Under the pieces are notes generated by a model. It did no database searches. It was not told the origin of the DNA and saw only the letters and a program-made list of their open reading frames with translations. From Streptomyces sp. NBC_00554 (GTDB lineage Bacteria; Actinomycetota; Actinomycetes; Streptomycetales; Streptomycetaceae), in assembly GCF_041431135.1 (NCBI RefSeq), contig NZ_CP107799.1:3906001-3970000 (forward strand): a stretch of DNA of 64,000 nt, in the 5' to 3' direction. This document shows, in pieces, positions 1 through 64,000 of the stretch; the stretch's first letter is position 1, and the number at the start of each line of letters is the position of its first letter. Position numbers and translations under genes: made by a program.

Positions 1-512
1 AGTTGCATCCCGATGTACGCGGTCAGCAGCGCGGGGACGACCGGCGGGCAGAGCCAGGCGGCGGCGGTCGGCGCGAGGACGGCAAGGACGCCTCCGACGG
101 CGTACGCGACCGGGACGGGGACCTGGCCCGCGGCGACCGGGCGACGGCGCTTGACGGGGTGGGCGCGGTCGGCGGCGGCGTCCCTGGCGTCGTTGATCAG
201 GTACACGGCGGCCGCGCAGGCCGTGAAGAGCACGAAGACGAGCGAGAGTTGGGTGAGCGCGTGCCGCGAGAAGAGCTGGCCCGCGGCGGCCGGCGCGGCC
301 ACGACGAGCACGTTCTTCACCCACTGGCGGGGGCGCGCGGTGATGAACAGCCCCCGAGCCAGGCGCGTAAGCCGCCCGAAGGGCGTGAGACTCTTCGCGC
401 GCGCCGGAGCGAACGGCGCGCACTCCAGAAGTACAGTGCCGGCCACCCGCTCAGAACGCTCCACCCCCTCCACGCGCTCCGTGCGCTCCGCCCGCTCCGT
501 GCGCTCCGTCAC
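1..512 (-). CDS. UbiA-family decaprenyl-phosphate phosphoribosyltransferase-like protein (partial)
   Basis: The gene starts at GTG 512 and runs off the left edge, so only about 170 N-terminal residues are visible. After a low-complexity Glu/Arg-rich start come the UbiA features RPRQWVKN and LINDARDAAADRAHPVKRRR; the second holds the Asp-rich prenyl-diphosphate binding loop (NDxxD) in the form typical of decaprenyl-phosphate 5-phosphoribosyltransferase. Hydrophobic segments lie on both sides of it, as expected for a polytopic membrane enzyme that joins PRPP to polyprenyl phosphate. The start overlaps the stop of the upstream PAP2 gene (GTGA), so the two are translationally coupled. The neighbouring PAP2, DprE1-like and DprE2-like genes support a decaprenylphosphoryl-pentose pathway. 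The C-terminus cannot be assessed. Confidence 0.85.
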   Translation of the reverse strand, partial: MTERTERAERTERVEGVERSERVAGTVLLECAPFAPARAKSLTPFGRLTRLARGLFITARPRQWVKNVLVVAAPAAAGQLFSRHALTQLSLVFVLFTACAAAVYLINDARDAAADRAHPVKRRRPVAAGQVPVPVAYAVGGVLAVLAPTAAAWLCPPVVPALLTAYIGMQ

Positions 513-1093
513 GACCGCCCCCCGATCCAGCGAGCACCGAGCCGAGCCGTCACGGCCCCCAGCGCAGCACCCGCGGCGACGTCCGAGGGGTAGTGCACGC
601 CGACGACCATCCGCGACACGCACATCGCCGCAGCGACCGGCGGGATCGCACGCCCCCCGAGCGCCCCCAGCGCGCCGTACGCGACCGTCGCGGCCGCCGC
701 CGAGGTGGCGTGCGAGCTGGGGAAGGAGTGCCGTCCGGCCGTGCGCACCAGCGGCACCACATGTGCGGGGCGCGGACGGCGCACAATCCGTTTCACGCCC
801 ATGCTGACGGCGTGCGCGGTGGCCGTGAGCGCCGTCGCGCGCAACCACGCTCCGCGCCGCTCCCTGTCGACGGCAGCCCCCGCGATCCCCACGGCCAGCC
901 ACAGCGCGCCGTGCTCCCCGCTCCAGGACAGGGCGCGCGCGACGGCCGCTACACGGGAGTCGGCGCCGCACTCGTGGAGCGCCGACAGCAGCCGGTGGTC
1001 GATGCCGCCGGGCTCGCCACCAGCGTCATCGCGAGGGCTGCCGTCAACGTCATCGCGCAGGCTGCCGTCAACGTCGTCGTCAAGTTCGTCCAT
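509..1093 (-). CDS. PAP2-family phosphatase
   Basis: A 194-residue protein with all three PAP2 signature motifs: KRIVRRPRP (101-109), PSSH (125-128) and SRMVVGVHYPSD (160-171). These supply the Lys/Arg, the Ser-Ser-His and the Arg-His-Asp residues of the acid-phosphatase/vanadium haloperoxidase fold. Several hydrophobic helices indicate a membrane enzyme. It is coupled by GTGA to the UbiA-type gene, so the likely substrate is the 5-phosphate of decaprenylphosphoryl phosphoribose, as proposed for mycobacterial Rv3807c; that substrate is inferred from context. The first 30 residues contain a small acidic repeat (DDVDGS). It is transcribed divergently from the DprE1-like gene across a 142-bp intergenic region. 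Confidence 0.88.
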   Translation of the reverse strand: MDELDDDVDGSLRDDVDGSPRDDAGGEPGGIDHRLLSALHECGADSRVAAVARALSWSGEHGALWLAVGIAGAAVDRERRGAWLRATALTATAHAVSMGVKRIVRRPRPAHVVPLVRTAGRHSFPSSHATSAAAATVAYGALGALGGRAIPPVAAAMCVSRMVVGVHYPSDVAAGAALGAVTARLGARWIGGRS

Positions 1094-1235
1094 GTGATCT
1101 CACTCTTCTAGGGAGCGACCACAGAACTAAGACAATCTATGACGACATCCCATTAATCACCCATTTCGGTGAGGACCCATGAGGGTAGGAGAGGTCGGGA
1201 CGTAATACCCCCTTACCGACGCTACGGTCACGGTC

Positions 1236-2597
1236 ATGCCCGCCGACACCGTCTCCGTCACGGGTTGGGGCCGCACCGCCCCGACCCGCGCCCGCCTGGT
1301 CCGCCCGTGCAGCTACGAGGAGGCGGCGGCCGCCGTCCGCGAGTGCGGGGCACGCGGAGGCATCGCGCGGGGCCTGGGACGGGCGTACGGGGACGCGGCA
1401 CAGAACGCGGGCGGCGCGGTGCTCGACATGACGGGCCTGGACCGGATCCACACCATCGACGCCGACGGCGGAACCGTGCTCTGCGACGCCGGAGTGAGTC
1501 TGCACCGGCTGATGGAAGTGCTGCTGCCGCTGGGTTGGTTCGTGCCGGTCACGCCCGGGACCCGCTATGTGACGGTCGGCGGCGCGATCGGCGCGGACAT
1601 CCACGGCAAGAACCACCACGGATCGGGCTCGTTCGCCCGCCATGTGCTCTCCTTCGAGCTGCTGACCGCGGACGGCGAGATCCGCACGGTGGACCCCGGC
1701 ACCCCCCTCTTCGACGCCACTTCGGGCGGCATGGGCCTCACCGGCGTGATCCTCAAGGCGAGCGTCCGGCTCCAGCCCGTGGAGACCTCGCTGATGTCCG
1801 TCGACACGGAACGCGCGGCGGATCTCGACGACTTGATGGCCCGCATCACCGCCACGGACCACCGCTACCGGTACTCGGTCGCCTGGATCGACCTCCTCGC
1901 GCGCGGAACGTCGATGGGGCGCTCGGTGCTGACCCGCGGCGACCACGCGCCGCTCGATTCCCTGCCCCCACGCGCGCGTAGACACCCATTGGCGTTCCGT
2001 CCCTCGCAGTTCCCCGCCGCCCCCGCCTTCGTACCGGAGGGGCTGCTCGGCCGCTCGACGGTCGGCCTCTTCAATGAGCTCTGGTACCGGAAGGCGCCAC
2101 GCGCGCGTGCCGGTGAACTGCAGAAGATCTCCACCTTCTTCCACCCTCTCGACGGGGTCCCCCACTGGAACCGGATCTACGGGCGCGGTGGCTTCGTGCA
2201 GTACCAGTTCGTCGTCGGACACGGCCAGGAGGAGGTACTCCGGCGGATCGTCGGGAGGATCTCGGGGCACCGGTGCCCGTCCTTCCTCGCCGTTCTCAAA
2301 CGCTTCGGAGAGGGCGATCCGGGCTGGCTGTCCTTCCCGATGCCCGGCTGGACCCTCGCTCTCGACATCCCGGCCGGACTGCCCGGCCTCTCGGCATTCC
2401 TCGATGAGCTGGACGAGGAGGTCGCGGGGGCCGGCGGGCGCGTCTACCTCGCGAAGGACTCGCGGCTGCGGCCGGAGCTGCTGGGTGACATGTATCCACG
2501 ACTGGCCGAGTTCCGTTCGCTGCGGGCCGAGTTGGATCCACGTGGGGTGTTCACGTCGGACCTGTCCCGTCGTCTCAATCTCCAGGAGTTGTCATGA
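1236..2597 (+). CDS. dprE1: FAD-linked oxidoreductase, DprE1-like
   Basis: A 453-residue flavoprotein resembling decaprenylphosphoryl-beta-D-ribose 2'-oxidase, which oxidises the ribose C2 to a keto group. Visible features are the PP-loop GRAYGD (48-53), the FAD-contact segment GGAIGADIHGKNHHG (115-129), and VYLAKDSR near the end, where Lys407 aligns with the catalytic Lys418 of M. tuberculosis DprE1. The segment matching the benzothiazinone-reactive Cys387 reads PGWTLALD, with Ala375 at that position. The next gene, the DprE2-like reductase, overlaps it by ATGA, so the epimerase pair is co-translated. The ATG at 1236 has no strong ribosome binding site. In Streptomyces the product is not used for a mycolyl-arabinogalactan, so the end use is open. 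Confidence 0.87.
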   Translation: MPADTVSVTGWGRTAPTRARLVRPCSYEEAAAAVRECGARGGIARGLGRAYGDAAQNAGGAVLDMTGLDRIHTIDADGGTVLCDAGVSLHRLMEVLLPLGWFVPVTPGTRYVTVGGAIGADIHGKNHHGSGSFARHVLSFELLTADGEIRTVDPGTPLFDATSGGMGLTGVILKASVRLQPVETSLMSVDTERAADLDDLMARITATDHRYRYSVAWIDLLARGTSMGRSVLTRGDHAPLDSLPPRARRHPLAFRPSQFPAAPAFVPEGLLGRSTVGLFNELWYRKAPRARAGELQKISTFFHPLDGVPHWNRIYGRGGFVQYQFVVGHGQEEVLRRIVGRISGHRCPSFLAVLKRFGEGDPGWLSFPMPGWTLALDIPAGLPGLSAFLDELDEEVAGAGGRVYLAKDSRLRPELLGDMYPRLAEFRSLRAELDPRGVFTSDLSRRLNLQELS

Positions 2598-3349
2598 AGG
2601 ACGCCTTCGGTCTCCCCCAGTCCCTGCTGATCCTCGGCGGCACGTCCGAGATCGCGCTCGCCACCGCGCGCCGTCTGATCGCCCGGCGCACCCGGACCGT
2701 GTGGCTCGCGGGACGGCCCTCGCCCGCCCTGGAGCGGGCTGCCGAGCACCTGCGCGGGCTGGGCGCGGACGCCCGTACGGTCGCCTTCGACGCCCTCGAC
2801 CCCGAGTCCCACGAGCCTCTGCTCGGCAAGGTCTTCGCCGAGGGCGACATCGACATGGTGCTGCTCGCGTTCGGCGTGCTCGGCGACCAGGCGCGGGACG
2901 AGCAGGACCCCGTGTCGGCGGTGCGGGTCGCGCAGACCAACTACACGGGCGCGGTCTCGGCCGGCCTGGTGTGCGCGCGGGCACTCCAGGCCCAGGGGCA
3001 CGGCTCCTTGGTGGTGCTGTCCTCCGTCGCGGGCGAGCGCGCCCGCCGCTCCAACTTCATCTACGGCTCCAGCAAGGCGGGCCTGGACGCCTTCGCGCAG
3101 GGCCTGGGCGACGCTCTGCACGGTACCGGCGTGCACGTGATGGTCGTACGCCCCGGGTTCGTCGTCACGAAGATGACAGCCGGTCTGGCGCAGGCGCCGC
3201 TGGCCACCACTCCCGAGGCGGTCGCGACGGCCATCGAGACGGGCCTGCGGCGGCGCTCGGAGACGGTGTGGGTGCCGGGCGCACTGCGGATCGCGATGTC
3301 GGCGCTGCGGCACGTACCGCGCCCGGTGTTCAGGCGGCTGCCGATCTAG
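2594..3349 (+). CDS. dprE2: SDR-family reductase, DprE2-like
   Basis: A 251-residue short-chain dehydrogenase. The cofactor loop is LGGTSEI (14-20), the form found in DprE2, and the catalytic Tyr157 and Lys161 lie in YGSSKAG. DprE2 reduces the 2'-keto sugar made by DprE1 with NADH, completing epimerisation of decaprenylphosphoryl ribose to arabinose. Its start overlaps the DprE1-like stop by 4 bp (ATGA), which strongly supports a joint function. The TAG stop coincides with the first bases of a degenerate inverted-repeat element (3347-3449). Assignment as DprE2 rather than a general SDR rests on the operon partner and the GGTSEI motif. Confidence 0.87.
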   Translation: MKDAFGLPQSLLILGGTSEIALATARRLIARRTRTVWLAGRPSPALERAAEHLRGLGADARTVAFDALDPESHEPLLGKVFAEGDIDMVLLAFGVLGDQARDEQDPVSAVRVAQTNYTGAVSAGLVCARALQAQGHGSLVVLSSVAGERARRSNFIYGSSKAGLDAFAQGLGDALHGTGVHVMVVRPGFVVTKMTAGLAQAPLATTPEAVATAIETGLRRRSETVWVPGALRIAMSALRHVPRPVFRRLPI

Positions 3350-3449
3350 GGTCTGTCCGGCGGATCATGCCGGAGACGCGGGGTCTGGCACGCACATCTG
3401 CGGCTTACAGGGCGCCGCTGCTTCCCTCCGGCCTGATCAGCGCTCAGCC
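3347..3449. mobile_element. Degenerate, internally deleted copy of a MITE-like element
   Basis: The first ~58 bases, beginning at the TA of the preceding TAG stop, match the reverse complement of the right end of the element at 6941-7129 with only a few differences. The last ~35 bases match the reverse complement of that element's left interior (GCTTCCCTCC then TGATC). The middle is missing and the right terminal repeat has decayed. Classification is by comparison inside this window only. Confidence 0.65.
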
Positions 3450-3473
3450 GGGGGGGGCGCGCGGCGCGCCCGG

Positions 3474-4058
3474 TCAGAGCGCGGGCAAGGTGGTGTCGTG
3501 CTCCGCCGGCGCGCAGGCCTGCGGAGGCACCACCGCGCCGCCGAAGACGAACTCCCGCAGCTGGCGCCAGACCCCGTCCGCACCCTGTTCGTAGAGCGCG
3601 AACCCGCTGCACGGCCACGCGGCCCCGTACTCGGCGAGTTCCTCGTACGCCCGGTCCATCGCCTCGTCGTCGATGCCGTGCGCCACGGTGACGTGCGGGT
3701 GGTACGGGAACTGCAGCTCGCGCGCCACGGGCCCGGAGGCGTCCCTGACCTGCTTCTGCAGCCAGGTGCAGGCCTCGGCCCCCTCGACGACCCGTACGAA
3801 CACGACGGGTGACAGCGGGCGGAAGGTGCCCGTCCCGGAGAGCCGCATCGGGAAGGGGCGCCCGGCGGCGGCGACCTCGACGAGGTGCGCCTCGATCGCG
3901 GGCAGCGCCGAGTCGTCGACCTCCGTCGGCGGCAGCAGGGTGACGTGCGTGGGGATGCCGGAAGCCGCGAGGTCACCGAAGCCCGCGCGCTGCTCCTGGA
4001 GCAGGCTGCCATGAGGCTCCGGGACCGCGATCGACACACCGATCGTTACGGTCCCCAC
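3474..4058 (-). CDS. 2'-5' RNA ligase family protein (LigT/CPDase fold)
   Basis: A 194-residue protein with two HxT motifs, HVT at 38-40 (in THVTLLPP) and HVT at 122-124 (in HPHVTVAHG), the paired catalytic signature of the 2H phosphoesterase superfamily. Members hydrolyse cyclic phosphodiesters at RNA ends or join 2'-5' linkages; the true substrate is unknown. The GTG start at 4058 is set by an AGGAG 7 bases upstream. It lies 200 bp downstream of trpS on the same strand, but a stem-loop between them suggests separate transcription. Confidence 0.82.
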   Translation of the reverse strand: MGTVTIGVSIAVPEPHGSLLQEQRAGFGDLAASGIPTHVTLLPPTEVDDSALPAIEAHLVEVAAAGRPFPMRLSGTGTFRPLSPVVFVRVVEGAEACTWLQKQVRDASGPVARELQFPYHPHVTVAHGIDDEAMDRAYEELAEYGAAWPCSGFALYEQGADGVWRQLREFVFGGAVVPPQACAPAEHDTTLPAL

Positions 4059-4187
4059 GTCGTCTCCTGTCGTCGTATCGGTTCTTCTCGGTCCTCGCGG
4101 GCAGGGCAGGCCGCTCGGCTGGTACGGCTATCGACTGTACGGCGGTGCCGCCCGTTACCGGCTGTCGTACGGGTGTTGTGCTCGTCT

Positions 4188-4253
4188 CGTACTGGCTTTC
4201 GGACACGCTGTCGTCCTGGCCGCCGGGGCGGCCGCGGTCCGCAAGCCAGTACG
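4188..4253 (-). terminator. Branched stem-loop downstream of trpS
   Basis: CGTACTGGCTT (4188-4198) pairs perfectly with AAGCCAGTACG (4243-4253), extended by four further pairs after one mismatch. The loop holds a second GC-rich hairpin, GGCCGCC/GGCGGCC. It lies just after the trpS stop. Confidence 0.6.
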
Positions 4254-4258
4254 GGGTG

Positions 4259-5284
<1,026 letters not shown>

Positions 5285-5349
5285 TCAGGTGTCTCTCATT
5301 GCTCGGGAACAGGTGGGAACCGATTGGGGCCGGGCGGTGTAACAAGAGT

Positions 5350-6063
5350 GTGAGGACGCGGGAGGGGGGCCGCATCGTCGTCGACGAGGCCGTGGTGATC
5401 GCACGAGTACGCGCCGGAGACCCGGAGGCGTACGCGGAGCTGGTGCGCGCCCACACGGGCATCGCGATCAGGGCGGCCAAGGCGCTGGGGGCGGGTGCGG
5501 ACGCGGAGGACGTGGTGCAGCAGGCCTTCATCAAGGCTTACTGCTCGCTGGGGCGCTTTCGGGACGGCGCGGCGTTCAAGCCGTGGCTGCTGTCGATTGT
5601 CGCCAATGAGACGAGGAACACAGTGCGGACGGCGGTGCGCCAGCGGACGCTGGCCGGCCGTGAGGCCGCACTGGTGGAAGCGGAGCCGCTGATACCGGAA
5701 TCGGCGGACCCGGCGGCCGCGGCCCTGGAGATAGAGCGCCGCGCGGCACTGCTGGCCGCCCTGGACCAGTTGAGCGAGGACCACCGGCTCGTCGTCACCT
5801 ACCGCTACCTGCTGGAGATGGACGAACCGGAGACGGCCCAGGCCCTGGGCTGGCCACGCGGCACGGTGAAGTCACGGCTCAACCGCGCCCTGCGAAAGCT
5901 GGGCCGACTGCTGCCGGATTTCGAGCCTCGAGGTGCCGGCGGAGCCCGGGAAGGCGAGGGCCCCCGGAAAGGTGTGGAATCCCGGGGGCGTGTGGAGTCG
6001 CGGGAAGGTGAGAGGTCTCGGGATCGTCAGGAGTCCCGGGAAGGAGGTGATGAGCATGAGTGA
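5350..6063 (+). CDS. ECF-type RNA polymerase sigma factor
   Basis: A sigma-70 family extracytoplasmic-function protein. Region 2 is ARVRAGDPEAYAELVRAHTG through EDVVQQAFIKAY and FKPWLLSIVANET. Region 4 is LDQLSEDHRLVVTYRYLLEM followed by TAQALGWPRGTVKSRLNRAL, a clear helix-turn-helix. The last ~50 residues are low-complexity, charged and Gly-rich. The start is uncertain: TTG 5299, GTG 5350 and GTG codons near 5390 are possible, and none has a well-placed Shine-Dalgarno. The stop overlaps the next membrane-protein gene by 8 bp, the usual arrangement of an ECF sigma factor with its membrane regulator. Confidence 0.85.
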   Translation: MRTREGGRIVVDEAVVIARVRAGDPEAYAELVRAHTGIAIRAAKALGAGADAEDVVQQAFIKAYCSLGRFRDGAAFKPWLLSIVANETRNTVRTAVRQRTLAGREAALVEAEPLIPESADPAAAALEIERRAALLAALDQLSEDHRLVVTYRYLLEMDEPETAQALGWPRGTVKSRLNRALRKLGRLLPDFEPRGAGGAREGEGPRKGVESRGRVESREGERSRDRQESREGGDEHE

Positions 6064-6943
6064 GCCGTACGAGCCCGGGGGCGCGGGGTCCTCCGGTGAC
6101 CGGGATCGGCGTGGGCGTGAGGGTGTCTCGCGGCTGCCCGATGAGCTGCGGGCGCTCGGGCGCTCGCTGGACGAGCCGGGGGTGGCCGGGAGCGAGTCGA
6201 TGGTCGAGCGGGTGCTGGAGCAGATACTCGCCGAGCGGGTGCCGGTCCCGGTCCCGGTCGCCGAGCCTCCGGGGCGCGGCGAGCGGCTCCGTGGGGTGCG
6301 CCGCTGGGCGCGGGTGCGCTGGCGCGCGCTGACCGCGGGGCTGTGCGGTCTGCTCACGGTCCTCGTGCTCACGCCTCCGGTGCGCGCCGCGGTCACGGAC
6401 TGGTTCGGCTTCGGCGGGGTCGAGGTGCGGTACGACCCTTCGGCGGTGCCCTCCCCCGGAGCCGAGGTGCCCGGCTGCGACGGCACCTCGCTGACACTCG
6501 CCGAGGCCGGGCGGCGTGCGGGCTTCGCACCACTCGTGCCCCCTGCCCTGGGGACGCCGGGGGCGGTGATGGTGACGCGTGAGCCGAAGGGGCGATTCCT
6601 GGTGACCCTGTGCTGGCGCGAGCAGGGGCACACGGTCCGGCTTGACGAGTTCGCGGCCCAACTCGACCCGATGTTCACCAAGATGGTGCGGGAGCAGCCG
6701 GAGTATGTGCCCCTGGGCGCGAGCACGGACTACGCGAATCAGGCGCTGTGGTTCCCCCGGCCCCATCTCCTGGAGCTCTGGCTGGTGGACGAGCACGGCG
6801 ACCGGTTCACCCGCTCCCAGCGGACCGCCGGACCGACTCTGCTCTGGATGCACGGGGGTGACACGACCCTTCGTCTGGAGGGCGTCACGTCCAGGTCGCG
6901 GGCGGTGGAGATCGCCAAGTCCGTCAACCGGTCCGGGAATTAG
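6056..6943 (+). CDS. Single-pass membrane protein, probable partner of the ECF sigma factor
   Basis: About 295 residues starting at ATG 6056, set by AAGGAGGT (6041-6048) seven bases upstream; the ATG at 6050 is too close. An Arg/Gly-rich cytoplasmic N-terminal part of ~90 residues is followed by one hydrophobic helix (LTAGLCGLLTVLVLTPPV) and an extracytoplasmic domain of ~190 residues. Its overlap with the sigma gene suggests an anti-sigma or sigma-control role. The usual zinc-binding HxxxCxxC motif of ZAS anti-sigma domains is absent, so this role is inferred from position only. The TAG stop is formed partly by the target site of the MITE at 6941-7129. Confidence 0.72.
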   Translation: MSEPYEPGGAGSSGDRDRRGREGVSRLPDELRALGRSLDEPGVAGSESMVERVLEQILAERVPVPVPVAEPPGRGERLRGVRRWARVRWRALTAGLCGLLTVLVLTPPVRAAVTDWFGFGGVEVRYDPSAVPSPGAEVPGCDGTSLTLAEAGRRAGFAPLVPPALGTPGAVMVTREPKGRFLVTLCWREQGHTVRLDEFAAQLDPMFTKMVREQPEYVPLGASTDYANQALWFPRPHLLELWLVDEHGDRFTRSQRTAGPTLLWMHGGDTTLRLEGVTSRSRAVEIAKSVNRSGN

Positions 6944-7129
6944 GACCTGTCCGGCCGATCACGGTGGAGGGAAGCCGCGGTGCCTTGATGGTGCCGGTGA
7001 GCGGGGTGTGGTGCGTGCAGCTGCAAGGCGGAGGAGGGAGTCGACGCGGAGCGTCGGTGACCGACGACAACGCCGCAGATGTGCGTGCCACACCCCGCGT
7101 CTCCGCCGGGATCGGCCGGACAGGTCCTA
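6941..7129. mobile_element. MITE-like element with perfect 20-bp ends and TA target site
   Basis: TAGGACCTGTCCGGCCGATC (6941-6960) and GATCGGCCGGACAGGTCCTA (7110-7129) are perfect inverted repeats. The outermost TA on each side looks like a target duplication, leaving an 18-bp terminal repeat on a 185-bp non-coding core. TA duplication is typical of IS630/Tc1-mariner transposases, so that family is the likely driver; this is inferred. A second, decayed copy lies at 3347-3449. An internal hairpin CGTCGGT-G-ACCGACG is also present. Confidence 0.82.
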
Positions 7130-7244
7130 GTCGAGGAACTGGTCCGGGCGGAATGGGAACCCCGGCGGGTCGAGCGGTGTACCAGAAGTGACACGCGGCG
7201 TGCGGGCGGCCGCACATTGCTCGACTGGCTGGTTGGGGGTTCGG

Positions 7245-7973
7245 ATGCGCAGGATTCGTGAACTGGTCGCGGCGCCGGGAGCGTTGGCGATGGCCGTTGC
7301 CGTGGTGCTGCTGAGTGCGCCGGCTGCGACGGCAGGCGGCCCGACGAGTGTGCTGGTGGTCTCGCCGGAGAGCGAGGAGAGCGCGGCGCTGTACTACTCG
7401 GACAAGGAGTACGGGGAGTTGCAGAGCCTGCTCGGCGAGCCGGGCAGAGGCACACCCGAGGAGCCGCCTGGGCTGGGTGTGGGCAGCGGCCGTCAGATCA
7501 ATGTCACGTGGCTGGTCCATGACGTGTCGCCTTGGCGGGTCGACCGCGTGTATCCGGACACGGCAGGGGGCGGAGACGTCTGGATACACACGGCGACCAA
7601 CGTGCCGAAGTCCATGAACGGCTTCTGGCACAAGGCCGGGCAACCGGACGAGGTGCGCACTCTGTTCAAGAAACTCGGAGTGCTCGGCAAGCCGGCGGGC
7701 GAGGGATCCGGGGCCGCCGACTATCCGGCGCCGTGGCAGATGACGGAGGACGCCTCAGCCTCGCCCGCTCCCGCCCAGCAGTCCCGCACTACGGCCGCCG
7801 CGACGACGGGCGACGGTACCGACTGGTGGTGGGCGATACCGGGAGCGGCGGCCGGAGCGGTGCTGGCGTTGGTGCTGCGGCCGATTCTCCCGGGGATGGC
7901 ACGTCGGCTGTCACCGGCCCGTCGGCGCGAGGAGCGGGAGCCGGGGCCGCGACAGGAGCTGATCGACTTGTGA
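7245..7973 (+). CDS. Exported protein with C-terminal membrane anchor, unknown function
   Basis: 242 residues from ATG 7245. The N-terminus is a signal peptide (RRIRELVAAP then a hydrophobic stretch ending SAPAATAGG). The middle is a soluble extracellular domain with no recognised motif. Near the C-terminus WWWAIPGAAAGAVLALVLR is a transmembrane helix followed by a basic tail, the topology of a surface-anchored protein. No function can be assigned. It is convergent with glyA and follows the MITE; any promoter between 7130 and 7245 is not obvious. Confidence 0.75.
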   Translation: MRRIRELVAAPGALAMAVAVVLLSAPAATAGGPTSVLVVSPESEESAALYYSDKEYGELQSLLGEPGRGTPEEPPGLGVGSGRQINVTWLVHDVSPWRVDRVYPDTAGGGDVWIHTATNVPKSMNGFWHKAGQPDEVRTLFKKLGVLGKPAGEGSGAADYPAPWQMTEDASASPAPAQQSRTTAAATTGDGTDWWWAIPGAAAGAVLALVLRPILPGMARRLSPARRREEREPGPRQELIDL

Positions 7974-8048
7974 GGCTCGCGAGACCTGTGAGTGTTGTGA
8001 GACCTGCGAGGCTCGCGGACCCTCTGATGACCAGCCCCGGGCGCGAGG

Positions 8049-9497
8049 TCAGCCGAGGTCGATCTCCGGGTAGAGCGGGAAGCCGGTGAGCAGGTCGGTG
8101 GCCCGGTGGGAGATCTCGTCGGAGATCTTCGGGTCCAGGATGTGCTGGGCCTTGGACGGCTTGCCCTTGGCGGTGGTGCCGGCCTCGGCTGCGGTCAGGA
8201 CGCGGTCGATCAGGCCCGCGATCTCATCCATCTCGGTCGTGCCCAGACCACGGGTGGTGAGCGCGGGCGTGCCGATGCGGATACCGGAGGTGTACCAGGC
8301 GCCGTTGGGGTCGGCGGGGATGGCGTTGCGGTTGGTGACGATGCCCGAGTCGAGGAGGGCGGTCTCGGCCTGACGGCCGGTGAGGCCGTAGGAGGAGGCG
8401 ACGTCGATCAGGTTCAGGTGGTTGTCGGTGCCGCCGGTGACCAGGGTGGCGCCACGACGCATCAGGCCCTCGGCGAGGGCGCGGGCGTTGTCGACGACGG
8501 CCTGGGCGTAGTCGCGGAACTCGGGGCGGCGGGCCTCGGCGAGTGCGACGGCCTTGGCGGCCATGACATGCGGAAGGGGGCCACCGAGGACCATCGGGCA
8601 GCCGCGGTCGACCTGCTCGGCGAGGGTCTCGTCGCACAGCACCATGCCGCCGCGCGGGCCGCGCAGTGACTTGTGTGTGGTGGTGGTGACGATCTGGGCG
8701 TGCGGGACCGGGTCGAAGTCGCCGGTGAGGACCTTGCCTGCGACGAGGCCGGCGAAGTGGGCCATGTCGACCATCAGCGTGGCGCCGACCTCGTCCGCGA
8801 TCTCCCGCATGATGCGGAAGTTCACCAGGCGGGGGTAGGCGGAGTAGCCGGCGACGATGATCAGGGGCTTGAACTCACGGGCGGAGGTGCGCAGGGCCTC
8901 GTAGTCGATGAGGCCGGTGGCGTGGTCGGTGCCGTAGGAGCGCTGGTCGAACATCTTGCCGGAGATGTTCGGACGGAAGCCGTGGGTGAGGTGGCCACCG
9001 GCGTCCAGGGACATGCCGAGCATGCGCTGGTTGCCCAGGTCGCGGCGGAGCTGGGCCCAGTCGGCGTCGGTGAGGTCGTTGACGTTGCGGACGCCGGCCC
9101 GCTCCAGGGCGGGGGCCTCGACGCGCTGGGCGAGGACGGCCCAGAAGGCGACGAGGTTGGCGTCGATGCCGGAGTGCGGCTGGGCGTAGGCGTGCTCGGC
9201 GCCGAAGAGTTCGCGCGCGTGCTCGGCGGCGAGGGCCTCGACGGTGTCGACGTTGCGACAGCCGGCGTAGAAGCGGCGGCCCACGGTGCCCTCGGCGTAC
9301 TTGTCGCTGAACCAGTTGCCCATGGCCAGGAGGGTGGCCGGGGAGGCGTAGTTCTCGGAGGCGATCAGTTTGAGCATGTCGCGCTGGTCGGCGATTTCCT
9401 GGCCGATGGCGTCGGCGACGCGGGGCTCCACAGCACGGATCACGTCAAGGGCGCTGCGGAAGGCGGTGGACTCGGTGGAAAGGGGCTGCTCTGGCAT
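8049..9497 (-). CDS. glyA: Serine hydroxymethyltransferase
   Basis: 482 residues from ATG 9497, chosen because GGAGG lies five bases upstream; in-frame codons reach back to 9566 but run into the riboswitch. It is a fold-type I PLP enzyme that converts serine and tetrahydrofolate to glycine and methylene-THF. The active-site lysine is Lys276 in [15 protein letters not shown], and [10 protein letters not shown] (44-53) is the usual substrate and cofactor contact region. The length is somewhat above the usual 415-430, mainly from an insertion near 120-160. A ZTP riboswitch in the leader links expression to folate and purine status. It is divergent from rocD. Confidence 0.94.
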
Positions 9498-9540
9498 GTC
9501 GGCCTCCGGACGGCGTGGCGTTTTGCGTTCACGATTCACG

Positions 9541-9625
9541 GTTCGGCCCAGGCGCACGGCACTCATAATCCGAGCCGCTCCCCGATGGTCGGTCCCATCC
9601 CAGCGCGCCAGTCACGGCTCGCCGG
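9541..9625 (-). ncRNA. ZTP (pfl) riboswitch upstream of glyA
   Basis: Read on the minus strand, the leader contains CCGTGACTGGCG (complement of 9606-9617), then ATCGGGGAGCGG and finally GCGCCTGGGC (complement of about 9546-9555), in the order and spacing of the conserved pfl/ZTP core. The ligand is ZTP or ZMP, which accumulates when 10-formyl-THF is short; glyA is one of the standard genes under this riboswitch. No long U-tract terminator follows, so translational or Rho-linked control is possible. Confidence 0.83.
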
Positions 9626-9739
9626 TCAGCCTACCGGGCGCGCCGGATCACAGGGGGCCCTGGTCCACCATGCGAGCGACGATAGGAATAGGCCACCAGT
9701 CGGCCCCCATTCCCCTGTGCTGTAGGAAACGGAGACCCC

Positions 9740-10954
9740 GTGAGTACTACGGAGACCACGCGGGCGTACATCGCCGCGGCCGACGCGCACAGTGCGCACA
9801 ACTACCACCCCCTGCCGGTCGTCGTGGCGACGGCGGACGGGGCGTGGATGACGGATGTCGAGGGGCGCCGCTTCCTCGACCTGCTCGCCGGATACTCGGC
9901 GCTGAATTTCGGACATGGCAACCGGCGGCTGCTCGACGCGGCGAGAGCACAGCTGGAGCGGGTGACGCTGACTTCGCGGGCGTTCCATCACGACCGGTTC
10001 GCCGAGTTCTGCGCGCAGCTGGCGGAGCTGTGCGGCATGGAGATGGTGCTGCCGATGAACACGGGCGCGGAGGCGGTGGAGACGGCCGTGAAGACGGCCC
10101 GGAAGTGGGGGTACCGGGTCAAGGGGGTTCCGGACGGGGCGGCGAGGATCGTCGTGGCGAGCGACAACTTCCACGGCCGTACGACGACGATCATCAGCTT
10201 CTCCACGGACGCGGAGGCCCGGGCGGACTTCGGCCCGTACACGCCGGGCTTCGACATCGTGCCGTACGGGGATCTGGCGGCGCTGCGGGAGGCGGTCACC
10301 GAGGAGACGGTCGCGGTGCTCCTTGAGCCGATCCAGGGGGAGGCGGGGGTGCTGGTGCCGCCGGAGGGATACCTCCAGGGGGTGCGGGAGGTGACGCGTG
10401 AGCGGAACGTGCTGTTCATCGCGGACGAGATCCAGTCGGGCCTCGGGCGGACAGGCCGGACCTTCGCCTGTGAGCACGAGGGGGTCGTGCCCGATGTGTA
10501 TGTGCTGGGCAAGGCGCTCGGGGGCGGGGTCGTCCCGGTGTCCGCGGTGGTGTCCTCGGCCGAGGTGCTCGGGGTGTTCCGGCCCGGTGAGCACGGGTCG
10601 ACGTTCGGGGGGAATCCGCTGGCCTGTGCGGTGGCGCTTGAGGTGATCGCGATGCTGCGGTCGGGCGAGTACCAGCGGCGGGCCGCCGAGCTGGGCGATC
10701 ATCTGCACCGCGAGCTGGGGCTGTTGACGGGCACGGGCCATGTGACACAGGTGCGCGGGCGCGGGCTGTGGGCGGGCGTCGACATCGCCCCGGCGTACGG
10801 CACGGGCCGGGAGATCTCCGAGAAGCTGATGGACCGGGGTGTTCTGGTCAAGGACACCCACGGGGCCACCATTCGGATCGCCCCACCCCTGGTCATCAGC
10901 AAGGAGGACCTGGACTGGGGGCTCGCCCAGCTCCGCGCGGTACTGGGGGCCTAA
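9740..10954 (+). CDS. rocD: Ornithine aminotransferase
   Basis: A 404-residue class III PLP aminotransferase that converts ornithine and 2-oxoglutarate to glutamate-semialdehyde and glutamate. PLP contacts are MNTGAEAVE (106-114), FHGRTTTIISFS (144-155) and IADEIQSG (227-234), and the Schiff-base lysine is Lys258 in YVLGKALGGG. The NYHPLPVV N-terminus fits ornithine aminotransferase rather than acetylornithine aminotransferase. The GTG start at 9740 has GGAG about 8 bases upstream. It is divergent from glyA and convergent with the following gene, with only 6 bp between stops. Confidence 0.92.
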   Translation: MSTTETTRAYIAAADAHSAHNYHPLPVVVATADGAWMTDVEGRRFLDLLAGYSALNFGHGNRRLLDAARAQLERVTLTSRAFHHDRFAEFCAQLAELCGMEMVLPMNTGAEAVETAVKTARKWGYRVKGVPDGAARIVVASDNFHGRTTTIISFSTDAEARADFGPYTPGFDIVPYGDLAALREAVTEETVAVLLEPIQGEAGVLVPPEGYLQGVREVTRERNVLFIADEIQSGLGRTGRTFACEHEGVVPDVYVLGKALGGGVVPVSAVVSSAEVLGVFRPGEHGSTFGGNPLACAVALEVIAMLRSGEYQRRAAELGDHLHRELGLLTGTGHVTQVRGRGLWAGVDIAPAYGTGREISEKLMDRGVLVKDTHGATIRIAPPLVISKEDLDWGLAQLRAVLGA

Positions 10955-10960
10955 ATCCGG

Positions 10961-12157
10961 CTAAAGGATCACGTGGGGCAGGAAGCGGGCGTATTCGTCC
11001 GTGATCAGGCCGGAGGACTCGCGGATGCCGAGGCCGGCCGACTCGTCCTCGACGACCCAGGCGCCCAGGACGACACGGTTGCCGTCGAAGGAAGGGAGAG
11101 GGGCCAACTCCTGGTAGCAGCAGGGCTCTTCACGGGCGACGGGTGAGGCAACGGGCGAGGCGCCGGGCTGGTGGACCGTCACGCCCGCGCCCTCGCGGCC
11201 GAGGAGGGGCTTGGCGACGTAGCCCGTCGTCGTCGCCAGTTCGCGGGGGCCGTCGAGGTAGGAGGGGAGGAGGTTGGGGTGTCCCGGGTAGAGCTCCCAG
11301 AGGATGGCGAGGAGTGCCTTGTTGGAGAGGAGCATCTTCCAGGCGGGCTCGATCCACAGCGTGGTACCCGTGCCGCCGCCGTTGTCGAGGGTGTCCAGGA
11401 CGTGGTCGGCGAAGCGGTCGGTGGTGAGCCATTCCCAGGGGTAGAGCTTGAAGCAGCTGCGGATGAAACGGAGTTGGTTGTCGACGAAGCGGCCGGAGAG
11501 GGGGTCCCAGCCGATCTCCTCCACCGAGATCCAGTCCGTGTCGAGTCCGGCCTGCTCGGCGGTCTCCTTGAGATAGGCGACCGTCATGAGGTCCTCGCCG
11601 AGTTCGTCGGCGGCGGAGTGGGCGAAGTGGAGGGGGCTGCCCGGCGGGAGGAGGGCGGCGTGCTTCTTCCAGGCGGCGACGAGGCGTTCGTGGAGGGAGT
11701 TCCACTGGTCGGCGCCCGGGAACCGGTCCTCCATCCAGAACCACTGGGGGCTGGCCGCCTCGACGAGCGACGTCGGGGTGTCGGCGTTGTACTCCAGGAG
11801 CTTGGCGGGGCCCGTGCCGTCGTAGCGGAGGTCGAAGCGGCCGTAGACGGAGGGGAGTTCGGCTCGGCGGTGCCAGGCTTCGGCGACCGCTCCCGCGACG
11901 CGCGGGTCGGTGATGCCGAGGTCGGCGAAGCGGTCCCGCTCGACGATGTGCTCGGCCGCGACCAGGCACATGCGGTGCAGTTCCTCAACGACCTCCTCCA
12001 GCGCCTCGACCTCGGGGAGCGAGAAGACGTAGTACGCGCTCTCGTCCCAGTAGGGGCGCAGGGAGTCGTCGGGGTAGCGGGTGAGCGGGTAGATCAGGCC
12101 TTGTTCCTCGACGGTCTGCTGCCAGCCGTCGCGGGGCTCGATGGTTCGGCGTTCCAT
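10961..12157 (-). CDS. Glutathionylspermidine synthase-like ATP-grasp protein
   Basis: 398 residues from ATG 12157. It belongs to the GSP_synth family: the N-terminal pattern YWDESAYYVFS, the segment RFDLRYDGTGPAKLLEYNADTPTSLVEA (binding-loop type), and the late LLGREGAGVTVHQPG and EPCCYQELAPLPSFDGNRVVLGAWV segments. These form the ATP-grasp amide-ligase half of E. coli Gss; the amidase half is absent. Actinobacteria do not make glutathione, so the substrate is unlikely to be glutathionylspermidine and is unknown. It lies 31 bp after a small lipoprotein gene on the same strand, and the two probably form an operon. Confidence 0.85.
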   Translation of the reverse strand: MERRTIEPRDGWQQTVEEQGLIYPLTRYPDDSLRPYWDESAYYVFSLPEVEALEEVVEELHRMCLVAAEHIVERDRFADLGITDPRVAGAVAEAWHRRAELPSVYGRFDLRYDGTGPAKLLEYNADTPTSLVEAASPQWFWMEDRFPGADQWNSLHERLVAAWKKHAALLPPGSPLHFAHSAADELGEDLMTVAYLKETAEQAGLDTDWISVEEIGWDPLSGRFVDNQLRFIRSCFKLYPWEWLTTDRFADHVLDTLDNGGGTGTTLWIEPAWKMLLSNKALLAILWELYPGHPNLLPSYLDGPRELATTTGYVAKPLLGREGAGVTVHQPGASPVASPVAREEPCCYQELAPLPSFDGNRVVLGAWVVEDESAGLGIRESSGLITDEYARFLPHVIL

Positions 12158-12188
12158 GGCGTACGTCTTCGATCGGGATCCGTGTCGC

Positions 12189-12539
12189 TCAGCCGCCGGA
12201 GCTGCCCTTGCCGCTGCCGCTGTCACTTCCGAGGCCGCCCCGGTCGACGCCGCTGCCGCCGCTGCTCGAACCGCTCCCCGAGCCCGACTTGGTGAAGGAG
12301 CCGCCCTTGACCCAGCCGCTCTTCTTCTTGCCGCCGTAGTAGTAGCTGCCGTTGACGGAGGTGGTGGTCTTGCAGTTCTTGTCGGCTACGACCTCGTAGC
12401 CCTTGGTGGCGGTGTAGCTGTCGCGGTCGACGCAGCGCTTGTCGGGGTCCGTGGAGCAGGCGGTCAGTGCCACCGCGAGGAGTCCCATACCGCCGAGCAC
12501 GACCGTGCCCGAGCGCAGTTGCCGTCGTGAATCCGCCAT
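12189..12539 (-). CDS. Small lipoprotein, unknown function
   Basis: 116 residues from ATG 12539. The N-terminus has a basic region, a hydrophobic stretch and a lipobox LTACS, so it should be lipid-anchored on the outer face of the membrane. Two further cysteines follow (KRCVDRD, DKNCKTT), and the C-terminal third is Gly/Ser-rich, beginning with KKKSGWVKGGSFTKSG. It is probably co-transcribed with the GSP-synthase-like gene. Function is not recognised. Confidence 0.75.
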   Translation of the reverse strand: MADSRRQLRSGTVVLGGMGLLAVALTACSTDPDKRCVDRDSYTATKGYEVVADKNCKTTTSVNGSYYYGGKKKSGWVKGGSFTKSGSGSGSSSGGSGVDRGGLGSDSGSGKGSSGG

Positions 12540-12669
12540 GTCCGTGCCCCCGTTGTCCTGCTCAGATGTCCTGCTCAGCTCTTCAGCGACCAGATTAAAG
12601 ATCGACTTCGGTGGCCGTCCATTGACCCCCTTGGGTAAACCCTCCCCCGCGGACACTTACAGTCGCTTC

Positions 12670-13539
12670 GTGCTCTTTGGAATGATCTGCGCCCTCGGTG
12701 CGGCGGTCTGCTTCGGTACGGCGACGGTGCTGCAGGCGATGGCCGCGCGGGAGGCGGCGTCCGCCGGTGGCGAGACGGGCGGCGGGACGGGCGGCGGCGG
12801 GGCCGGTGCGGATGCCGCGCTGCTGCTGCGGGCGGTGCGGCAGTGGCGGTATCTCGTGGGGCTCGCGCTCGACGGGGTCGGGTTTCTGCTCCAGATCGTG
12901 GCGCTGCGGTCGCTGCCCATCTACGCGGTGGGGGCGGCGCTCGCCGCGAGCCTGGCGGTGACGGCGGTGGTCGCGGCGCGGCTGCTGCACGTGCGGCTGA
13001 GCCGGGTCGAGTGGGGTGCGGTGGGGGTGGTGTGTGCGGGGCTCGCCATGTTGGGGCTGGCGTCGGGGGCCGAGGGGGACCGGGCGGGATCCATCGCGCT
13101 GAAGTACGCGATGTTGGGGACCGCGGTGGGCGTGCTGCTGCTGGGGGCGGCGGGTGGGCGCTTGCCCGAGCGGGGGCGGGCGCTCGTCCTGGGGCTCGGG
13201 GCCGGGTTCGGGTTCGGGGTGGTTGAGGTGGCGGTGCGGCTTGTCGACGACCTTGCGGTCGGGTCCCTGCTTCGCAATCCGGCGACGTACGCGCTTTTCG
13301 TCGGTGGGGGTGCGGCGTTTCTTCTTCTCACGTCCGCCTTGCAGCGGGGGTCGGTGACCGTGGCCACTGCCGGGATGGTCGTTGGGGAGACCATCGGGCC
13401 CGCGGTGGTGGGGGTGGTGTGGCTGGGGGATCGTACGCGGGAGGGGTTGGAGTGGCTGGCCGTTCTTGGGTTCGCAGTAGCGGTGGTTGGGGCGTTGGCG
13501 CTGGCGCGGTTCGGGGAGGCGCCGGAGGGGGGTGCGTAG
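12670..13539 (+). CDS. DMT/EamA-type membrane transporter
   Basis: About 289 residues with nine or ten hydrophobic helices and almost no charged stretches, typical of drug/metabolite transporter proteins; it starts FGMICALGAAVCFGTATVLQ. The substrate cannot be told. The start is uncertain: GTG 12670 and ATG 12682 are the candidates and neither has a Shine-Dalgarno, so a leaderless transcript is possible. It is divergent from the small lipoprotein gene and ends two bases before a GC-rich repeat that probably terminates transcription. Confidence 0.8.
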   Translation: MLFGMICALGAAVCFGTATVLQAMAAREAASAGGETGGGTGGGGAGADAALLLRAVRQWRYLVGLALDGVGFLLQIVALRSLPIYAVGAALAASLAVTAVVAARLLHVRLSRVEWGAVGVVCAGLAMLGLASGAEGDRAGSIALKYAMLGTAVGVLLLGAAGGRLPERGRALVLGLGAGFGFGVVEVAVRLVDDLAVGSLLRNPATYALFVGGGAAFLLLTSALQRGSVTVATAGMVVGETIGPAVVGVVWLGDRTREGLEWLAVLGFAVAVVGALALARFGEAPEGGA

Positions 13540-13541
13540 TG

Positions 13542-13702
13542 TTTTTTCGCCCCCTCCGCCCCTACCCGTCCCTTGCTTCCTGGGGGCTCCGCCCCCAGAC
13601 CCCCGTATCGCGCTGACGCGCTCGTCCTCAAACGCCGGACGGGCTGAGACGGGGCGGAGCCCCGGAAGGATGGGACGGGTAGGGGCGGAGGGGGCGAGAA
13701 CT
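13542..13702. repeat. GC-rich intergenic inverted repeat, copy 1
   Basis: CGCCCCCTCCGCCCCTACCC near the left end is mirrored by GGGTAGGGGCGGAGGGGGCG near the right end, with the hairpin GGGGGCTCCGCCCCC inside and the shared box TCCTCAAACGCCGGACGGGC in the middle. It lies between the convergent DMT transporter and MocR genes and could form a long bidirectional terminator. Related copies lie near 26548, 35161 and 51285. Confidence 0.8.
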
Positions 13703-13704
13703 CC

Positions 13705-15102
13705 CTACCCCAGTGCCCCGCACAACGCCTCCAACGCCCCCGACCACGCATGGTCCGGTGGCGTGCCGTAACCCACCACCAGTGCGTCGAGCGGTTCGGT
13801 GACCGCGGCCGCGTGGCGGTAGCGGGACAGGCCGTGGACGGCCAGGCCCTGCCACGCCGCCGCGCGTAGGACCGACTGCTCCGTGCCGGGCGGGAGTTGG
13901 AGGACGGCGTGCAGGCCTGCCGCGATGCCGGTGGCCCGGACTGCGGGGGCGCGGGTGGCGAGGGAGGAGACAAGTGCGTCGCGGCGACGGCGGTAGCGGA
14001 GGCGGGCGGCGCGGACGTGGCGGTCGTAAGCGCCGGAGGTGATGAACTCCGCGAGGGTCAGTTGGTCCAGGACGCCGGAGGACCAACCGCCGCCGTCCTT
14101 CAGCGCCGTGACCTCGCCCGCGAGCGACGGCGGCAGGACCAGCCAGCCCAGGCGGAGGCCTGGGGCGAGGGACTTGCTGGCGGTACCGAGGTAGACCACG
14201 TGGTCGGGGTCGAGGCCTTGCAGGGCGCCGACCGGCTGGCGGTCGTAGCGGAACTCGCCGTCGTAGTCGTCCTCCAGGATCAGGCCTCCGGTGCGGCGGG
14301 CCCAGTCCACCACGGCGGCCCGGCGGTCGGGGTGGAGGGGCACTCCCATGGGGAACTGGTGCGCGGGGGTCAGCAGCATGGCCCGTACGCCCGTCAAGTC
14401 GTCCGTGCGGGTGCCGAGTTCGTCGAAGGGCAGGGGGACGGTGCGCAGGCCCGAGCGGTGCAGCAGGTTCCAGTGCACGTCGAGGCCGTACGACTCCACG
14501 GCGAGCGAACGCAGACCGCGCCGCCGCAGCACCGCGCCGAGCAGCGTCAGGGCGTCCGAGAAACCGGAGCAGACAACGATGCGGTCCGCATCGGCCCGTA
14601 CGCCTCGGGCACGGGAGAGGTAGCCCGCGAGGGCGGTGCGCAGTTCGGGGCGGCCGCGCGCGTCGCCGTAGCCGAGGGCGTCGTGCGGCGCGCGGGTCAG
14701 GGCACGGCGGGCTGCCTTGAGCCACTCGGTGCGCGGGAAGGAGGCGAGGTCGGGGCTGCCGGGGATCAGGTCGTACGCGGGGCGCCCCGGCTCGCGGGTG
14801 CGGGGCGCCCCGGCCGACGCGGGCGCCGGTTGCGGCAGCGTCCGTTCCGCGACGCGGGTGCCCGAGCCCTGGCGTGCGGTGAGCCAGCCCTCGGCGACGA
14901 GACCGGCGTACGCGTCGGCGACCGTGTTGCGGGCGATGCCCAGGTCGGCGGCGAGCGAACGGGAGGAGGGGAGGCGGGTTCCGGGGGCGAGTCTGCCGCT
15001 GCGGACCGCCTCGCGCAGGGCGTCCGTCAGACCTCTGCGGACGCCGGGCCCGGTCGGCTCGACATGCAGGTCGACCCCCAAATTGGCCCATGCTTTTGCC
15101 AT
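13705..15102 (-). CDS. MocR/PdxR-family transcriptional regulator (GntR HTH fused to aminotransferase fold)
   Basis: 465 residues. A GntR winged helix fills about residues 20-90 (LREAVRSGRLAPGTRLPSSR, then LGIARNTVADAYAGLVAEGW). A linker then leads to a fold-type I aminotransferase domain with the PLP lysine in LGTASKSLAPGLRLGW. MocR proteins use bound PLP as an effector and often control pyridoxal, GABA or drug-related genes next to them. It is divergent from the AhpD-like/PEP-mutase pair, its most likely target. The 47-bp gap carries TGGACCATACCCC, close to half-sites seen for MocR regulators. Confidence 0.9.
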   Translation of the reverse strand: MAKAWANLGVDLHVEPTGPGVRRGLTDALREAVRSGRLAPGTRLPSSRSLAADLGIARNTVADAYAGLVAEGWLTARQGSGTRVAERTLPQPAPASAGAPRTREPGRPAYDLIPGSPDLASFPRTEWLKAARRALTRAPHDALGYGDARGRPELRTALAGYLSRARGVRADADRIVVCSGFSDALTLLGAVLRRRGLRSLAVESYGLDVHWNLLHRSGLRTVPLPFDELGTRTDDLTGVRAMLLTPAHQFPMGVPLHPDRRAAVVDWARRTGGLILEDDYDGEFRYDRQPVGALQGLDPDHVVYLGTASKSLAPGLRLGWLVLPPSLAGEVTALKDGGGWSSGVLDQLTLAEFITSGAYDRHVRAARLRYRRRRDALVSSLATRAPAVRATGIAAGLHAVLQLPPGTEQSVLRAAAWQGLAVHGLSRYRHAAAVTEPLDALVVGYGTPPDHAWSGALEALCGALG

Positions 15103-15149
15103 GGGAATGGACCATACCCCTGGGCTACTCCGCTCGTAGGGTCCTCACC

Positions 15150-15680
15150 ATGACGACGAAGACCATGACGACGAAACCCACGGCGTACGCCCCCGAGCCC
15201 AGCGCCCGTCTCCCCTGGGCCAAGCTCGCCCCCGATGTCTACAAGGCCATGGTCAGGCTCGACGCGGCGGCCCGGCAGGGGCTGGACCCCGTCCTCCTGG
15301 AGCTCGTGAAGATCCGCGCCTCGCAGCTCAACCACTGCGCGTTCTGCCTGGACATGCACACCAAGGACGCGCTCGCGGCGGGTGAGAGCGTCGAGCGGAT
15401 CGTGCAGCTCAGCGCGTGGGAGGAGTCGCCGCACTTCTACACCGAGAAGGAGCTCGCGGCGATCGCACTGACCGAGGCGGTGACTGTCCTGACGGACGGG
15501 TTCGTGCCGGACGCGGTGTACGAGCGTGCCGCCGGGCTCTTCGAGGAGGGGGAGCTGGCTCAGCTGATCGCCGCGATCACGGTGATCAACGCGTGGAACC
15601 GGTTCGGGGTGGCGTGCCGGCTGGTGCCGGGGCACTACGAGGCGGGGCAGTACAAGTCGGGAGCGAGGTACCAGTTGTGA
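15150..15680 (+). CDS. Carboxymuconolactone decarboxylase/AhpD-like protein
   Basis: 176 residues from ATG 15150. The core ELVKIRASQLNHCAFCLDMH (51-70) contains the E-x(11)-C-x2-C-x3-H pattern of AhpD-type peroxidases: Glu51, Cys63, Cys66 and His70. Such proteins reduce peroxides or take part in thiol chemistry. The gene is coupled to the downstream PEP-mutase-family gene by a GTGA overlap and is divergent from the MocR regulator, so it is probably under its control. Confidence 0.88.
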   Translation: MTTKTMTTKPTAYAPEPSARLPWAKLAPDVYKAMVRLDAAARQGLDPVLLELVKIRASQLNHCAFCLDMHTKDALAAGESVERIVQLSAWEESPHFYTEKELAAIALTEAVTVLTDGFVPDAVYERAAGLFEEGELAQLIAAITVINAWNRFGVACRLVPGHYEAGQYKSGARYQL

Positions 15681-16432
15681 GTGAGGTATCGGTTGTCAGC
15701 GAGGTAGAGGCATCGGTTGTGAGCAAGGTCGAGGTTTTCCGCGCGTTGCATCACAGCCGCCTGCCCGGCGATCCCCTGGTTCTCCCCGGGCCCTGGGACG
15801 CCGCCAGCGCGCGGGTGTTCGCGGACGCCGGGTTCCCGGCGCTCGCCACTCCCAGCGCCGGGGTCGCCGCGTCGCTCGGGTACGAGGACGGGGAGACGCC
15901 GGCGGACGAGATGTTCGCGGCGGTCGCGCGGATCGTACGGGCCGTCGATGTGCCCGTGTCCGCGGATGTCGAGGACGGGTACGGGATCGCGCCCGCGGAG
16001 CTGGTGGAGCGGCTCCTCGAGACCGGGGCGGTCGGCTGCAACCTCGAGGACTCCGCCGGGGGTGTGCTCAAGGAGCCCTCTCGGCATGCCGATTGGCTTG
16101 CGGAGGTGCGGGACGTGGCGGGTGGGGAGCTGTTCGTCAACGCTCGGATCGACACGTTTGTACGGGGGGTCGCGGATCCGGGGGCGGCTATTGAGCGGGC
16201 CGGGTTGTACGTGGGGGCCGGGGCGGACTGTGTGTATCCGATCGGGGCTCCGGTGGAGGTGGTTCCGCTGTTGCGGGCGGGGATTCTGGGGCCGGTCAAT
16301 TTTCTCGGGCGGCCTGAGGGGGGCTCGGTGAGGGAATTGGGCGGACTCGGGGCTACGCGGGTTACGTTCGGGCCTGGGTTGCTGCGGTGCTCTGTCGATG
16401 CGTTGCGCGGGGTTGTCGCGGGGTTGGGGTAG
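15677..16432 (+). CDS. Isocitrate lyase/PEP mutase family protein
   Basis: About 251 residues from GTG 15677, overlapping the upstream stop by 4 bp. It shows the PEP-mutase/ICL barrel pattern: GPWDAASARVFADAGF near the N-terminus, SADVEDGYG (95-103) with the metal-binding Asp/Glu residues, and CNLEDSAGG (121-129). The KKCGH loop of true isocitrate lyase is absent, so it is more likely a phosphonopyruvate-type or 2-methylisocitrate-like lyase of unknown substrate. The first 20 residues are repetitive (VSEVSVVSEVEASVVSKVEV), encoded by a small tandem duplication, and a later GTG at 15719 is an alternative start. Confidence 0.83.
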   Translation: MSEVSVVSEVEASVVSKVEVFRALHHSRLPGDPLVLPGPWDAASARVFADAGFPALATPSAGVAASLGYEDGETPADEMFAAVARIVRAVDVPVSADVEDGYGIAPAELVERLLETGAVGCNLEDSAGGVLKEPSRHADWLAEVRDVAGGELFVNARIDTFVRGVADPGAAIERAGLYVGAGADCVYPIGAPVEVVPLLRAGILGPVNFLGRPEGGSVRELGGLGATRVTFGPGLLRCSVDALRGVVAGLG

Positions 16433-16437
16433 TGCTT

Positions 16438-16466
16438 GCCGGGCGCCTTCCTGCGGGGCGCCCGGC
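16438..16466 (+). terminator. Hairpin after the PEP-mutase-family gene
   Basis: GCCGGGCGCC (16438-16447) pairs perfectly with GGCGCCCGGC (16457-16466) across a 9-nt loop, starting six bases after the stop. Confidence 0.65.
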
Positions 16467-16543
16467 GTGGGGGCTGGGGTCGGGGTGGGTGCGCTTGCCT
16501 GCGCTTGCAGGGTGCCGCTGTGCCCACCCGTGCCGCCCCTAGC

Positions 16544-16597
16544 GGCACGCATGCCCACAGCGGGGGCGGGTGTAGAGCGGCACGCATGCCCACAGCT
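16544..16597. repeat. Short direct repeat in the 16.4-16.6 kb gap
   Basis: CGGCACGCATGCCCACAGC occurs twice about 35 bp apart between the PEP-mutase-family gene and the betaine-binding protein gene. Nothing else is recognised in this gap apart from the hairpin at 16438. Confidence 0.55.
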
Positions 16598-16609
16598 AAG
16601 GCAGTGCAG

Positions 16610-17617
16610 TTACGACGGCAGCCACGTCCTCCACGTCGCCTCGTGGGACCCCACCCACCTCTTCGCCGCCTCCTGGGCCGACAGCTTGTCGTTGGCGATC
16701 AGCAGGGATACCTCGTTCTGGTCCTCGGTTGTCCAGTTGAAGTTCTTGAGGAAGGCTGCCGCCTTGCCGCCGGAGTGGGCGAAGTCGGTGTTGAGGTATT
16801 TCTGGAGGGAGGTGTGGGGATAGGCGCAGGCGACCTTTGTGGTGTCGGCGTCGCAGCCGTCCCTGTATGCCGGGAGTTTCACCTCGGTCATGGGGACCTT
16901 CTTGAAGAGCCACTGCGGGGCGTACCAGTACGTGAGGAAGGGCTTGTGCTCCTTCGCGAACTGCTGGATCTGCGTGATCTGGGCCGCTTCGGAACCGGCG
17001 AACACGACCTGGTAGTCGAGGTTCAGGTTGTCGACGAGTGCCTTGTCGTTCGTGACGTACGACGGGGAGCCGTCGAGGAGTTGGCCCTTGCCGCCGCTCT
17101 CCGCCGTGCGGAGCTGATCGGCGTACTTGTTCAGGTTCTTCCAGTCGGTGACGTCCGGGTGCTGCTTGGCGAAGTACGTGGGGACGTACCAGCCGATGTG
17201 CCCGGTCACCCCGAGCCCGCCGCCGGGAGTGATCGTCTTCTTGTCCTCGACGTACCGCTTCTCCTGGTCGGGGTGGCCCCAGTCCTCCAGGATCGCGTCG
17301 ACCCGGCCCTGGCTGAGCGCGTCCCACGCGGGGACCTCGTCGACCTGGACGGTGTCGACGCGGTAGCCCAGCTCGTGTTCGAGCAGGTACTGCGCCACGG
17401 CCACGTTGGCCTGCGCGCCGACCCACGACTGCACGGAGAGGGTCACGGTCTTCGCGCCCTGCGCGTTGGCGAAGGGCGAGGCCTGCTTGGTCATGTCGGC
17501 GGCGCCGCAGCCCGTCGCCAGGACCAGTACCGCCAGGCCGGCTGTCATCCGCGTACGAGACTTCAATCGCGTACGAGACCTCATTCGCTTACAACACGTC
17601 ATCCGCGTACGAGACAT
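16610..17617 (-). CDS. Glycine betaine-type ABC transporter substrate-binding lipoprotein
   Basis: 335 residues from ATG 17617, set by AAGGGAG six bases upstream. An unusually long basic n-region containing repeated RTRM/RTRL units precedes a lipobox LVLATGCGAAD. The mature part matches the OpuAC/ProX fold: TVTLSVQSWVGAQANVAVAQ, LEHELGYRVDTVQVDEVPAWDALSQGRVDAILEDWG, and a late run of tryptophans (YWYAPQWLF) suitable for cation-pi binding of quaternary amines. It starts one base after the permease stop, last in the betaine operon. It delivers extracellular betaine or proline-betaine to the permease. Confidence 0.9.
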   Translation of the reverse strand: MSRTRMTCCKRMRSRTRLKSRTRMTAGLAVLVLATGCGAADMTKQASPFANAQGAKTVTLSVQSWVGAQANVAVAQYLLEHELGYRVDTVQVDEVPAWDALSQGRVDAILEDWGHPDQEKRYVEDKKTITPGGGLGVTGHIGWYVPTYFAKQHPDVTDWKNLNKYADQLRTAESGGKGQLLDGSPSYVTNDKALVDNLNLDYQVVFAGSEAAQITQIQQFAKEHKPFLTYWYAPQWLFKKVPMTEVKLPAYRDGCDADTTKVACAYPHTSLQKYLNTDFAHSGGKAAAFLKNFNWTTEDQNEVSLLIANDKLSAQEAAKRWVGSHEATWRTWLPS

Positions 17618-17618
17618 G

Positions 17619-19574
17619 TCACGCTCCCTTCTTGGCACGGCGTTCCGTCGGCTGCGTGACCCGGTCGAGCATCAGGCCGAGGCAGACGATCGCGGTGCCG
17701 GCGACCAGGCCGGTCGCCAAGTCGCCCTGTGCGAGGCCGAATACGACGTCGTAGCCGAGCGCGCCGCCGCCGACCAGACCGCCGATGATGACGACGGCGA
17801 GGACGAGTACGACGCCCTGGTTGACGGCGAGGAGCAGCGCCGGGCGGGCCAACGGCAGCTGGACCTGGCGCAGTTGCTGCCCACTGGTGGCGCCGAGCGA
17901 GCGGGCCGACTCCAGTGCGGCGGGGTCGACGGCGCGCAGTCCCTGCGTGGTGATGCGGACGACGGCGGGCAGCGCGTACACGACGGCCGCCGCCACCGCG
18001 GGCGCCCGGCCCACGCCGAACAGCGCCACCACCGGGATCAGGTACACGAACTGCGGCATCGTCTGGAAGACGTCGAGCACCGGCCTCAGCAGGCGTTCGA
18101 CGCGCTCGCTGCGCGCCGCCGCGATGCCGGTGGCGAGGCCGAGGACGAGGGTCACGGCGACCGCCGCGAGCACCTGCGACAGCGTGTCGAGCGACGGCTT
18201 CCAGACGCCGAGTACGCCGATCGCGGCCATCGCGAGGACCGCGGTGAGTGCCGTGCGCCAGGTGCCCATCAGCCAGGCGAGCGCGGCGACGATCAGCAGG
18301 ACGGACCACCAGGGCAGCCATTGCAGGCCGTCCCGGAGGGGGTTGAGGATCCAGGTCGTGAAGTGGGCCGCCCAGTCGGCCGTTCCGCCGATGTACGGGA
18401 CGCCCGAGTAGAGGTGGTCGGTCATCCAGTCGACGGCCCGGTTCACGGGCTCGGCGATGGGCACGGTCCAGGCGTCGGGCCAGTCGAGGCGGCCCGTGAG
18501 GCGTCCGGCGACCACGACGGCGAGGGCCGCGACGGCGGAGTAACCCCAGTGCAGGAGGCTCCCGTCGGATTCCCCCAGCCGCTCCCCCGCCGCTCCCGTC
18601 ACCCGGTCCAGCACGACCGCGAGCAGCACGATCGGGACTCCGGCCGCGAGCGCGGCGCCCACGTCGACGGAGGCGAGGGCCTGGTAGACGCGGTCGCCGA
18701 GGCCGCCCGCGCCGATCACGGAGGCGATGACGGCCATGGACAGCGCCATCATGATCGTCTGGTTGAGGCCGAGGAGGAGTTCCTTGCGGGCGAGTGGGAG
18801 GCGGGCGGTGAGGAGGCGCTGGCGGGCCGTGGCGCCGAGTGAGGCGACCGCTTCCATGACACCTCCGTCGGCGTCACGCAGGCCGAGCGCGGTGAGGCGG
18901 GCCATGGGCGGCGCCGCGTACACGACGGTCGCGAGGACGGCGGCCGGGACTCCGATGCCGAAGATCAGGACGACCGGGAGGAGGTACGCGAACGCCGGGA
19001 GTACCTGCATGGTGTCGAGAACCGGTCGCAGCGCGCGGTACGTACGGTCGGACAGCCCTGCCGCGAGGCCGAGCAGCGCGCCGAGCGCGACGGACGCGAG
19101 CACGGCGACCACCATGAGCGCCAGCGTCTGCATGGTGGGCACCCACATACCGAGCAGGCCGCAGGCGCTGAACGCGGCGGCCGTACCGAGCGCCGGACGC
19201 ACGCCCGCCGTTCGCCAGGCGACCAACGCCGCCGCGGCCGTCACACCGGCCCAGCCGGCGCCGAGCAGCACCAGGTAGACGACGCGTACGGCGAGGGTGA
19301 CGCCGTTGCTGACGTACCCGAAGAAGTAGAGGAACAGCGGGTGGCTGTCCCGGTTGTCGATGATCCAGTCGCTGGCCCTGCCGAGGGGTTCGGTGAGGTC
19401 GACGGTGAGGGCGTGGGGCCAAGTGCCGCTCGCCCAGTGGGAGTTGAGGACGGGAACGAAGACGGCTGCCGCCAGGGCGAGCAGCAGGAGTTTGCCTGCG
19501 GCTCGGTGGCGGAGGAGGCCTCTGGCCCGGTCGGCCGGTCCTGTATGGCCGGCGGGTGCGGTGACGGCGACCAT
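17619..19574 (-). CDS. Glycine betaine ABC permease, tandem-fused
   Basis: 651 residues, about twice the size of one OpuAB/ProW permease, with two homologous halves. Each half has its own EAA loop for contact with the ATPase: SLGATARQRLLTARLPLARK followed by VIASVIGAGGLG in the first, and SLGATSGQQLRQVQLPLARP followed by GGLVGGGALG in the second. About a dozen transmembrane helices are predicted. The fusion means one polypeptide could replace the usual homodimer. The start ATG overlaps the ATPase stop by one base (TGATG), and the binding protein follows one base after its stop. Confidence 0.9.
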   Translation of the reverse strand: MVAVTAPAGHTGPADRARGLLRHRAAGKLLLLALAAAVFVPVLNSHWASGTWPHALTVDLTEPLGRASDWIIDNRDSHPLFLYFFGYVSNGVTLAVRVVYLVLLGAGWAGVTAAAALVAWRTAGVRPALGTAAAFSACGLLGMWVPTMQTLALMVVAVLASVALGALLGLAAGLSDRTYRALRPVLDTMQVLPAFAYLLPVVLIFGIGVPAAVLATVVYAAPPMARLTALGLRDADGGVMEAVASLGATARQRLLTARLPLARKELLLGLNQTIMMALSMAVIASVIGAGGLGDRVYQALASVDVGAALAAGVPIVLLAVVLDRVTGAAGERLGESDGSLLHWGYSAVAALAVVVAGRLTGRLDWPDAWTVPIAEPVNRAVDWMTDHLYSGVPYIGGTADWAAHFTTWILNPLRDGLQWLPWWSVLLIVAALAWLMGTWRTALTAVLAMAAIGVLGVWKPSLDTLSQVLAAVAVTLVLGLATGIAAARSERVERLLRPVLDVFQTMPQFVYLIPVVALFGVGRAPAVAAAVVYALPAVVRITTQGLRAVDPAALESARSLGATSGQQLRQVQLPLARPALLLAVNQGVVLVLAVVIIGGLVGGGALGYDVVFGLAQGDLATGLVAGTAIVCLGLMLDRVTQPTERRAKKGA

Positions 19575-20869
19575 CAGGCCACCTCCTCACCGGGGACGGC
19601 ACCGAAGCTGTCCTGGCGTTCGCCGACACCGAAACTGTCCGAGCGTTCGCCGGCACCGAAGCCGTCCGGGCGTTGGTCGGCACCAAAGCCGTCCGAGCCT
19701 TGGTCGGCACCGAAGCCGTCCAAGCGTTCGTCGGCATCGAAGCCGCGGCTCCCATCGGCACCGCTGTTGCCGCCGTCGCTGCCATGGCCGACGTCGCTGC
19801 CATTGCCGCCGTCCCCGCCGTTCGGGGACACCCCGGCCACCACCCCGAGCAGCGAGGGCGAGTCCACCACCCCGACACACCGCCCCCGCTCCATCACCCG
19901 TGCGGGAGCGCCCGCCCGCGCCACCGCCTCGATCGCCTCCGAGACGGTCGCGCCCGGCGCCACGGCCGGACCCCGGCCGCCAGCCTCCTCGGCGGACGCC
20001 GCCCGCATGGCCGACCGCACCGTCATCACCTGCTCGCGCGGAACGTCCCGTACGAACTCACGCACGTAGTCGTCGGCGGGCGAGCCGACGATCTCCTCCG
20101 GGGTGCCGAGCTGCACGATCCGGCCGTCGCGCATCAGGGCGATGCGGTCGCCCAGGCGCAGGGCCTCGTTCAGGTCGTGGGTGATGAAGACCATCGTGCG
20201 GCCCTCCTCGCGGTGGAGCCGGATGACCTCCTCCTGCATGTCGCGCCGGATCAGCGGGTCGAGCGCGCTGAACGGCTCGTCGAACAGCAGGACTTCGGGG
20301 TCGGCGGCGAGTGCCCGGGCGAGCCCTACGCGCTGCTGCTGACCGCCGGAGAGCTGTGCGGGCCGCCGCTGTTCCATGCCTTCGAGGCCGACCTTGGCGA
20401 CGATCTCCCGCGCCCGCTCCCGCCTCGCCGCCTTGGACATCCCCTGGATCTCCAGGCCGTACGCGACGTTGTCGAGGACCGAGCGGTGCGGCAGCAGGCC
20501 GAAGTGCTGGAAGACCATCGCGGCGCGGTGGCGGCGCAGTTCGCGCAGCCGGGCCCCGTCCATGGCGAGGACGTCCTCGCCGTCGATGGCGAGCGCGCCG
20601 GACGTCGGCTCGATGAGCCGGGTCAGACAGCGCACGAGTGTGGACTTGCCCGAGCCGGACAGGCCCATGACGACGAAGACCTCGCCCTTGTGCACATCGA
20701 AGCTGACGTCGTGGACGGCGGCCGTGCAGCCGGTGCGGGACCGCAGTTCGGCGGGTGTGAGCGCGGCAAGTCCGGGGTCCGCGGGGACGCGGTCGGCCTT
20801 CGGGCCGAAGACCTTCCACAGGTTGCGTACGGAGAAGACCGGCGTCACCGTCTGGGGCGTCGTACTCAT
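19574..20869 (-). CDS. Glycine betaine ABC transporter ATP-binding protein with repeat tail
   Basis: 431 residues of the OpuAA/ProV type. Walker A is GLSGSGKST (69-77), the signature is LSGGQQQR and Walker B is [13 protein letters not shown]. After the nucleotide-binding domain comes a degenerate CBS-like segment ([30 protein letters not shown]). CBS domains in OpuA sense ionic strength. The protein ends in a Gly/Asp-rich low-complexity tail that includes five 9-residue repeats. It overlaps betA upstream by ATGA and the permease downstream by one base. Confidence 0.9.
19598..19732 (-). repeat. 27-bp coding tandem repeat (five units)
   Basis: Encodes five successive 9-residue units of the form QRPDGFGAD (variants [36 protein letters not shown]) at the C-terminus of the betaine ATPase. 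Unit number is likely to vary between strains. Confidence 0.8.
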
Positions 20870-22398
20870 CGCACCTCACCCCCGATCAGCTCGGCGCACT
20901 TCTCCCCGACCATGAGCACCCCGATCATCGGGTTCACGGCGGGCATCGTCGGGAAGACGGACGCGTCGGCGATCCGGATGCCGTCGAGGCCGCGGATGCG
21001 CAACTCGGGGTCTACGACGGCGAGTTCGTCCGAGGCGGCGCCCATCCGGCAGGTGCCCGCCGGGTGGTACACGGTGTGCGCCACCTGCCGTGCGTAGGCG
21101 CTGAGCTCCTCGTCGTCCGTGACCTCAGGACCCGGGCACACCTCGCGCTTGAGCCAGCCGGCGAGCGGTTCGGACTTGGCGATCTCGCGGGCGATCTTGA
21201 TGCCGTCGACGAGGGTGCGGCCGTCGTAGTCGTCCTCGTCCGTGAAGTACCGGAAGTCGAGGGCGGGCTTGACCGCCGGGTCTGCGCTCTCCAGGTACAG
21301 CCGGCCGCGGCTGCGTGGCTTGGGGATGTTGGGGGTCATGGAGACGCCGTGCTCCGGGCGCTGGTAGCCCAGCCGCTCCGGGTTGTCCGTGAACGGGATT
21401 TGGTAGAAGTGGAACATCAGGTCGGGGCCCGCGTGTTCGGGGTCCCGGCGCACGAACAGGCCGGCGTCGGAGTCCATCGCGGAGTTCTCGGGGATGGGCC
21501 CGTTCGTCTCCCAGACGATCACGGACTCGGGGTGGTCGAGCAGGTTCTCGCCGACGCCGGGCAGGTCGTGCACGACGGGAATGCCGAGCCGCTCCAGGTC
21601 CGGCGCGGGCCCGATCCCGGAGTGCAGCAGCAGCCGCGGCGAGTCCACGGCGCCCGCACACAGCAGGACTTCGCGCTGAGCCCGTACGAGGATCTCCTCG
21701 CCGTCCTTCGTGCGCACATGCACGCCGGTCGCACGCGTGCCCTCCAGCTCCAGCTTGTACGCCCAAGTCTCAAGTAGCAGCGTCAGGTTGGGCCGCTCGT
21801 CCATCACCGGGTGCAGATACGCCACCGACGCGCTCGACCGCTTGTTGTTCTCGGGGTGGTACGCGAGGTCGAAGAAGCCGACGCCCTCGGTGAACGGCTT
21901 CTTGTTGAAACCGTCGACGCGCGGCACGCCGAGCGCGGTCTGTGCGGCGTCGACGAAGTCGCGGGCGATGGCGTTCCGGTCCTTCTCGTCGACCGGGACG
22001 ATGTTGTTGAGGAGCCGCGCGAAGTACGCCTCCATCGGCACCGCGCCCCAGCCCTTGGCGCCCGCCGCCTCCCACTCGTCCCAGTCGGACGGCAGCGGCT
22101 TGAACGCGATCAGCGTGTTGTGCGAGGAGCAGCCGCCGAGCACCCGGGCGCGGCTGTGCCGGATGAAGGAGTTGCCGCGCGGCTGCGAGGTCGTCGGGTA
22201 GTCGTAGTCCAACTCCCCGCCGAGCAGGCCCATCCACCGGCGCAGGGTGAGGACGTCGTCGCGGCCGACATCGCTGGGGCCGCCTTCGATGACGGCGACG
22301 GTGACGTCGGGGTCCTCGGTGAGGCGGGAGGCGATGACGGAGCCCGCGGTGCCGCCGCCGATGACGACGTAGTCGTAGGTATGGCTGTTTTCGGGCAT
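20866..22398 (-). CDS. betA: Choline dehydrogenase-type GMC oxidoreductase
   Basis: 510 residues from ATG 22398, with GGAG nine bases upstream. It is a GMC flavoprotein: the dinucleotide fold [18 protein letters not shown] lies near the N-terminus, the GMC signature appears as [15 protein letters not shown], a second signature as [16 protein letters not shown], and a C-terminal [13 protein letters not shown] contains the catalytic histidine region. Its position between betaine aldehyde dehydrogenase and a betaine transporter supports choline as substrate, oxidised to betaine aldehyde. GMC enzymes are broad, so substrate identity rests on context. It is coupled to the ATPase by ATGA. Confidence 0.88.
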
Positions 22399-22456
22399 GG
22401 GGCGGTGCTCCAAAGTGTGGGGGGCTTGCGGCAGTTGGGGGCAGCGGTGTGGGGCA

Positions 22457-22506
22457 TACGGGAGTTGGGGGTCAGCAGGGTGGGGCTACGGGAGTTGCGG
22501 GTCAGC
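22457..22506. repeat. 30-bp spaced direct repeat between betB and betA
   Basis: TACGGGAGTTGGGGGTCAGC (22457-22476) recurs with one change at 22487-22506, overlapping the betB stop. It lies in the 103-bp gap between the two genes. Confidence 0.6.
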
Positions 22507-24022
22507 CCGCGAACCAGCGCACGGGCTTCGGCGCGAGGTTCTGGTAGACGTGCTTGGTCTCGCGGTACTCGGCGAGACCGGCGGGCCCCAACTCCCGCCC
22601 GACACCGCTCTTGCCGAAGCCGCCCCACTCCGCCTGCGGGAGATAGGGGTGGAAGTCGTTGATCCAGACGGTGCCGTGCCGCAGCCGTCCGGCGACGCGG
22701 CGGGCGCGGCCCGCGTCGGCGGTCCAGACGGCGCCCGCGAGTCCGTACTCGGTGTCGTTGGCGAGCGCGACGGCCTCGTCCTCCGTGCGGAAGGTCTCCA
22801 CGGTCAGGACGGGCCCGAAGACCTCCTCGCGCACGACCCGCATCTCGCGGTGGCACTGGTCGAGGACGGTCGGCTCGTAGAAGTACCCGGTGGCGGGCCT
22901 GGTCCCGGACGGCTCGGGGCGCCTGCCCCCGGCTCGCAGCACCGCGCCCTCCGCGAGTGCCGAGGCGACGTACGCCTCCGTCTTGTCGCGCTGCTGCTCG
23001 GAGACGAGCGGGCCGCACTCGACACCGTCCTCGGTGCCGCGCCCGAGCCGGACGGCGCCTGCCCTGCGGGCGAGTTCGGCGACGAAGCGCTCGCGCACGG
23101 ACTCCTCGACGATGAGGCGGGAGCCTGCCGAGCACACCTGACCGCTGTGGATGAAGGCGGCGTTGAGGGCCTGGTCGACGGCGGTGTCGAACCCCTCCTC
23201 CGTCTCGCAGGCGTCGGCGAAGACGACGTTGGGGTTCTTGCCGCCGAGTTCCAGCGCGACCTTCTTCACCGTCACGGCGGCGGCCTGCGCGACCTTCGTG
23301 CCGCTGACGAGACCGCCGGTGAAGGAGACGAGGTCGACGCCGGGATGCTCGGCGAGCCGGGCGCCGACGGTGTGTCCGGGCCCGGTGACGATGTTGGCGA
23401 CACCGGCGGGCAGCCCGGCCTCGGCGAGCAGCCGGATCAGGGCGATCGTGGTCAGCGGGGTGATCTCGCTCGGCTTGACGACGAAGGTGTTGCCGGCCGC
23501 GAGAGCGGGAGCGATCTTCCAACTGGCCTGGAGCAGCGGGTAGTTCCAGGGTGTGATCAGCGCGCAGACGCCGACGGGCTCGTGCACGACGACGCTGTGG
23601 ATGTCGTCGGAGCCCGCGTCGACGACGCGCCCGCCGCCCTCCCCGACCACGAGATCGGCGAAGTACCGGAAGGCGTCGGCGACACAGTCGATGTCCACGC
23701 GCCCCTCTTCGAGGGTCTTGCCCGCGTCGCGGCTCTCCAGCAGCCCGAGTTCCTCGCGGTCGCGTACGAGGAGATCGGCGACGCGGCGCAGCAGGGCGGC
23801 GCGCTCGGCGGTGGGCGCCTGGCGCCACGGGCCCTCGTCGAAGGCTCGGCGTGCCGCCGCGACGGCCGCGTCCGTGTCCCGCTCGTCACCCTCCGCGACC
23901 ACGGCGAACGGCTTGGCATCCGCGGGGTCGACGATCTCGCGGGTGGCGCGCGAGACGGCGGCGAGCCACTCCCCGCCCACGTGAATGGTCCGCGGTGCCT
24001 GTTCTGCCTGCTGTCCGGCCAT
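22502..24022 (-). CDS. betB: Betaine aldehyde dehydrogenase-type enzyme
   Basis: 506 residues from ATG 24022 (GGAAGG upstream). NAD(P)-dependent aldehyde dehydrogenase with the general-base region VALELGGKNPNVVF, the catalytic cysteine in HSGQVCSAGSRL, and the usual PWNYPLLQASWKIAPALAAGN cofactor segment (ITPWNY onward). With the adjacent choline dehydrogenase it should finish conversion of choline to glycine betaine, an osmoprotectant. It is first in a five-gene run on the minus strand (betB, betA, ATPase, permease, binding protein). The divergent MarR-GNAT gene and the palindrome at 24220-24245 lie upstream and probably regulate it. Confidence 0.9.
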   Translation of the reverse strand: MAGQQAEQAPRTIHVGGEWLAAVSRATREIVDPADAKPFAVVAEGDERDTDAAVAAARRAFDEGPWRQAPTAERAALLRRVADLLVRDREELGLLESRDAGKTLEEGRVDIDCVADAFRYFADLVVGEGGGRVVDAGSDDIHSVVVHEPVGVCALITPWNYPLLQASWKIAPALAAGNTFVVKPSEITPLTTIALIRLLAEAGLPAGVANIVTGPGHTVGARLAEHPGVDLVSFTGGLVSGTKVAQAAAVTVKKVALELGGKNPNVVFADACETEEGFDTAVDQALNAAFIHSGQVCSAGSRLIVEESVRERFVAELARRAGAVRLGRGTEDGVECGPLVSEQQRDKTEAYVASALAEGAVLRAGGRRPEPSGTRPATGYFYEPTVLDQCHREMRVVREEVFGPVLTVETFRTEDEAVALANDTEYGLAGAVWTADAGRARRVAGRLRHGTVWINDFHPYLPQAEWGGFGKSGVGRELGPAGLAEYRETKHVYQNLAPKPVRWFAG

Positions 24023-24219
24023 GTTCGCTGTTGCCTTCCGTTCCTGTTTCCGTGCCCCTGCGGGCCCACGCGTGCCCATGCGTCACACGCGTGTCGCTCC
24101 CGGGGACCGTGAGCACCTGCCCTCCGACCCCGGGTGCATGCACAATCCGTGACCGAAAGTGCGCCGTGTCACTGAAAAACCATGGGATATGGGTGCGAAC
24201 CGACCAGTAGACGTGAACT

Positions 24220-24245
24220 ATTTCTTTGACTAAAGTCAAAGAAAT
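24220..24245. promoter_or_regulatory. Perfect 12-bp palindrome abutting the marR-GNAT start
   Basis: ATTTCTTTGACT (24220-24231) and AGTCAAAGAAAT (24234-24245) are exact reverse complements separated by AA. The site is strikingly AT-rich for this genome and ends one base before ATG 24246. Its size and symmetry fit a MarR dimer, so it is probably the operator for autorepression and for control of the divergent betaine operon. Confidence 0.8.
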
Positions 24246-24260
24246 ATGGAGACAGTGTCA

Positions 24261-25130
24261 ATGGACGACGTGCGTGCGCTGCGGCGTTTCAACCGCTACT
24301 TCACCCGGCGCATCGGAGTGCTCGACGATCACTACCTCGGGCAGGACCGGCCGCTCGGCGAGGCGAGGCTGCTGTTCGAGATCGGGGACGGAGCCTCGCT
24401 CAGGGAGCTGAGGAGTCGACTCGGCCTGGACGCCGGGTACTTGAGCCGGATGGTGCGGGCCCTGGAGGCGCAGGGGCTCCTGCGGGTGAGTGTGCACGCC
24501 GACGACAGCCGGCTGCGGTTCGCGGAACTCACGCCGGCCGGTCGGACCGAGGTGAAGGAGCAGAACCGGCGGGCCGACAAGCTCGCCGAAGGACTGCTCG
24601 GCGGCCTCGACGAGCGGCAGCGCGGCGAACTCACCGCCGCCGTCGCCGTCGCCGAACGCCTGCTGCGGCTGGCCGGGATCACCGTCGAGACCGTCGACGG
24701 CGCCTCACGCGACGCCCGCGACTGCCTCGCCGCGTACGCCGCCGACATCGACGGACGGTTCCCGGAAGGCTTCGATCCCGCCGCCCTCGTACGGCCTCAC
24801 GAAGTGTCCGGGGACCGGGGCGCGTTCGTCGTCGCGTACGAGGAAGGGCGACCCGTGGGGTGCGGGGCGCTGCGCGGACTCGAACCCGGCGTGGGCGAGA
24901 TCCGGCATGTGTGGGTCCGTCCCACCGCCCGACGGCTCGGGCTCGCCCGACGGATCCTCGACGTCCTCGAGCACCAGGCCGTCGCGCGCGGCCACGAACT
25001 CGTGCGGCTCGACACCCATGCCGTACTCACGGAGGCACAGGCGATGTACCGGGCATGCGGCTACACGGAGATCCCGCGCTACGACGACAACGTGTACGCG
25101 GCCCACTGGTTCGAGAAGCGGCTGCGGTAG
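24261..25130 (+). CDS. MarR-family regulator fused to GNAT acetyltransferase
   Basis: 289 residues from ATG 24261 (GGAG nine bases upstream); the in-frame ATG at 24246 directly follows the palindrome and is the alternative. The first ~145 residues form a MarR winged helix (LFEIGDGASLRELRSRLGLD, then YLSRMVRALEAQGLL and DSRLRFAELTPAGR). The C-terminal half is a GNAT domain with the acetyl-CoA loop pattern VRPTARRLGLARRILDVLE and a closing YRACGYTEIPRYDDN. The fusion could couple DNA binding to an acetylated ligand. It is divergent from the choline/betaine operon, its likely target. Confidence 0.88.
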   Translation: MDDVRALRRFNRYFTRRIGVLDDHYLGQDRPLGEARLLFEIGDGASLRELRSRLGLDAGYLSRMVRALEAQGLLRVSVHADDSRLRFAELTPAGRTEVKEQNRRADKLAEGLLGGLDERQRGELTAAVAVAERLLRLAGITVETVDGASRDARDCLAAYAADIDGRFPEGFDPAALVRPHEVSGDRGAFVVAYEEGRPVGCGALRGLEPGVGEIRHVWVRPTARRLGLARRILDVLEHQAVARGHELVRLDTHAVLTEAQAMYRACGYTEIPRYDDNVYAAHWFEKRLR

Positions 25131-25164
25131 CCGGTCGTTCAGCCGGTCCTCGGGGCGGAACGCA

Positions 25165-25200
25165 CTGATCCCCGGGCGGCCGAAGCCGCCCGGGGATCAG
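25165..25200. terminator. Strong bidirectional hairpin
   Basis: CTGATCCCCGGGCGGC (25165-25180) pairs perfectly with GCCGCCCGGGGATCAG (25185-25200) around a CGAA tetraloop, between the convergent marR-GNAT and mdh genes. Confidence 0.85.
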
Positions 25201-25214
25201 GAGAAGCAAGGAAC

Positions 25215-26547
<1,333 letters not shown>

Positions 26548-26661
26548 GAGGTTTTTTCCGCCCCCTCCGCCCCTACCCGTCCCGTACCTGGGGGCTGCGC
26601 CCCCAGACCCCCCTTTTCGCGCTGCGCGCTCGTCCTCAAACGCCGGACGGGCTGGAACCCC
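26548..26661. repeat. GC-rich intergenic repeat, copy 2
   Basis: Carries the same blocks as copy 1 in the same order: CCCCCTCCGCCCCTACCCGT, the hairpin CTGGGGGCTGCGCCCCCAG, and TCCTCAAACGCCGGACGGGC. It begins just downstream of the XRE/DUF2690 gene and may serve as its terminator. Confidence 0.8.
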
Positions 26662-26665
26662 TCCC

Positions 26666-27949
26666 CTACTGCGTGCAGCCTGTCTCGCCCGACGCCAGCG
26701 TCGCGCACGCCTTCGCATCGCCGGCGTCCTTCACGGCCACCATCGGGGTGTAGGCGTCGGTGTCCGCGTCGACCGACCCGGTCTGCTTGGCCGCGGTGCC
26801 GGAGGACACCTCGACCGTGTCGCCCACGGCGGCCTGGGTGATGCGGGCCCAGGCTGCGGCGCAGGTCTCGCTGTAGCGGACCTCGACGAGGGTCGTGCCG
26901 ACGGTGACGCTGGTGGCGGTCGTCGCCAGTTCGCCGCCGCAGCCCATGTTCTCCGGGTCCTTGCCCGTGCAGTCCGCGCCGGAGCAGTTCACTCCGGCCG
27001 GCAGCTCGGGATCGGGAGCGGCCACAGAGGTCGTGGGCGTCTCGGGCTTGCTCTCGTCCTTCGTGTCATCGCCCCTGGTGAGGTACACGGCCGCAGCGAC
27101 CACGACGAGCGCGCCGACGACCCCCGCGAGGAACATGGTGAGCCGCCGCTTGCGCCGCGCCCCGTCGGGCGAACCCCCGCCCCCGCCGGAAGGCCGGGCA
27201 TCCCGGGGCGGACCCCCGGCCGCACCGGCAGAACCGGCAGAACTGGCAACTCCCACAGGACTGGACGGACCGGACGGACCCGTCGGCCCGAACTGCCCGG
27301 CCCCGCCGGAGGACGGCGTGGCGACGACCCCCCACCCGCCGCCCCGCCCGGCCCCACCGGACGAGCCACCCCCGGACGAGCCACCCCCGTACGAAGGTGC
27401 CTCGCGCGACCAGGTCCCCTGCGACGAAGCGGCGTGCGGCGAAGCTCCGCGCGAGGAACCTCCGCCCGACGAGTCCTCCGCGTCAGCGGCCGACGGCTGC
27501 GGCGGCACCGTCGGTGACACCCCCGCAGGACCGGCGACCCCCGGTGTCACGGTGGCGCTGCCGCCTTTGCGGGCCTGTTTGCCGCCGCTCCCGTTCGCCG
27601 GGGGCGCCCCGAACTCGCCGAGCGCGGCGCGCGCCTGGGAGATCCGGATCGCTTCCATGGTCATGTCGTGGCGCATCTCCGAACGGCTCCAGGCACGCTC
27701 GGCGAGCTCCCACATGGTTGTCAGATGCATGGGATTGGTGCCGGTCACCTCGGCCAGGGCGACGATCGCACCCTTGGGCGCGAGGAGCCGGCCGTTGAGG
27801 TAACGCTCCCAGGACGTCTTGCTGTAGCCGGTGCGGTCGGCCACGGCGGCGATGCTCAGGCCGCTGCGGTCGACGAGCCGGCGCAGCTGGCTGGCGAACT
27901 CTCTGACCTGCGGATCGAGTTCATCCGGCAAGGCCCTCCAACGAGGCAT
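26666..27949 (-). CDS. XRE-family HTH protein with DUF2690-like extracellular domain
   Basis: 427 residues. An N-terminal helix-turn-helix of XRE type occupies about residues 15-75 (LRRLVDRSGLSIAAVADRTG, then YSKTSWERYLNGR). A long Gly/Ser/Pro-rich linker follows, then one transmembrane helix (LTMFLAGVVGALVVVAAAVY), then a Cys-containing domain of the DUF2690 type (VNCSGADCTGKDPENMGCGG, then ETCAAAWARI). The topology is a cytoplasmic DNA-binding domain joined through the membrane to an outside domain, suggesting a signal-responsive regulator. Targets are unknown. GGAG lies six bases before the ATG. Confidence 0.85.
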   Translation of the reverse strand: MPRWRALPDELDPQVREFASQLRRLVDRSGLSIAAVADRTGYSKTSWERYLNGRLLAPKGAIVALAEVTGTNPMHLTTMWELAERAWSRSEMRHDMTMEAIRISQARAALGEFGAPPANGSGGKQARKGGSATVTPGVAGPAGVSPTVPPQPSAADAEDSSGGGSSRGASPHAASSQGTWSREAPSYGGGSSGGGSSGGAGRGGGWGVVATPSSGGAGQFGPTGPSGPSSPVGVASSAGSAGAAGGPPRDARPSGGGGGSPDGARRKRRLTMFLAGVVGALVVVAAAVYLTRGDDTKDESKPETPTTSVAAPDPELPAGVNCSGADCTGKDPENMGCGGELATTATSVTVGTTLVEVRYSETCAAAWARITQAAVGDTVEVSSGTAAKQTGSVDADTDAYTPMVAVKDAGDAKACATLASGETGCTQ

Positions 27950-28551
27950 TGCTTCTCCCCCCTACTTCCTTCACCCCGTACGCGACTGGTCTCTTCCCCC
28001 GTACGTGACTCACTGTTCCCCCGCGCACGGCGCCCCTTCGCCGAGTCCCCGTTCTGGCTACCCACAGGGATGCGCTCGGTAAGGATCTCAGTTCCCGGGA
28101 TGGGGGCGCACGGGAGCATTCGGGCGGAGGCATGCACCGTTGCACGCCCATTGGCTGCGGTCCAGTGTCCCATCGGCATTGTTGTACGACCGGTCGAACT
28201 CCTGGCTTGCGCACAGGACGTCCCGGACCGTCCTGATTGGCCACGTTAACTCGACTGTTGAGCTGGATCGGAGTAAATCCTTGAACTTGTCAAGACATCG
28301 ACACATCCGGAACACGGGAGTGACCTCACGCGCCCCGGGAGCGGTCAGCTCACCCGAGGGTCACGAACTACCCTTCCCTCGACGGGAGTTGATGGAATTC
28401 CGCTTCGGCGGAGGCCCGCCGGGCGCGGTCTCCGTTGCATGGCGCGGACACCGTAGCGGAACGGTCACTTCCGTGCCACAGCGAACTGACAGATATTGAA
28501 CAGCCTGTTCCCGTGCACAAATGTTGTCTCCGGGCGGAACACCCGCCCGAC
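27950..28551. other. Long gap upstream of the XRE/DUF2690 gene
   Basis: About 600 bp with no supported gene on either strand; short open frames are Arg/Pro-rich and lack ribosome sites. The part from 28230 to 28310 is less GC-rich than its surroundings (GTTAACTCGACTGTTGAGC, then CTTGAACTTGTCAAG) and is the likeliest promoter area for the minus-strand regulator. Confidence 0.5.
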
Positions 28552-28589
28552 CGCGGCCCGTCCTTGCTCGGGGGAGGGGACGGGCCGCG
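28552..28589 (-). terminator. Hairpin downstream of the DUF3017 gene
   Basis: CGCGGCCCGTCC (28552-28563) pairs perfectly with GGACGGGCCGCG (28578-28589) across a 14-nt loop, 42 bp past the stop of the minus-strand gene. Confidence 0.75.
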
Positions 28590-28630
28590 TCATGTCGGCT
28601 GCGGGAGAAGCCTGGGAACCCGGGGTCCCC

Positions 28631-29314
28631 TCAGCGGACGGTGAAGTGCAGGGTGTCGTCCAGGAACGGGATCTCCAGCCACGGATCGGGCTGCGCCATC
28701 ATCGCGAGCAGCACGATGGCCGTGCCGAGCACGCCGTACGTGACCAGGTCAGTGAAGCGGGAGCGGACCGCGAGCATGCCCACGTCGGGCAGTGTCCAGC
28801 GCAGCACGCCGCCCATCAGCAGCGCGGCGCCGATCAGGATCGTGCCGTAGCGGAACACGTCGAAGGCGGTCAGCAGCAGGCCGAGCCCGACCAACGCGAG
28901 CACGGCGAGGATCGGCCACTGGCGCGCGGGCGCCGGGGCGTCCCTGGGCGCCGCCCGGCCGCCGCCCTCGGGCCGCGCGGTGTCCCGCGTGAACTTCGGG
29001 AAGCGCCGAGTGGTGCGGCGAGCGTTCCCTTCGGCATCGGGTGCGCTCACCGGGTCGACGACGACCGGCTCGTCGGCGTCACCCTCCGCGTCGGGCCCGC
29101 CGGGCTCTTCGCCGGCGCGGACCGCCGACGACTGGCCGTTGACGCCCGGTGTGTCCCGTACGGCCGGCTCGGCGCCGTTGCCGGACACATCCCGTACGAC
29201 GGGCTGCGCGCCGTTGCTCAGCGCGTTCCGCACGACGACCGGCTCTCCGGCGGGCTCGTCGGTCTTGCCGTCGGTCTTGCTTTCGGTCTTCCCGGAGTTG
29301 CCGTCAGCCGACAC
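28631..29314 (-). CDS. DUF3017-type membrane protein
   Basis: 227 residues from GTG 29314, with GGAG four bases upstream; the start overlaps the folD stop by 11 bp. The N-terminal ~120 residues are polar and repetitive ([21 protein letters not shown]). Three or four hydrophobic helices follow ([51 protein letters not shown]). Proteins of this type follow folD in many actinobacteria, but the function is unknown. Confidence 0.8.
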
Positions 29315-30158
29315 TGCGCTCCGCCGCTTCCACCACGTTGACGAGCAGCTGGGCACGGGTCATCGGGCCGACGCCGCCGGGGTTCGGGGAGATCCAGGCG
29401 GCGACCTCGGCCACGCCCGGGTGGACATCGCCGACGATCTTGCCGTCGGAGCCGCGTGAGACGCCGACGTCGAGAACGGCCGCGCCCGGCTTCACGTCCT
29501 CGGGCCGGACGAGGTGCGCGGAGCCCGCGGCGGCGACGATGATGTCGGCGCGCCTGAGGTGGGAGGCGAGGTCACGGGTGCCGGTGTGGCACTGGGTGAC
29601 CGTCGCGTTCTCGCTGCGCCGCGTGAGCAGGAGCGGCATCGGGCGCCCGATGGTCACGCCACGGCCGACGACCACCACTTCGGCGCCCTTGATCTCGACT
29701 CCGTACTGGCGCAGGAGCGTGAGGACACCGTTGGGCGTGCAGGGCAGCGGGGCCGGCTCGTTCAGCACGAGGCGGCCGAGGTTCATCGGGTGCAGCCCGT
29801 CCGCGTCCTTGTCCGGGTCCATCAGCTCCAGGATGCGGTTCTCGTCGATGCCCTTGGGGAGCGGCAACTGGACGATGTACCCCGTGCAGGCGGGGTCCTC
29901 GTTCAACTCCCGTACCACCGCCTCGATCTCCTCCTGCGTGGCGGTGGCGGGCAGTTCGCGCTGGATGGAGGCGATGCCCACCTGCGCGCAGTCGCGGTGC
30001 TTGCCGGCGACGTACTTCTGGCTGCCGGGGTCGTCCCCGACCAGGACGGTCCCCAGGCCGGGCACCACGCCCTTCTCCTTCAGGACCGCCACGCGGGCGG
30101 TCAGGTCGGACTTGATCGCGGCTGCGGTGGCCTTGCCATCGAGAATCTGGGCGGTCAT
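29304..30158 (-). CDS. folD: Bifunctional methylene-THF dehydrogenase/cyclohydrolase
   Basis: 284 residues, the normal FolD length. It interconverts methylene-THF, methenyl-THF and 10-formyl-THF in the cytoplasm, feeding purine synthesis. Visible landmarks are [12 protein letters not shown] with the catalytic lysine of the YxxxK motif, [13 protein letters not shown], and [17 protein letters not shown] for NADP binding. The DUF3017 gene overlaps its stop. No ZTP riboswitch was seen in its leader, unlike glyA. Confidence 0.95.
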
Positions 30159-30413
30159 GACCCCATCCTCCCGGATGACCGGTACCTGGTTCCAATCGGG
30201 CGCAGTGGTCGCAGCCGGGCGGACCGGCCGGGAAGATCACGAAGATTGCAGCTGCACAACATATGTGCCTATCGGCTGGACAAGAACTGGCCTGCCGCAG
30301 AACGATATGCGGTGCACCATCGCGGTCCGTGTTGGGGGGCATACCGCTCAAAATCGTGACGTTCCTCCGCGCAATCCGCGCCGTCCCCGCCCTTTGCATG
30401 GAGGAAATTCGCC

Positions 30414-31001
30414 ATGAGTTTCGGCTCACCCAACCCGTATGAGCAGCCGCAGAACCCGCAGCAGGGCCAGCCCGGCTACGGCTATCCCCAGCAGGGCCAG
30501 CCCGCCGGCTACGGCGCCCCGCAGACACCCCCGGGCGTCCCGCCGCAGCAGGGTTACGGCTACCCGCAGCAGCCCGGTTACGGCTATCCGCAGCAGCCGG
30601 GTTACGGCGTCCAGCCGCCGTACGCGAACTGGGGCCAGCGTTTCCTCGGCACCCTGGTCGACATGCTCGTGTTCGCCGTCCCCTACGGCATCGTGATCGC
30701 CGGCAAGGACACTCCGGCGCTGATGGCGATCGGCGCCATCGCCCTGATCGGCCTCGCGATCTGGCAGCTGATCCAGGAAGGCCGCACCGGCCAGACCCTC
30801 GGCAAGAAGGCCCTCGGCATCCGCCTGGTGCGCGAGATCGACGGCCAGCCGCTCGGCGTCGGCATGGCGTTCGTCCGCCGGCTCGCCCACTTCCTCGACA
30901 GCCTGGCGTGCTACCTGGGCTGGCTGTGGCCGGCGTGGGACGCCAAGAAGCAGACCTTCGCCGACAAGGTGTGCTCGTCGATCGTGATCCGCACGTCGTA
31001 G
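30414..31001 (+). CDS. RDD-family membrane protein
   Basis: 195 residues. The first ~70 are a Gln/Gly/Tyr/Pro-rich tail with repeats of GYGYPQQ. The RDD domain follows: NWGQRFLGTLVDMLVF, a second helix (TPALMAIGAIALIGLAIWQL), then GRTGQTLGKKALGIRLVR and a last membrane segment. RDD proteins are small membrane proteins, some with transport roles; the substrate is unknown. GGAGG precedes the ATG by about 10 bases. Confidence 0.87.
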   Translation: MSFGSPNPYEQPQNPQQGQPGYGYPQQGQPAGYGAPQTPPGVPPQQGYGYPQQPGYGYPQQPGYGVQPPYANWGQRFLGTLVDMLVFAVPYGIVIAGKDTPALMAIGAIALIGLAIWQLIQEGRTGQTLGKKALGIRLVREIDGQPLGVGMAFVRRLAHFLDSLACYLGWLWPAWDAKKQTFADKVCSSIVIRTS

Positions 31002-31083
31002 CGGATACGCCGACGCGAGCGACAGCACTCCGGAACACTCCGGCACCGCTGGGCAGTTCGCGTCGCTGCGGATACCTGCTAAA

Positions 31084-31112
31084 GGGGCGCACCACTCACG
31101 GCGGTGCGCCCC
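31084..31112. terminator. Hairpin between RDD and small secreted protein genes
   Basis: GGGGCGCACC (31084-31093) and GGTGCGCCCC (31103-31112) form a perfect 10-bp stem with a 9-nt loop, between convergent genes. Confidence 0.75.
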
Positions 31113-31128
31113 TCGCGTGGCCTTGCGG

Positions 31129-31491
31129 TCAGAGCAGACAAGCGCCCCCGGACGACGGGGTCACAGAAGTCACCCCGCTGGTCCCGGTCTGGGTCCGGCC
31201 GGCCCCCAGCGGATAGTTCAGGTCACCGCCCACGCAGTACGTCACGGCCGTGTTGTTCGTGACCTCCGCGACCGTCAGCGCGGGATCATACTTGGCGCTG
31301 TCCCCCTCCTTCACCAGGACCGGGGTCCCGTTCCCGAACAGGGGCAGGAGACACACGTACCCCTTCGCGCAGTCCACCGCCGCCGCGTCCCCGGCGGCGG
31401 ACGCGGTTCCGAGCGCCGACGTACCGAGCGCGACGGCCAGCGCCGCACCGACAACGGCAAGACGACTGATCCCGCTGAGCCTGCTCCGCAT
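31129..31491 (-). CDS. Small secreted protein, unknown function
   Basis: 120 residues. A signal peptide ends near GTASAAGDA. The mature ~85 residues contain four cysteines (DCAKGYVCLLP, TYCVGG and a C-terminal GGACLL), able to form two disulfides. The CAKGYVCLLP pattern loosely resembles small secreted inhibitor-type proteins of Streptomyces, but this is not strong enough for a name. It is transcribed alone. Confidence 0.75.
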   Translation of the reverse strand: MRSRLSGISRLAVVGAALAVALGTSALGTASAAGDAAAVDCAKGYVCLLPLFGNGTPVLVKEGDSAKYDPALTVAEVTNNTAVTYCVGGDLNYPLGAGRTQTGTSGVTSVTPSSGGACLL

Positions 31492-31645
31492 GACTGAACC
31501 TCCGAGCGCCGGGGCCGAGTTGGGTCGGCCTCCGACACTTCCAGCGGAGCGAGGGGTTCTGCACCCGGGTATGCGCCATTCCGCAGGCGGGAACAGAACC
31601 CTTCGGCCCGCCGACGAATCACCGGCGGGCCAAAGACGGCCCGGC

Positions 31646-33214
31646 TCAATGGAAGAAGTGCCGCGTCCCCGTGAAGTACATCGTCACGCCCGCCTTCTTC
31701 GCGGCCTCGATCACCAGCTCGTCGCGGACCGAACCGCCGGGCTGGACCACGGCCTTGACGCCCGCCTCGGTGAGGATCTCCAGGCCGTCGGGGAACGGGA
31801 AGAACGCGTCCGAGGCCGCGTACGAGCCACGGGCGCGCTCGGCGCCGGCGCGCTCCACCGCCAGCTTGGCGGAGTCGACACGGTTGACCTGGCCCATGCC
31901 GACGCCGACGGAGGCGCCGTCCTTGGCGAGGAGGATCGCGTTGGACTTGACGGCGCGGCAGGCCTTCCAGGCGAAGGCCAGTTCGTCCAGCTCGCCCTGG
32001 CTGAGCGCGTCGCCGGTGGCCAGGGTCCAGCTGGCCGGGTTGTCGCCGTCGGCCTGGAGGCGGTCGGTGACCTGGAGCAGCGCGCCGCCGTCGATCTGCT
32101 TGACCTCGACCGGGTTCTTCGGGCCGTGGTGGGCGCGCAGCACGCGGATGTTCTTCTTCTTGGTGAGGGCTTCGAGGGCGCCGTCCTCGTACTCGGGCGC
32201 CACGATGACCTCGGTGAAGATGTCGGCGACCTGCTCCGCCATCTCCTTCGTCACCGGCCGGTTGACCGCGATGACGCCGCCGAACGCGGACAGCGGGTCA
32301 CAGGCGTGCGCCTTGCGGTGCGCCTCGGCGACGCTCGACGCGACCGCGATCCCGCACGGGTTGGCGTGCTTGATGATCGCGACGCACGGGTCGTCGTGGT
32401 CGTACGCGGCACGGCGCGCGGCGTCCGTGTCCGTGAAGTTGTTGTACGACATCTCCTTGCCGTGCAGCTGCTCGGCCTCGGCGAGACCACCCGTGCCGTC
32501 GACGTAGAGAGCGGCACCCTGGTGCGGGTTCTCGCCGTAGCGCAGGGTGTTCTTGCGCTCGTAGGTGTGACCCAGGAAGTCGGGGAAGCCGCTGTCGTCG
32601 GCTGCCGCGTAGTCGGCCGCGAACCAGCTCGCCACCGCCACGTCGTACGCGGCCGTGTGCTGGAAGGCCTCGGCGGCGAGCCGCTTGCGGGTGGTGAGGT
32701 CGAAGCCGCCGTCCTTGACCGCGGCGAGGACGTCCGCGTACCGCGCGGGGCTGGTGACCACGGCCACCGACGGGTGGTTCTTGGCGGCGGCGCGGACCAT
32801 CGAGGGGCCGCCGATGTCGATCTGTTCGACGCACTCGTCGGGGGTCGCGCCGGAGGCGACGGTCTCGCGGAACGGGTAGAGGTTCACCACGACCAGGCCG
32901 AACGGCTCGACGCCGAGCTCTGCCAACTGGCGCTGGTGGTCGGGGAGTCGCAGGTCGGCGAGGATGCCCGCGTGGACCTTCGGGTGCAGCGTCTTGACGC
33001 GGCCGTCCAGGCACTCGGGGAAGCCGGTCAGCTCCTCGACCTTGGTGACGGGGACGCCCGCCGCGGCGATCTTCGACGCGGTGGAGCCGGTGGAGACGAG
33101 CTCGACACCGGCCTCGTGCAGCCCGCGCGCCAGGTCTTCGAGGCCGGTCTTGTCGTACACGCTGATCAGCGCGCGTCGAATGGCCCGCTTGTTGCTCTCG
33201 GCGGTGGCGGTCAC
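31646..33214 (-). CDS. purH: AICAR formyltransferase/IMP cyclohydrolase
   Basis: 522 residues, the full bifunctional ATIC length. The N-terminal ~200 residues are the MGS-like IMP cyclohydrolase domain ([52 protein letters not shown]). The C-terminal part is the AICAR transformylase, with the [11 protein letters not shown] segment carrying the catalytic Lys-His pair. It performs the last two steps of IMP synthesis using 10-formyl-THF. The GTG start overlaps the purN stop (GTGA), so the two genes form an operon. Confidence 0.96.
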
Positions 33215-33840
33215 TGGATAACTACCTTTCGTCCCTCAATGCGATAGCCGTTGCGGGCGAGCCGCCCCACGACATCCACGAGCAGCCTTCGCTCGACTTC
33301 CTTGATGCGCTCGTGCAGAGCGCTCTCGTCGTCCTCGTCCCGGATCTCGACCACGCCCTGGGCGATGATCGGGCCGGTGTCGACGCCGTCGTCGACGAAG
33401 TGGACGGTGCATCCGGTGACCCTCGCGCCGTACGCGAGTGCGTCGCGCACGCCGTGGGCGCCGGGAAAACTGGGCAGCAGCGCGGGGTGCGTGTTGACGA
33501 ACCGGCCGCCGAACCGGGCGAGGAACTCCTTCCCCACGATCTTCATGAACCCGGCGGAGACGACGAGGTCGGGTTCATGGGCGGCGGTCGACTCGGCGAG
33601 CGCCGCGTCCCACTCGTCCCGGGTGTCGTAGTCCTTGACGCGGTTCACGAAGGTAGGCAGCCCGGCCCGCTCGGCGCGCGCGAGACCCTCGATGCCGTCC
33701 CGGTCCGCGCCGACGGCGACGATCTCGGCCCCATAGGCCTCGGGCCCCGCCTCCGCGATGGCGTCGAGCAGTGCCTGCAGATTCGTACCTGATCCGGAGA
33801 CCAGCACGACCAGGCGCTTGGCCACGGGCTTGGCGGCCAC
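33211..33840 (-). CDS. purN: Phosphoribosylglycinamide formyltransferase
   Basis: 209 residues from GTG 33840, matching the normal PurN length; longer in-frame starts reach into a region without coding character. The phosphate loop is [14 protein letters not shown] (13-26), and the active site carries [16 protein letters not shown] with the catalytic histidine and [14 protein letters not shown] with the aspartate. It transfers a formyl group from 10-formyl-THF to GAR in purine synthesis. Overlap with purH (GTGA) gives coupled translation. A plausible promoter lies at 33946-33973. Confidence 0.94.
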
Positions 33841-33907
33841 GGTGGGGCCCTTTCTCGGGGGAGCGTTTGCACGGCCGGCTCGTTCTGCACCTTCGCTCAC
33901 ACTTGTA

Positions 33908-33921
33908 CATTCGTACGAATG
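33908..33921. promoter_or_regulatory. 14-bp perfect palindrome in the purN leader
   Basis: CATTCGTACGAATG is its own reverse complement. It lies between the predicted purN promoter and the start codon. Its core TTCGTACGAA recurs at 37044-37053 upstream of the HTH/sigma-like gene. Confidence 0.5.
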
Positions 33922-33945
33922 CATCGCGCCCCGGGATACGGGGAA

Positions 33946-33973
33946 GTCTACGAAGCGGCCGACCGTCAGCAAC
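33946..33973 (-). promoter_or_regulatory. Candidate purNH promoter
   Basis: On the minus strand, TTGCTG (complement of 33968-33973) is followed after 16 bp by TAGACT (complement of 33946-33951), a reasonable match to the housekeeping HrdB consensus. The leader would be about 100 nt. No riboswitch consensus was seen in it. The rest of 33841-34268 shows no gene. Confidence 0.5.
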
Positions 33974-34268
33974 GATACCGGCACACCGGGCGGCCCCCAC
34001 GGGACGGGGGCGTGGCCGGAAGGTAGCGTCTGGGGAGGATCCACCTGGGAACACCGTCCAGCACGGGGAACGCCTTGCGCACGCGGGGCGTTGATCTGGG
34101 ACGGGTACGTGAGGGTCCGGGGCGGTCGTCCCGGACACGAAAGCTCGGGGCGCCAGTCCTGGGTACGCACGCCGAACGGTCGGCTGCCCGGGGCGCGAGT
34201 CACGGGCGGGCACCAAGCTCCGTGGACACGCCGCCCGCCAGAACCACCAAGGGGAAGACGCTCACCTG

Positions 34269-35162
34269 ATGCCGGACCGCAGTCTCCGACTCCCTCCGCT
34301 CCTGCTGCGCGAGCGGCGCCCTTCGCCTGTGCCGCCGCGGGAAGGCGGGGGCACGCCCGACTCCGCCCCTTCGGGTGAGCGCGGCTCGGCCGACGGCAAC
34401 GGGGGCTCGGGCGCGCAGGGCCCGGACGCGCCTCCCTCGGGCTCCACCGGCTCTTCTGGCTCTTCTGGCTCTTCTGGCTCGGACGACAATCCGTTCGCTC
34501 CGCCGCCGGAGGGGGCTCCCGACCGGCCGTGGCAGCCGCGGAGGCCTGCGAACGGGCAGGGCTCCGAGGGGTCGGGTTCGGGCGAGCACGGCGACTCCGA
34601 CGGGCAGTCCCCGTGGGGCAGCCAGTGGAGCGACCGGCAGCCGGGGCCGTCCAGCGGTGGTGGCTTCGGCGACCGTCCCGGTGCGCCCCAAGGACAAGGG
34701 CAGGGGCAGGGTCAGGGCGGTCCGGAGGGGTCCGGCAGTGGTCCGGGTACCGGTATGCGCTGGGACCCGACGGATCCGGCGCAGCGCAAAGCGCGCTTCG
34801 CCCTGCTCTCCGGTATGTGGGCGTTCTTCTTCGCCCTCTTCAGCTGGCCGTACGTGGCTCTGCTGCTCGGCGCGCTCGCCCTCTACTGGGGCATCAGCGC
34901 CCTGCGCGCCAAGCCCCGCACCCCGGATCCGGACAGCCCGGCGCCGGACCCGGCGAACGCCCGGCCCCAGAAGTCCGCCGCGGTGAGCGGCCTGGTCACC
35001 GCGTCCCTCGCCATCGCCATGGTCGCCGCCGGCTTCACCGCCCAGCTCGTCTACAGCGACTACTACGCCTGCACCAACGACGCCCTCACGAACGTCGCGA
35101 AGAAGTCCTGCAACGACCTTCTGCCGAAGGAGCTGCGGGGGGTGCTGGGGACGCAGGGGTAG
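34269..35162 (+). CDS. Membrane protein with long disordered N-terminus, unknown function
   Basis: 297 residues from ATG 34269; GTG codons near 34330 are alternative starts and no strong ribosome site decides. The first ~175 residues are Gly/Ser/Pro/Gln-rich with short repeats ([21 protein letters not shown]). Two hydrophobic regions follow ([20 protein letters not shown] and [19 protein letters not shown]) with a short C-terminal part containing two cysteines ([16 protein letters not shown]). No function can be given. It ends at a GC-rich repeat. Confidence 0.72.
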
Positions 35163-35381
35163 GTTTTTTCGCCCCCTCCGCCCCTACCCGACCCTTGCTC
35201 CTGGGGGCTGCCGCCCCCAGACCCCCGCATCGCGCTGACGCGCTCGTCCTCAAACGCCGGACGGGCTAAACCCTTTCCAGCGCCGGGCGGTAAAAGTTCA
35301 GCCCCTCCGGCGTTTGAGGAGCGGGGTCTGGGGCGGAGCCCCAGGAACAAGGGACGGGTAGGGGCGGAGGGGGCGAAAAAC
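35161..35381. repeat. GC-rich intergenic repeat, copy 3 (head-to-head pair)
   Basis: A forward unit (CGCCCCCTCCGCCCCTACCC, then CTGGGGGCTGCCGCCCCCAG and TCCTCAAACGCCGGACGGGC) is followed by an inverted unit ending GGGTAGGGGCGGAGGGGGCG. Together they could form a stem of more than 90 bp. It separates the convergent genes ending at 35162 and 35402. Confidence 0.82.
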
Positions 35382-35401
35382 CCACCCCCAGCCCCCACAC
35401 C

Positions 35402-36958
35402 TCAACCCGACTCCGGCGGCTCCAGCGGCTCCCCAGGAGCAGACGCCTCCTTCAGCGCCGCCCAGCGGGCCTCGCGAGGCACGTCCTCGTGCCACGGAGA
35501 CCCCGTGGAGTCGGAGGGCAGGAAGTCGTACAGGTCGAGGCTAGGGTCAGCCGCCACCTGCTGGACATCGGACGGGGACCGCTCCGGGGCCTCAGCCGGA
35601 GACGACCGGTCCCCCTCGGCCCGCGAGAGCCACGAAGGCAACGACACCCCCACCTTCCAAGCCCGACGCTCGCGAACCCGCCACCCCCGCACCCCCACCA
35701 CCACAGGAACCCCCACCCCCACCGTCCACAACCCCGCAGCCACCCCCACCTGCCACCACACCGGCCCGAAATGAGCCAGCCCCCCAACCCCGAGCGCCCC
35801 ACCGGCCACCCCGGCCAGCACCGCGAGCACCACCCCGCACAACCCGGCCGCAAGCAGCACACAGCAAACGGCCCGCCCCCGGGACCACACCACCCCACCC
35901 CCCGGCACCGCCGAAGCCACCACGAACCACGCCACCGTCACCCCCGCAGCCACCGGCACAACCCCACCCACCCAGCTCAACGGCGCCCCCACCCCCGGCA
36001 CCGCGGCCAACAGCGGAAAGGCCGGCAGCAGCGACCCCGGCGCAGCCGAGGACAACGGCCCCGCCACCTGCCCCGCCCCCAGGACGACCCCGGGCCCGAG
36101 CCCGTACGCCGCCCCCCACACCGCGGCGTTCGGCACGAGCGCCAGACACAGCAGCAGTACGGCGAAGCGCCCCGACCACACCTCGGTGAGCTGAAGGAAC
36201 GAACCGCGCGCCGCACCCCCGTGCCACACCAGCGACACGGCCACGAGCAACGCCCCTCCCCCGACCAGCACCGCCGCCCCGGCCCCGGCGGCCCGCGCCG
36301 CGCTCGCGAGGAACCGACGGGCGTCCGGCTCGAGCGCACAGGCGTCCACGTGACGACGTACACCCGAAGGCAGGGCATCGAGCCCCCGGTGCCCCCACGG
36401 AGGCATGGGCCCACGCGGACGCCCGTACGCCGTCCACACCCCCGCCCCCGCCGCCCCCGCGGCAAGCAGCGGCAGGCATACGGCGGTCCACACCCAGGAG
36501 GGCCGCAGCTCCCCGCCCGAGGCGTACAGCGCGGCGGCGCCGCCGACGGACAGATAGCCGGCGACGACCCCGGCCCACGCCGTCCGCGGCGCGGCTTCCG
36601 ACTCGGCGTCGGCGGCGTCGCGCCCCGCCCGGTGCAGCAGCCACACCGGCAGCACGACGAGAAGCAGCGGTGTGACACCCACCGGCATGGGCACTCCGGA
36701 GAGGGTGTCGGTGCGGACGAGTTCGACGCCGTGGGCCAGCAACCAGAGGGCCGCGGCCACGTGCAGCGCGCCGCCCGGTCCGCTGTCGGGGTAGGGGGAG
36801 CTGATCCACAGCACCATGACGAGGACGGCGAACGAACCGAGTCCGAGCCCCGCCGCGAGGCCGCCACCCAGGAGGCTGGCGGCCAGTCCGGGGGATCGGT
36901 CGCGCATCCGGGTGAGCAGGGGCGACAACGACAGCCTGCGGTCGGTCATTTGGGTCAC
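35402..36958 (-). CDS. DUF6350/PerM-type polytopic membrane protein
   Basis: About 518 residues. Starts at ATG 36967, GTG 36958 or ATG 36949 are possible; GTG 36958 has a GGGAG ten bases upstream and is preferred. At least ten hydrophobic helices rich in Gly, Ala and Val fill most of the protein. The C-terminal ~80 residues are soluble and acidic ([17 protein letters not shown]). From memory, actinobacterial proteins of this form at this position are named DUF6350 or cell division protein PerM, a family of uncertain role in envelope homeostasis. It is divergent from the HTH/sigma-like gene. Confidence 0.77.
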
Positions 36959-37063
36959 GCACGTCATGCTCCCAACGACACGCGCTTTCTCGTCGTAACA
37001 GGCGAACCCCCGATGTGTCGCTCAATATGCAGCTATGTACTTTTTCGTACGAAGGGGCGCGCT

Positions 37064-38242
37064 GTGGAGTCCGAGCTGACACAGAGCCATGCGCCCCCGC
37101 TGCCCTCTCCCAAGGAACGCCGCCGCCTGCGCGAGGCCAAGTCGCTGAGCCAGGCCGACGTTGCCGACAAGATGGGCGTCACCCGCGAGACGGTGCGCTC
37201 GTGGGAGACCGGCCGTACGACGCCACGCGGGAGCAAACGGGAAGCGTACGTCGAGCTGCTGACCGCGCAGGATCCGGCGACGACGAGCGCCGAAACCGAA
37301 GACCGGACCGGCGTCGAGGCCGAAGCCGAGGCCGAGGTGACCGCCCGTCAGGAGCCGTACACCGAAGCCGAGCCGGAATCCAACGTCGAGGCCGAAGCGG
37401 AAGCAGAGGCGGATTCCGACGAGGAACCCGCACCCCCACCCCCCGCCCTGACGCCACCTCAGGCCTTCGACGCCCTCTACGCGTTCTGCACCCCCGCCCT
37501 CGTCCGGCAGACGTATCTGCTCACCGGGCGGCGCGAACTGGCGCGCGAGTCCGTGGAGCGGGCGTTCCAACTGGCCTGGCACCGCTGGCCCGAGGTGGCC
37601 GTGGACCGGGATCCGGCCGGGTGGGTGCGGGCGACGGCGTACGAGTACGCGCTCTCACCCTGGCACCGGCTCCGCCCCCGACACCGGCACCCCGAGGCGC
37701 CGCCCGCCGATGCGGCGGACCGCGCGCTGCTCGACGTATTCCTGAAGCTGCCGCCGATGTACCGGCGCACACTGCTGCTGTACGACGGGGTCGGGCTCGA
37801 CCTGCCGGAGACCGCGGCCGAGACGGAGGCGAGCACGCCCGCGGCGGCCAACCGGCTGCTGCACGCGCGTGAGGCGGTCGCCGAGCGCCTGCCGGAACTG
37901 GCCGCTCCCGACGAACTGCACCGGCGTCTCACCGTGCTCGCCGCGACGGAGCGGCTGCGCGCGGCGAAACCCCGCTCCGTCCGCTACGGCAGCGAACACC
38001 GCGCCCGCACCTGGACCCGCGCCGCCATCGCGTTCACGGTCCTGCTCATCGGCGCCACCTCGCTGACCCTGCGCACGGCTCCGGACCACTACGAGCCCCC
38101 CATGGCCCCCGGCGCGACGATCCGCGGTGTGCCGCCCCGTGCCGCCTCGGGCCCGCTCTCCGACGAGCAGCTGGAACTGCACGCCTTCCTCAAGTCCCAG
38201 ACGGTGAGCGGCCCGGAGAGGCTGGTGCCGGAGGCCCGCTGA
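37064..38242 (+). CDS. XRE HTH protein fused to sigma-70-like domain, with membrane helix
   Basis: 392 residues from GTG 37064, with AAGGGG seven bases upstream. Residues 15-65 are an XRE helix-turn-helix (LREAKSLSQADVADKMGVTR, then ETVRSWETGRTTP). An acidic Glu/Ala-rich linker (70-125) follows. Residues ~125-285 resemble an ECF sigma factor: a region-2-like helix (VERAFQLAWHRWPEVAVDRD, then AGWVRATAYEYALSPW) and a region-4-like part (LLDVFLKLPPMYRRTLLLYD, then LPETAAETEASTPAAANRLL). Near residue 320 AIAFTVLLIGATSLTL is a probable transmembrane helix. The sigma-like HTH is weak, so it may no longer direct transcription. Targets are unknown. Confidence 0.8.
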   Translation: MESELTQSHAPPLPSPKERRRLREAKSLSQADVADKMGVTRETVRSWETGRTTPRGSKREAYVELLTAQDPATTSAETEDRTGVEAEAEAEVTARQEPYTEAEPESNVEAEAEAEADSDEEPAPPPPALTPPQAFDALYAFCTPALVRQTYLLTGRRELARESVERAFQLAWHRWPEVAVDRDPAGWVRATAYEYALSPWHRLRPRHRHPEAPPADAADRALLDVFLKLPPMYRRTLLLYDGVGLDLPETAAETEASTPAAANRLLHAREAVAERLPELAAPDELHRRLTVLAATERLRAAKPRSVRYGSEHRARTWTRAAIAFTVLLIGATSLTLRTAPDHYEPPMAPGATIRGVPPRAASGPLSDEQLELHAFLKSQTVSGPERLVPEAR

Positions 38243-38272
38243 GTACGAGTTACCGGATGCCCGCTGAGTACG
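38234..38272. repeat. 14-bp duplication around the stop of the HTH/sigma-like gene
   Basis: GCCCGCTGAGTACG occurs at 38234-38247, containing the real stop TGA, and again at 38259-38272. Confidence 0.6.
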
Positions 38273-38314
38273 CGGACGGGCCCGCACCCCGGTGAGGGGG
38301 TGCGGGCCCGTCCG
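38273..38314. terminator. 18-bp perfect-stem bidirectional terminator
   Basis: CGGACGGGCCCGCACCCC (38273-38290) pairs exactly with GGGGTGCGGGCCCGTCCG (38297-38314) over a 6-nt loop. It lies between the convergent HTH/sigma-like gene and sucD. Confidence 0.88.
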
Positions 38315-38332
38315 TGCGTTCGACAGGAAACG

Positions 38333-39217
38333 TCAGCCGTTGAGGATCTCGCGGGCCAGCTGCGCCGTCTCGGTCGGCGTCTTGCCGACCTTGACGCCGG
38401 CGGCCTCGAGGGCCTCCTTCTTCGCGGCGGCCGTGCCGGAGGAGCCGGAGACGATGGCGCCGGCGTGGCCCATGGTCTTGCCCTCGGGCGCGGTGAAGCC
38501 GGCGACGTAGCCGACGACCGGCTTCGTCACGTTCTTCGCGATGAAGTCCGCGGCGCGCTCCTCGGCGTCGCCACCGATCTCACCGATCATCACGATCAGG
38601 TCGGTGTCGGGGTCGGCCTCGAAGGCGGCCAGCGCGTCGATGTGCGTGGTGCCGATGACGGGGTCGCCACCGATGCCCACGGCCGACGAGAAGCCGATGT
38701 CACGGAGCTCGTACATCATCTGGTACGTCAGCGTGCCGGACTTCGAGACCAGGCCGATGCGGCCCGGCTTCGTGATGTCGCCCGGGATGATGCCGGCGTT
38801 CGACTGGCCCGGGGTGATGAGACCGGGGCAGTTCGGGCCGATGATGCGGGTCTTGTTGCCCTTCGACTTCGCGTACGCCCAGAAGGCGGCGGAGTCGTGG
38901 ACGGCGATGCCCTCGGTGATGACGACCGCGAGGGGGATCTCGGCGTCGATGGCCTCGACCACGGCGGCCTTGGCGAAGGCCGGCGGCACGAAGAGGACGG
39001 ACACGTTGGCGCCCGTCTTCTCGATGGCCTCGGCGACCGTGCCGAAGACGGGGATCTCGGTGCCGTCGATGTCGACCGACGTGCCCGCCTTGCGCGGGTT
39101 CACACCGCCGACGATGTTCGTGCCGTCGGCCAGCATGAGCTTGGTGTGCTTCATGCCCGTGGCACCGGTCATGCCCTGGACGATGACCTTGCTGTCCTTG
39201 TTGAGGAAGATAGCCAT
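38333..39217 (-). CDS. sucD: Succinyl-CoA synthetase, alpha subunit
   Basis: 294 residues. The CoA-binding Rossmann region starts [20 protein letters not shown], and the phosphorylated histidine lies in [18 protein letters not shown]. The alpha subunit carries the phospho-His and CoA site; with SucC it converts succinyl-CoA to succinate with substrate-level phosphorylation. It lies 21 bp after sucC on the same strand, and the strong hairpin at 38273-38314 ends the operon. Confidence 0.96.
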
Positions 39218-39238
39218 GGCGGTTGTTTCCCTCGTCCC

Positions 39239-40432
39239 TTACTTCGCAGCCGCGAGCTCGGCGGCCTTGTCGGCCGCGCCGTCCATGGTGTCCACGCGCT
39301 GCACGAGCGGGTGGTTGGCGTCCGACAGGATCTTGCGACCCAGTTCGGCGTTGTTGCCGTCGAGGCGCACGACCAGGGGCTTGGTGACTTCCTCGCCCTT
39401 GTCCTTGAGCAGCTGGAGGGCCTGCACGATGCCGTTGGCGACCTCGTCACAGGCGGTGATGCCACCGAAGACGTTGACGAAGACGGACTTGACGTCCGGG
39501 TCGCCGAGGATGATCTCCAGGCCGTTCGCCATGACCGCGGCGGAGGCGCCGCCGCCGATGTCGAGGAAGTTGGCCGGCTTCACGCCGCCGCCATTCACCG
39601 ATGTATACGCCTCACCGGCGTACGCGACGACGTCGAGGGTGCTCATGACGAGACCCGCGCCGTTGCCGATGATGCCGACCTCACCGTCGAGCTTGACGTA
39701 GTTGAGGTTCTTCTCCTTGGCGGCGGCCTCGAGCGGGTTGGCCGAGTCCTTGTCCTCGAGCGCGGCGTGGTCCGGCTGGCGGAACTCCGCGTTCTCGTCC
39801 AGGGACACCTTGCCGTCGAGGGCGATGACCTTGCCGGAGGCGACCTTCGCGAGGGGGTTGACCTCGACGAGGAGGGCGTCCTCCTTGATGAAGGTGTCCC
39901 ACAGGGTCACCAGGATCTCGGCGACCTGCTCCGCGACCTCGGCCGGGAACTTCGCCTGGGCGACGATCTCGCGGGCCTTCTCGATGCTCACGCCTTCATT
40001 GGCGTCGACCGGGACCTTCGCGAGGGCCTCCGGGTTCTCCTCCGCGACGACCTCGATCTCCACGCCGCCCTGCACGGACGCCATGGCGAGGAAGGTGCGG
40101 TTGGTGCGGTCGAGGAGGTACGAGACGTAGTACTCCTCGACGATCTCGGGCGCGGTCTCGGCGATCATCACCTTGTGGACCGTGTGGCCCTTGATGTCCA
40201 TGCCGAGGATGTCCGTCGCGCGAGCGACGGCCTCGTCCGGGGTGGCGGCGAGCTTGACGCCGCCGGCCTTGCCTCGGCCACCGACCTTCACCTGCGCCTT
40301 GATGACGGACTTGCCGCCAAGACGCTCGGTCGCCTCGCGGGCTGCCTCAGGCGTGTCAATGACTTCACCGGCCAGCACCGGTACACCGTGCTTGGCGAAG
40401 AGGTCCCTCGCCTGGTACTCGAACAGGTCCAC
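39239..40432 (-). CDS. sucC: Succinyl-CoA synthetase, beta subunit
   Basis: 397 residues starting at GTG 40432. It shows the ATP-grasp N-terminus [39 protein letters not shown] for nucleotide binding, [14 protein letters not shown], and the C-terminal [15 protein letters not shown] loop that carries the phosphate-binding helix. It forms the heteromer with SucD in the TCA cycle. First gene of sucCD; its promoter should lie between 40433 and 40660, but no confident -35/-10 was identified. Confidence 0.96.
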
Positions 40433-40659
40433 GCGCGTCCGTCCCTATCAGTGATCTCGCGGTTCGTTGTCTGCGTGGGCGTGCCGCGAAGGGCAACGTG
40501 ACGTCCGCTGTCACAAGGGTGGCGCACACGGTGTCCGAGCGCGCGGCATGTCCGTCTCGCAGGTTATCGCCGCCGGACGCGGGTCCCTAAATCGCAGGTC
40601 ACACCTGAGCGGTGATACCTGTCACAGATCCGGCCAGGAGAGGGACGCGAGGGCCGGGC

Positions 40660-40699
40660 AGGGGCCTCGCCAGGCTGGGGTTTGCCTGGCGAGGCCCCT
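40660..40699. terminator. 16-bp perfect hairpin upstream of sucC
   Basis: AGGGGCCTCGCCAGGC (40660-40675) pairs with GCCTGGCGAGGCCCCT (40684-40699), with loop TGGGGTTT. It is the last of three hairpins met by transcription coming from the gene at 40887-42017. Confidence 0.82.
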
Positions 40700-40724
40700 C
40701 TAACAGCCCCGAAGGGCCCAGGGC

Positions 40725-40754
40725 GGGTGGTCTCCACCCCAATGGGGACCACCC
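40725..40754. terminator. Second hairpin of the three-hairpin block
   Basis: GGGTGGTC (40725-40732) pairs with GACCACCC (40747-40754), extended inward by CC/GG pairs to an 8-nt loop. Confidence 0.65.
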
Positions 40755-40833
40755 GGCCCTTCCGCGAGGTTCCGGTCGGACGGACCGACGGCATTCGGCC
40801 GTCCGGGACCATCGCCCCCGCGGAGTCGGTCGG

Positions 40834-40873
40834 ATGCCGTACTACGGCTTCGCCGGCCGCCGTAGTACGGCAT
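40834..40873 (-). terminator. 14-bp perfect hairpin after the repeat-rich exported protein gene
   Basis: ATGCCGTACTACGG (40834-40847) and CCGTAGTACGGCAT (40860-40873) are exact complements with a 12-nt loop, 13 bp past the stop. Confidence 0.82.
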
Positions 40874-40886
40874 GGGGGGGCCGGGG

Positions 40887-42017
40887 TCAGATGCCGTACG
40901 TCCCGTACTGGGCGTACTCGGCGTTCTGTGCGTAGCCCGGCGTGATCGAGTCGGCCACGTCCTGGACGCCGGTTACGGCGTTGCCCGCGAGGGGGCCGCC
41001 GGTCTCCTGGACGGTTCCGGTCAGGTCCTGCGCGAAGGAGCCGACCTGGCCGACGACACCGCCCGCGAACGGGTCGACCTCACCGACCACACCGTCGGCC
41101 AGCGGCCGCACGTCACCCGTGACGCCGTACGCGAGGACGGTGGCGCTGCCTTCGACGCCGTGCACGGTCTCGACGACCGGCCGCACCGTCTCGACGACCG
41201 TCCGCACGACCGGCCGCACGGCGCCGACGACACCCCCGGCGAAGGGCTGCACATCGTCGGTGACGACGCCCTGCGCGAAGGGTCCGACCTGGCCGACCAC
41301 GCCGTACGCGAGCGGCGGGACCTCGCCCACGACACCGCCCGCGAAGGGCTGGACGTCACCCACGACGCCGTACGCCAGCGCGCCCGCGTCCCCGACTGCC
41401 TGCCCGGCGACCGGGACGACGCCGTGCACGGCGGTCACTGCGACGGGCGGCAGGACGGAGGCGGTGTCGTCGGCGACCTGGCCGACGAGACCTCCGGCGA
41501 GCGGCTGTACGTCGGCGACGGCGCCGTACGTCAGCAGCGTCACGTTCCCCACCACGTGACCCACGACCGGCGTGACGCCCCGGACGGCGGTGGCGGCGAC
41601 CGGCGGGACGACGGCGGTGGTGGTCTCGTCCACGACCGGGTCCGCGAAGGCGGCGAGCGGGCCGAAGAGGTAGTCGATCTCGTCCTGCGGGGCGCTGACG
41701 GCGGTAGCGGTGGTGACGGCTGCGGCGGTCGTGGTGTGCTCCGCGGCGGTGGTGACGACGGAGGCCTTGGCCTGTGCGGCCTTGGTGCCGGTGGCGCCCG
41801 AGGCGGTGGTGCTCTGGACGTCGCCGGTGACATTCCCGGCGACGTCGTCGACGGTGTCGGTGACCGAGCCGACGGTGTCCGTGACGTCGAGGGTCGTGTC
41901 AGGCAGGGAGACGGACGGCGAGGGCAGCTCGTCCGCGCTGGCGACGGCGGAGCCGAGCGCCCACGCGCCGGTGACACCTGCGGCTATGACGATGGAACGG
42001 CGGATGTTCTTGTTCAT
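40887..42017 (-). CDS. Exported protein with 11-residue tandem repeats
   Basis: 376 residues from ATG 42017. The signal peptide is typical (NKNIRRSIVIAAGVTGAWAL, cleaved near AVASADE). The mature protein is Val/Gly-rich. From about residue 140 it is built of roughly eleven 11-residue units of the form QPFAGGVVGEV (variants GALAYGVVGDV, PPLAYGVVGQV, DPFAGGVVGQV). No known domain, sortase motif or LysM was seen. The C-terminus is Tyr-rich (YAQNAEYAQYGTYG). A second exported Val-rich protein lies directly upstream on the same strand, and the two may act together at the cell surface. Function is unknown. Confidence 0.78.
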   Translation of the reverse strand: MNKNIRRSIVIAAGVTGAWALGSAVASADELPSPSVSLPDTTLDVTDTVGSVTDTVDDVAGNVTGDVQSTTASGATGTKAAQAKASVVTTAAEHTTTAAAVTTATAVSAPQDEIDYLFGPLAAFADPVVDETTTAVVPPVAATAVRGVTPVVGHVVGNVTLLTYGAVADVQPLAGGLVGQVADDTASVLPPVAVTAVHGVVPVAGQAVGDAGALAYGVVGDVQPFAGGVVGEVPPLAYGVVGQVGPFAQGVVTDDVQPFAGGVVGAVRPVVRTVVETVRPVVETVHGVEGSATVLAYGVTGDVRPLADGVVGEVDPFAGGVVGQVGSFAQDLTGTVQETGGPLAGNAVTGVQDVADSITPGYAQNAEYAQYGTYGI

Positions 42018-42175
42018 GCGTACGTCAGATCCTTCGGGATTCCGAGACTTCGAAACATTCCTGGGGTTTCCGGGGCTTCCGGTGGCTTCCGGTGGCTTCC
42101 ATCCGGTGATCGGAGGAGGTCCGGACAGCGGACAGACCTGCACCGCTCGCCAAGGCGAGCGCGAGGGAGGGCTGT

Positions 42176-43168
42176 CTAGCCGGGGAAAACGGGAATGTCC
42201 CGGAACCTGTCCCGGGTCTCGGCCGCGGACACAACCGCGGACGCGCCGGGTACGAGCCGAAGCGGCACCCGGTGGTGAGGAGTGACGGCATGCGCATCGC
42301 CGTGCCGCGGCCCGCCGTTGTCGACCGCCGACTGGTTGCCCAGCGCGCCGGTCGGGTTGCCGGGGGGCGCCTGGTGCGCGGGTGCGGGCGCTTGCACGGG
42401 ACGTACGCCTTGGTGGCCCCTGTACGCGTCAGCGCCTTCGGCCTGCGCGGCTGTACGGGCGGGCCCGTAGGCCGACGTGACCCCGAGGACCGTCTGCTGC
42501 CCCGCAACTCCCTCGTCCGCCCCGCCGACGACGCCCCCGGCCGACTGCTGCGGCGCGGAACCGGCGGCGGGCGGAACCTGGCCGCCCACACCCGGAAGCC
42601 CCGGCAGGCCAGGCAGGGAGGGAAGCTCGGGCAGGGCCGGCAATATCTCCGCCGGAGTTCCGGTCAGCCCGCCGGTAACCGTCTCCACCAAGTCACCGAT
42701 CGGCAGTACGACATCGTCGACGACGGGTTGGACGACGAGCTCACCAACCGGCTGCACGACGTGCCGGACGGTGTCCGTGACGGGCGCCAGAACGGGTTCA
42801 GTGACCTGCGTCTGGACGCTGTCGGTGATGTGCGTGACATTCGTGACGGCGCTCGACGGAACAGACCCGACCTCAAGGACCGACCTGCCCGCCGATTTCA
42901 CAACATGTGCCACCGGCCGTTCCAGCGACTGCTCCACCGAACGCGTCACCGCACCGATAACTGGGCGCGTCACCGCACCCGTCACCGACTGCACGGCCGG
43001 CACCGGTGTCGTCGGCGCCAGCCCGTCCGCCGCGTGCGCCTGCTCCCCGAAGAGGAGCCCGAGCGCGAACAACCCGCCTGCCAGCAGCACCACTTGCAGC
43101 GCACGCCGTCCGACCGCCGTGCGCGTCACGCGCAGAGCGGCACCGGGCAGTGCGACTGACAAGGCCAT
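42176..43168 (-). CDS. Exported Val/Pro-rich protein, unknown function
   Basis: 330 residues from ATG 43168. An N-terminal signal sequence or anchor (RALQVVLLAGGLFALGLLFG) is cleaved near EQAHAADG. The mature part has loose repeats built on V-T-x-P-V/V-x-x-P-V (VTGAVTRPVIGAVTRSVE, VTEPVLAPVTDTVRHVVQP) and then a Leu/Pro collagen-like stretch (LPALPELPSLPGLPGLPG). It resembles the downstream exported protein in composition, and they are 158 bp apart on the same strand. No enzyme motif was found. Confidence 0.73.
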   Translation of the reverse strand: MALSVALPGAALRVTRTAVGRRALQVVLLAGGLFALGLLFGEQAHAADGLAPTTPVPAVQSVTGAVTRPVIGAVTRSVEQSLERPVAHVVKSAGRSVLEVGSVPSSAVTNVTHITDSVQTQVTEPVLAPVTDTVRHVVQPVGELVVQPVVDDVVLPIGDLVETVTGGLTGTPAEILPALPELPSLPGLPGLPGVGGQVPPAAGSAPQQSAGGVVGGADEGVAGQQTVLGVTSAYGPARTAAQAEGADAYRGHQGVRPVQAPAPAHQAPPGNPTGALGNQSAVDNGGPRHGDAHAVTPHHRVPLRLVPGASAVVSAAETRDRFRDIPVFPG

Positions 43169-43307
43169 GAGAAGGGGGTGCTTCCCGTGTGAAGGGTGTG
43201 AAGGCGCGTCGATCCTCGCACGCGACTCCCGAGGCCGCACAAGCCCCCTCCAGGCAATGCTCGTTCATGTCCGAATTTCAACTCTCCTCACTCGGTGTCC
43301 GGTCTCC

Positions 43308-44537
43308 TCACTTGGTGTCCGGCACCGGCAACGGCCGCTTCTCGATCGCCGCCGCCATCACCTCGGGAAACAGATCGGGCGTGCACGCGAACGCCGGTGC
43401 GTCCAGCGCCGCGAGAGCCGCCGCGTGCTCACGGTCGTACGCCGGTGCCCCCTCGTCGGACAGCGCGAGCAGTGTCACGAACTGCACCCCCGACGCCTTC
43501 ATCGCCGCGACCCGCTTCAGCATCTCGTTCCGTATCCCCCCTTCGTAGAGGTCGCTGATGAGCACGACGACCGTGTCGGCGGGCCGGGTGATCTGCGACT
43601 GGCAGTACGCGAGCGCCCTGTTGATGTCCGTACCGCCGCCGAGCTGGGTGCCGAAGAGGACGTCGACCGGGTCGTCGAGCTGGTCGGTGAGGTCGACGAC
43701 GGCCGTGTCGAAGACGACGAGCCGGGTGGCGATGGACCGCATGGACGCGAGGACCGCGCCGAACACGGAGGCGTAGACGACGGACGCCGCCATCGATCCC
43801 GACTGGTCGATGCAGAGGATGACCTCCTTCTTCACGGACTGCGACGCCCGCCCGTAGCCGATCAACCGCTCGGGCACGATCGTGCGGTATTCGGGCACGT
43901 AGTGCTTCAGGTTCGCCGCGATGGTGCGGTTCCAGTCGATGTCGTGGTGGCGGGGCCTGCTGATCCGGGCGCTCCGGTCGAGGGCGCCGGTGAGCGTGGC
44001 CCGGGTGCGGGTGGCGAGCCGCTTCTCCAGGTCCTCGACGACCTTGCGTACGACGGCCCGCGCGGTCTCCTTGGTCGTCTCCGGCATGGCCTTGTTGAGG
44101 GAGAGGAGGGTGCCCACCAGATGCACGTCGGCCTCCACCGCCTCCAGCATCTCGGGCTCCAGCAGAAGGGCGGCCAGCCCGAGCCTGTCGATGGCGTCCC
44201 GCTGCATTACCTGGACGACGGACGACGGGAAGTACGTCCGGATGTCCCCGAGCCAGCGCGCGACGGACGGCGCGGACGCCCCGAGCCCGGCTGAACGGTC
44301 CCGCCCTGCCTGCCCCTTGCCTCCCTTCCCGTTCCCGTACAACGCACCGAGCGCACCGTCCATCGCGGCGTCCTGCCCGGAGAGTGCGCACCCGGTGCCG
44401 TCCGCCTCGTCGCCCCCGAGCACGAGCCGCCAGCGCCGCAGCCGCTCGTCCGTAGCGCCGGTCACGCCGGACGCGGCGGTCACACCGGTCGCGCCGGCTT
44501 CGGTGACTACGTCGGTCGCGTCCACCGGTGCGGTCAT
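43308..44537 (-). CDS. VWA-domain protein of the MoxR/DUF5682 operon
   Basis: 409 residues. The C-terminal half is a von Willebrand factor A domain of the CoxE-like type: VILCIDQSGSMAAS carries the MIDAS DxSxS (Asp244, Ser246, Ser248), with a later VVVLISDLYEGG supplying the distal aspartate. The N-terminal half is helical and of unknown type. VWA proteins next to MoxR ATPases usually act as metal-dependent adaptors that bring clients to the ATPase, as in RavA-ViaA. The start overlaps the DUF5682 stop by 4 bp, making it last of three coupled genes. Confidence 0.87.
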   Translation of the reverse strand: MTAPVDATDVVTEAGATGVTAASGVTGATDERLRRWRLVLGGDEADGTGCALSGQDAAMDGALGALYGNGKGGKGQAGRDRSAGLGASAPSVARWLGDIRTYFPSSVVQVMQRDAIDRLGLAALLLEPEMLEAVEADVHLVGTLLSLNKAMPETTKETARAVVRKVVEDLEKRLATRTRATLTGALDRSARISRPRHHDIDWNRTIAANLKHYVPEYRTIVPERLIGYGRASQSVKKEVILCIDQSGSMAASVVYASVFGAVLASMRSIATRLVVFDTAVVDLTDQLDDPVDVLFGTQLGGGTDINRALAYCQSQITRPADTVVVLISDLYEGGIRNEMLKRVAAMKASGVQFVTLLALSDEGAPAYDREHAAALAALDAPAFACTPDLFPEVMAAAIEKRPLPVPDTK

Positions 44538-46972
44538 CGGGCCACCTCCACAAGGTCGTTGTCGTCACTCACCCGGTCGTCGGCTTCGCCATCGCCAGCC
44601 TCGCCATCGCCGCCGTCGGGTTCGTCCAGCCCGAGCAGCAGACGCAGCACCGGCAGTACGGCGTCCGCACGCTCGGCGTCGAGGTCGGGGGCGAACCCGG
44701 GTATCCCGGAGGCCGCTGCCGTGGCACTCCCCCGCGCCCCCGGCCCGCGCCTGATCAACTCGCCGAGCGTCCGGCGCACTCCGGCCTCGTAAGCCGAGAA
44801 CGTCCGTCGCAGCAGCGGCAGTACATCGGTGAACGCCTCCGCCGGAACCCCGGTCAGCCACGCGTCCACCAGCCCGAGCAGCCGCTCGTCGTGCATGAGC
44901 AGCATCCCGCCGCCGGAGCCGCCCCCGACGAACCCCTCGATCCACGCGGCGGCGTCCCCCGGCGCCGTCCCCGGCGACAGCACGAGCCCCATGAGCCGGG
45001 CGGCCTCGTCCTGCGCCAACTCGCCCTCGTCAAGCAGCAGTCGTACGGCCCGTCCGCGGATCACCCCCGGCACGGTGTCGCGCCCGGCCAGCACTCGGAG
45101 CACGGAGTGCCAGCGGCCGCGTATGCCGCCGCCGGACCCGGTGCCGCCCGTCTCCCCCAGCAGGCCCACCGCCCCCTGCACCGCGTCCACATGACGTCGC
45201 ATCTCCTCCGCGGCCTCGGTGTCGAGAGCAGCGCAGGCCGGTGGGAGCCCGACGAAGATCCGCTCGGCGAGGCCCACCGCGACATCGCTGAGGGCGTGTG
45301 TGTCCGTGCCGCGTACGTCGCCGTACCGCAGGGAGCGGACCAGTGCGGGCAGGGCCTGGGCGAGATGGCCGACGTCGGCGTCGAGGGCCGCCCGGTCGGC
45401 GAGGACCCGCATGACCACGGGCAGCGCGTCCGGGAGTTCGGCAAGGAGACAGCGCTCGGCGAGTGCCGTGACATCGGCCAGTGAGCCCGCGCCGATGGCG
45501 TCCGCGTCGGCCTTGGCGGTCGCGGCGGCGAGCACGGTGGTGCCCCACACACCAGCCTCGGCGACCCGCACAGACAGCTCCGGCTCCCAGCGCAGCCGCC
45601 AGGTCTCGCGGAAGGTACCGGTGCTGCCGCGCGACGCGACAGGCTCGCCCCAGCCGATGCCCAGCAGCCGCAGCCGGTGCAGGAGTCTGCTGCGCCCGGC
45701 GTCGGTCTCCTTGCGCAGGTCGAGCTCCAACTCCCGCTCCAGCGCCTCCGGTTTGAGCCGAAGCTGCCGCTGCAGCCGCGCTAGGTCGCGCTGCAGGGGC
45801 ACCGCGGGTGCGGACTCCGGCACCTCCCCCATCACATCTCCGACCACGAGCCGGTCCCGCACGAGCGCGAGCGGCACGTCGGAGCCCTCGCACATCACGG
45901 CTCGTACGGCATCGGTGGTCTCGGTCAGTCCCGGCAGCGGGCGGCCGCGCATCGCGGCGAGTGTGTCGGCGAGCCGCACCGCCTCGATGACGTGCGCGGA
46001 GGAGACCATCCGGTCCTCGTCGCGCAGCAGCCGGGCGACCTTCGTCATCCAGCGCTCGACCGGGCGGTCGGGGGCGCCGAACAGATGCCCGTACCAACCC
46101 GGCGAGTCGATGCCCGCCCCGTACCCGCTGACCCGGGACAGCCGGCGGTGCGTCCACGGCACCCATGTCATGTCGGCCTTGGCCTTGGGCAGCCCCTTGA
46201 GCAGCGCCCGGTCCGCGCCGGCCGTGGTCTTCTGCCGCAGGGCGGGGACGTGCCAGGCCCCGCACACCACCGCCACGTCGTCCCCGAACTCCCGCTGCGC
46301 CGACCGCAACTGGAGCCGCATGTACGCCTCGCGCACGAGATCCCGCTCGTGACCCCCGACCCCGTACGCCTCCCGCAGCGCCCCCATCGCCTCCCCGAGT
46401 ACGGCGAACGGCGCGAACGGATCGCCTCCCGCCGCCCCGCCCCGGTGCTCGACCACGTCCTCCCACCACCGCTCGGGATCGTCGTAACCGGCGGTCTCGG
46501 CCAGCACGGCAAGGGGGTCGATACGAACAGCCTCGTCAGGAGACGAACCCGCCTCGCCCTCCGACTCCTCCGATTCCTCCGAAGGGGATTCGTCCTTCCC
46601 CCAGACCAGCGTGTGGGTCGCCGGAAGGTCGATGAACCGGGCCGGGACTCCGTGGTCCAGGGCCCACCGGATCGCCACCCACTCCGGGGAGAACTCGGCA
46701 AGCGGCCAGAAGGCCGAGCGGCCGGGCTCGTCCACGACGTGGGCGAGGAGGGCGACGGGCGGACGCATGCCCTCTTCGGCGGCGAGCGGGATGAGCGCGT
46801 CCGCCTCCGGGGGCCCCTCGATCAGCACGACCCGGGGAGCGGCCGCCTCCAGCGCGGCCCGCACGGCCCGTGCCGACCCCGGCCCGTGATGCCGCACGCC
46901 GAGCAGCAGCGGCCCGCCCTCCCGTACGCCGGAGACACGCTCCTCCGCCGCCTCCTGCTGGAGTCCGGTCAT
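44534..46972 (-). CDS. DUF5682-family protein
   Basis: 812 residues. The N-terminal ~245 residues begin with LLLGVRHHGPGSARAVRAAL (GVRHHG at 25-30), then VVLIEGPPEADALIPLA, and end with VAVVCGAWHVPAL (His241). Two histidine motifs plus an early Glu are the layout of TraB/TIKI/ChaN/EreA-like hydrolases, so a metal-dependent hydrolase role is possible; this is inference. The remaining ~560 residues are helical and may be repeat-like scaffold. It is coupled by 4-bp overlaps to the MoxR ATPase upstream and the VWA gene downstream. Confidence 0.85.
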   Translation of the reverse strand: MTGLQQEAAEERVSGVREGGPLLLGVRHHGPGSARAVRAALEAAAPRVVLIEGPPEADALIPLAAEEGMRPPVALLAHVVDEPGRSAFWPLAEFSPEWVAIRWALDHGVPARFIDLPATHTLVWGKDESPSEESEESEGEAGSSPDEAVRIDPLAVLAETAGYDDPERWWEDVVEHRGGAAGGDPFAPFAVLGEAMGALREAYGVGGHERDLVREAYMRLQLRSAQREFGDDVAVVCGAWHVPALRQKTTAGADRALLKGLPKAKADMTWVPWTHRRLSRVSGYGAGIDSPGWYGHLFGAPDRPVERWMTKVARLLRDEDRMVSSAHVIEAVRLADTLAAMRGRPLPGLTETTDAVRAVMCEGSDVPLALVRDRLVVGDVMGEVPESAPAVPLQRDLARLQRQLRLKPEALERELELDLRKETDAGRSRLLHRLRLLGIGWGEPVASRGSTGTFRETWRLRWEPELSVRVAEAGVWGTTVLAAATAKADADAIGAGSLADVTALAERCLLAELPDALPVVMRVLADRAALDADVGHLAQALPALVRSLRYGDVRGTDTHALSDVAVGLAERIFVGLPPACAALDTEAAEEMRRHVDAVQGAVGLLGETGGTGSGGGIRGRWHSVLRVLAGRDTVPGVIRGRAVRLLLDEGELAQDEAARLMGLVLSPGTAPGDAAAWIEGFVGGGSGGGMLLMHDERLLGLVDAWLTGVPAEAFTDVLPLLRRTFSAYEAGVRRTLGELIRRGPGARGSATAAASGIPGFAPDLDAERADAVLPVLRLLLGLDEPDGGDGEAGDGEADDRVSDDNDLVEVAR

Positions 46973-48111
46973 ACGCTCACCTCCCGGCAGGCCCGGTAGA
47001 AGTCCTTCCAGCCGTCGCGCTCGCGGACGACCGCCTCCAGGTACTCCTGCCAGATGACGCGGTCGGCGGCCGGGTCGCGGACGACGGCGCCGAGGATGCC
47101 GGCGGCGACGTCACTGGCCCGCAGGACGCCGTCCCCGAAGTGGGCTGCCAGCGCGAGCCCGTTGGTGACGACGGAGATCGCCTCGGCGGTGGACAGCGTG
47201 CCGCTGGGCGACTTCAGCTTCGTACGCCCGTCGGCGGTGACTCCGTCGCGCAGCTCGCGGAAGACGGTGACGACGCGGCGGATCTCGTCGATGCCGTCGG
47301 GCGCGGCGGGCAGGTCGAGGGAGCGGCCGAGCTGGTCGACGCGGCGGGAGACGATGTCGACCTCGGCGTCGGCGCTCTCCGGCAGCGGCAGCACCACCGT
47401 GTTGAAGCGTCGGCGCAGCGCGCTCGACAGTTCGTTGACCCCGCGGTCGCGGTCGTTGGCCGTGGCGATCAGGTTGAAGCCGCGGACGGCCTGCACCTCC
47501 GAGCCCAACTCCGGTATCGGCAGCGTCTTTTCCGACAGGATGGTGATGAGCGTGTCCTGCACGTCGGCGGGGATGCGGGTCAGCTCCTCGACACGTGCTG
47601 TCATCCCTTCCGCCATGGCGCGCATGACGGGGCTCGGTACCAGGGCGTTCCGGCTCGGTCCGTGCGCGAGCAGCTCCGCGTAGTTCCAGCCGTACCGGAT
47701 CGCCTCCTCGGGCGTGCCGGCGGTGCCCTGCACGAGCAGTGTGGAGTCGCCGCTGACCGCCGCCGCCAGATGCTCGGAGACCCAGGTCTTCGCGGTGCCG
47801 GGCACGCCGAGCAGCAGCAGTGCGCGGTCGGTGGCGAGCGTGGTGACGGCGACCTCGACGATGCGGCGCGGTCCCACGTACTTGGGTGTGATCACCGTGC
47901 CGTCCGGCAGCGTGCCGCCCTGCAGATACATCGCCACGGCCCACGGCGACAGCCGCCAGCGGGCCGGGCGGGGCCGGTCGTCCTGCGCGGCCAGCGCGGC
48001 GAGTTCGGCGGCAAAGGCGTCCTCGGCGTGCGGCCGCAACACCTCGCCCGCCCCCTCGCTCACGGACGGATCGACGGACGTGGTCCCAGTCGGCTCAACG
48101 GACACAGACAT
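46969..48111 (-). CDS. MoxR-family AAA+ ATPase
   Basis: 380 residues from ATG 48111, with GGAGGGG about nine bases upstream. Walker A is GVPGTAKT (102-109), the Walker B/sensor region includes VEELTRIPADVQDTLITILS, and IPELGSEVQAVRGFNLIATANDRDRG carries sensor 1; FNTVVLPLPESADAEVDIVS follows. MoxR ATPases are hexameric remodelling enzymes that work with VWA-domain proteins. First gene of a three-gene operon; DUF5682 overlaps its end by 4 bp. It is divergent from the SWIM gene across a 144-bp region with a mirrored 11-bp box. Confidence 0.9.
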   Translation of the reverse strand: MSVSVEPTGTTSVDPSVSEGAGEVLRPHAEDAFAAELAALAAQDDRPRPARWRLSPWAVAMYLQGGTLPDGTVITPKYVGPRRIVEVAVTTLATDRALLLLGVPGTAKTWVSEHLAAAVSGDSTLLVQGTAGTPEEAIRYGWNYAELLAHGPSRNALVPSPVMRAMAEGMTARVEELTRIPADVQDTLITILSEKTLPIPELGSEVQAVRGFNLIATANDRDRGVNELSSALRRRFNTVVLPLPESADAEVDIVSRRVDQLGRSLDLPAAPDGIDEIRRVVTVFRELRDGVTADGRTKLKSPSGTLSTAEAISVVTNGLALAAHFGDGVLRASDVAAGILGAVVRDPAADRVIWQEYLEAVVRERDGWKDFYRACREVSV

Positions 48112-48178
48112 GGCTAGGTCCCCCTCCAGCTCGGCCGGTTCGATCGGCCGGTTCGGACTGGTTCCACCGTGCACCATG

Positions 48179-48235
48179 CCACTGACAATGCGACCTGACC
48201 TGCACAAACGCGCTCGCGAGGCCGATTGTCAGTGG
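48179..48235. promoter_or_regulatory. Mirrored 11-bp boxes in the divergent MoxR/SWIM promoter region
   Basis: ATTGTCAGTGG lies on the plus strand at 48225-48235 and, as its exact complement, on the minus strand at 48179-48189. Each copy therefore faces its own gene and each contains TTGTCA, a good -35 element; -10 elements are weak. The symmetry suggests that both operons share a sigma factor or regulator. Confidence 0.65.
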
Positions 48236-48255
48236 TGGGATCTACCTTCGATGAC

Positions 48256-49632
48256 ATGACTCAGCAGGGGGTGCGCTGGACTGCGGATCAGGTGCTGGCA
48301 CTGGCGCCTGACGCAGCGTCACGCAAAGCGGGAAGCAAGCTCGGCGCCGCCGGGCCGTGGTCGGAGGCAGGCAGTTCTGACGAGGGGACGGTATGGGGAC
48401 TGTGCGCGGGAAGTGGCAGCAAGCCGTATCAGACGGTCATCGACGTCGCGGACTCCACCGGGCCCGCGTACAAGTGCAGTTGCCCCAGCCGCAAGTTCCC
48501 GTGCAAGCACGCGCTGGGGCTGCTGCTGCTCTGGGCGGGCGAGGAGGGCACTGTGCCGCGGGGGCAGGCGCCGGACTGGGCGGAGCAGTGGACAGAGGGG
48601 AGGCGACAGCGCGCGGAGGAGAAGGCGACGACGACGGGCGGGGCATCTGGGACGGCCTCGCCGGGTGATCCGGAGGCGGCCCGGCGCAGGGCGGAGCGGC
48701 GGGCCGAGCGGATCACCGCGGGTGCGACGGAGCTGGAGCAGCGGTTGGCGGATCTGCTGCGGGGCGGCCTGGCCGGGGCCGAGCAGGCCGGGTACGGCAC
48801 GTGGGAGGAGACGGCGGCCCGGATGGTCGACGCGCAGGCACCTGGACTGGCGGCGCGGGTAAGGGAGTTGGGAGCGATCCCGTCATCGGGCCCCGGCTGG
48901 CCGGTGCGACTCCTGGAGGAGTGCGCGCTGCTCCATCTCCTCGACCAGGGCTGGCTGCGCCGCGAGCGACTGCCGGACGACCTTGCCACGACGGTACGTT
49001 CACGGATCGGCCTGCACGGATCGGCGGACGGCCCACAGATCCACGACCGCTGGCTGGTCCTCGCCCAGTACGACACATCGGACAGCCGTCTCACCACGCG
49101 CAGGATCTGGCTGCACGGATCGGAGTCCGGCCGCACGGCTCTGCTCCTCTCCTACGGAGCCGCCGGCCGCGCACCGGATCTGACGCTGCCCGTCGGGCTG
49201 TCCTTCGAGGCGGAACTCTCCGCACACTCGGGCGGCGGACTACGAGCGGCACTGGGCGAACGGTTCACACCACCGACCCCCACGGCAACACGACCACCGG
49301 GAGTCACGACGCCCCAGGCGGCGGCCCACTACGGCAAGGCACTACGCGCCGACCCCTGGCTCGACTCCTACCCCGTCATCCTCGACCGGGTCATACCGAC
49401 CCCCGACGGCGAAGCAACCACGACACCACAACGCTGGCAACTGGCAGATGCCGACGGCGACTTGGCCCTCCCCATCGCCCTCGCTCCGCACTCCCTCCCC
49501 GGCCTGTGGCGCCTCGCCGCCCTCTCTGGCGGCGCCCCCGTAACCGTCTTCGGCGAGTGCGGCCACCACGGCTTCACTCCGCTGACGGCCTGGCCGGAGG
49601 GCCCAGGAGAAGCGGTGTCGCTGTGCTCCTGA
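48256..49632 (+). CDS. SWIM zinc-finger protein
   Basis: 458 residues from ATG 48256. The SWIM motif CxCx(6)CxH is intact: Cys74, Cys76, Cys83 and His85 within KCSCPSRKFPCKHALGLLLL. SWIM domains bind DNA or protein. The rest is a mixed domain without recognised catalytic residues. It is followed 31 bp later by the DUF5691 gene, and the pair is divergent from the MoxR/DUF5682/VWA operon. From memory these five families co-occur in many bacteria, which argues for one system. Confidence 0.88.
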   Translation: MTQQGVRWTADQVLALAPDAASRKAGSKLGAAGPWSEAGSSDEGTVWGLCAGSGSKPYQTVIDVADSTGPAYKCSCPSRKFPCKHALGLLLLWAGEEGTVPRGQAPDWAEQWTEGRRQRAEEKATTTGGASGTASPGDPEAARRRAERRAERITAGATELEQRLADLLRGGLAGAEQAGYGTWEETAARMVDAQAPGLAARVRELGAIPSSGPGWPVRLLEECALLHLLDQGWLRRERLPDDLATTVRSRIGLHGSADGPQIHDRWLVLAQYDTSDSRLTTRRIWLHGSESGRTALLLSYGAAGRAPDLTLPVGLSFEAELSAHSGGGLRAALGERFTPPTPTATRPPGVTTPQAAAHYGKALRADPWLDSYPVILDRVIPTPDGEATTTPQRWQLADADGDLALPIALAPHSLPGLWRLAALSGGAPVTVFGECGHHGFTPLTAWPEGPGEAVSLCS

Positions 49633-49663
49633 CCACCTCCGTACAGAAAGGACGCCAACGCTC

Positions 49664-51280
49664 ATGAACACGACCTCTGCTCCTGAAGGCTCCTGGGAGG
49701 AGCTCGTCACCGTGGCACTGCTCGGGACGGATCGGCGTACACCTCCGGGGTGCGGCCCGGGACAGGAAGCACCCATGGCATTGCTGGACGCCGCCGCGGT
49801 GGAAACACTGCGGCGGCGGGCCGGGATGCGCCCGGCTCCAGCGGCGGCCCGCCCCGAGCCGTCGGCCCCGGATCCGCGCCCGGCCCTGCCGCCCGCCGCG
49901 GCCCAAAGACTCACACAGCTGCTGACGGACCGCCCCGGCACCGGTGGCGGCGGCCGCAGAGGAACGGCGCCCGACCTCATGGAACTGCTGCCGCAGTGGC
50001 TCACCCTGGCCAACGCGCACGGTTTCGCGCCACCCCCGCAAGCACTCCCAGCGCTCCTCGACGCGGCCCGGGGCCGCACCGATCTCCGACCCGCCGCACT
50101 GACCTTCGCGGGGCCGCGCGCCCTGTGGCTTGCACGGCTGAACCCGGACTGGCGCTTCGCACTGCGCTCCACTCCAGGAGGCGGTACGGCGCTCCCGGAC
50201 CCCGCAGAGCCGGAGCGCGTACAACAGCTCTGGCAGGAAGGCCTGTTCGCCGAACGGGTAGCACTGCTCACCGCAATACGGACCCGCCAACCCGCAGCCG
50301 CCCGCGAGCTGCTCGCCACCACATGGACCACCGAACGGGCCGAGGACCGGCTGATGTTCCTCGACTCGCTGCGGTCGGGGCTGTGCGCGGCGGACGAACC
50401 GTTCCTGGAGCGGGCGCTCGCCGACCGGAGCCGCAACGTACGGGCGACGGCGGCGGAGTTGCTGTCCGCGCTGCCGGAGTCGGCGCTCGCCGGGCGGATG
50501 GCGGCCAGGGCGGGTTCCTGCGTGGCCGTCGACCGTACGCGGGGCACGCCCACGATCGTGGTCGAGGCGCCGCACGAGTGCGACGCGGGCATGGAGCGGG
50601 ACGGCGTGGTGCCGAAGCCTCCCGCCGGGCGCGGCGAACGGTCGTGGTGGCTGGGCCAGTTGGTCGACGCGACACCGCTCGCGACCTGGCCGCGACGGCT
50701 CGGCGGACGTACGCCGGAGGACATCGTCGCCCTGCCCGTGGCGGACGACTGGCAGAGCGAGCTGCATGCCGCGTGGTGCCGGGCCGCGGTACGGCAGCGG
50801 GATCCGGGCTGGTCCAGGGCGCTCCTCGGGGCGCCCTCCGCCCCGGAGGCCGGGGGACCGGGGGCGGTGTCCCTGTCGGAGCGGTCGAAACTGCTCGCCA
50901 CGCTGGGTTCGGCCGAGCGGGCCGAGTGGGTGGCGGGGTTCATCGGCACGCACGGGTTGTCCGAGGCGTTTCAGTTGCTCGGGGTGTGTGCGGTGCCCTG
51001 GGCGGGGCCGTTGGGGCGGGCGGTGGTCGACGCGCTCAATATCGCGCGGGACGCGGGGAGTTACCCGTGGAGCTTCAGCGGGGTCATGGGGCTGGCCGAG
51101 CGCTGCCTCGACCCCGCGGAGGCGGTCCGACTCGAAGGGCTCACGGGCATTCCCGAAGAGCCGGAGAACGCCGCGCCAGGCGCCGGCAGCTACTGGGCCG
51201 AAGCGTTCCAGCGCCTGGTCACGACCCTGCGCCTACGCGCAACCATGACCAAAGAACTCACGCCTCCCCAACCAACGTAA
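49664..51280 (+). CDS. DUF5691-family protein
   Basis: 538 residues from ATG 49664 (AAGGA upstream). It opens with WEELVTVALLGTDRRTPPG, typical of the DUF5691 family. The centre has helical-repeat character (AVALLTAIRTRQPAAARELL, then TTERAEDRLMFLDSLRSGLC and ERALADRSRNVRATAAELLS), reminiscent of HEAT repeats. No catalytic residues are recognised. It is paired with the SWIM protein in one operon and with the divergent MoxR/DUF5682/VWA genes. Confidence 0.82.
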   Translation: MNTTSAPEGSWEELVTVALLGTDRRTPPGCGPGQEAPMALLDAAAVETLRRRAGMRPAPAAARPEPSAPDPRPALPPAAAQRLTQLLTDRPGTGGGGRRGTAPDLMELLPQWLTLANAHGFAPPPQALPALLDAARGRTDLRPAALTFAGPRALWLARLNPDWRFALRSTPGGGTALPDPAEPERVQQLWQEGLFAERVALLTAIRTRQPAAARELLATTWTTERAEDRLMFLDSLRSGLCAADEPFLERALADRSRNVRATAAELLSALPESALAGRMAARAGSCVAVDRTRGTPTIVVEAPHECDAGMERDGVVPKPPAGRGERSWWLGQLVDATPLATWPRRLGGRTPEDIVALPVADDWQSELHAAWCRAAVRQRDPGWSRALLGAPSAPEAGGPGAVSLSERSKLLATLGSAERAEWVAGFIGTHGLSEAFQLLGVCAVPWAGPLGRAVVDALNIARDAGSYPWSFSGVMGLAERCLDPAEAVRLEGLTGIPEEPENAAPGAGSYWAEAFQRLVTTLRLRATMTKELTPPQPT

Positions 51281-51284
51281 AAGC

Positions 51285-51380
51285 ACTTCCTCGCCCCCTC
51301 CGCCCCTACCCAACCCGAACCTGGGGGCTCCGCCCCCAGATCGCCCGAAGGGCTCGTCCTCAAACGCCGGACGGGCTGAC
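51285..51380. repeat. GC-rich intergenic repeat, copy 4
   Basis: Same block order as the other copies: CGCCCCCTCCGCCCCTACCC, hairpin CTGGGGGCTCCGCCCCCAG, then TCCTCAAACGCCGGACGGGC. It starts a few bases after the DUF5691 stop. Confidence 0.8.
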
Positions 51381-51467
51381 ACCGCGGCCCCCGTGGGTGG
51401 GTGGGGGACGGGATGGCCCAGCCTTTTCCCAGACGCCGGACGGGCCGAATGATGCCCACCGGCGGAA

Positions 51468-51582
51468 GGGGGCGTGCCGGTACGTCCAAATGCCCGTCGC
51501 GTACGTTCGCGTCACCGGACGCCCCGCTACCAGCCCGACGTCTGATCCGGCGGCGACGGGCGGGACGTACCGGCACGCCCCC
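51468..51582. repeat. Long inverted repeat (20 + 9 bp arms)
   Basis: GGGGGCGTGCCGGTACGTCC (51468-51487) is exactly mirrored at 51563-51582, and the inner pair GCCCGTCGC (51492-51500)/GCGACGGGC (51553-51561) extends the stem. The loop is about 52 nt. It lies between the convergent DUF5691 and icmB genes. It could be a terminator, a structured RNA or a small mobile remnant. Confidence 0.7.
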
Positions 51583-51618
51583 GACCCACCCACCCCGCAC
51601 AAGGCGCCCCCGCCAGCC

Positions 51619-52035
<417 letters not shown>

Positions 52036-52734
52036 CACTGCCTCCATGAACCGATTACACCAACCTGCACCAACACACACCGACAGATATCGCACATTTC
52101 GCCACTGGCCACACCAGACGCGACACCAGCCGCACACCCGCGGCACGGGCGCCCCGCACCACACCGGCCGGGGAAGTGAACGAACGTTATCCCCAGCATC
52201 CCGCAACCGGCAGTTTCGCGGTGGATACCGAGGGGGAAATCACACGGTGGGACAAGTTCGCCGCGCACCGCTCCGGGTTCCTGCGGCACACGCACCGCAT
52301 GGACCCGCGGCGCATGGACCACAGCCGGAGCGTGCGCAAGGAGAGCCGCTATCGGGTGGCCGCACCACGGCGTCGTCGGCGAGACACCGCAGTGGTGGGG
52401 CACATCGGCGATGGCACGACAGCGGGGAGCACCACCCGTACGAGGAAGACGAGGACCGACGCCCCGCCGCACACCGGCGAGGTCATCCGCCGCAGGGACA
52501 GCGACGGCCGGAACCCACGTCACCACCAAGGAACGGGCCCCCGTCGCGTCACAGGCGCCCCACGCGCCACAGACGCACCGTCGCGACCACCACCGACACC
52601 GGCCGAGCGACCGCCGAGCCGACGTCAAGCCGGCATCGACCAGACCTCGACCGAGCCGCCACCGGCATATGCGACTCTCCACGAGTGCACACGGGGGACA
52701 GAGCCGTCCTCCGCGTGCCGACAGGAGGTCGGCC
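52036..52734. other. 700-bp gap between icmB and the lipase gene
   Basis: No gene is supported on either strand. Open frames on both strands translate to Arg/His/Thr-rich sequence without domains or ribosome sites. The stretch 52190-52260 has slightly more protein-like translation and may be a gene remnant. The promoters of the divergent icmB and lipase genes must lie here but are not clear. Confidence 0.5.
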
Positions 52735-53607
52735 ATGAAGGTCACCAGGGTGGCGTCGCCCTTTCTTCCCCTTCTCCCCCTCTGCCAGCGCCTGCTCCCG
52801 AGCAGACTGGCGGGACTCTCGATGGTCCTCCTGAAGGCGACAGCCCTGGAGATCGCGATCCTCGCCGGGCACCTCCTCCTCTATCCGTCGGGCATGGCCC
52901 AGGAACGCCGGGCCACCCCCACGCTCCCCTCACCGGACGCCGCCCGGCTGCCCACGGAGGCCAAGCCCCCGGTCGTCCTGCTGCACGGTTTCATAGACAA
53001 CCGCTCGGTCTTCGTCCTGCTGCGCCGCAACCTCGCCCAGCACGGCAGGCAGCACATCGAGTCGCTCAACTACTCGCCGCTGACGTGCGACATCCGTACC
53101 GCCGCGGAGCTGCTCGGCCGGCACATAGAGGAGATCTGCGAGCGCACGGGCCAGGACCGCGTGGACATCGTCGGGCACAGCCTCGGCGGACTGATCGCTC
53201 GCTACTACGTGCAGCGCCTCGGCGGTGACATACACGTGCGCACCCTGGTCACGCTGGGCACACCGCACTCGGGCACCCGCGTGGCCCCGTTGATGAACGC
53301 GCACCCGATCGTCCGTCAGATGCGCCCGGACTCCGACGTGATCGAGGAACTGCGCAAGCCCGCGCCGGACTGCCGTACGCGCTTCGTGAGCTTCTGGAGC
53401 GACCTCGACCAGTTGATGGACCCGCTGGAGACGGCCTGCGTCGACCACCCGGACCTGCTCGCGCAGAACGTGCGGGTGAGCGGCGTCGGGCACCTCGCCC
53501 TGCCCGTGCATCCCGCCGTCGCCACCGGCATACGGCAGGCGCTCGACACCGAGGAAGCGGGAACGCACGCCGCCACCCACACCGGAGGCGGCCTGACAGT
53601 GGCGTGA
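52735..53607 (+). CDS. Membrane-anchored or secreted alpha/beta-hydrolase lipase
   Basis: 290 residues from ATG 52735 (AGGAGG upstream). The N-terminal ~50 residues are hydrophobic (LPLLPLCQRLLPSRLAGLSM, then VLLKATALEIAILAGHLLLY), a signal anchor. The lipase core has the oxyanion segment PPVVLLHGFIDN, the nucleophile elbow GHSLGG (Ser149) and a late catalytic histidine in GVGHLALP. It probably hydrolyses lipid esters outside the cell. The tail is Thr/Ala/Gly-rich. Confidence 0.88.
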   Translation: MKVTRVASPFLPLLPLCQRLLPSRLAGLSMVLLKATALEIAILAGHLLLYPSGMAQERRATPTLPSPDAARLPTEAKPPVVLLHGFIDNRSVFVLLRRNLAQHGRQHIESLNYSPLTCDIRTAAELLGRHIEEICERTGQDRVDIVGHSLGGLIARYYVQRLGGDIHVRTLVTLGTPHSGTRVAPLMNAHPIVRQMRPDSDVIEELRKPAPDCRTRFVSFWSDLDQLMDPLETACVDHPDLLAQNVRVSGVGHLALPVHPAVATGIRQALDTEEAGTHAATHTGGGLTVA

Positions 53608-53829
53608 CAGTCACCCCGTACAGCGAACCGCGAGCGAGCCGAGCGCGGACCAAGAGCCGACCGCGAGCCAGCCGAGAGCGGATCGAGAGCAAGCCAAGGG
53701 CGGCCAGACAGGCCACCGAACAGCCCCCCACACTCGAACACTCATCGAACGCCAGGCCAAAGCCGTGCCCGCAGTCCCCCGAAACACGGCCGAATGCCCG
53801 TTTCCTGCGAGAGGGAAACCTGCCGAAGA

Positions 53830-53859
53830 TTGTCGTGCCCGCGTACCGCCGGGTACAGT
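53830..53859 (+). promoter_or_regulatory. Candidate promoter of the M23 peptidase gene
   Basis: TTGTCG (53830-53835) and TACAGT (53854-53859) are 18 bp apart, 49 bp before GTG 53908. The rest of 53608-53829 is a repetitive GAGCC/GAGCG-rich stretch without a gene. Confidence 0.5.
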
Positions 53860-53907
53860 CACCGCACTGCTCTGCCAGCCCCTGTTGTCGAGGCGAAAGA
53901 GAAGTTG

Positions 53908-55572
53908 GTGAACGACCGTCCCCCGTCGGGGATTGCTACTCCCCCGGCTCCGGCTTCCGATGCCGCCTCGACGCCCTACGCGTCGTCGTACGGCGGGCAG
54001 GAAGCTCAGTACGGCGACTTCACCACGTACGACGGCTACCCCGCCACGGGTTTTGAGACGGGTGCCAACGCCGCGTACGCGACCGGGAACTTCGAAACGC
54101 CGGCCTTCGAAACGACGAGCTTCGCGACAGACCCTCTCTTCGGCGACATGCCGGGCGACGGCGCGGGTTCGCACGACGCCACGGGCTCGTACGACACGAC
54201 AGGTTCGTACAACGCCACGCAGTGGAGCACCGGCACCGGCACCGGCACCGGCACCGGCAGTCACCAGACGCTGAACTACGACCCGTACGCGGCGCAGCAC
54301 CAGGCCGCCTACGACACCGGCAGCTACGAAACGACGACGTGGGCGGCCGGTTACCAGCAGCTCGCCGACATCCCCGCGCAGCACCCCGGCCCTGACACCT
54401 CGGGCCAGTGGGACGCGACCGCCTGGCTCCAGCCGGAGCAGCCGGTCGACCACGCCCAGCAGTGGAGCGCGCACACCCAGGAAACGGGCGCTTACGACGC
54501 CACGCAGTGGAACACCGCCGGTGACCACGACACGTACGAGCGGGAAGCCGCGTACGAGCGAGAACGCGAGCACCCGCAGACCGAGTCCTACGAGCATCAG
54601 CCCGCGCCCGAGCCCCTCGATCAGCAGGCGACCGCAACCTTCGACCAGCAGGCGACCGCGACCTTCGAGCAGGTCCCGTACGAGCAAGTCGCCGCCGCGG
54701 AGGACGAGTTCGAGAACCCGGCCGCCGAGCGCGACACCGGCGTCGAGCACCAGGCGCCGCTGCTGCTCGACGACATGGAAGAAGTCACCCCGGCCCCCCG
54801 CCCCGCCTCGCGGTCCGCGGCTCGGCCCGCTTCCCGCTCCCGTCGCCGCACCCCCGCGAAGCGTTCCGCGCTGCTGACCGTCGCCGTTCCCTCGGCCTGC
54901 GTGATGGGGGTCGCGGGGATCGCCGCCGCCTCGGTGGTCGACATCGGCGGGGACGAGACCAAGGACACGACGCTCAGCGCATCCGACGGGACCGCGGTGA
55001 AGCCGTCGGCCGCGAACAACAAGCTGGACACCCAGCTGCAGAGTCTCTCCGCGGGCGCTGACGACTTCGCGGACCGGGCGAGCCGGACGCAGGAACGTAT
55101 CGACCTCGAGGCCCAGCAGGAGGCCGAGCGGAAGAAGGCGGCCGAGGCGGCGGCGACCAAGGAGCGGCTGCGTCCGAAGTTCGCGCTGCCGGTCGCGCAG
55201 AAGGGGCTGAGCGCCTACTTCGGCCAGGCGGGCGTGAACTGGATGTCCATCCACACGGGCATCGACTTCCCGGTGTCGTACGGCACGACGGTGATGTCCG
55301 CGACGGACGGGACCGTACGGACGCAGTGGAACAGCGCGTACGGCAACATGATGATCGTGACCGCGAAGGACGGCACGGAGACGTGGTACTGCCACCTCTC
55401 CAGCTACCAGGTCGCGTCGGGTACGACCGTGAAGGCCGGTGACCCGATCGCGAACTCCGGCAACTCCGGCAACTCCACCGGCCCGCACCTGCACTTCGAG
55501 GTCCGCCCGGCCGGCGGCTCGGCGATCGACCCGCTGGCATGGCTGAACAGCCACGGCCTGGACCCGACGTAG
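53908..55572 (+). CDS. M23-family peptidase with long disordered N-terminus
   Basis: 554 residues from GTG 53908. The first ~310 residues are low-complexity, rich in Tyr, Thr, Gln and Asp with repeats (ATGSYDTTGSYNATQW, GTGTGTGTG). A membrane helix follows (LLTVAVPSACVMGVAGIAAA), then a coiled-coil stretch (EERIDLEAQQ-like, QERIDLEAQQEAERKKAAEA), and a C-terminal M23 LytM domain with SIHTGIDF (zinc His450 and Asp454) and HLHFEV near 527. It likely cleaves peptidoglycan crosslinks outside the membrane. A type II orientation with a large cytoplasmic disordered part is unusual for M23 enzymes. It ends convergent with pcrA, and its last codons are duplicated just after the stop. Confidence 0.88.
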   Translation: MNDRPPSGIATPPAPASDAASTPYASSYGGQEAQYGDFTTYDGYPATGFETGANAAYATGNFETPAFETTSFATDPLFGDMPGDGAGSHDATGSYDTTGSYNATQWSTGTGTGTGTGSHQTLNYDPYAAQHQAAYDTGSYETTTWAAGYQQLADIPAQHPGPDTSGQWDATAWLQPEQPVDHAQQWSAHTQETGAYDATQWNTAGDHDTYEREAAYEREREHPQTESYEHQPAPEPLDQQATATFDQQATATFEQVPYEQVAAAEDEFENPAAERDTGVEHQAPLLLDDMEEVTPAPRPASRSAARPASRSRRRTPAKRSALLTVAVPSACVMGVAGIAAASVVDIGGDETKDTTLSASDGTAVKPSAANNKLDTQLQSLSAGADDFADRASRTQERIDLEAQQEAERKKAAEAAATKERLRPKFALPVAQKGLSAYFGQAGVNWMSIHTGIDFPVSYGTTVMSATDGTVRTQWNSAYGNMMIVTAKDGTETWYCHLSSYQVASGTTVKAGDPIANSGNSGNSTGPHLHFEVRPAGGSAIDPLAWLNSHGLDPT

Positions 55573-55603
55573 CCACCGGATCCCGCCTGGACCCGACGTA
55601 GCC
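55556..55603. repeat. 19-bp duplication around the M23 stop codon
   Basis: GCCTGGACCCGACGTAGCC occurs at 55556-55574, spanning the stop, and again at 55585-55603. Confidence 0.75.
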
Positions 55604-55635
55604 GCCGGGCCCCTCCCCACTGGCCGCCTGCCTGC

Positions 55636-58131
55636 CTACAGTTTCTCCACCGGCGCGTACCGCAGCAGCAGCCGCTTCGGCTTCGGCTCCCCGAAGTCGA
55701 CCGTCGCCTCGGCGTTCGCGCCCGTCCCGTTCACACCGACGACGGTGCCCAGGCCGAACTGGTCGTGCGTGACCCGGTCCCCGACCGCCAGAGACACCAC
55801 CGGCTTCTCGGAGATACCGCGACGCGTCGCGAACCCGGAGGCACCCGAGGCCGCGGACCGCGACCGCGAGGACGACAGCGACGAAGACAGCGAAGCCGCC
55901 ACCCCCGACACGGGGCTCGACGAGGCGGGACCCATCGCACCCGTGCGCTTCCACTCCAGATGCGCGTCCGGGATCTCCTCCAGGAAGCGGGACGGCGGAT
56001 TGTACGAGGGCTGCCCCCACGCACTGCGCATGGACGACCGCGTCAGATACAGCCGCTCCCGCGCGCGCGTGATGCCGACGTACGCGAGGCGCCGCTCCTC
56101 CTCCAGTTCCTTGACCTGGCCCAGCGCGCGCATGTGCGGGAAGACGCCGTCCTCCATGCCGGTCAGGAACACCACAGGAAACTCAAGGCCCTTGGCGGTG
56201 TGCAGGGTCATGAGGGTGATGACGCCGTTGCCGTCCTCCTCGTCGGGGATCTGGTCGGAGTCGGCGACGAGCGCGACCCGCTCCAGGAAGGGGGCGAGCC
56301 CGGCCGGGGCCTCTGTCTCACCGGTCTCCTGCTCGAACTCCAGGGCCACGGCGGCGAGTTCCTGAAGGTTCTCGATGCGGGTCTCGTCCTGCGGATCCGT
56401 CGAGGCCTGCAACTCCGCGAGGTATCCGGTGCGTTCGAGTACCGCCTCCAGGACGGTGGCCGGACCCGCGCCCGATTCCACGATCGTCCGCAGGTCCTCC
56501 ATCAGCGTGTTGAACCGCTTGACCGCGTTCGTGGAGCGGGCCGCCATGCCGTACGCCTCGTCCACCCGCCGCAGCGCCTGCGGGAAGCTGATCTTCTCGC
56601 GCTGCGAGAGCGCGTCGATCATCGCCTCGGCGCGGTCGCCGATGCCGCGCTTGGGGACGTTGAGGATCCGGCGCATGGGAACGGAGTCCTCGGGGTTGGA
56701 CAGCACCCGCAGGTACGCCAGGACGTCCCGGACCTCCTTGCGTTCGTAGAAGCGGACGCCGCCGACGACCTTGTAGGGCAGGCCGACGCGGATGAAGACT
56801 TCTTCGAAGACACGGGACTGGGCGTTCGTACGGTAGAAGACGGCGACGTCGCCCGCCTTGGCGTCGCCCGCGTCGGTGAGACGGTCTATTTCGTCGGCGA
56901 CGAACTGTGCCTCGTCGTGTTCGGTGTCGGCGACGTAGCCGGTGATGTTCGAACCCGCGCCCGCGTTCGTCCACAGGTTCTTGGGGCGGCGGGATTCATT
57001 GCGCTCGATGACCGCGTTGGCCGCGCTGAGGATCGTCTGCGTGGAGCGGTAGTTCTGCTCCAGGAGGATCGTCGTCGCGTTCGGGTAGTCCTCCTCGAAC
57101 TGGAGGATGTTGCGGATGGTCGCGCCGCGGAAGGCGTAGATGGACTGGTCGGCGTCACCCACGACACACAGCTCGGCAGGCCCGAGGTCCTGCTCGCTGG
57201 GCGGGACGTCCACGGGGTGCTGGGAGGTGCCGACGAGTTCCCGCACCAACGCGTACTGCGCGTGGTTGGTGTCCTGGTACTCGTCGACGAGTACGTGCCG
57301 GAAGCGGCGGTGGTAGTGCTCGGCGACGTCCGGGAAGGCGCGCAGCAGATTGACCGTCGTCATGATCAGGTCGTCGAAGTCGAGGGCGTTGGCCTCGCGC
57401 AGCCGCGACTGGTACATCGCGTACGCCTGGGCGAGGGTCTTCTCGAAGCCGTCGGCGGCCTGGGCGGCGAAGTCCTCCTCGTCGATCAGCTCGTTCTTCA
57501 GGTTCGAGATCTTGGCGCTGAACGACTTGGGCGGGAAGCGCTTCGGGTCGAGGTCCAGATCACGGCAGACGAGCGCCATCAGCCGCTTGGAGTCGGCGGC
57601 GTCGTAGATCGAGAACGAGGACGTGAAGCCGAGCCTCTTGCTCTCGCGGCGCAGGATCCGCACGCACGCACTGTGGAAGGTCATCACCCACATCGAGTTG
57701 GCGCGCGGGCCGACGAGGTGCTCGACGCGCTCCTTCATCTCGCCCGCGGCCTTGTTGGTGAAGGTGATCGCGAGGATCTGGCCGGGGTGGACATTGCGCT
57801 CGCCCAGCAGATACGCGATGCGGTGCGTCAGTACGCGGGTCTTGCCGGAGCCCGCGCCGGCCACGATGAGCAGGGGGGAGCCGGAGTGCGCCACGGCCGC
57901 CCGCTGGTTCTCGTTCAGCCCGTCCAGGAGCGCGGCCGCGTCCACGGCGGGGCGCGGGGCGCCGTCGCGGTAGTACGCGTCCCGGCTGGGCGGCACGTCG
58001 AAACGGCCGCCGAACAGGTCGTCCGGAAGCGGCTCGGCCGCCCCGTCCTCGGGCGGCGGCGGGGGCTCTTCCTCGTGGGCCCCGGAGGGCTTGAGGTCCG
58101 CCAGGAAGCTGTCATCAAAGAGGCTGCTCAT
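55636..58131 (-). CDS. pcrA: ATP-dependent DNA helicase PcrA/UvrD
   Basis: 831 residues. Superfamily 1A helicase with all major motifs: NENQRAAVAHSGSPLLIVAG (Q motif region), GAGSGKT Walker A (92-98), VDEYQDTN motif II, DADQSIYAFRGA motif III, QNYRST motif IV, LMTLHTAKGLEFPVV motif V and RRLAYVGITRARERL motif VI. It unwinds DNA 3' to 5' in repair and replication restart. The N-terminal ~60 residues are an acidic actinobacterial extension. The C-terminus ends with a Tudor-like segment (VGDRVTHDQFGLGTVVGVNG) that contacts RNA polymerase in PcrA. Confidence 0.95.
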   Translation of the reverse strand: MSSLFDDSFLADLKPSGAHEEEPPPPPEDGAAEPLPDDLFGGRFDVPPSRDAYYRDGAPRPAVDAAALLDGLNENQRAAVAHSGSPLLIVAGAGSGKTRVLTHRIAYLLGERNVHPGQILAITFTNKAAGEMKERVEHLVGPRANSMWVMTFHSACVRILRRESKRLGFTSSFSIYDAADSKRLMALVCRDLDLDPKRFPPKSFSAKISNLKNELIDEEDFAAQAADGFEKTLAQAYAMYQSRLREANALDFDDLIMTTVNLLRAFPDVAEHYHRRFRHVLVDEYQDTNHAQYALVRELVGTSQHPVDVPPSEQDLGPAELCVVGDADQSIYAFRGATIRNILQFEEDYPNATTILLEQNYRSTQTILSAANAVIERNESRRPKNLWTNAGAGSNITGYVADTEHDEAQFVADEIDRLTDAGDAKAGDVAVFYRTNAQSRVFEEVFIRVGLPYKVVGGVRFYERKEVRDVLAYLRVLSNPEDSVPMRRILNVPKRGIGDRAEAMIDALSQREKISFPQALRRVDEAYGMAARSTNAVKRFNTLMEDLRTIVESGAGPATVLEAVLERTGYLAELQASTDPQDETRIENLQELAAVALEFEQETGETEAPAGLAPFLERVALVADSDQIPDEEDGNGVITLMTLHTAKGLEFPVVFLTGMEDGVFPHMRALGQVKELEEERRLAYVGITRARERLYLTRSSMRSAWGQPSYNPPSRFLEEIPDAHLEWKRTGAMGPASSSPVSGVAASLSSSLSSSRSRSAASGASGFATRRGISEKPVVSLAVGDRVTHDQFGLGTVVGVNGTGANAEATVDFGEPKPKRLLLRYAPVEKL

Positions 58132-58383
58132 CGCTCTCCGAGTCTAGGCGGCCCCACTGACACCCCGCCGCCACCCCGAAAACTCCGTCGCAGGAAACGC
58201 CGGGAAACCGCTCTCGGACGCCGGGGATCTTCCGGATCCGGGCGCCCGGTGCCTTCGTACCCTCTCCAGAACGGTTCCGTACCCTCCAGAAACGGTTCCG
58301 TCACGGTCGGCGACCGCAGTCGGCGACCGACCAAGCGTCGGGGCCTTGCGCTTCCGCGCCCTCCGCCGCCCGGTTCCAGCGCA
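58132..58383. other. pcrA-ABC intergenic region with repeats
   Basis: No gene supported. ACGGTTCCGT occurs at 58271-58280 and 58292-58301, 21 bp apart, and GTCGGCGACCG occurs twice just after. These may be operator sites for pcrA or the ABC operon. Confidence 0.45.
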
Positions 58384-58412
58384 CTGAAACCGCGCTGAAT
58401 GCGATCTGAATG
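58384..58412 (+). promoter_or_regulatory. Three 11-bp-phased direct repeats (SARP-type box) upstream of the ABC operon
   Basis: CTGAAAC (58384), CTGAATG (58395) and CTGAATG (58406) start exactly 11 bp apart. SARP regulators bind heptamer direct repeats with this spacing just upstream of the -10. The last repeat ends 23 bp before ATG 58436, which lacks a Shine-Dalgarno, so a leaderless transcript is likely. The SARP-type gene at 60182-63319 is the obvious candidate activator. Confidence 0.65.
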
Positions 58413-58435
58413 CGCCCTGCCGCAACCTCCTCGGC

Positions 58436-59413
58436 ATGACGACAACGACATCGCACTCTCCCGCCATCGCGGCCAAGGGGCTGCGCAAGTCCTACGGGGA
58501 CAAGACGGTCCTCGACGGCGTCGACCTGACGGTGCCGACCGGCACGGTCTTCTCCCTGCTCGGCCCGAACGGCGCCGGCAAGACCACCGCCGTCAAGATC
58601 CTCTCCACCCTCATCACCGCCGACGCCGGCACCGGCGACATCCACATCGGCGGCCACAACCTCGCCACCCACCCCCAAGCCGTACGCGCCGCAATCGGCG
58701 TCACCGGCCAGTTCTCCGCCGTCGACGGCCTGATCACCGGCGAGGAGAACATGCTCCTCATGGCCGACCTGCACCACCTGCCCCGCAGCGAAGGCCGCCG
58801 CACCGCCACCGAACTCCTGGAACGCTTCGACCTCACCGAGGCCGCGAAGAAGCCCGCCTCCACCTACTCCGGCGGCATGAAACGCCGCCTCGACCTCGCC
58901 ATGACCCTCGTCGGCAACCCACGGATCATCTTCCTCGACGAACCGACCACCGGCCTCGACCCGCGCAGCCGCCACAACATGTGGCAGATCATCCGCGAGC
59001 TCGTCTCCGACGGCGTGACCGTCTTCCTCACCACCCAGTACCTCGAAGAGGCCGACGAACTCGCCGACCGCATCGCCGTACTCAACAACGGCAGGATCGC
59101 CGCCCAGGGCACCGCAGAAGAGCTCAAGCGGCTGATCCCCGGCGGACACGTCCGGCTCCGCTTCACCGACCCGGCCGCCTACCAGTCCGCCGCCGTCGCC
59201 CTGCGCGAGGTCACCAGGGACGACGAGTCGCTGTCCCTGAGCATCCCCAGCGACGGCAGCCAGCGCGAGCTGCGCTCCATCCTCGACTGGCTGGACTCGA
59301 CCGGCGTCGAGGCGGACGAACTGACCGTGCACACCCCCGACCTCGACGACGTGTTCTTCGCCCTGACCGGCCCCAACACCATCCCCAACCAGCCCAAGGA
59401 GAACGTCCGATGA
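58436..59413 (+). CDS. ABC transporter ATP-binding protein, DrrA-type
   Basis: 325 residues. Walker A GPNGAGKT (43-50), signature YSGGMKRRLDLA, Walker B IIFLDEPTTGLDPRSR and the H-loop in FLTTQYLEEADELADRI. The IHIGGHNLATHPQAVRAAIG region and a C-terminal ~90-residue extension are typical of DrrA-family exporters for daunorubicin-like drugs. It overlaps the permease gene by ATGA. The substrate is unknown; no biosynthetic genes lie nearby. Confidence 0.92.
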   Translation: MTTTTSHSPAIAAKGLRKSYGDKTVLDGVDLTVPTGTVFSLLGPNGAGKTTAVKILSTLITADAGTGDIHIGGHNLATHPQAVRAAIGVTGQFSAVDGLITGEENMLLMADLHHLPRSEGRRTATELLERFDLTEAAKKPASTYSGGMKRRLDLAMTLVGNPRIIFLDEPTTGLDPRSRHNMWQIIRELVSDGVTVFLTTQYLEEADELADRIAVLNNGRIAAQGTAEELKRLIPGGHVRLRFTDPAAYQSAAVALREVTRDDESLSLSIPSDGSQRELRSILDWLDSTGVEADELTVHTPDLDDVFFALTGPNTIPNQPKENVR

Positions 59414-60201
59414 GCGCCTTCTCCCTCGCCGTACGCGACTCGAACACCATGCTGCGCCGCAACCTCCTGCACGCGTGGCGCTACCCGTCCGCCACCCTGA
59501 ACCTGCTGCTCACGCCAGTCATGCTGCTGCTGCTCTTCGTCTACATCTTCGGCGACGTCATGGCCGCGGGCATCGGGGACGGCGGCGGGGACCGCTCCGC
59601 CTACATCGCCTACATTGTCCCCGGCATCGTGATGATGACCATCGGCTCCACCGTGATCGGGGCCGCGGTGTACATCTCCATGGACATGACCGAGGGTCTC
59701 ATCGCCCGCTTCCGTACGATGGCGGTCTTCCGCGGCTCAGTGATCATCGGGCACGTGGTGGGCAGCGTGCTGCAGTGCATCGCAAGCGCGGTCCTCGTCG
59801 GTGCCGTCGGCGTGGCCATCGGCTTCCGCTCCACCGACGCCTCGGCCGTGGAGTGGCTGGCGGCGTTCGGACTGATCGCGCTCTTCTCCCTCACCCTCAC
59901 CTGGATCGCGGTCGGAATGGGCATGGCCAGCCCGAGCCCCGAGGCGGCCAGCAACAGTGCGATGCCGTTGATCCTCCTCCCGCTCATCTCCAGCGCCTTC
60001 ATCCCGGCCGACACGATGCCCGGCTGGTTCCAGCCGATCGCCGAGTACCAGCCGTTCACTCCGGCCATCGAAACCCTGCGCGGCCTGCTCCTCGGCACCG
60101 AGATCGGCAACAACGGGTGGATCACGATCGCCTGGTGCGTCGGCCTGACGGTGCTCGGCTACCGCTGGTCGATGGCGCAGTTCAACCGCGACCCGAAGTA
60201 G
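59410..60201 (+). CDS. ABC-2 type permease, DrrB-type
   Basis: 263 residues with six predicted transmembrane helices and the ABC-2 features of the DrrB family (RDSNTMLRRNLLHAWRYPSA, LLTPVMLLLLFVYIFGDVMA, TEGLIARFRTMAVFRGS, FIPADTMPGWFQPIAEYQPF). It forms the membrane channel for the DrrA-type ATPase encoded just upstream. Its stop overlaps the end of the convergent SARP-type gene by 20 bp. Confidence 0.92.
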   Translation: MSAFSLAVRDSNTMLRRNLLHAWRYPSATLNLLLTPVMLLLLFVYIFGDVMAAGIGDGGGDRSAYIAYIVPGIVMMTIGSTVIGAAVYISMDMTEGLIARFRTMAVFRGSVIIGHVVGSVLQCIASAVLVGAVGVAIGFRSTDASAVEWLAAFGLIALFSLTLTWIAVGMGMASPSPEAASNSAMPLILLPLISSAFIPADTMPGWFQPIAEYQPFTPAIETLRGLLLGTEIGNNGWITIAWCVGLTVLGYRWSMAQFNRDPK

Positions 60202-63200
60202 CCGCCATGACGGCGCGGGCTGCCTCCCGCAACTCGTCGCGCCCCAGGGCGGCGTACTCCGACACCGCGTCGGCGTACGCCGCCCTCTCGGCGTTCCCGG
60301 CGGCCGCGACCGCCTGCCGGGCGCGGTCCGCCGACATCGTCGGCTGGAACGAGCGCAGCACCCGCAGCCGTTCGGCCAGCGCGATCATCCGTACGGCGGT
60401 GGCATCGCCGGACATGAGCCCCGCCATGCCGAGGGCGTGCAGCACCGTCCCGAACACAGGGAGCTCCATGGGCGAGCCGGCCGGACCGGAGAGCAGGGTC
60501 CGCAGCCCCTGCCGCAGCCGGTCGACCACCTCCGCGACCAGCTCGAGACGCCCGGCATGCGCGTGCGCCGTCACCGCCGCCGACTGGATCTGCAGCATCC
60601 ACCGGTCGACGAAGGGATCGCCGCTGTACATAGAGCCGGCCTCGGCCACCCCCTCCACGGCGCTGCGCCACAAGCCGAGTCCGACCTCCGTCAGCCCGCG
60701 GGAGAGAGCAATCTCGGCGCGGCCTCCGAGGTCGGCGCTGTCGGAGTCGTCGTTCTGCGGGACGTTGACGTCCTCCGCCTGCCGCAGCCAGTACTCGGCC
60801 TCGTCGGGGTCGCCGCGCTGCAGACAGGCGAGGGCGAGGCCCCAGCGGACGCCGATGGAGTCGCGCTCGTCGCCGAGCCGCGGCAGCACGTCGAGCGCCG
60901 CCTTGAGGTGTCCGTACGCTTCCTCGCCCTGCTCCGTCTGCAAGCACAGCTGGCTCAGCCGGGTGTGGCCCATGACCTGCATGAACGGGTTGTCGACCGG
61001 CGCCAGTGCGGTGACGGTCCGGCGAGCCGAGGCGAGCGCGCGGTCGATGTCGTGCTCCGACTCCCAGACGAAGGTGGCGACGCACTCGGCGACGCCGGCG
61101 AGCAGCGGCTGCTCGCTGTCGCAGAGCTTCTGCAGCACCTCGTAGTCGGGAGGCAGCATCTCGGGGACCGCGCTCAGCACTGCCCCGATGGCGCGCAGCA
61201 GCGTGTCCGGCGGGGCCGGGGGCAGCCGCCGGAGGGTGACGAGCTGGCGTACGACGTGCGGGCCGTAGCCCATGAACAGGCTTGCCGTGCACAACACCGC
61301 GGCGGCGCGGGCGACTTCGACGTATTCGGGTTCGGGGTGGTAGTGCGAAAGCAGTGGGCCGGTGTCCGCGGCGAGGGCGGTGAGGCGGAGGTAGTTGGAG
61401 TCGGTGGACCACAGGGCGGCGAGGACGGCGGTGAGGGCGGCTGTGGTGGGGCCGTCCGTACGGGCCAGGGCGTGGCGCAGGGCCAGTACGAGGTTGTCCT
61501 GCTCGGCCCTGATCAGCTTCCAGGCGGTCCGTGGTTCCGAGCCGAAGAACCAGTCGTGGTAGGCGACCACGAAGTCCCGCGCCCAGGCGAGGAACCGGCC
61601 GACGGCCTCCTCGTCCTCGCCCGCCTCCGTACGCCGGGCCGCGCTGAACTCCCGTACGGTCTCCAGCATTCGGAACCGCACGCCGGCCGCGGTGTCGGCG
61701 ACGGTGAGCAGCGACTGGTCGGCCAGCTGCTCGAGGAGGAACAGCGCGTCCTCGCCGAGGACATGCTCCGCCGCTTCGCCGGTGAAGCCGCCGGGGAAGA
61801 CGGACAGCATGCGCAGTGCGGCCCTGGCTTCCTCGTCGAGCAGGTTCCAGCTCCAGTCGACGACCGCGTGCAGCGTGCGGTGGCGTTCCGGCGCGTCCCG
61901 TGCCCCGCCGCGCAGCAGCGCGAACCGGTCGCCGAGGCGGCGGGCTATCTCCGGCACCGAAAGGACCCGCACCCGCGCCGCGGCCAACTCCACCGCGAGC
62001 GGCAGCCCGTCAAGGTGCCGGCACAGCTCGGCCATGGCGTCCGGTGGCAGCTCCACGCCAGGCCGGGCGGCCCGGGCCCGCTGTGTGAACAGCTCGACCG
62101 AGGTGCCGAGACCGAGCTCGGGCAGCGCGTACACCGCCTCCGACGTGAGGCCGAGCGGCGCCCGGCTGGTGGCGAGCACCCGCAGGTCCTTCGAGGACGA
62201 GACCAGGGCCTGTACGAGGTCGGCGGCGCCGGCGATGACCTGCTCGCAGTTGTCGAGGACAAGCAGCGCGGGCCCGGAGCCGAGCACGCCGAGGATGCCG
62301 GACACCGGGTCGTGGCCACTGAGTGCGCCGGGCCGTCCCTCGCCCGCGCCGAGCGCGGAGGCCACCTCCGCGGCGACGTCCGCGTCCGCGGTGACGCCGG
62401 CGAGCGGCACGAAATACACCACGCGCTGCTCGGCCCGGCGGCTGACGGCGTGCGCGAGCCGGGTCTTGCCGAGGCCGCCGGGGCCGACGACGGTGACGGC
62501 GCGGGAGGCGCGCAGCAGCCGCTCCACCGCCGCGATGTCCTCGTCCCGGCCGAGCAGCGGGTTCGGCTCGTGCGGCACGCCGTGCCTGGCCACCGGCGCC
62601 TCGCCGCGCAGCAGCTCCTGCTGTACGGCCTTGAGCCCGGCGCCCGGATCGGTGCCGAGCGTCTCGCGCAGCTCACGGCGGTACGCCTCGTACCGCATCA
62701 GTGCGGCGGACGGGCCCGCCGAGGCCGCCTCGCCGCGCAGCAGCTCGGCGAGCACCTCCTCGTCGCGCGGACGCTCCGCGGCGGCCACGGCCAGGGGTCC
62801 GGCCGCCTCCGCGTGCCGGCCGAGCCGGGCGAGTGCGAGCGCCTGCGCGCGTACGAGCGTGCCGCGGACGGGAGCGCGCTCGGCGCGCAGCGCGGCCACC
62901 GGGTCGTCGGTGTCGCCGGCCTCGTCGGGGGTGCCCTCCCACAGCGCGAGTCCGGCCTCGGCCGCGGCCAGCGATCCGGCGTGGTCCCCGGCCCTGGCGC
63001 GGTCGGCGCTCGCGGCGGCGTGCAGCAGCAGGGCGGAACTGTCGACCTGGTCCTCGGCGAGGGTGAGCCGGTATCCGGTCGGCGTGCTGACGAGGACGTC
63101 GGCGGCCAGCTGCGCCCGCGCCCTGGACACCAGGACCTGCACCGCCTTTCCCGGCCGCTCCGGCAACTCCTCCGGCCACAGCCCTGCCACCAGCCGCTCG

Positions 63201-63319
63201 GTGCTGCAGCCCGTGCGCAAGTCGCCCGCGAGCAGCGCGAGGAGACCGCGGAGCCGGGGCGCGGTGACCTCCTGCCCGCGATAGGCGACACGCGGCAGCA
63301 GGGTCAGGTCGGTGGTCAT
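60182..63319 (-). CDS. AfsR/SARP-family transcriptional regulator
   Basis: 1045 residues from ATG 63319. Residues 1-~90 form an OmpR-like winged helix (RGLLALLAGDLRTGCSTERL, then KAVQVLVSRARAQLAADVLV), ~95-240 the BTAD helical domain, and ~255-560 an NB-ARC/STAND ATPase with Walker A GPGGLGKT (279-286) and Walker B LLVLDNCEQV. The remainder is helical TPR-type. Such proteins activate nearby transport or antibiotic genes in response to nucleotide or ligand. The convergent DrrAB-type operon, with 11-bp direct repeats in its promoter, is the likely target. It overlaps the permease stop by 20 bp. Confidence 0.9.
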   Translation of the reverse strand: MTTDLTLLPRVAYRGQEVTAPRLRGLLALLAGDLRTGCSTERLVAGLWPEELPERPGKAVQVLVSRARAQLAADVLVSTPTGYRLTLAEDQVDSSALLLHAAASADRARAGDHAGSLAAAEAGLALWEGTPDEAGDTDDPVAALRAERAPVRGTLVRAQALALARLGRHAEAAGPLAVAAAERPRDEEVLAELLRGEAASAGPSAALMRYEAYRRELRETLGTDPGAGLKAVQQELLRGEAPVARHGVPHEPNPLLGRDEDIAAVERLLRASRAVTVVGPGGLGKTRLAHAVSRRAEQRVVYFVPLAGVTADADVAAEVASALGAGEGRPGALSGHDPVSGILGVLGSGPALLVLDNCEQVIAGAADLVQALVSSSKDLRVLATSRAPLGLTSEAVYALPELGLGTSVELFTQRARAARPGVELPPDAMAELCRHLDGLPLAVELAAARVRVLSVPEIARRLGDRFALLRGGARDAPERHRTLHAVVDWSWNLLDEEARAALRMLSVFPGGFTGEAAEHVLGEDALFLLEQLADQSLLTVADTAAGVRFRMLETVREFSAARRTEAGEDEEAVGRFLAWARDFVVAYHDWFFGSEPRTAWKLIRAEQDNLVLALRHALARTDGPTTAALTAVLAALWSTDSNYLRLTALAADTGPLLSHYHPEPEYVEVARAAAVLCTASLFMGYGPHVVRQLVTLRRLPPAPPDTLLRAIGAVLSAVPEMLPPDYEVLQKLCDSEQPLLAGVAECVATFVWESEHDIDRALASARRTVTALAPVDNPFMQVMGHTRLSQLCLQTEQGEEAYGHLKAALDVLPRLGDERDSIGVRWGLALACLQRGDPDEAEYWLRQAEDVNVPQNDDSDSADLGGRAEIALSRGLTEVGLGLWRSAVEGVAEAGSMYSGDPFVDRWMLQIQSAAVTAHAHAGRLELVAEVVDRLRQGLRTLLSGPAGSPMELPVFGTVLHALGMAGLMSGDATAVRMIALAERLRVLRSFQPTMSADRARQAVAAAGNAERAAYADAVSEYAALGRDELREAARAVMAATSGRG

Positions 63320-63427
63320 CCGTGCACAGTAGCCAAGGGAAGACTGGAAGCCGGCGCGCGGAAAGCGGCGGGCGCCGGCGCCTCGGACAACCCACCCCAT
63401 ACCCTTCCGGATTGGCCGCGGGTGACG

Positions 63428-63446
63428 AAGGTCATGACTAAGGTCA
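63428..63446. promoter_or_regulatory. Two AAGGTCA repeats 12 bp apart upstream of the SARP gene
   Basis: AAGGTCA at 63428-63434 and 63440-63446, flanked by GTGAC and GTCAC, about 110 bp before the regulator start. Possibly a binding site in its promoter. Confidence 0.35.
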
Positions 63447-63562
63447 CGAAAATGTATCGGGCATATCGAACATCAACCTTCACAAGGGCCACACGAGTTG
63501 GCTAGCGTGCTGACCAGGCCGCCCGACCCCCACCGGCGAACGTCGCCGGGCCGTGGTGGCCT

Positions 63563-63711
63563 CCGCCGAGTCCGGTGCGCCTTCGTGGCAGCTGGAGCCG
63601 GGGACCCAACCGAACTTGGGGTGAATCGGTCCAACTGCCTTGTCGGGCATGGACCGTAGGGCAACCCTTCCGAACCACCCGCCCGAACCCGACAGCTAAC
63701 TCGGTAGGCGG
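63563..63711 (+). ncRNA. Cyclic di-AMP (ydaO/yuaA) riboswitch
   Basis: The conserved blocks occur in the right order: CCGCCGAG (63563), GGAGCCGGGGACCCA (63594), TTGGGGTGAATCGG (63616), TAGGGCAACCCTTCCGAA (63657) and ACCCGACAGCTAACTCGG, closed by GGCGG (63707-63711), which pairs with CCGCC to make P1. It lies 23 bp before a TTG start of a cell-wall hydrolase-type gene, the usual target class in actinobacteria, so c-di-AMP should repress this gene. Confidence 0.92.
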
Positions 63712-63733
63712 ATGATGGAAGGAGTCGCCTCCC

Positions 63734-64000
63734 TTGGCGTCGCATCGCAAATGGCTCCCGGGTACGCGCGTGGCGGGCATACGGCCTCCCGCCCTCGCCA
63801 CCGCCGCCCTCACCTCCGTGGCCCTGCTTTCCCAGACGGCGACCGCCGCGCCCTCGGAGGAGCCCAAGCCGAGCCTCGAAGAGGTCGAGAAGAAGGTCGA
63901 CGACCTCTACCGGCAGGCGGAGTCGGCCACCGACAAGTACAACGCGGCCAAGGAGAAGACCTCCAAGCAGCGCAAGCAGGTCGACACCCTTCTCGACGAT
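63734..64000 (+). CDS. Secreted NlpC/P60-type cell-wall hydrolase (5' part)
   Basis: Starts at TTG 63734, with AAGGAG at 63719-63724; 89 codons are visible before the window ends. The N-terminus is a signal peptide (ASHRKWLPGTRVAGIRPPAL, then ATAALTSVALLSQTATAAPS) followed by a coiled-coil (LEEVEKKVDDLYRQAESATD, then KYNAAKEKTSKQRKQVDTLL), the domain order of RipA/NlpC-P60 peptidoglycan hydrolases. The catalytic domain lies outside the window, so the family is inferred from the N-terminus and the upstream c-di-AMP riboswitch. Confidence 0.8.
   Translation, partial: MASHRKWLPGTRVAGIRPPALATAALTSVALLSQTATAAPSEEPKPSLEEVEKKVDDLYRQAESATDKYNAAKEKTSKQRKQVDTLLDD

Follow-up and report, generated by a model that had tools for sequence, protein, structure and literature searches.

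A conserved MoxR-VWA-DUF5682 gene set in Streptomyces carries a DNA-damage-type promoter motif and resembles E. coli yehLMPQ

We describe a locus of five genes in Streptomyces sp. NBC_00554, which encodes a VWA protein, a DUF5682 protein, a MoxR AAA+ ATPase, a SWIM zinc-finger protein and a DUF5691 protein and lies in a 64,000-nucleotide stretch of contig NZ_CP107799.1 (the window). Because its switch resembles that of DNA-repair genes, this gene set probably aids the handling of damaged DNA. The locus may encode a DNA-damage-induced AAA+ remodeling complex that is tethered to DNA, a reading to which we give even chances. No published role for the module was found in the open-license PMC literature searched, where DUF5682 and DUF5691 are not named, in agreement with an earlier sequence-only reading of the window that had called the module uncharacterized and its SWIM and DUF5691 members without an assigned role.

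The minus-strand genes for the VWA protein (43308-44537; VWA_CoxE, E 2.9e-61), the DUF5682 protein (44534-46972; DUF5682, E 6.6e-304) and MoxR (46969-48111; AAA_5, E 4.1e-37) are divergent from the plus-strand genes for the SWIM protein (48256-49632; SWIM domain, E 1.3e-5) and the DUF5691 protein (49664-51280; DUF5691, E 1.7e-177). All five Pfam matches exceed the curated cut-offs; the minus-strand proteins were also assigned by blastp as relatives of E. coli YehP, YehM and YehL, respectively, and the DUF5682 protein further by alignment. The VWA/DUF5682 and DUF5682/MoxR junctions are 4-bp ATGA overlaps. The longest ORFs begin at TTG 48207 at most for MoxR and at 48226 at most for SWIM. Since these TTG starts fall at or inside the promoter region, the true starts are probably internal ATGs, at 48256 for SWIM and at 48111 (or 48177) for MoxR. 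The MIDAS residues of the CoxE-type VWA protein are complete (DQSGS at 244, GGGTD at 300, SDLYEGG at 328), as is the Walker A motif of MoxR (GVPGTAKT), whose presumed Walker B region reads VEELTR. The gene coordinates, families, overlaps and MIDAS given by the sequence-only reading were thus all verified, and its description of DUF5691 as a helical-repeat protein finds a single weak HEAT match below the Pfam cut-off (E 0.032). Pfam detected no effector domain above cut-off in the five proteins.

Among 198 actinobacterial genomes, 16 have DUF5691 above cut-off, and all 16 have DUF5682 within 3.4 kb. Chance does not explain this association (Fisher p 1e-22 over genomes and 2e-12 by genus, kinship uncorrected), and the five genes are one real conserved unit. 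The test set beforehand, whether the families occur mostly apart, therefore came out in favor of the module within Actinomycetota. As a scan of genome contigs for DUF5682 gave Streptomycetaceae alone among the best 80 matches listed (of more), a wider view was taken from 15 regions hand-picked out of 61 match rows, a convenience sample whose regions all have DUF5682 by construction; two of them come from a single record, and eight are annotated and seven are not. MoxR and VWA flank DUF5682 in all 15; a DUF4132 gene sits before VWA in two, one has a DUF5682-VWA fusion, and VWA is split over frames in one. The gene set was found again in Deinococcota, Bacteroidota and Alphaproteobacteria, and the core of the module spans phyla from Actinomycetota to Fusobacteriota. 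Single-protein fusions join SWIM to DUF5691 in Hymenobacter and DUF5682 to VWA in Streptomyces paralogues. Two or three DUF5682 places occur in 7 of 8 sampled Streptomyces genomes, and some copies are plasmid-borne. The sole 'phage' match, MT835988, is an unverified fecal scaffold with MoxR-DUF5682-VWA and may well be bacterial rather than phage.

The intergenic region contains two divergent boxes of the promoter type that serves the RecA-independent (PafBC) response to DNA damage, whose consensus we take to be TTGTCRGTG-N8-TAnnnT. The plus-strand promoter facing SWIM (48226-48248) reads TTGTCAGTG-N8-TACCTT and has the full motif; the minus-strand box facing MoxR (48166-48188) reads TTGTCAGTG-N8-CACGGT and deviates from TAnnnT in its -10 element, so that the MoxR operon has the 9-mer alone. 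Of 80 loci, 78 have both genes (77 by a stricter filter). In these 78 Streptomyces loci the 9-mer faces SWIM in 72 and MoxR in 77, and in the remaining 1.58 Mb of these loci it occurs 14 times (0.0018 per 200 bp). The full motif faces SWIM in 48 and MoxR in none of the 78. Per-column conservation was computed on 57 loci selected by the presence of both boxes, in which the box columns are conserved by construction; the counts of 72 and 77 are unaffected. In eight Streptomyces genomes the full motif also lies within 8 kb of 17 of 17 DUF5682 places, exactly at 16 and with a single mismatch at 1, with about 0.012 expected by chance per strand and locus; at the eight five-gene loci it is the SWIM-facing copy. 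At the sequence level, the motif evidence at the locus is strong. Neither the control region nor the kinship with yehLMPQ figured in the sequence-only reading.

Outside Streptomyces, a motif weight matrix applied upstream of the operon reached empirical p < 0.05 at 5 of 12 actinobacterial and 0 of 4 outgroup loci, which is suggestive only, because start positions are approximate, coding DNA forms part of the null and multiple tests are uncorrected. Strict LexA, RDRM and NDp boxes were found in none of the 400-bp regions upstream of the operon at 22 other loci. Of the nine genomes outside Streptomyces that have DUF5682, eight lack the exact full motif altogether, and its absence from their loci therefore says little; the ninth, G050, has five exact motifs, none at the locus.

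Within Streptomyces the motif is widespread, with 11-44 sites in each of 41 of 41 genomes (reversed control, at most 1). The genome of the window has 31 sites (control, 0); setting aside two without a called gene and the studied locus itself, 28 downstream proteins were scanned, three of whose genes start 395 to 966 bp from the motif. Eleven are RecA, UvrA, UvrB, RuvC, uracil-DNA glycosylase, O6-methylguanine methyltransferase, DnaX, ThyX, a RecD2-type helicase and two DEAD-box helicases. The remaining 17 are not obvious repair genes; five of these lack a Pfam match, and one opens the other DUF5682 locus.

The E. coli genes yehL-yehM-yehP-yehQ are, as judged by sequence comparison, a sister branch of the five-gene module. 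In blastp, MoxR matches YehL (38.9% identity, E 1e-73), the DUF5682 protein matches YehM (27%, E 6e-41) and the VWA protein matches YehP (36.7%, E 2e-72). Both loci contain MoxR, DUF5682, VWA and SWIM genes, and the locus fits the yehLMPQ type in that the YehL-like MoxR, DUF5682 and VWA_CoxE genes are adjacent in the identical order. Of 5426 E. coli genomes, 5286 contain a match to the yehL-yehM-yehP sequence, and 5293 of 5295 places are chromosomal. The branches differ in their partners: the yehLMPQ locus, with yehF, yehH and yehI upstream, has DUF4132 and WGR proteins where the Streptomyces locus has DUF5691, and Pfam found no DUF4132 or WGR partner at the latter. DUF5691 and DUF4132 were rejected as one family (their profiles do not match; hhalign E 0.45), as was membership of the SWIM protein in the YehQ group, since the finger alone aligns (E 0.13) and no similarity is detectable outside it. 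The gene molR, named for molybdate use, is presumably a member of the E. coli branch. The WGR gene that opens the yeh run, yehF, is preceded by a LexA-like box that begins 27 bp ahead of it; the box agrees with the consensus at 13 of 20 letters and is outscored within its 28 kb, and CTGTN8ACAG occurs before none of yehH, yehI and yehL. MolR is described as LexA-regulated, and a DUF4132 gene of D. radiodurans rises upon DdrO depletion (PMC8533742, in extract); a growth defect of lepA with molR1 is also reported (PMC4245954, in extract).

The locus was also compared with other MoxR-VWA systems. RavA-ViaA, to which the sequence-only reading had likened it, also pairs a MoxR AAA+ ATPase with a MIDAS-containing VWA partner, but RavA belongs to another MoxR subfamily (locus MoxR against RavA, E 0.021; against YehL, 39% identity), ViaA matches the locus VWA protein at E 4e-5 against E 2e-72 for YehP, the NCBIfam ViaA profile scores 21.6 bits (cut-off 500), and no DUF5682, SWIM or DUF5691 genes are annotated around ravA-viaA. 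The locus shares VWA_CoxE with the CoxD-CoxE-type chaperones; in NorQ-NorD and CoxD-CoxE a MoxR hexamer works with a VWA protein able to hold the target by its MIDAS (PMC9976466, available text), whereas the locus has the additional DUF5682, SWIM and DUF5691 proteins and no client metalloenzyme lies beside the annotated loci. The MoxR-VWA ternary conflict systems, the other comparison drawn earlier, likewise combine MoxR, VWA and a third component (Kaur et al. 2020, PMC7159879, available text). At the locus DUF5682 takes that place and no effector module exceeds its cut-off, and the terms YehL, YehM, SWIM, DUF5682 and DUF5691 are absent from the main text of Kaur et al. in the form available to us. 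The search for a specific marker of such systems found none: MoxR scores 22.4 bits with bpMoxR (Pfam cut-off 27), and PADLOC gave just two weak matches to IetA, both confined to the ATP-binding motif (E 0.015 and 0.034).

The C-terminus of the SWIM protein is predicted, with modest scores, to form RPA-like tandem OB folds. Residues 256-451 of the model match HIN, LEF-3, POT1 and RPA, weakly in Foldseek (HIN best at E 8e-3, LEF-3 0.026, POT1 0.030) and with Z 6-7 for the OB part in structural alignment (RPA70 1jmc, Z 6.5, 169 aligned, rmsd 4.7; human SSB 5d8f, Z 7.4, 82 aligned, rmsd 3.5), among matches that also include OB folds of proteins that do not bind DNA. The N-terminus matches ZSWIM8 (Z 8.7).

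The DUF5682 model has an N-terminal alpha/beta domain followed by a helical solenoid, and R27, H28, P31, E52, D115, R214, E215 and H241 are invariant in an alignment of 18 members. The N-terminus may weakly resemble Tiki/TraB/ChaN. In profile searches, ChaN (E 0.0072) and TraB (E 0.0095) each match 2 of 18 members, with the unrelated CBM46 scoring better for one (E 0.0046), and hhalign against E. coli YbaP aligns the motif at a probability of 1.6% (E 0.033). PF01963 (TraB) matched none of 31 DUF5682 relatives, and a PDB sequence search with DUF5682 profiles gave nothing at E < 0.1. The best structural match to residues 15-252 of the model is 7w5z chain E (Z 9.6, rmsd 5.2, 187 aligned), which we suspect to be TraB-like, a term not found in the paper examined. 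Foldseek with the whole model gave no match at E <= 0.001, and the 50 rows listed were mostly solenoids and designed repeats.

From these features we infer the induction, complex formation, target and chemistry of the module as follows. DNA damage would cause the WYL-domain activator PafBC to switch on both divergent operons through the RecA-NDp-type boxes. The SWIM protein, by its predicted OB folds, and DUF5691 would recognize single-stranded or damaged DNA, and the VWA protein would link target proteins through its MIDAS to the MoxR hexamer. DUF5682 would contribute a putative Tiki/TraB/ChaN-like hydrolase domain and a solenoid for docking partners, and ATP-driven remodeling, possibly with cleavage, would clear or reset proteins on damaged DNA. 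A sharper version, which we consider improbable, has SWIM/tandem-OB and DUF5691 (or WGR-DUF4132) holding the damaged DNA while VWA seizes a protein that is stuck or crosslinked, MoxR applies the pull and the Tiki-like DUF5682 cleaves the protein. SPRTN and Wss1 work with p97; if true, this DNA-damage-induced bacterial AAA+ hydrolase, tethered to DNA, would be their functional counterpart built from unrelated parts, and the yehL-yehM-yehP genes would gain a function. YehL gives its name to a subfamily of MoxR ATPases with genes in most E. coli, and no function was found for it in the literature searched. With the DNA-damage-type promoter at every Streptomyces DUF5682 place examined, the hypothesis is concrete and cheap.

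The 17 motif-downstream genes outside obvious repair would also suit a general protein-quality chaperone merely co-regulated with DNA repair, whose OB folds bind protein or RNA. OB and SWIM folds bind RNA and protein too, and the protein that the SWIM part matches best, ZSWIM8, forms a complex with AGO2 and RNA. We regard this explanation as unlikely, as the motif recurs at 17 of 17 DUF5682 places rather than at one, and the other branch has WGR, a DNA-binding domain. Quite improbable in our view is a chaperone of the CoxDE/NorQD kind for a metallo-cofactor or for enzyme maturation, in which MoxR and VWA would remodel a single client enzyme so that metal is inserted, and DUF5682 and SWIM would be client-specific adaptors. 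The VWA protein does belong to the CoxE family, and molR takes its name from molybdate use, but the promoter motif is common to DNA-repair genes and a metalloenzyme gene beside the module is not recurrent in the eight annotated regions. Studied MoxR-VWA pairs mature metalloenzymes (PMC9976466 and PMC3893208, available text), yet moeA and moeB were unchanged when DUF4132 and WGR genes rose (PMC8533742, in extract).

A defense or cell-suicide system akin to the MoxR-VWA conflict systems, to which DNA damage would signal infection, likewise appears improbable. Damage control would suit a trigger, the DUF5682 places are multiple and in part plasmid-borne, and multicellular bacteria are known to have ternary systems (PMC7159879, available text; Pfam bpMoxR description). 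Against it stand the lack of an effector domain above the Pfam cut-off, the two weak PADLOC matches, an IMG/VR pattern scan that confirmed no relative, and the near-universal, chromosomal yehL-yehM-yehP of E. coli, a distribution unlike that of a defense island. Of the stress, metal-insertion or defense-like role suggested by the sequence-only reading, the stress part gains specific support from the damage-type promoter, the evidence speaks neither for nor against the metal part, and the defense part is disfavored.

For the preferred reading, a damage-induced remodeling complex, we infer PafBC as the protein that would bind the boxes. The mycobacterial RecA-NDp/PafBC regulon has the motif before recA, uvr and ruv genes, as does the genome of the window. 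Unlike in mycobacteria, this response is not established in Streptomyces, and an initial search reportedly suggested that S. venezuelae does not conserve the PafBC motif of M. smegmatis (PMC9380542, in extract); our motif analysis bears on the RecA/LexA-independent PafBC-type response that this 2022 paper left open. In a pafBC mutant of M. smegmatis, MoxR1, MoxR2 and a von Willebrand protein are listed as reduced 1.6-1.7-fold (PMC5656591, in extract). In the genome of the window, two adjacent WYL genes lie 8 kb from pup and are likely pafBC.

All five genes of the locus (VWA, DUF5682 and MoxR on the minus strand, diverging from SWIM and DUF5691 on the plus strand; window 43308-51280) lie where the sequence-only reading had placed them, as confirmed by ORF calling and Pfam. 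The 4-bp overlaps noted in that reading for the MoxR operon are ATGA at both the VWA/DUF5682 and DUF5682/MoxR junctions, and the MIDAS metal-binding motif that it ascribed to the VWA protein is intact, as is, by sequence, the ATP-binding motif of MoxR. SWIM and DUF5691 are separated by 31 bp. The host genome comprises 10.08 Mb, and the best 80 relatives of this DUF5682 protein all belong to Streptomycetaceae. Two ORFs downstream of the VWA gene (40887-42143 and 42176-43240, minus strand) have, by eye, a secreted repeat-rich look.

From sequence comparison, we classify the locus as a conserved YehL-type MoxR-VWA module with putative DNA-damage-type promoters in Streptomyces. In a sample of 198 genomes drawn from the phylum Actinomycetota, DUF5682 scored above the cut-off in 17 genomes and DUF5691 in 16 (19 at E 0.001 or better, 3 of which are below the cut-off). 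The neighborhood search proposed earlier for the five families found DUF5682 and DUF5691 together in 16 of the 17 DUF5682 genomes, which include every DUF5691 genome, with the two genes at most 3.4 kb apart; a single genome (G124) has DUF5682 without DUF5691. The association has a Fisher p of 1e-22 by genome and 2e-12 by genus, kinship being ignored. The five-gene set is a real module.

The single run SWIM-DUF5691-MoxR-DUF5682-VWA is present in eight non-Streptomyces genomes (L173-L180), as well as in Rhizobium, Methylobacterium, Nonomuraea and Nocardia. It occurs with one small extra ORF in Deinococcus, with SWIM and DUF5691 fused in one protein in Hymenobacter, and with VWA split over frames in Methylosinus. 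In Streptomyces the run is broken into two divergent halves, the two divergent operons described previously. The cases named by genus outside Streptomyces come from 15 regions taken around DUF5682 matches in other records, where DUF5682 is present by design; MoxR and VWA accompany it in all 15 and DUF5691 is found in 7. Paralogues, and one copy on a Streptomyces plasmid, have DUF5682 and VWA fused into a single protein. In Nocardia (L137:2-5878) the SWIM and DUF5691 matches share one open frame, ~25 codons apart, a possible second fusion. In Methylosinus, where the copy is on a plasmid, the VWA gene (L130:9154-10379) is split over three frames and lacks annotation. Short ORFs without a name separate MoxR from DUF5682 in Deinococcus (L128:6756-6992) and Hymenobacter (L129:6362-6973) and gave no Pfam match at E 0.01. 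MoxR-DUF5682-VWA is also present in MT835988.1, a record labelled bacteriophage that may be a bacterial fragment.

Four families are common to the window locus and E. coli K-12, where yehL, yehM, yehP and yehQ encode MoxR, DUF5682, VWA and SWIM, whereas the place of DUF5691 is taken by DUF4132 and WGR proteins (yehI, yehF). DUF4132 likewise replaces DUF5691 in Iodobacter, Sinorhizobium and Allorhizobium. The stretch from yehL into yehP is matched in 5286 of 5426 complete E. coli genomes (at least 80% of it in 5165), and 5293 of its 5295 places are chromosomal. PMC3893208 names YehL as a MoxR subfamily; the literature searched yielded no function in print for YehL-type genes.

The MoxR-SWIM gap contains an inverted pair, CCACTGACAAT and ATTGTCAGTGG, each including the core of RecA-NDp, a promoter that responds to DNA damage independently of RecA. 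The full-motif search (TTGTCRGTG-N8-TAnnnT) places a PafBC-type promoter motif facing SWIM at 48226-48248 (plus strand); the MoxR-facing box (48166-48188, minus strand) has CACGGT as its -10. PMC8223512 identifies RecA-NDp as the site for PafBC and reports its occurrence in other Actinobacteria too. In 78 Streptomyces loci with both MoxR and SWIM genes, the initial 9-mer is oriented toward SWIM in 72 and toward MoxR in 77, with 14 further copies in the 1.58 Mb of these loci elsewhere; the full motif stands on the SWIM side in 48 and on the MoxR side in none. TTG codons within the promoter region open the longest MoxR and SWIM ORFs. The SWIM ATG at 48256 begins 8 bp past the end of the -10 element, a spacing that would fit a leaderless message. 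Control of the module by the PafBC-type motif in Streptomyces is likely.

Eight Streptomyces genomes of the 198-genome sample hold 17 DUF5682 places, namely 8 five-gene loci and 9 paralogues (a WGR-DUF4132 type, DUF5682-VWA fusions, and a short form with an unnamed first gene). The full motif occurs within 8 kb of DUF5682, exactly at 16 places and with one mismatch at the 17th, against about 0.012 expected by chance per strand and locus; because places of one type share ancestry, the 17 do not count as independent events. The exact copy faces SWIM in the five-gene loci and lies upstream of DUF5682, on the same strand, in the nine paralogues. By a simple gene caller, the next gene starts 61 to 116 bp after the motif start in four paralogues (L184, L185, L186 and L188) and ~65 bp past the one-mismatch copy in L183. 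One paralogue with its own exact motif, L186:5008-12379 (C1:2157007-2164378), is a second DUF5682 locus in the genome of the window, ordered as an unnamed protein with a Cys/His cluster (by eye), VWA, MoxR and a 930-aa DUF5682-like protein.

Genome-wide, the full motif has 31 sites in the genome of the window (reversed pattern, 0) and 11 to 44 sites in each of 41 Streptomyces genomes tested, all of which contain it (control, at most 1). Among the first genes called past each site, 28 were scanned with Pfam. Eleven encode RecA, UvrA, UvrB, RuvC, uracil-DNA glycosylase, O6-methylguanine methyltransferase, DnaX, a RecD2-type helicase, two DEAD-box helicases and ThyX. The other 17 are not clearly repair genes; they include ABC and MFS transporters, a sigma factor, ribosomal protein S6, PhoH and a SUKH protein, and 5 have no Pfam match. 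A PafBC-type motif marks a gene set including recA, uvrA, uvrB and ruvC in this Streptomyces. An adjacent pair of WYL-domain genes lies 8 kb from pup, where we would expect pafB and pafC. In a 2022 study of S. venezuelae (PMC9380542), a first search pointed to a lack of conservation of the M. smegmatis PafBC motif in that species, and the authors left the matter undecided; for the genus, our sequence-level motif counts point in the opposite direction. A role of the module in DNA-damage survival is, on balance, probable.

Outside Streptomyces, no strict LexA, RDRM or NDp box was found upstream in 22 other loci. The exact full motif is absent from the entire genome in 8 of 9 non-Streptomyces DUF5682 genomes, so the lack of a box at their loci says little; degenerate copies are suggested at 5 of 12 loci beyond Streptomyces. 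By eye, several loci of one actinobacterial family (L176-L180) share a TACGGT-like element ~20 bp before the SWIM start. The E. coli run opens with yehF, and 27 bp ahead of this gene begins a LexA-like box, AACTGGATAAAATTACAGGG; the box matches 13 of 20 LexA consensus letters and is not the best match within the 28 kb. PMC8533742 notes that MolR has been described as a LexA-regulon member and that a D. radiodurans DUF4132 gene rises on DdrO depletion and does not rise in irradiated irrE cells. Therefore, three different damage regulators may touch the family, the E. coli and D. radiodurans cases resting mainly on statements of others.

For the detailed mechanism we propose, with low confidence, a machine tethered to DNA that would act by remodelling or cleavage. 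In the DUF5682 model (pLDDT 72.9), an N-terminal alpha/beta domain predicted with fair confidence precedes a HEAT-like solenoid. Residues R27, H28, P31, E52, D115, R214, E215 and H241 are common to 18 diverse members in the alignment, an arrangement that to us recalls Tiki/TraB/ChaN hydrolases; Pfam matches to ChaN and TraB are weak, each in 2 of the 18, and the putative likeness is a lead, not proof. The SWIM protein was modelled well (mean pLDDT 87.7). Its residues 256-451 modestly resemble the tandem OB folds of the DNA-binding proteins HIN-200, LEF-3, POT1 and RPA (best E 8e-3), with similarly modest fold matches to human SSB (Z 7.4) and RPA70 (Z 6.5); the matches also include OB folds from tRNA synthetases and from NlpE. 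Its N-terminus shows a modest resemblance to ZSWIM8 (Z 8.7).
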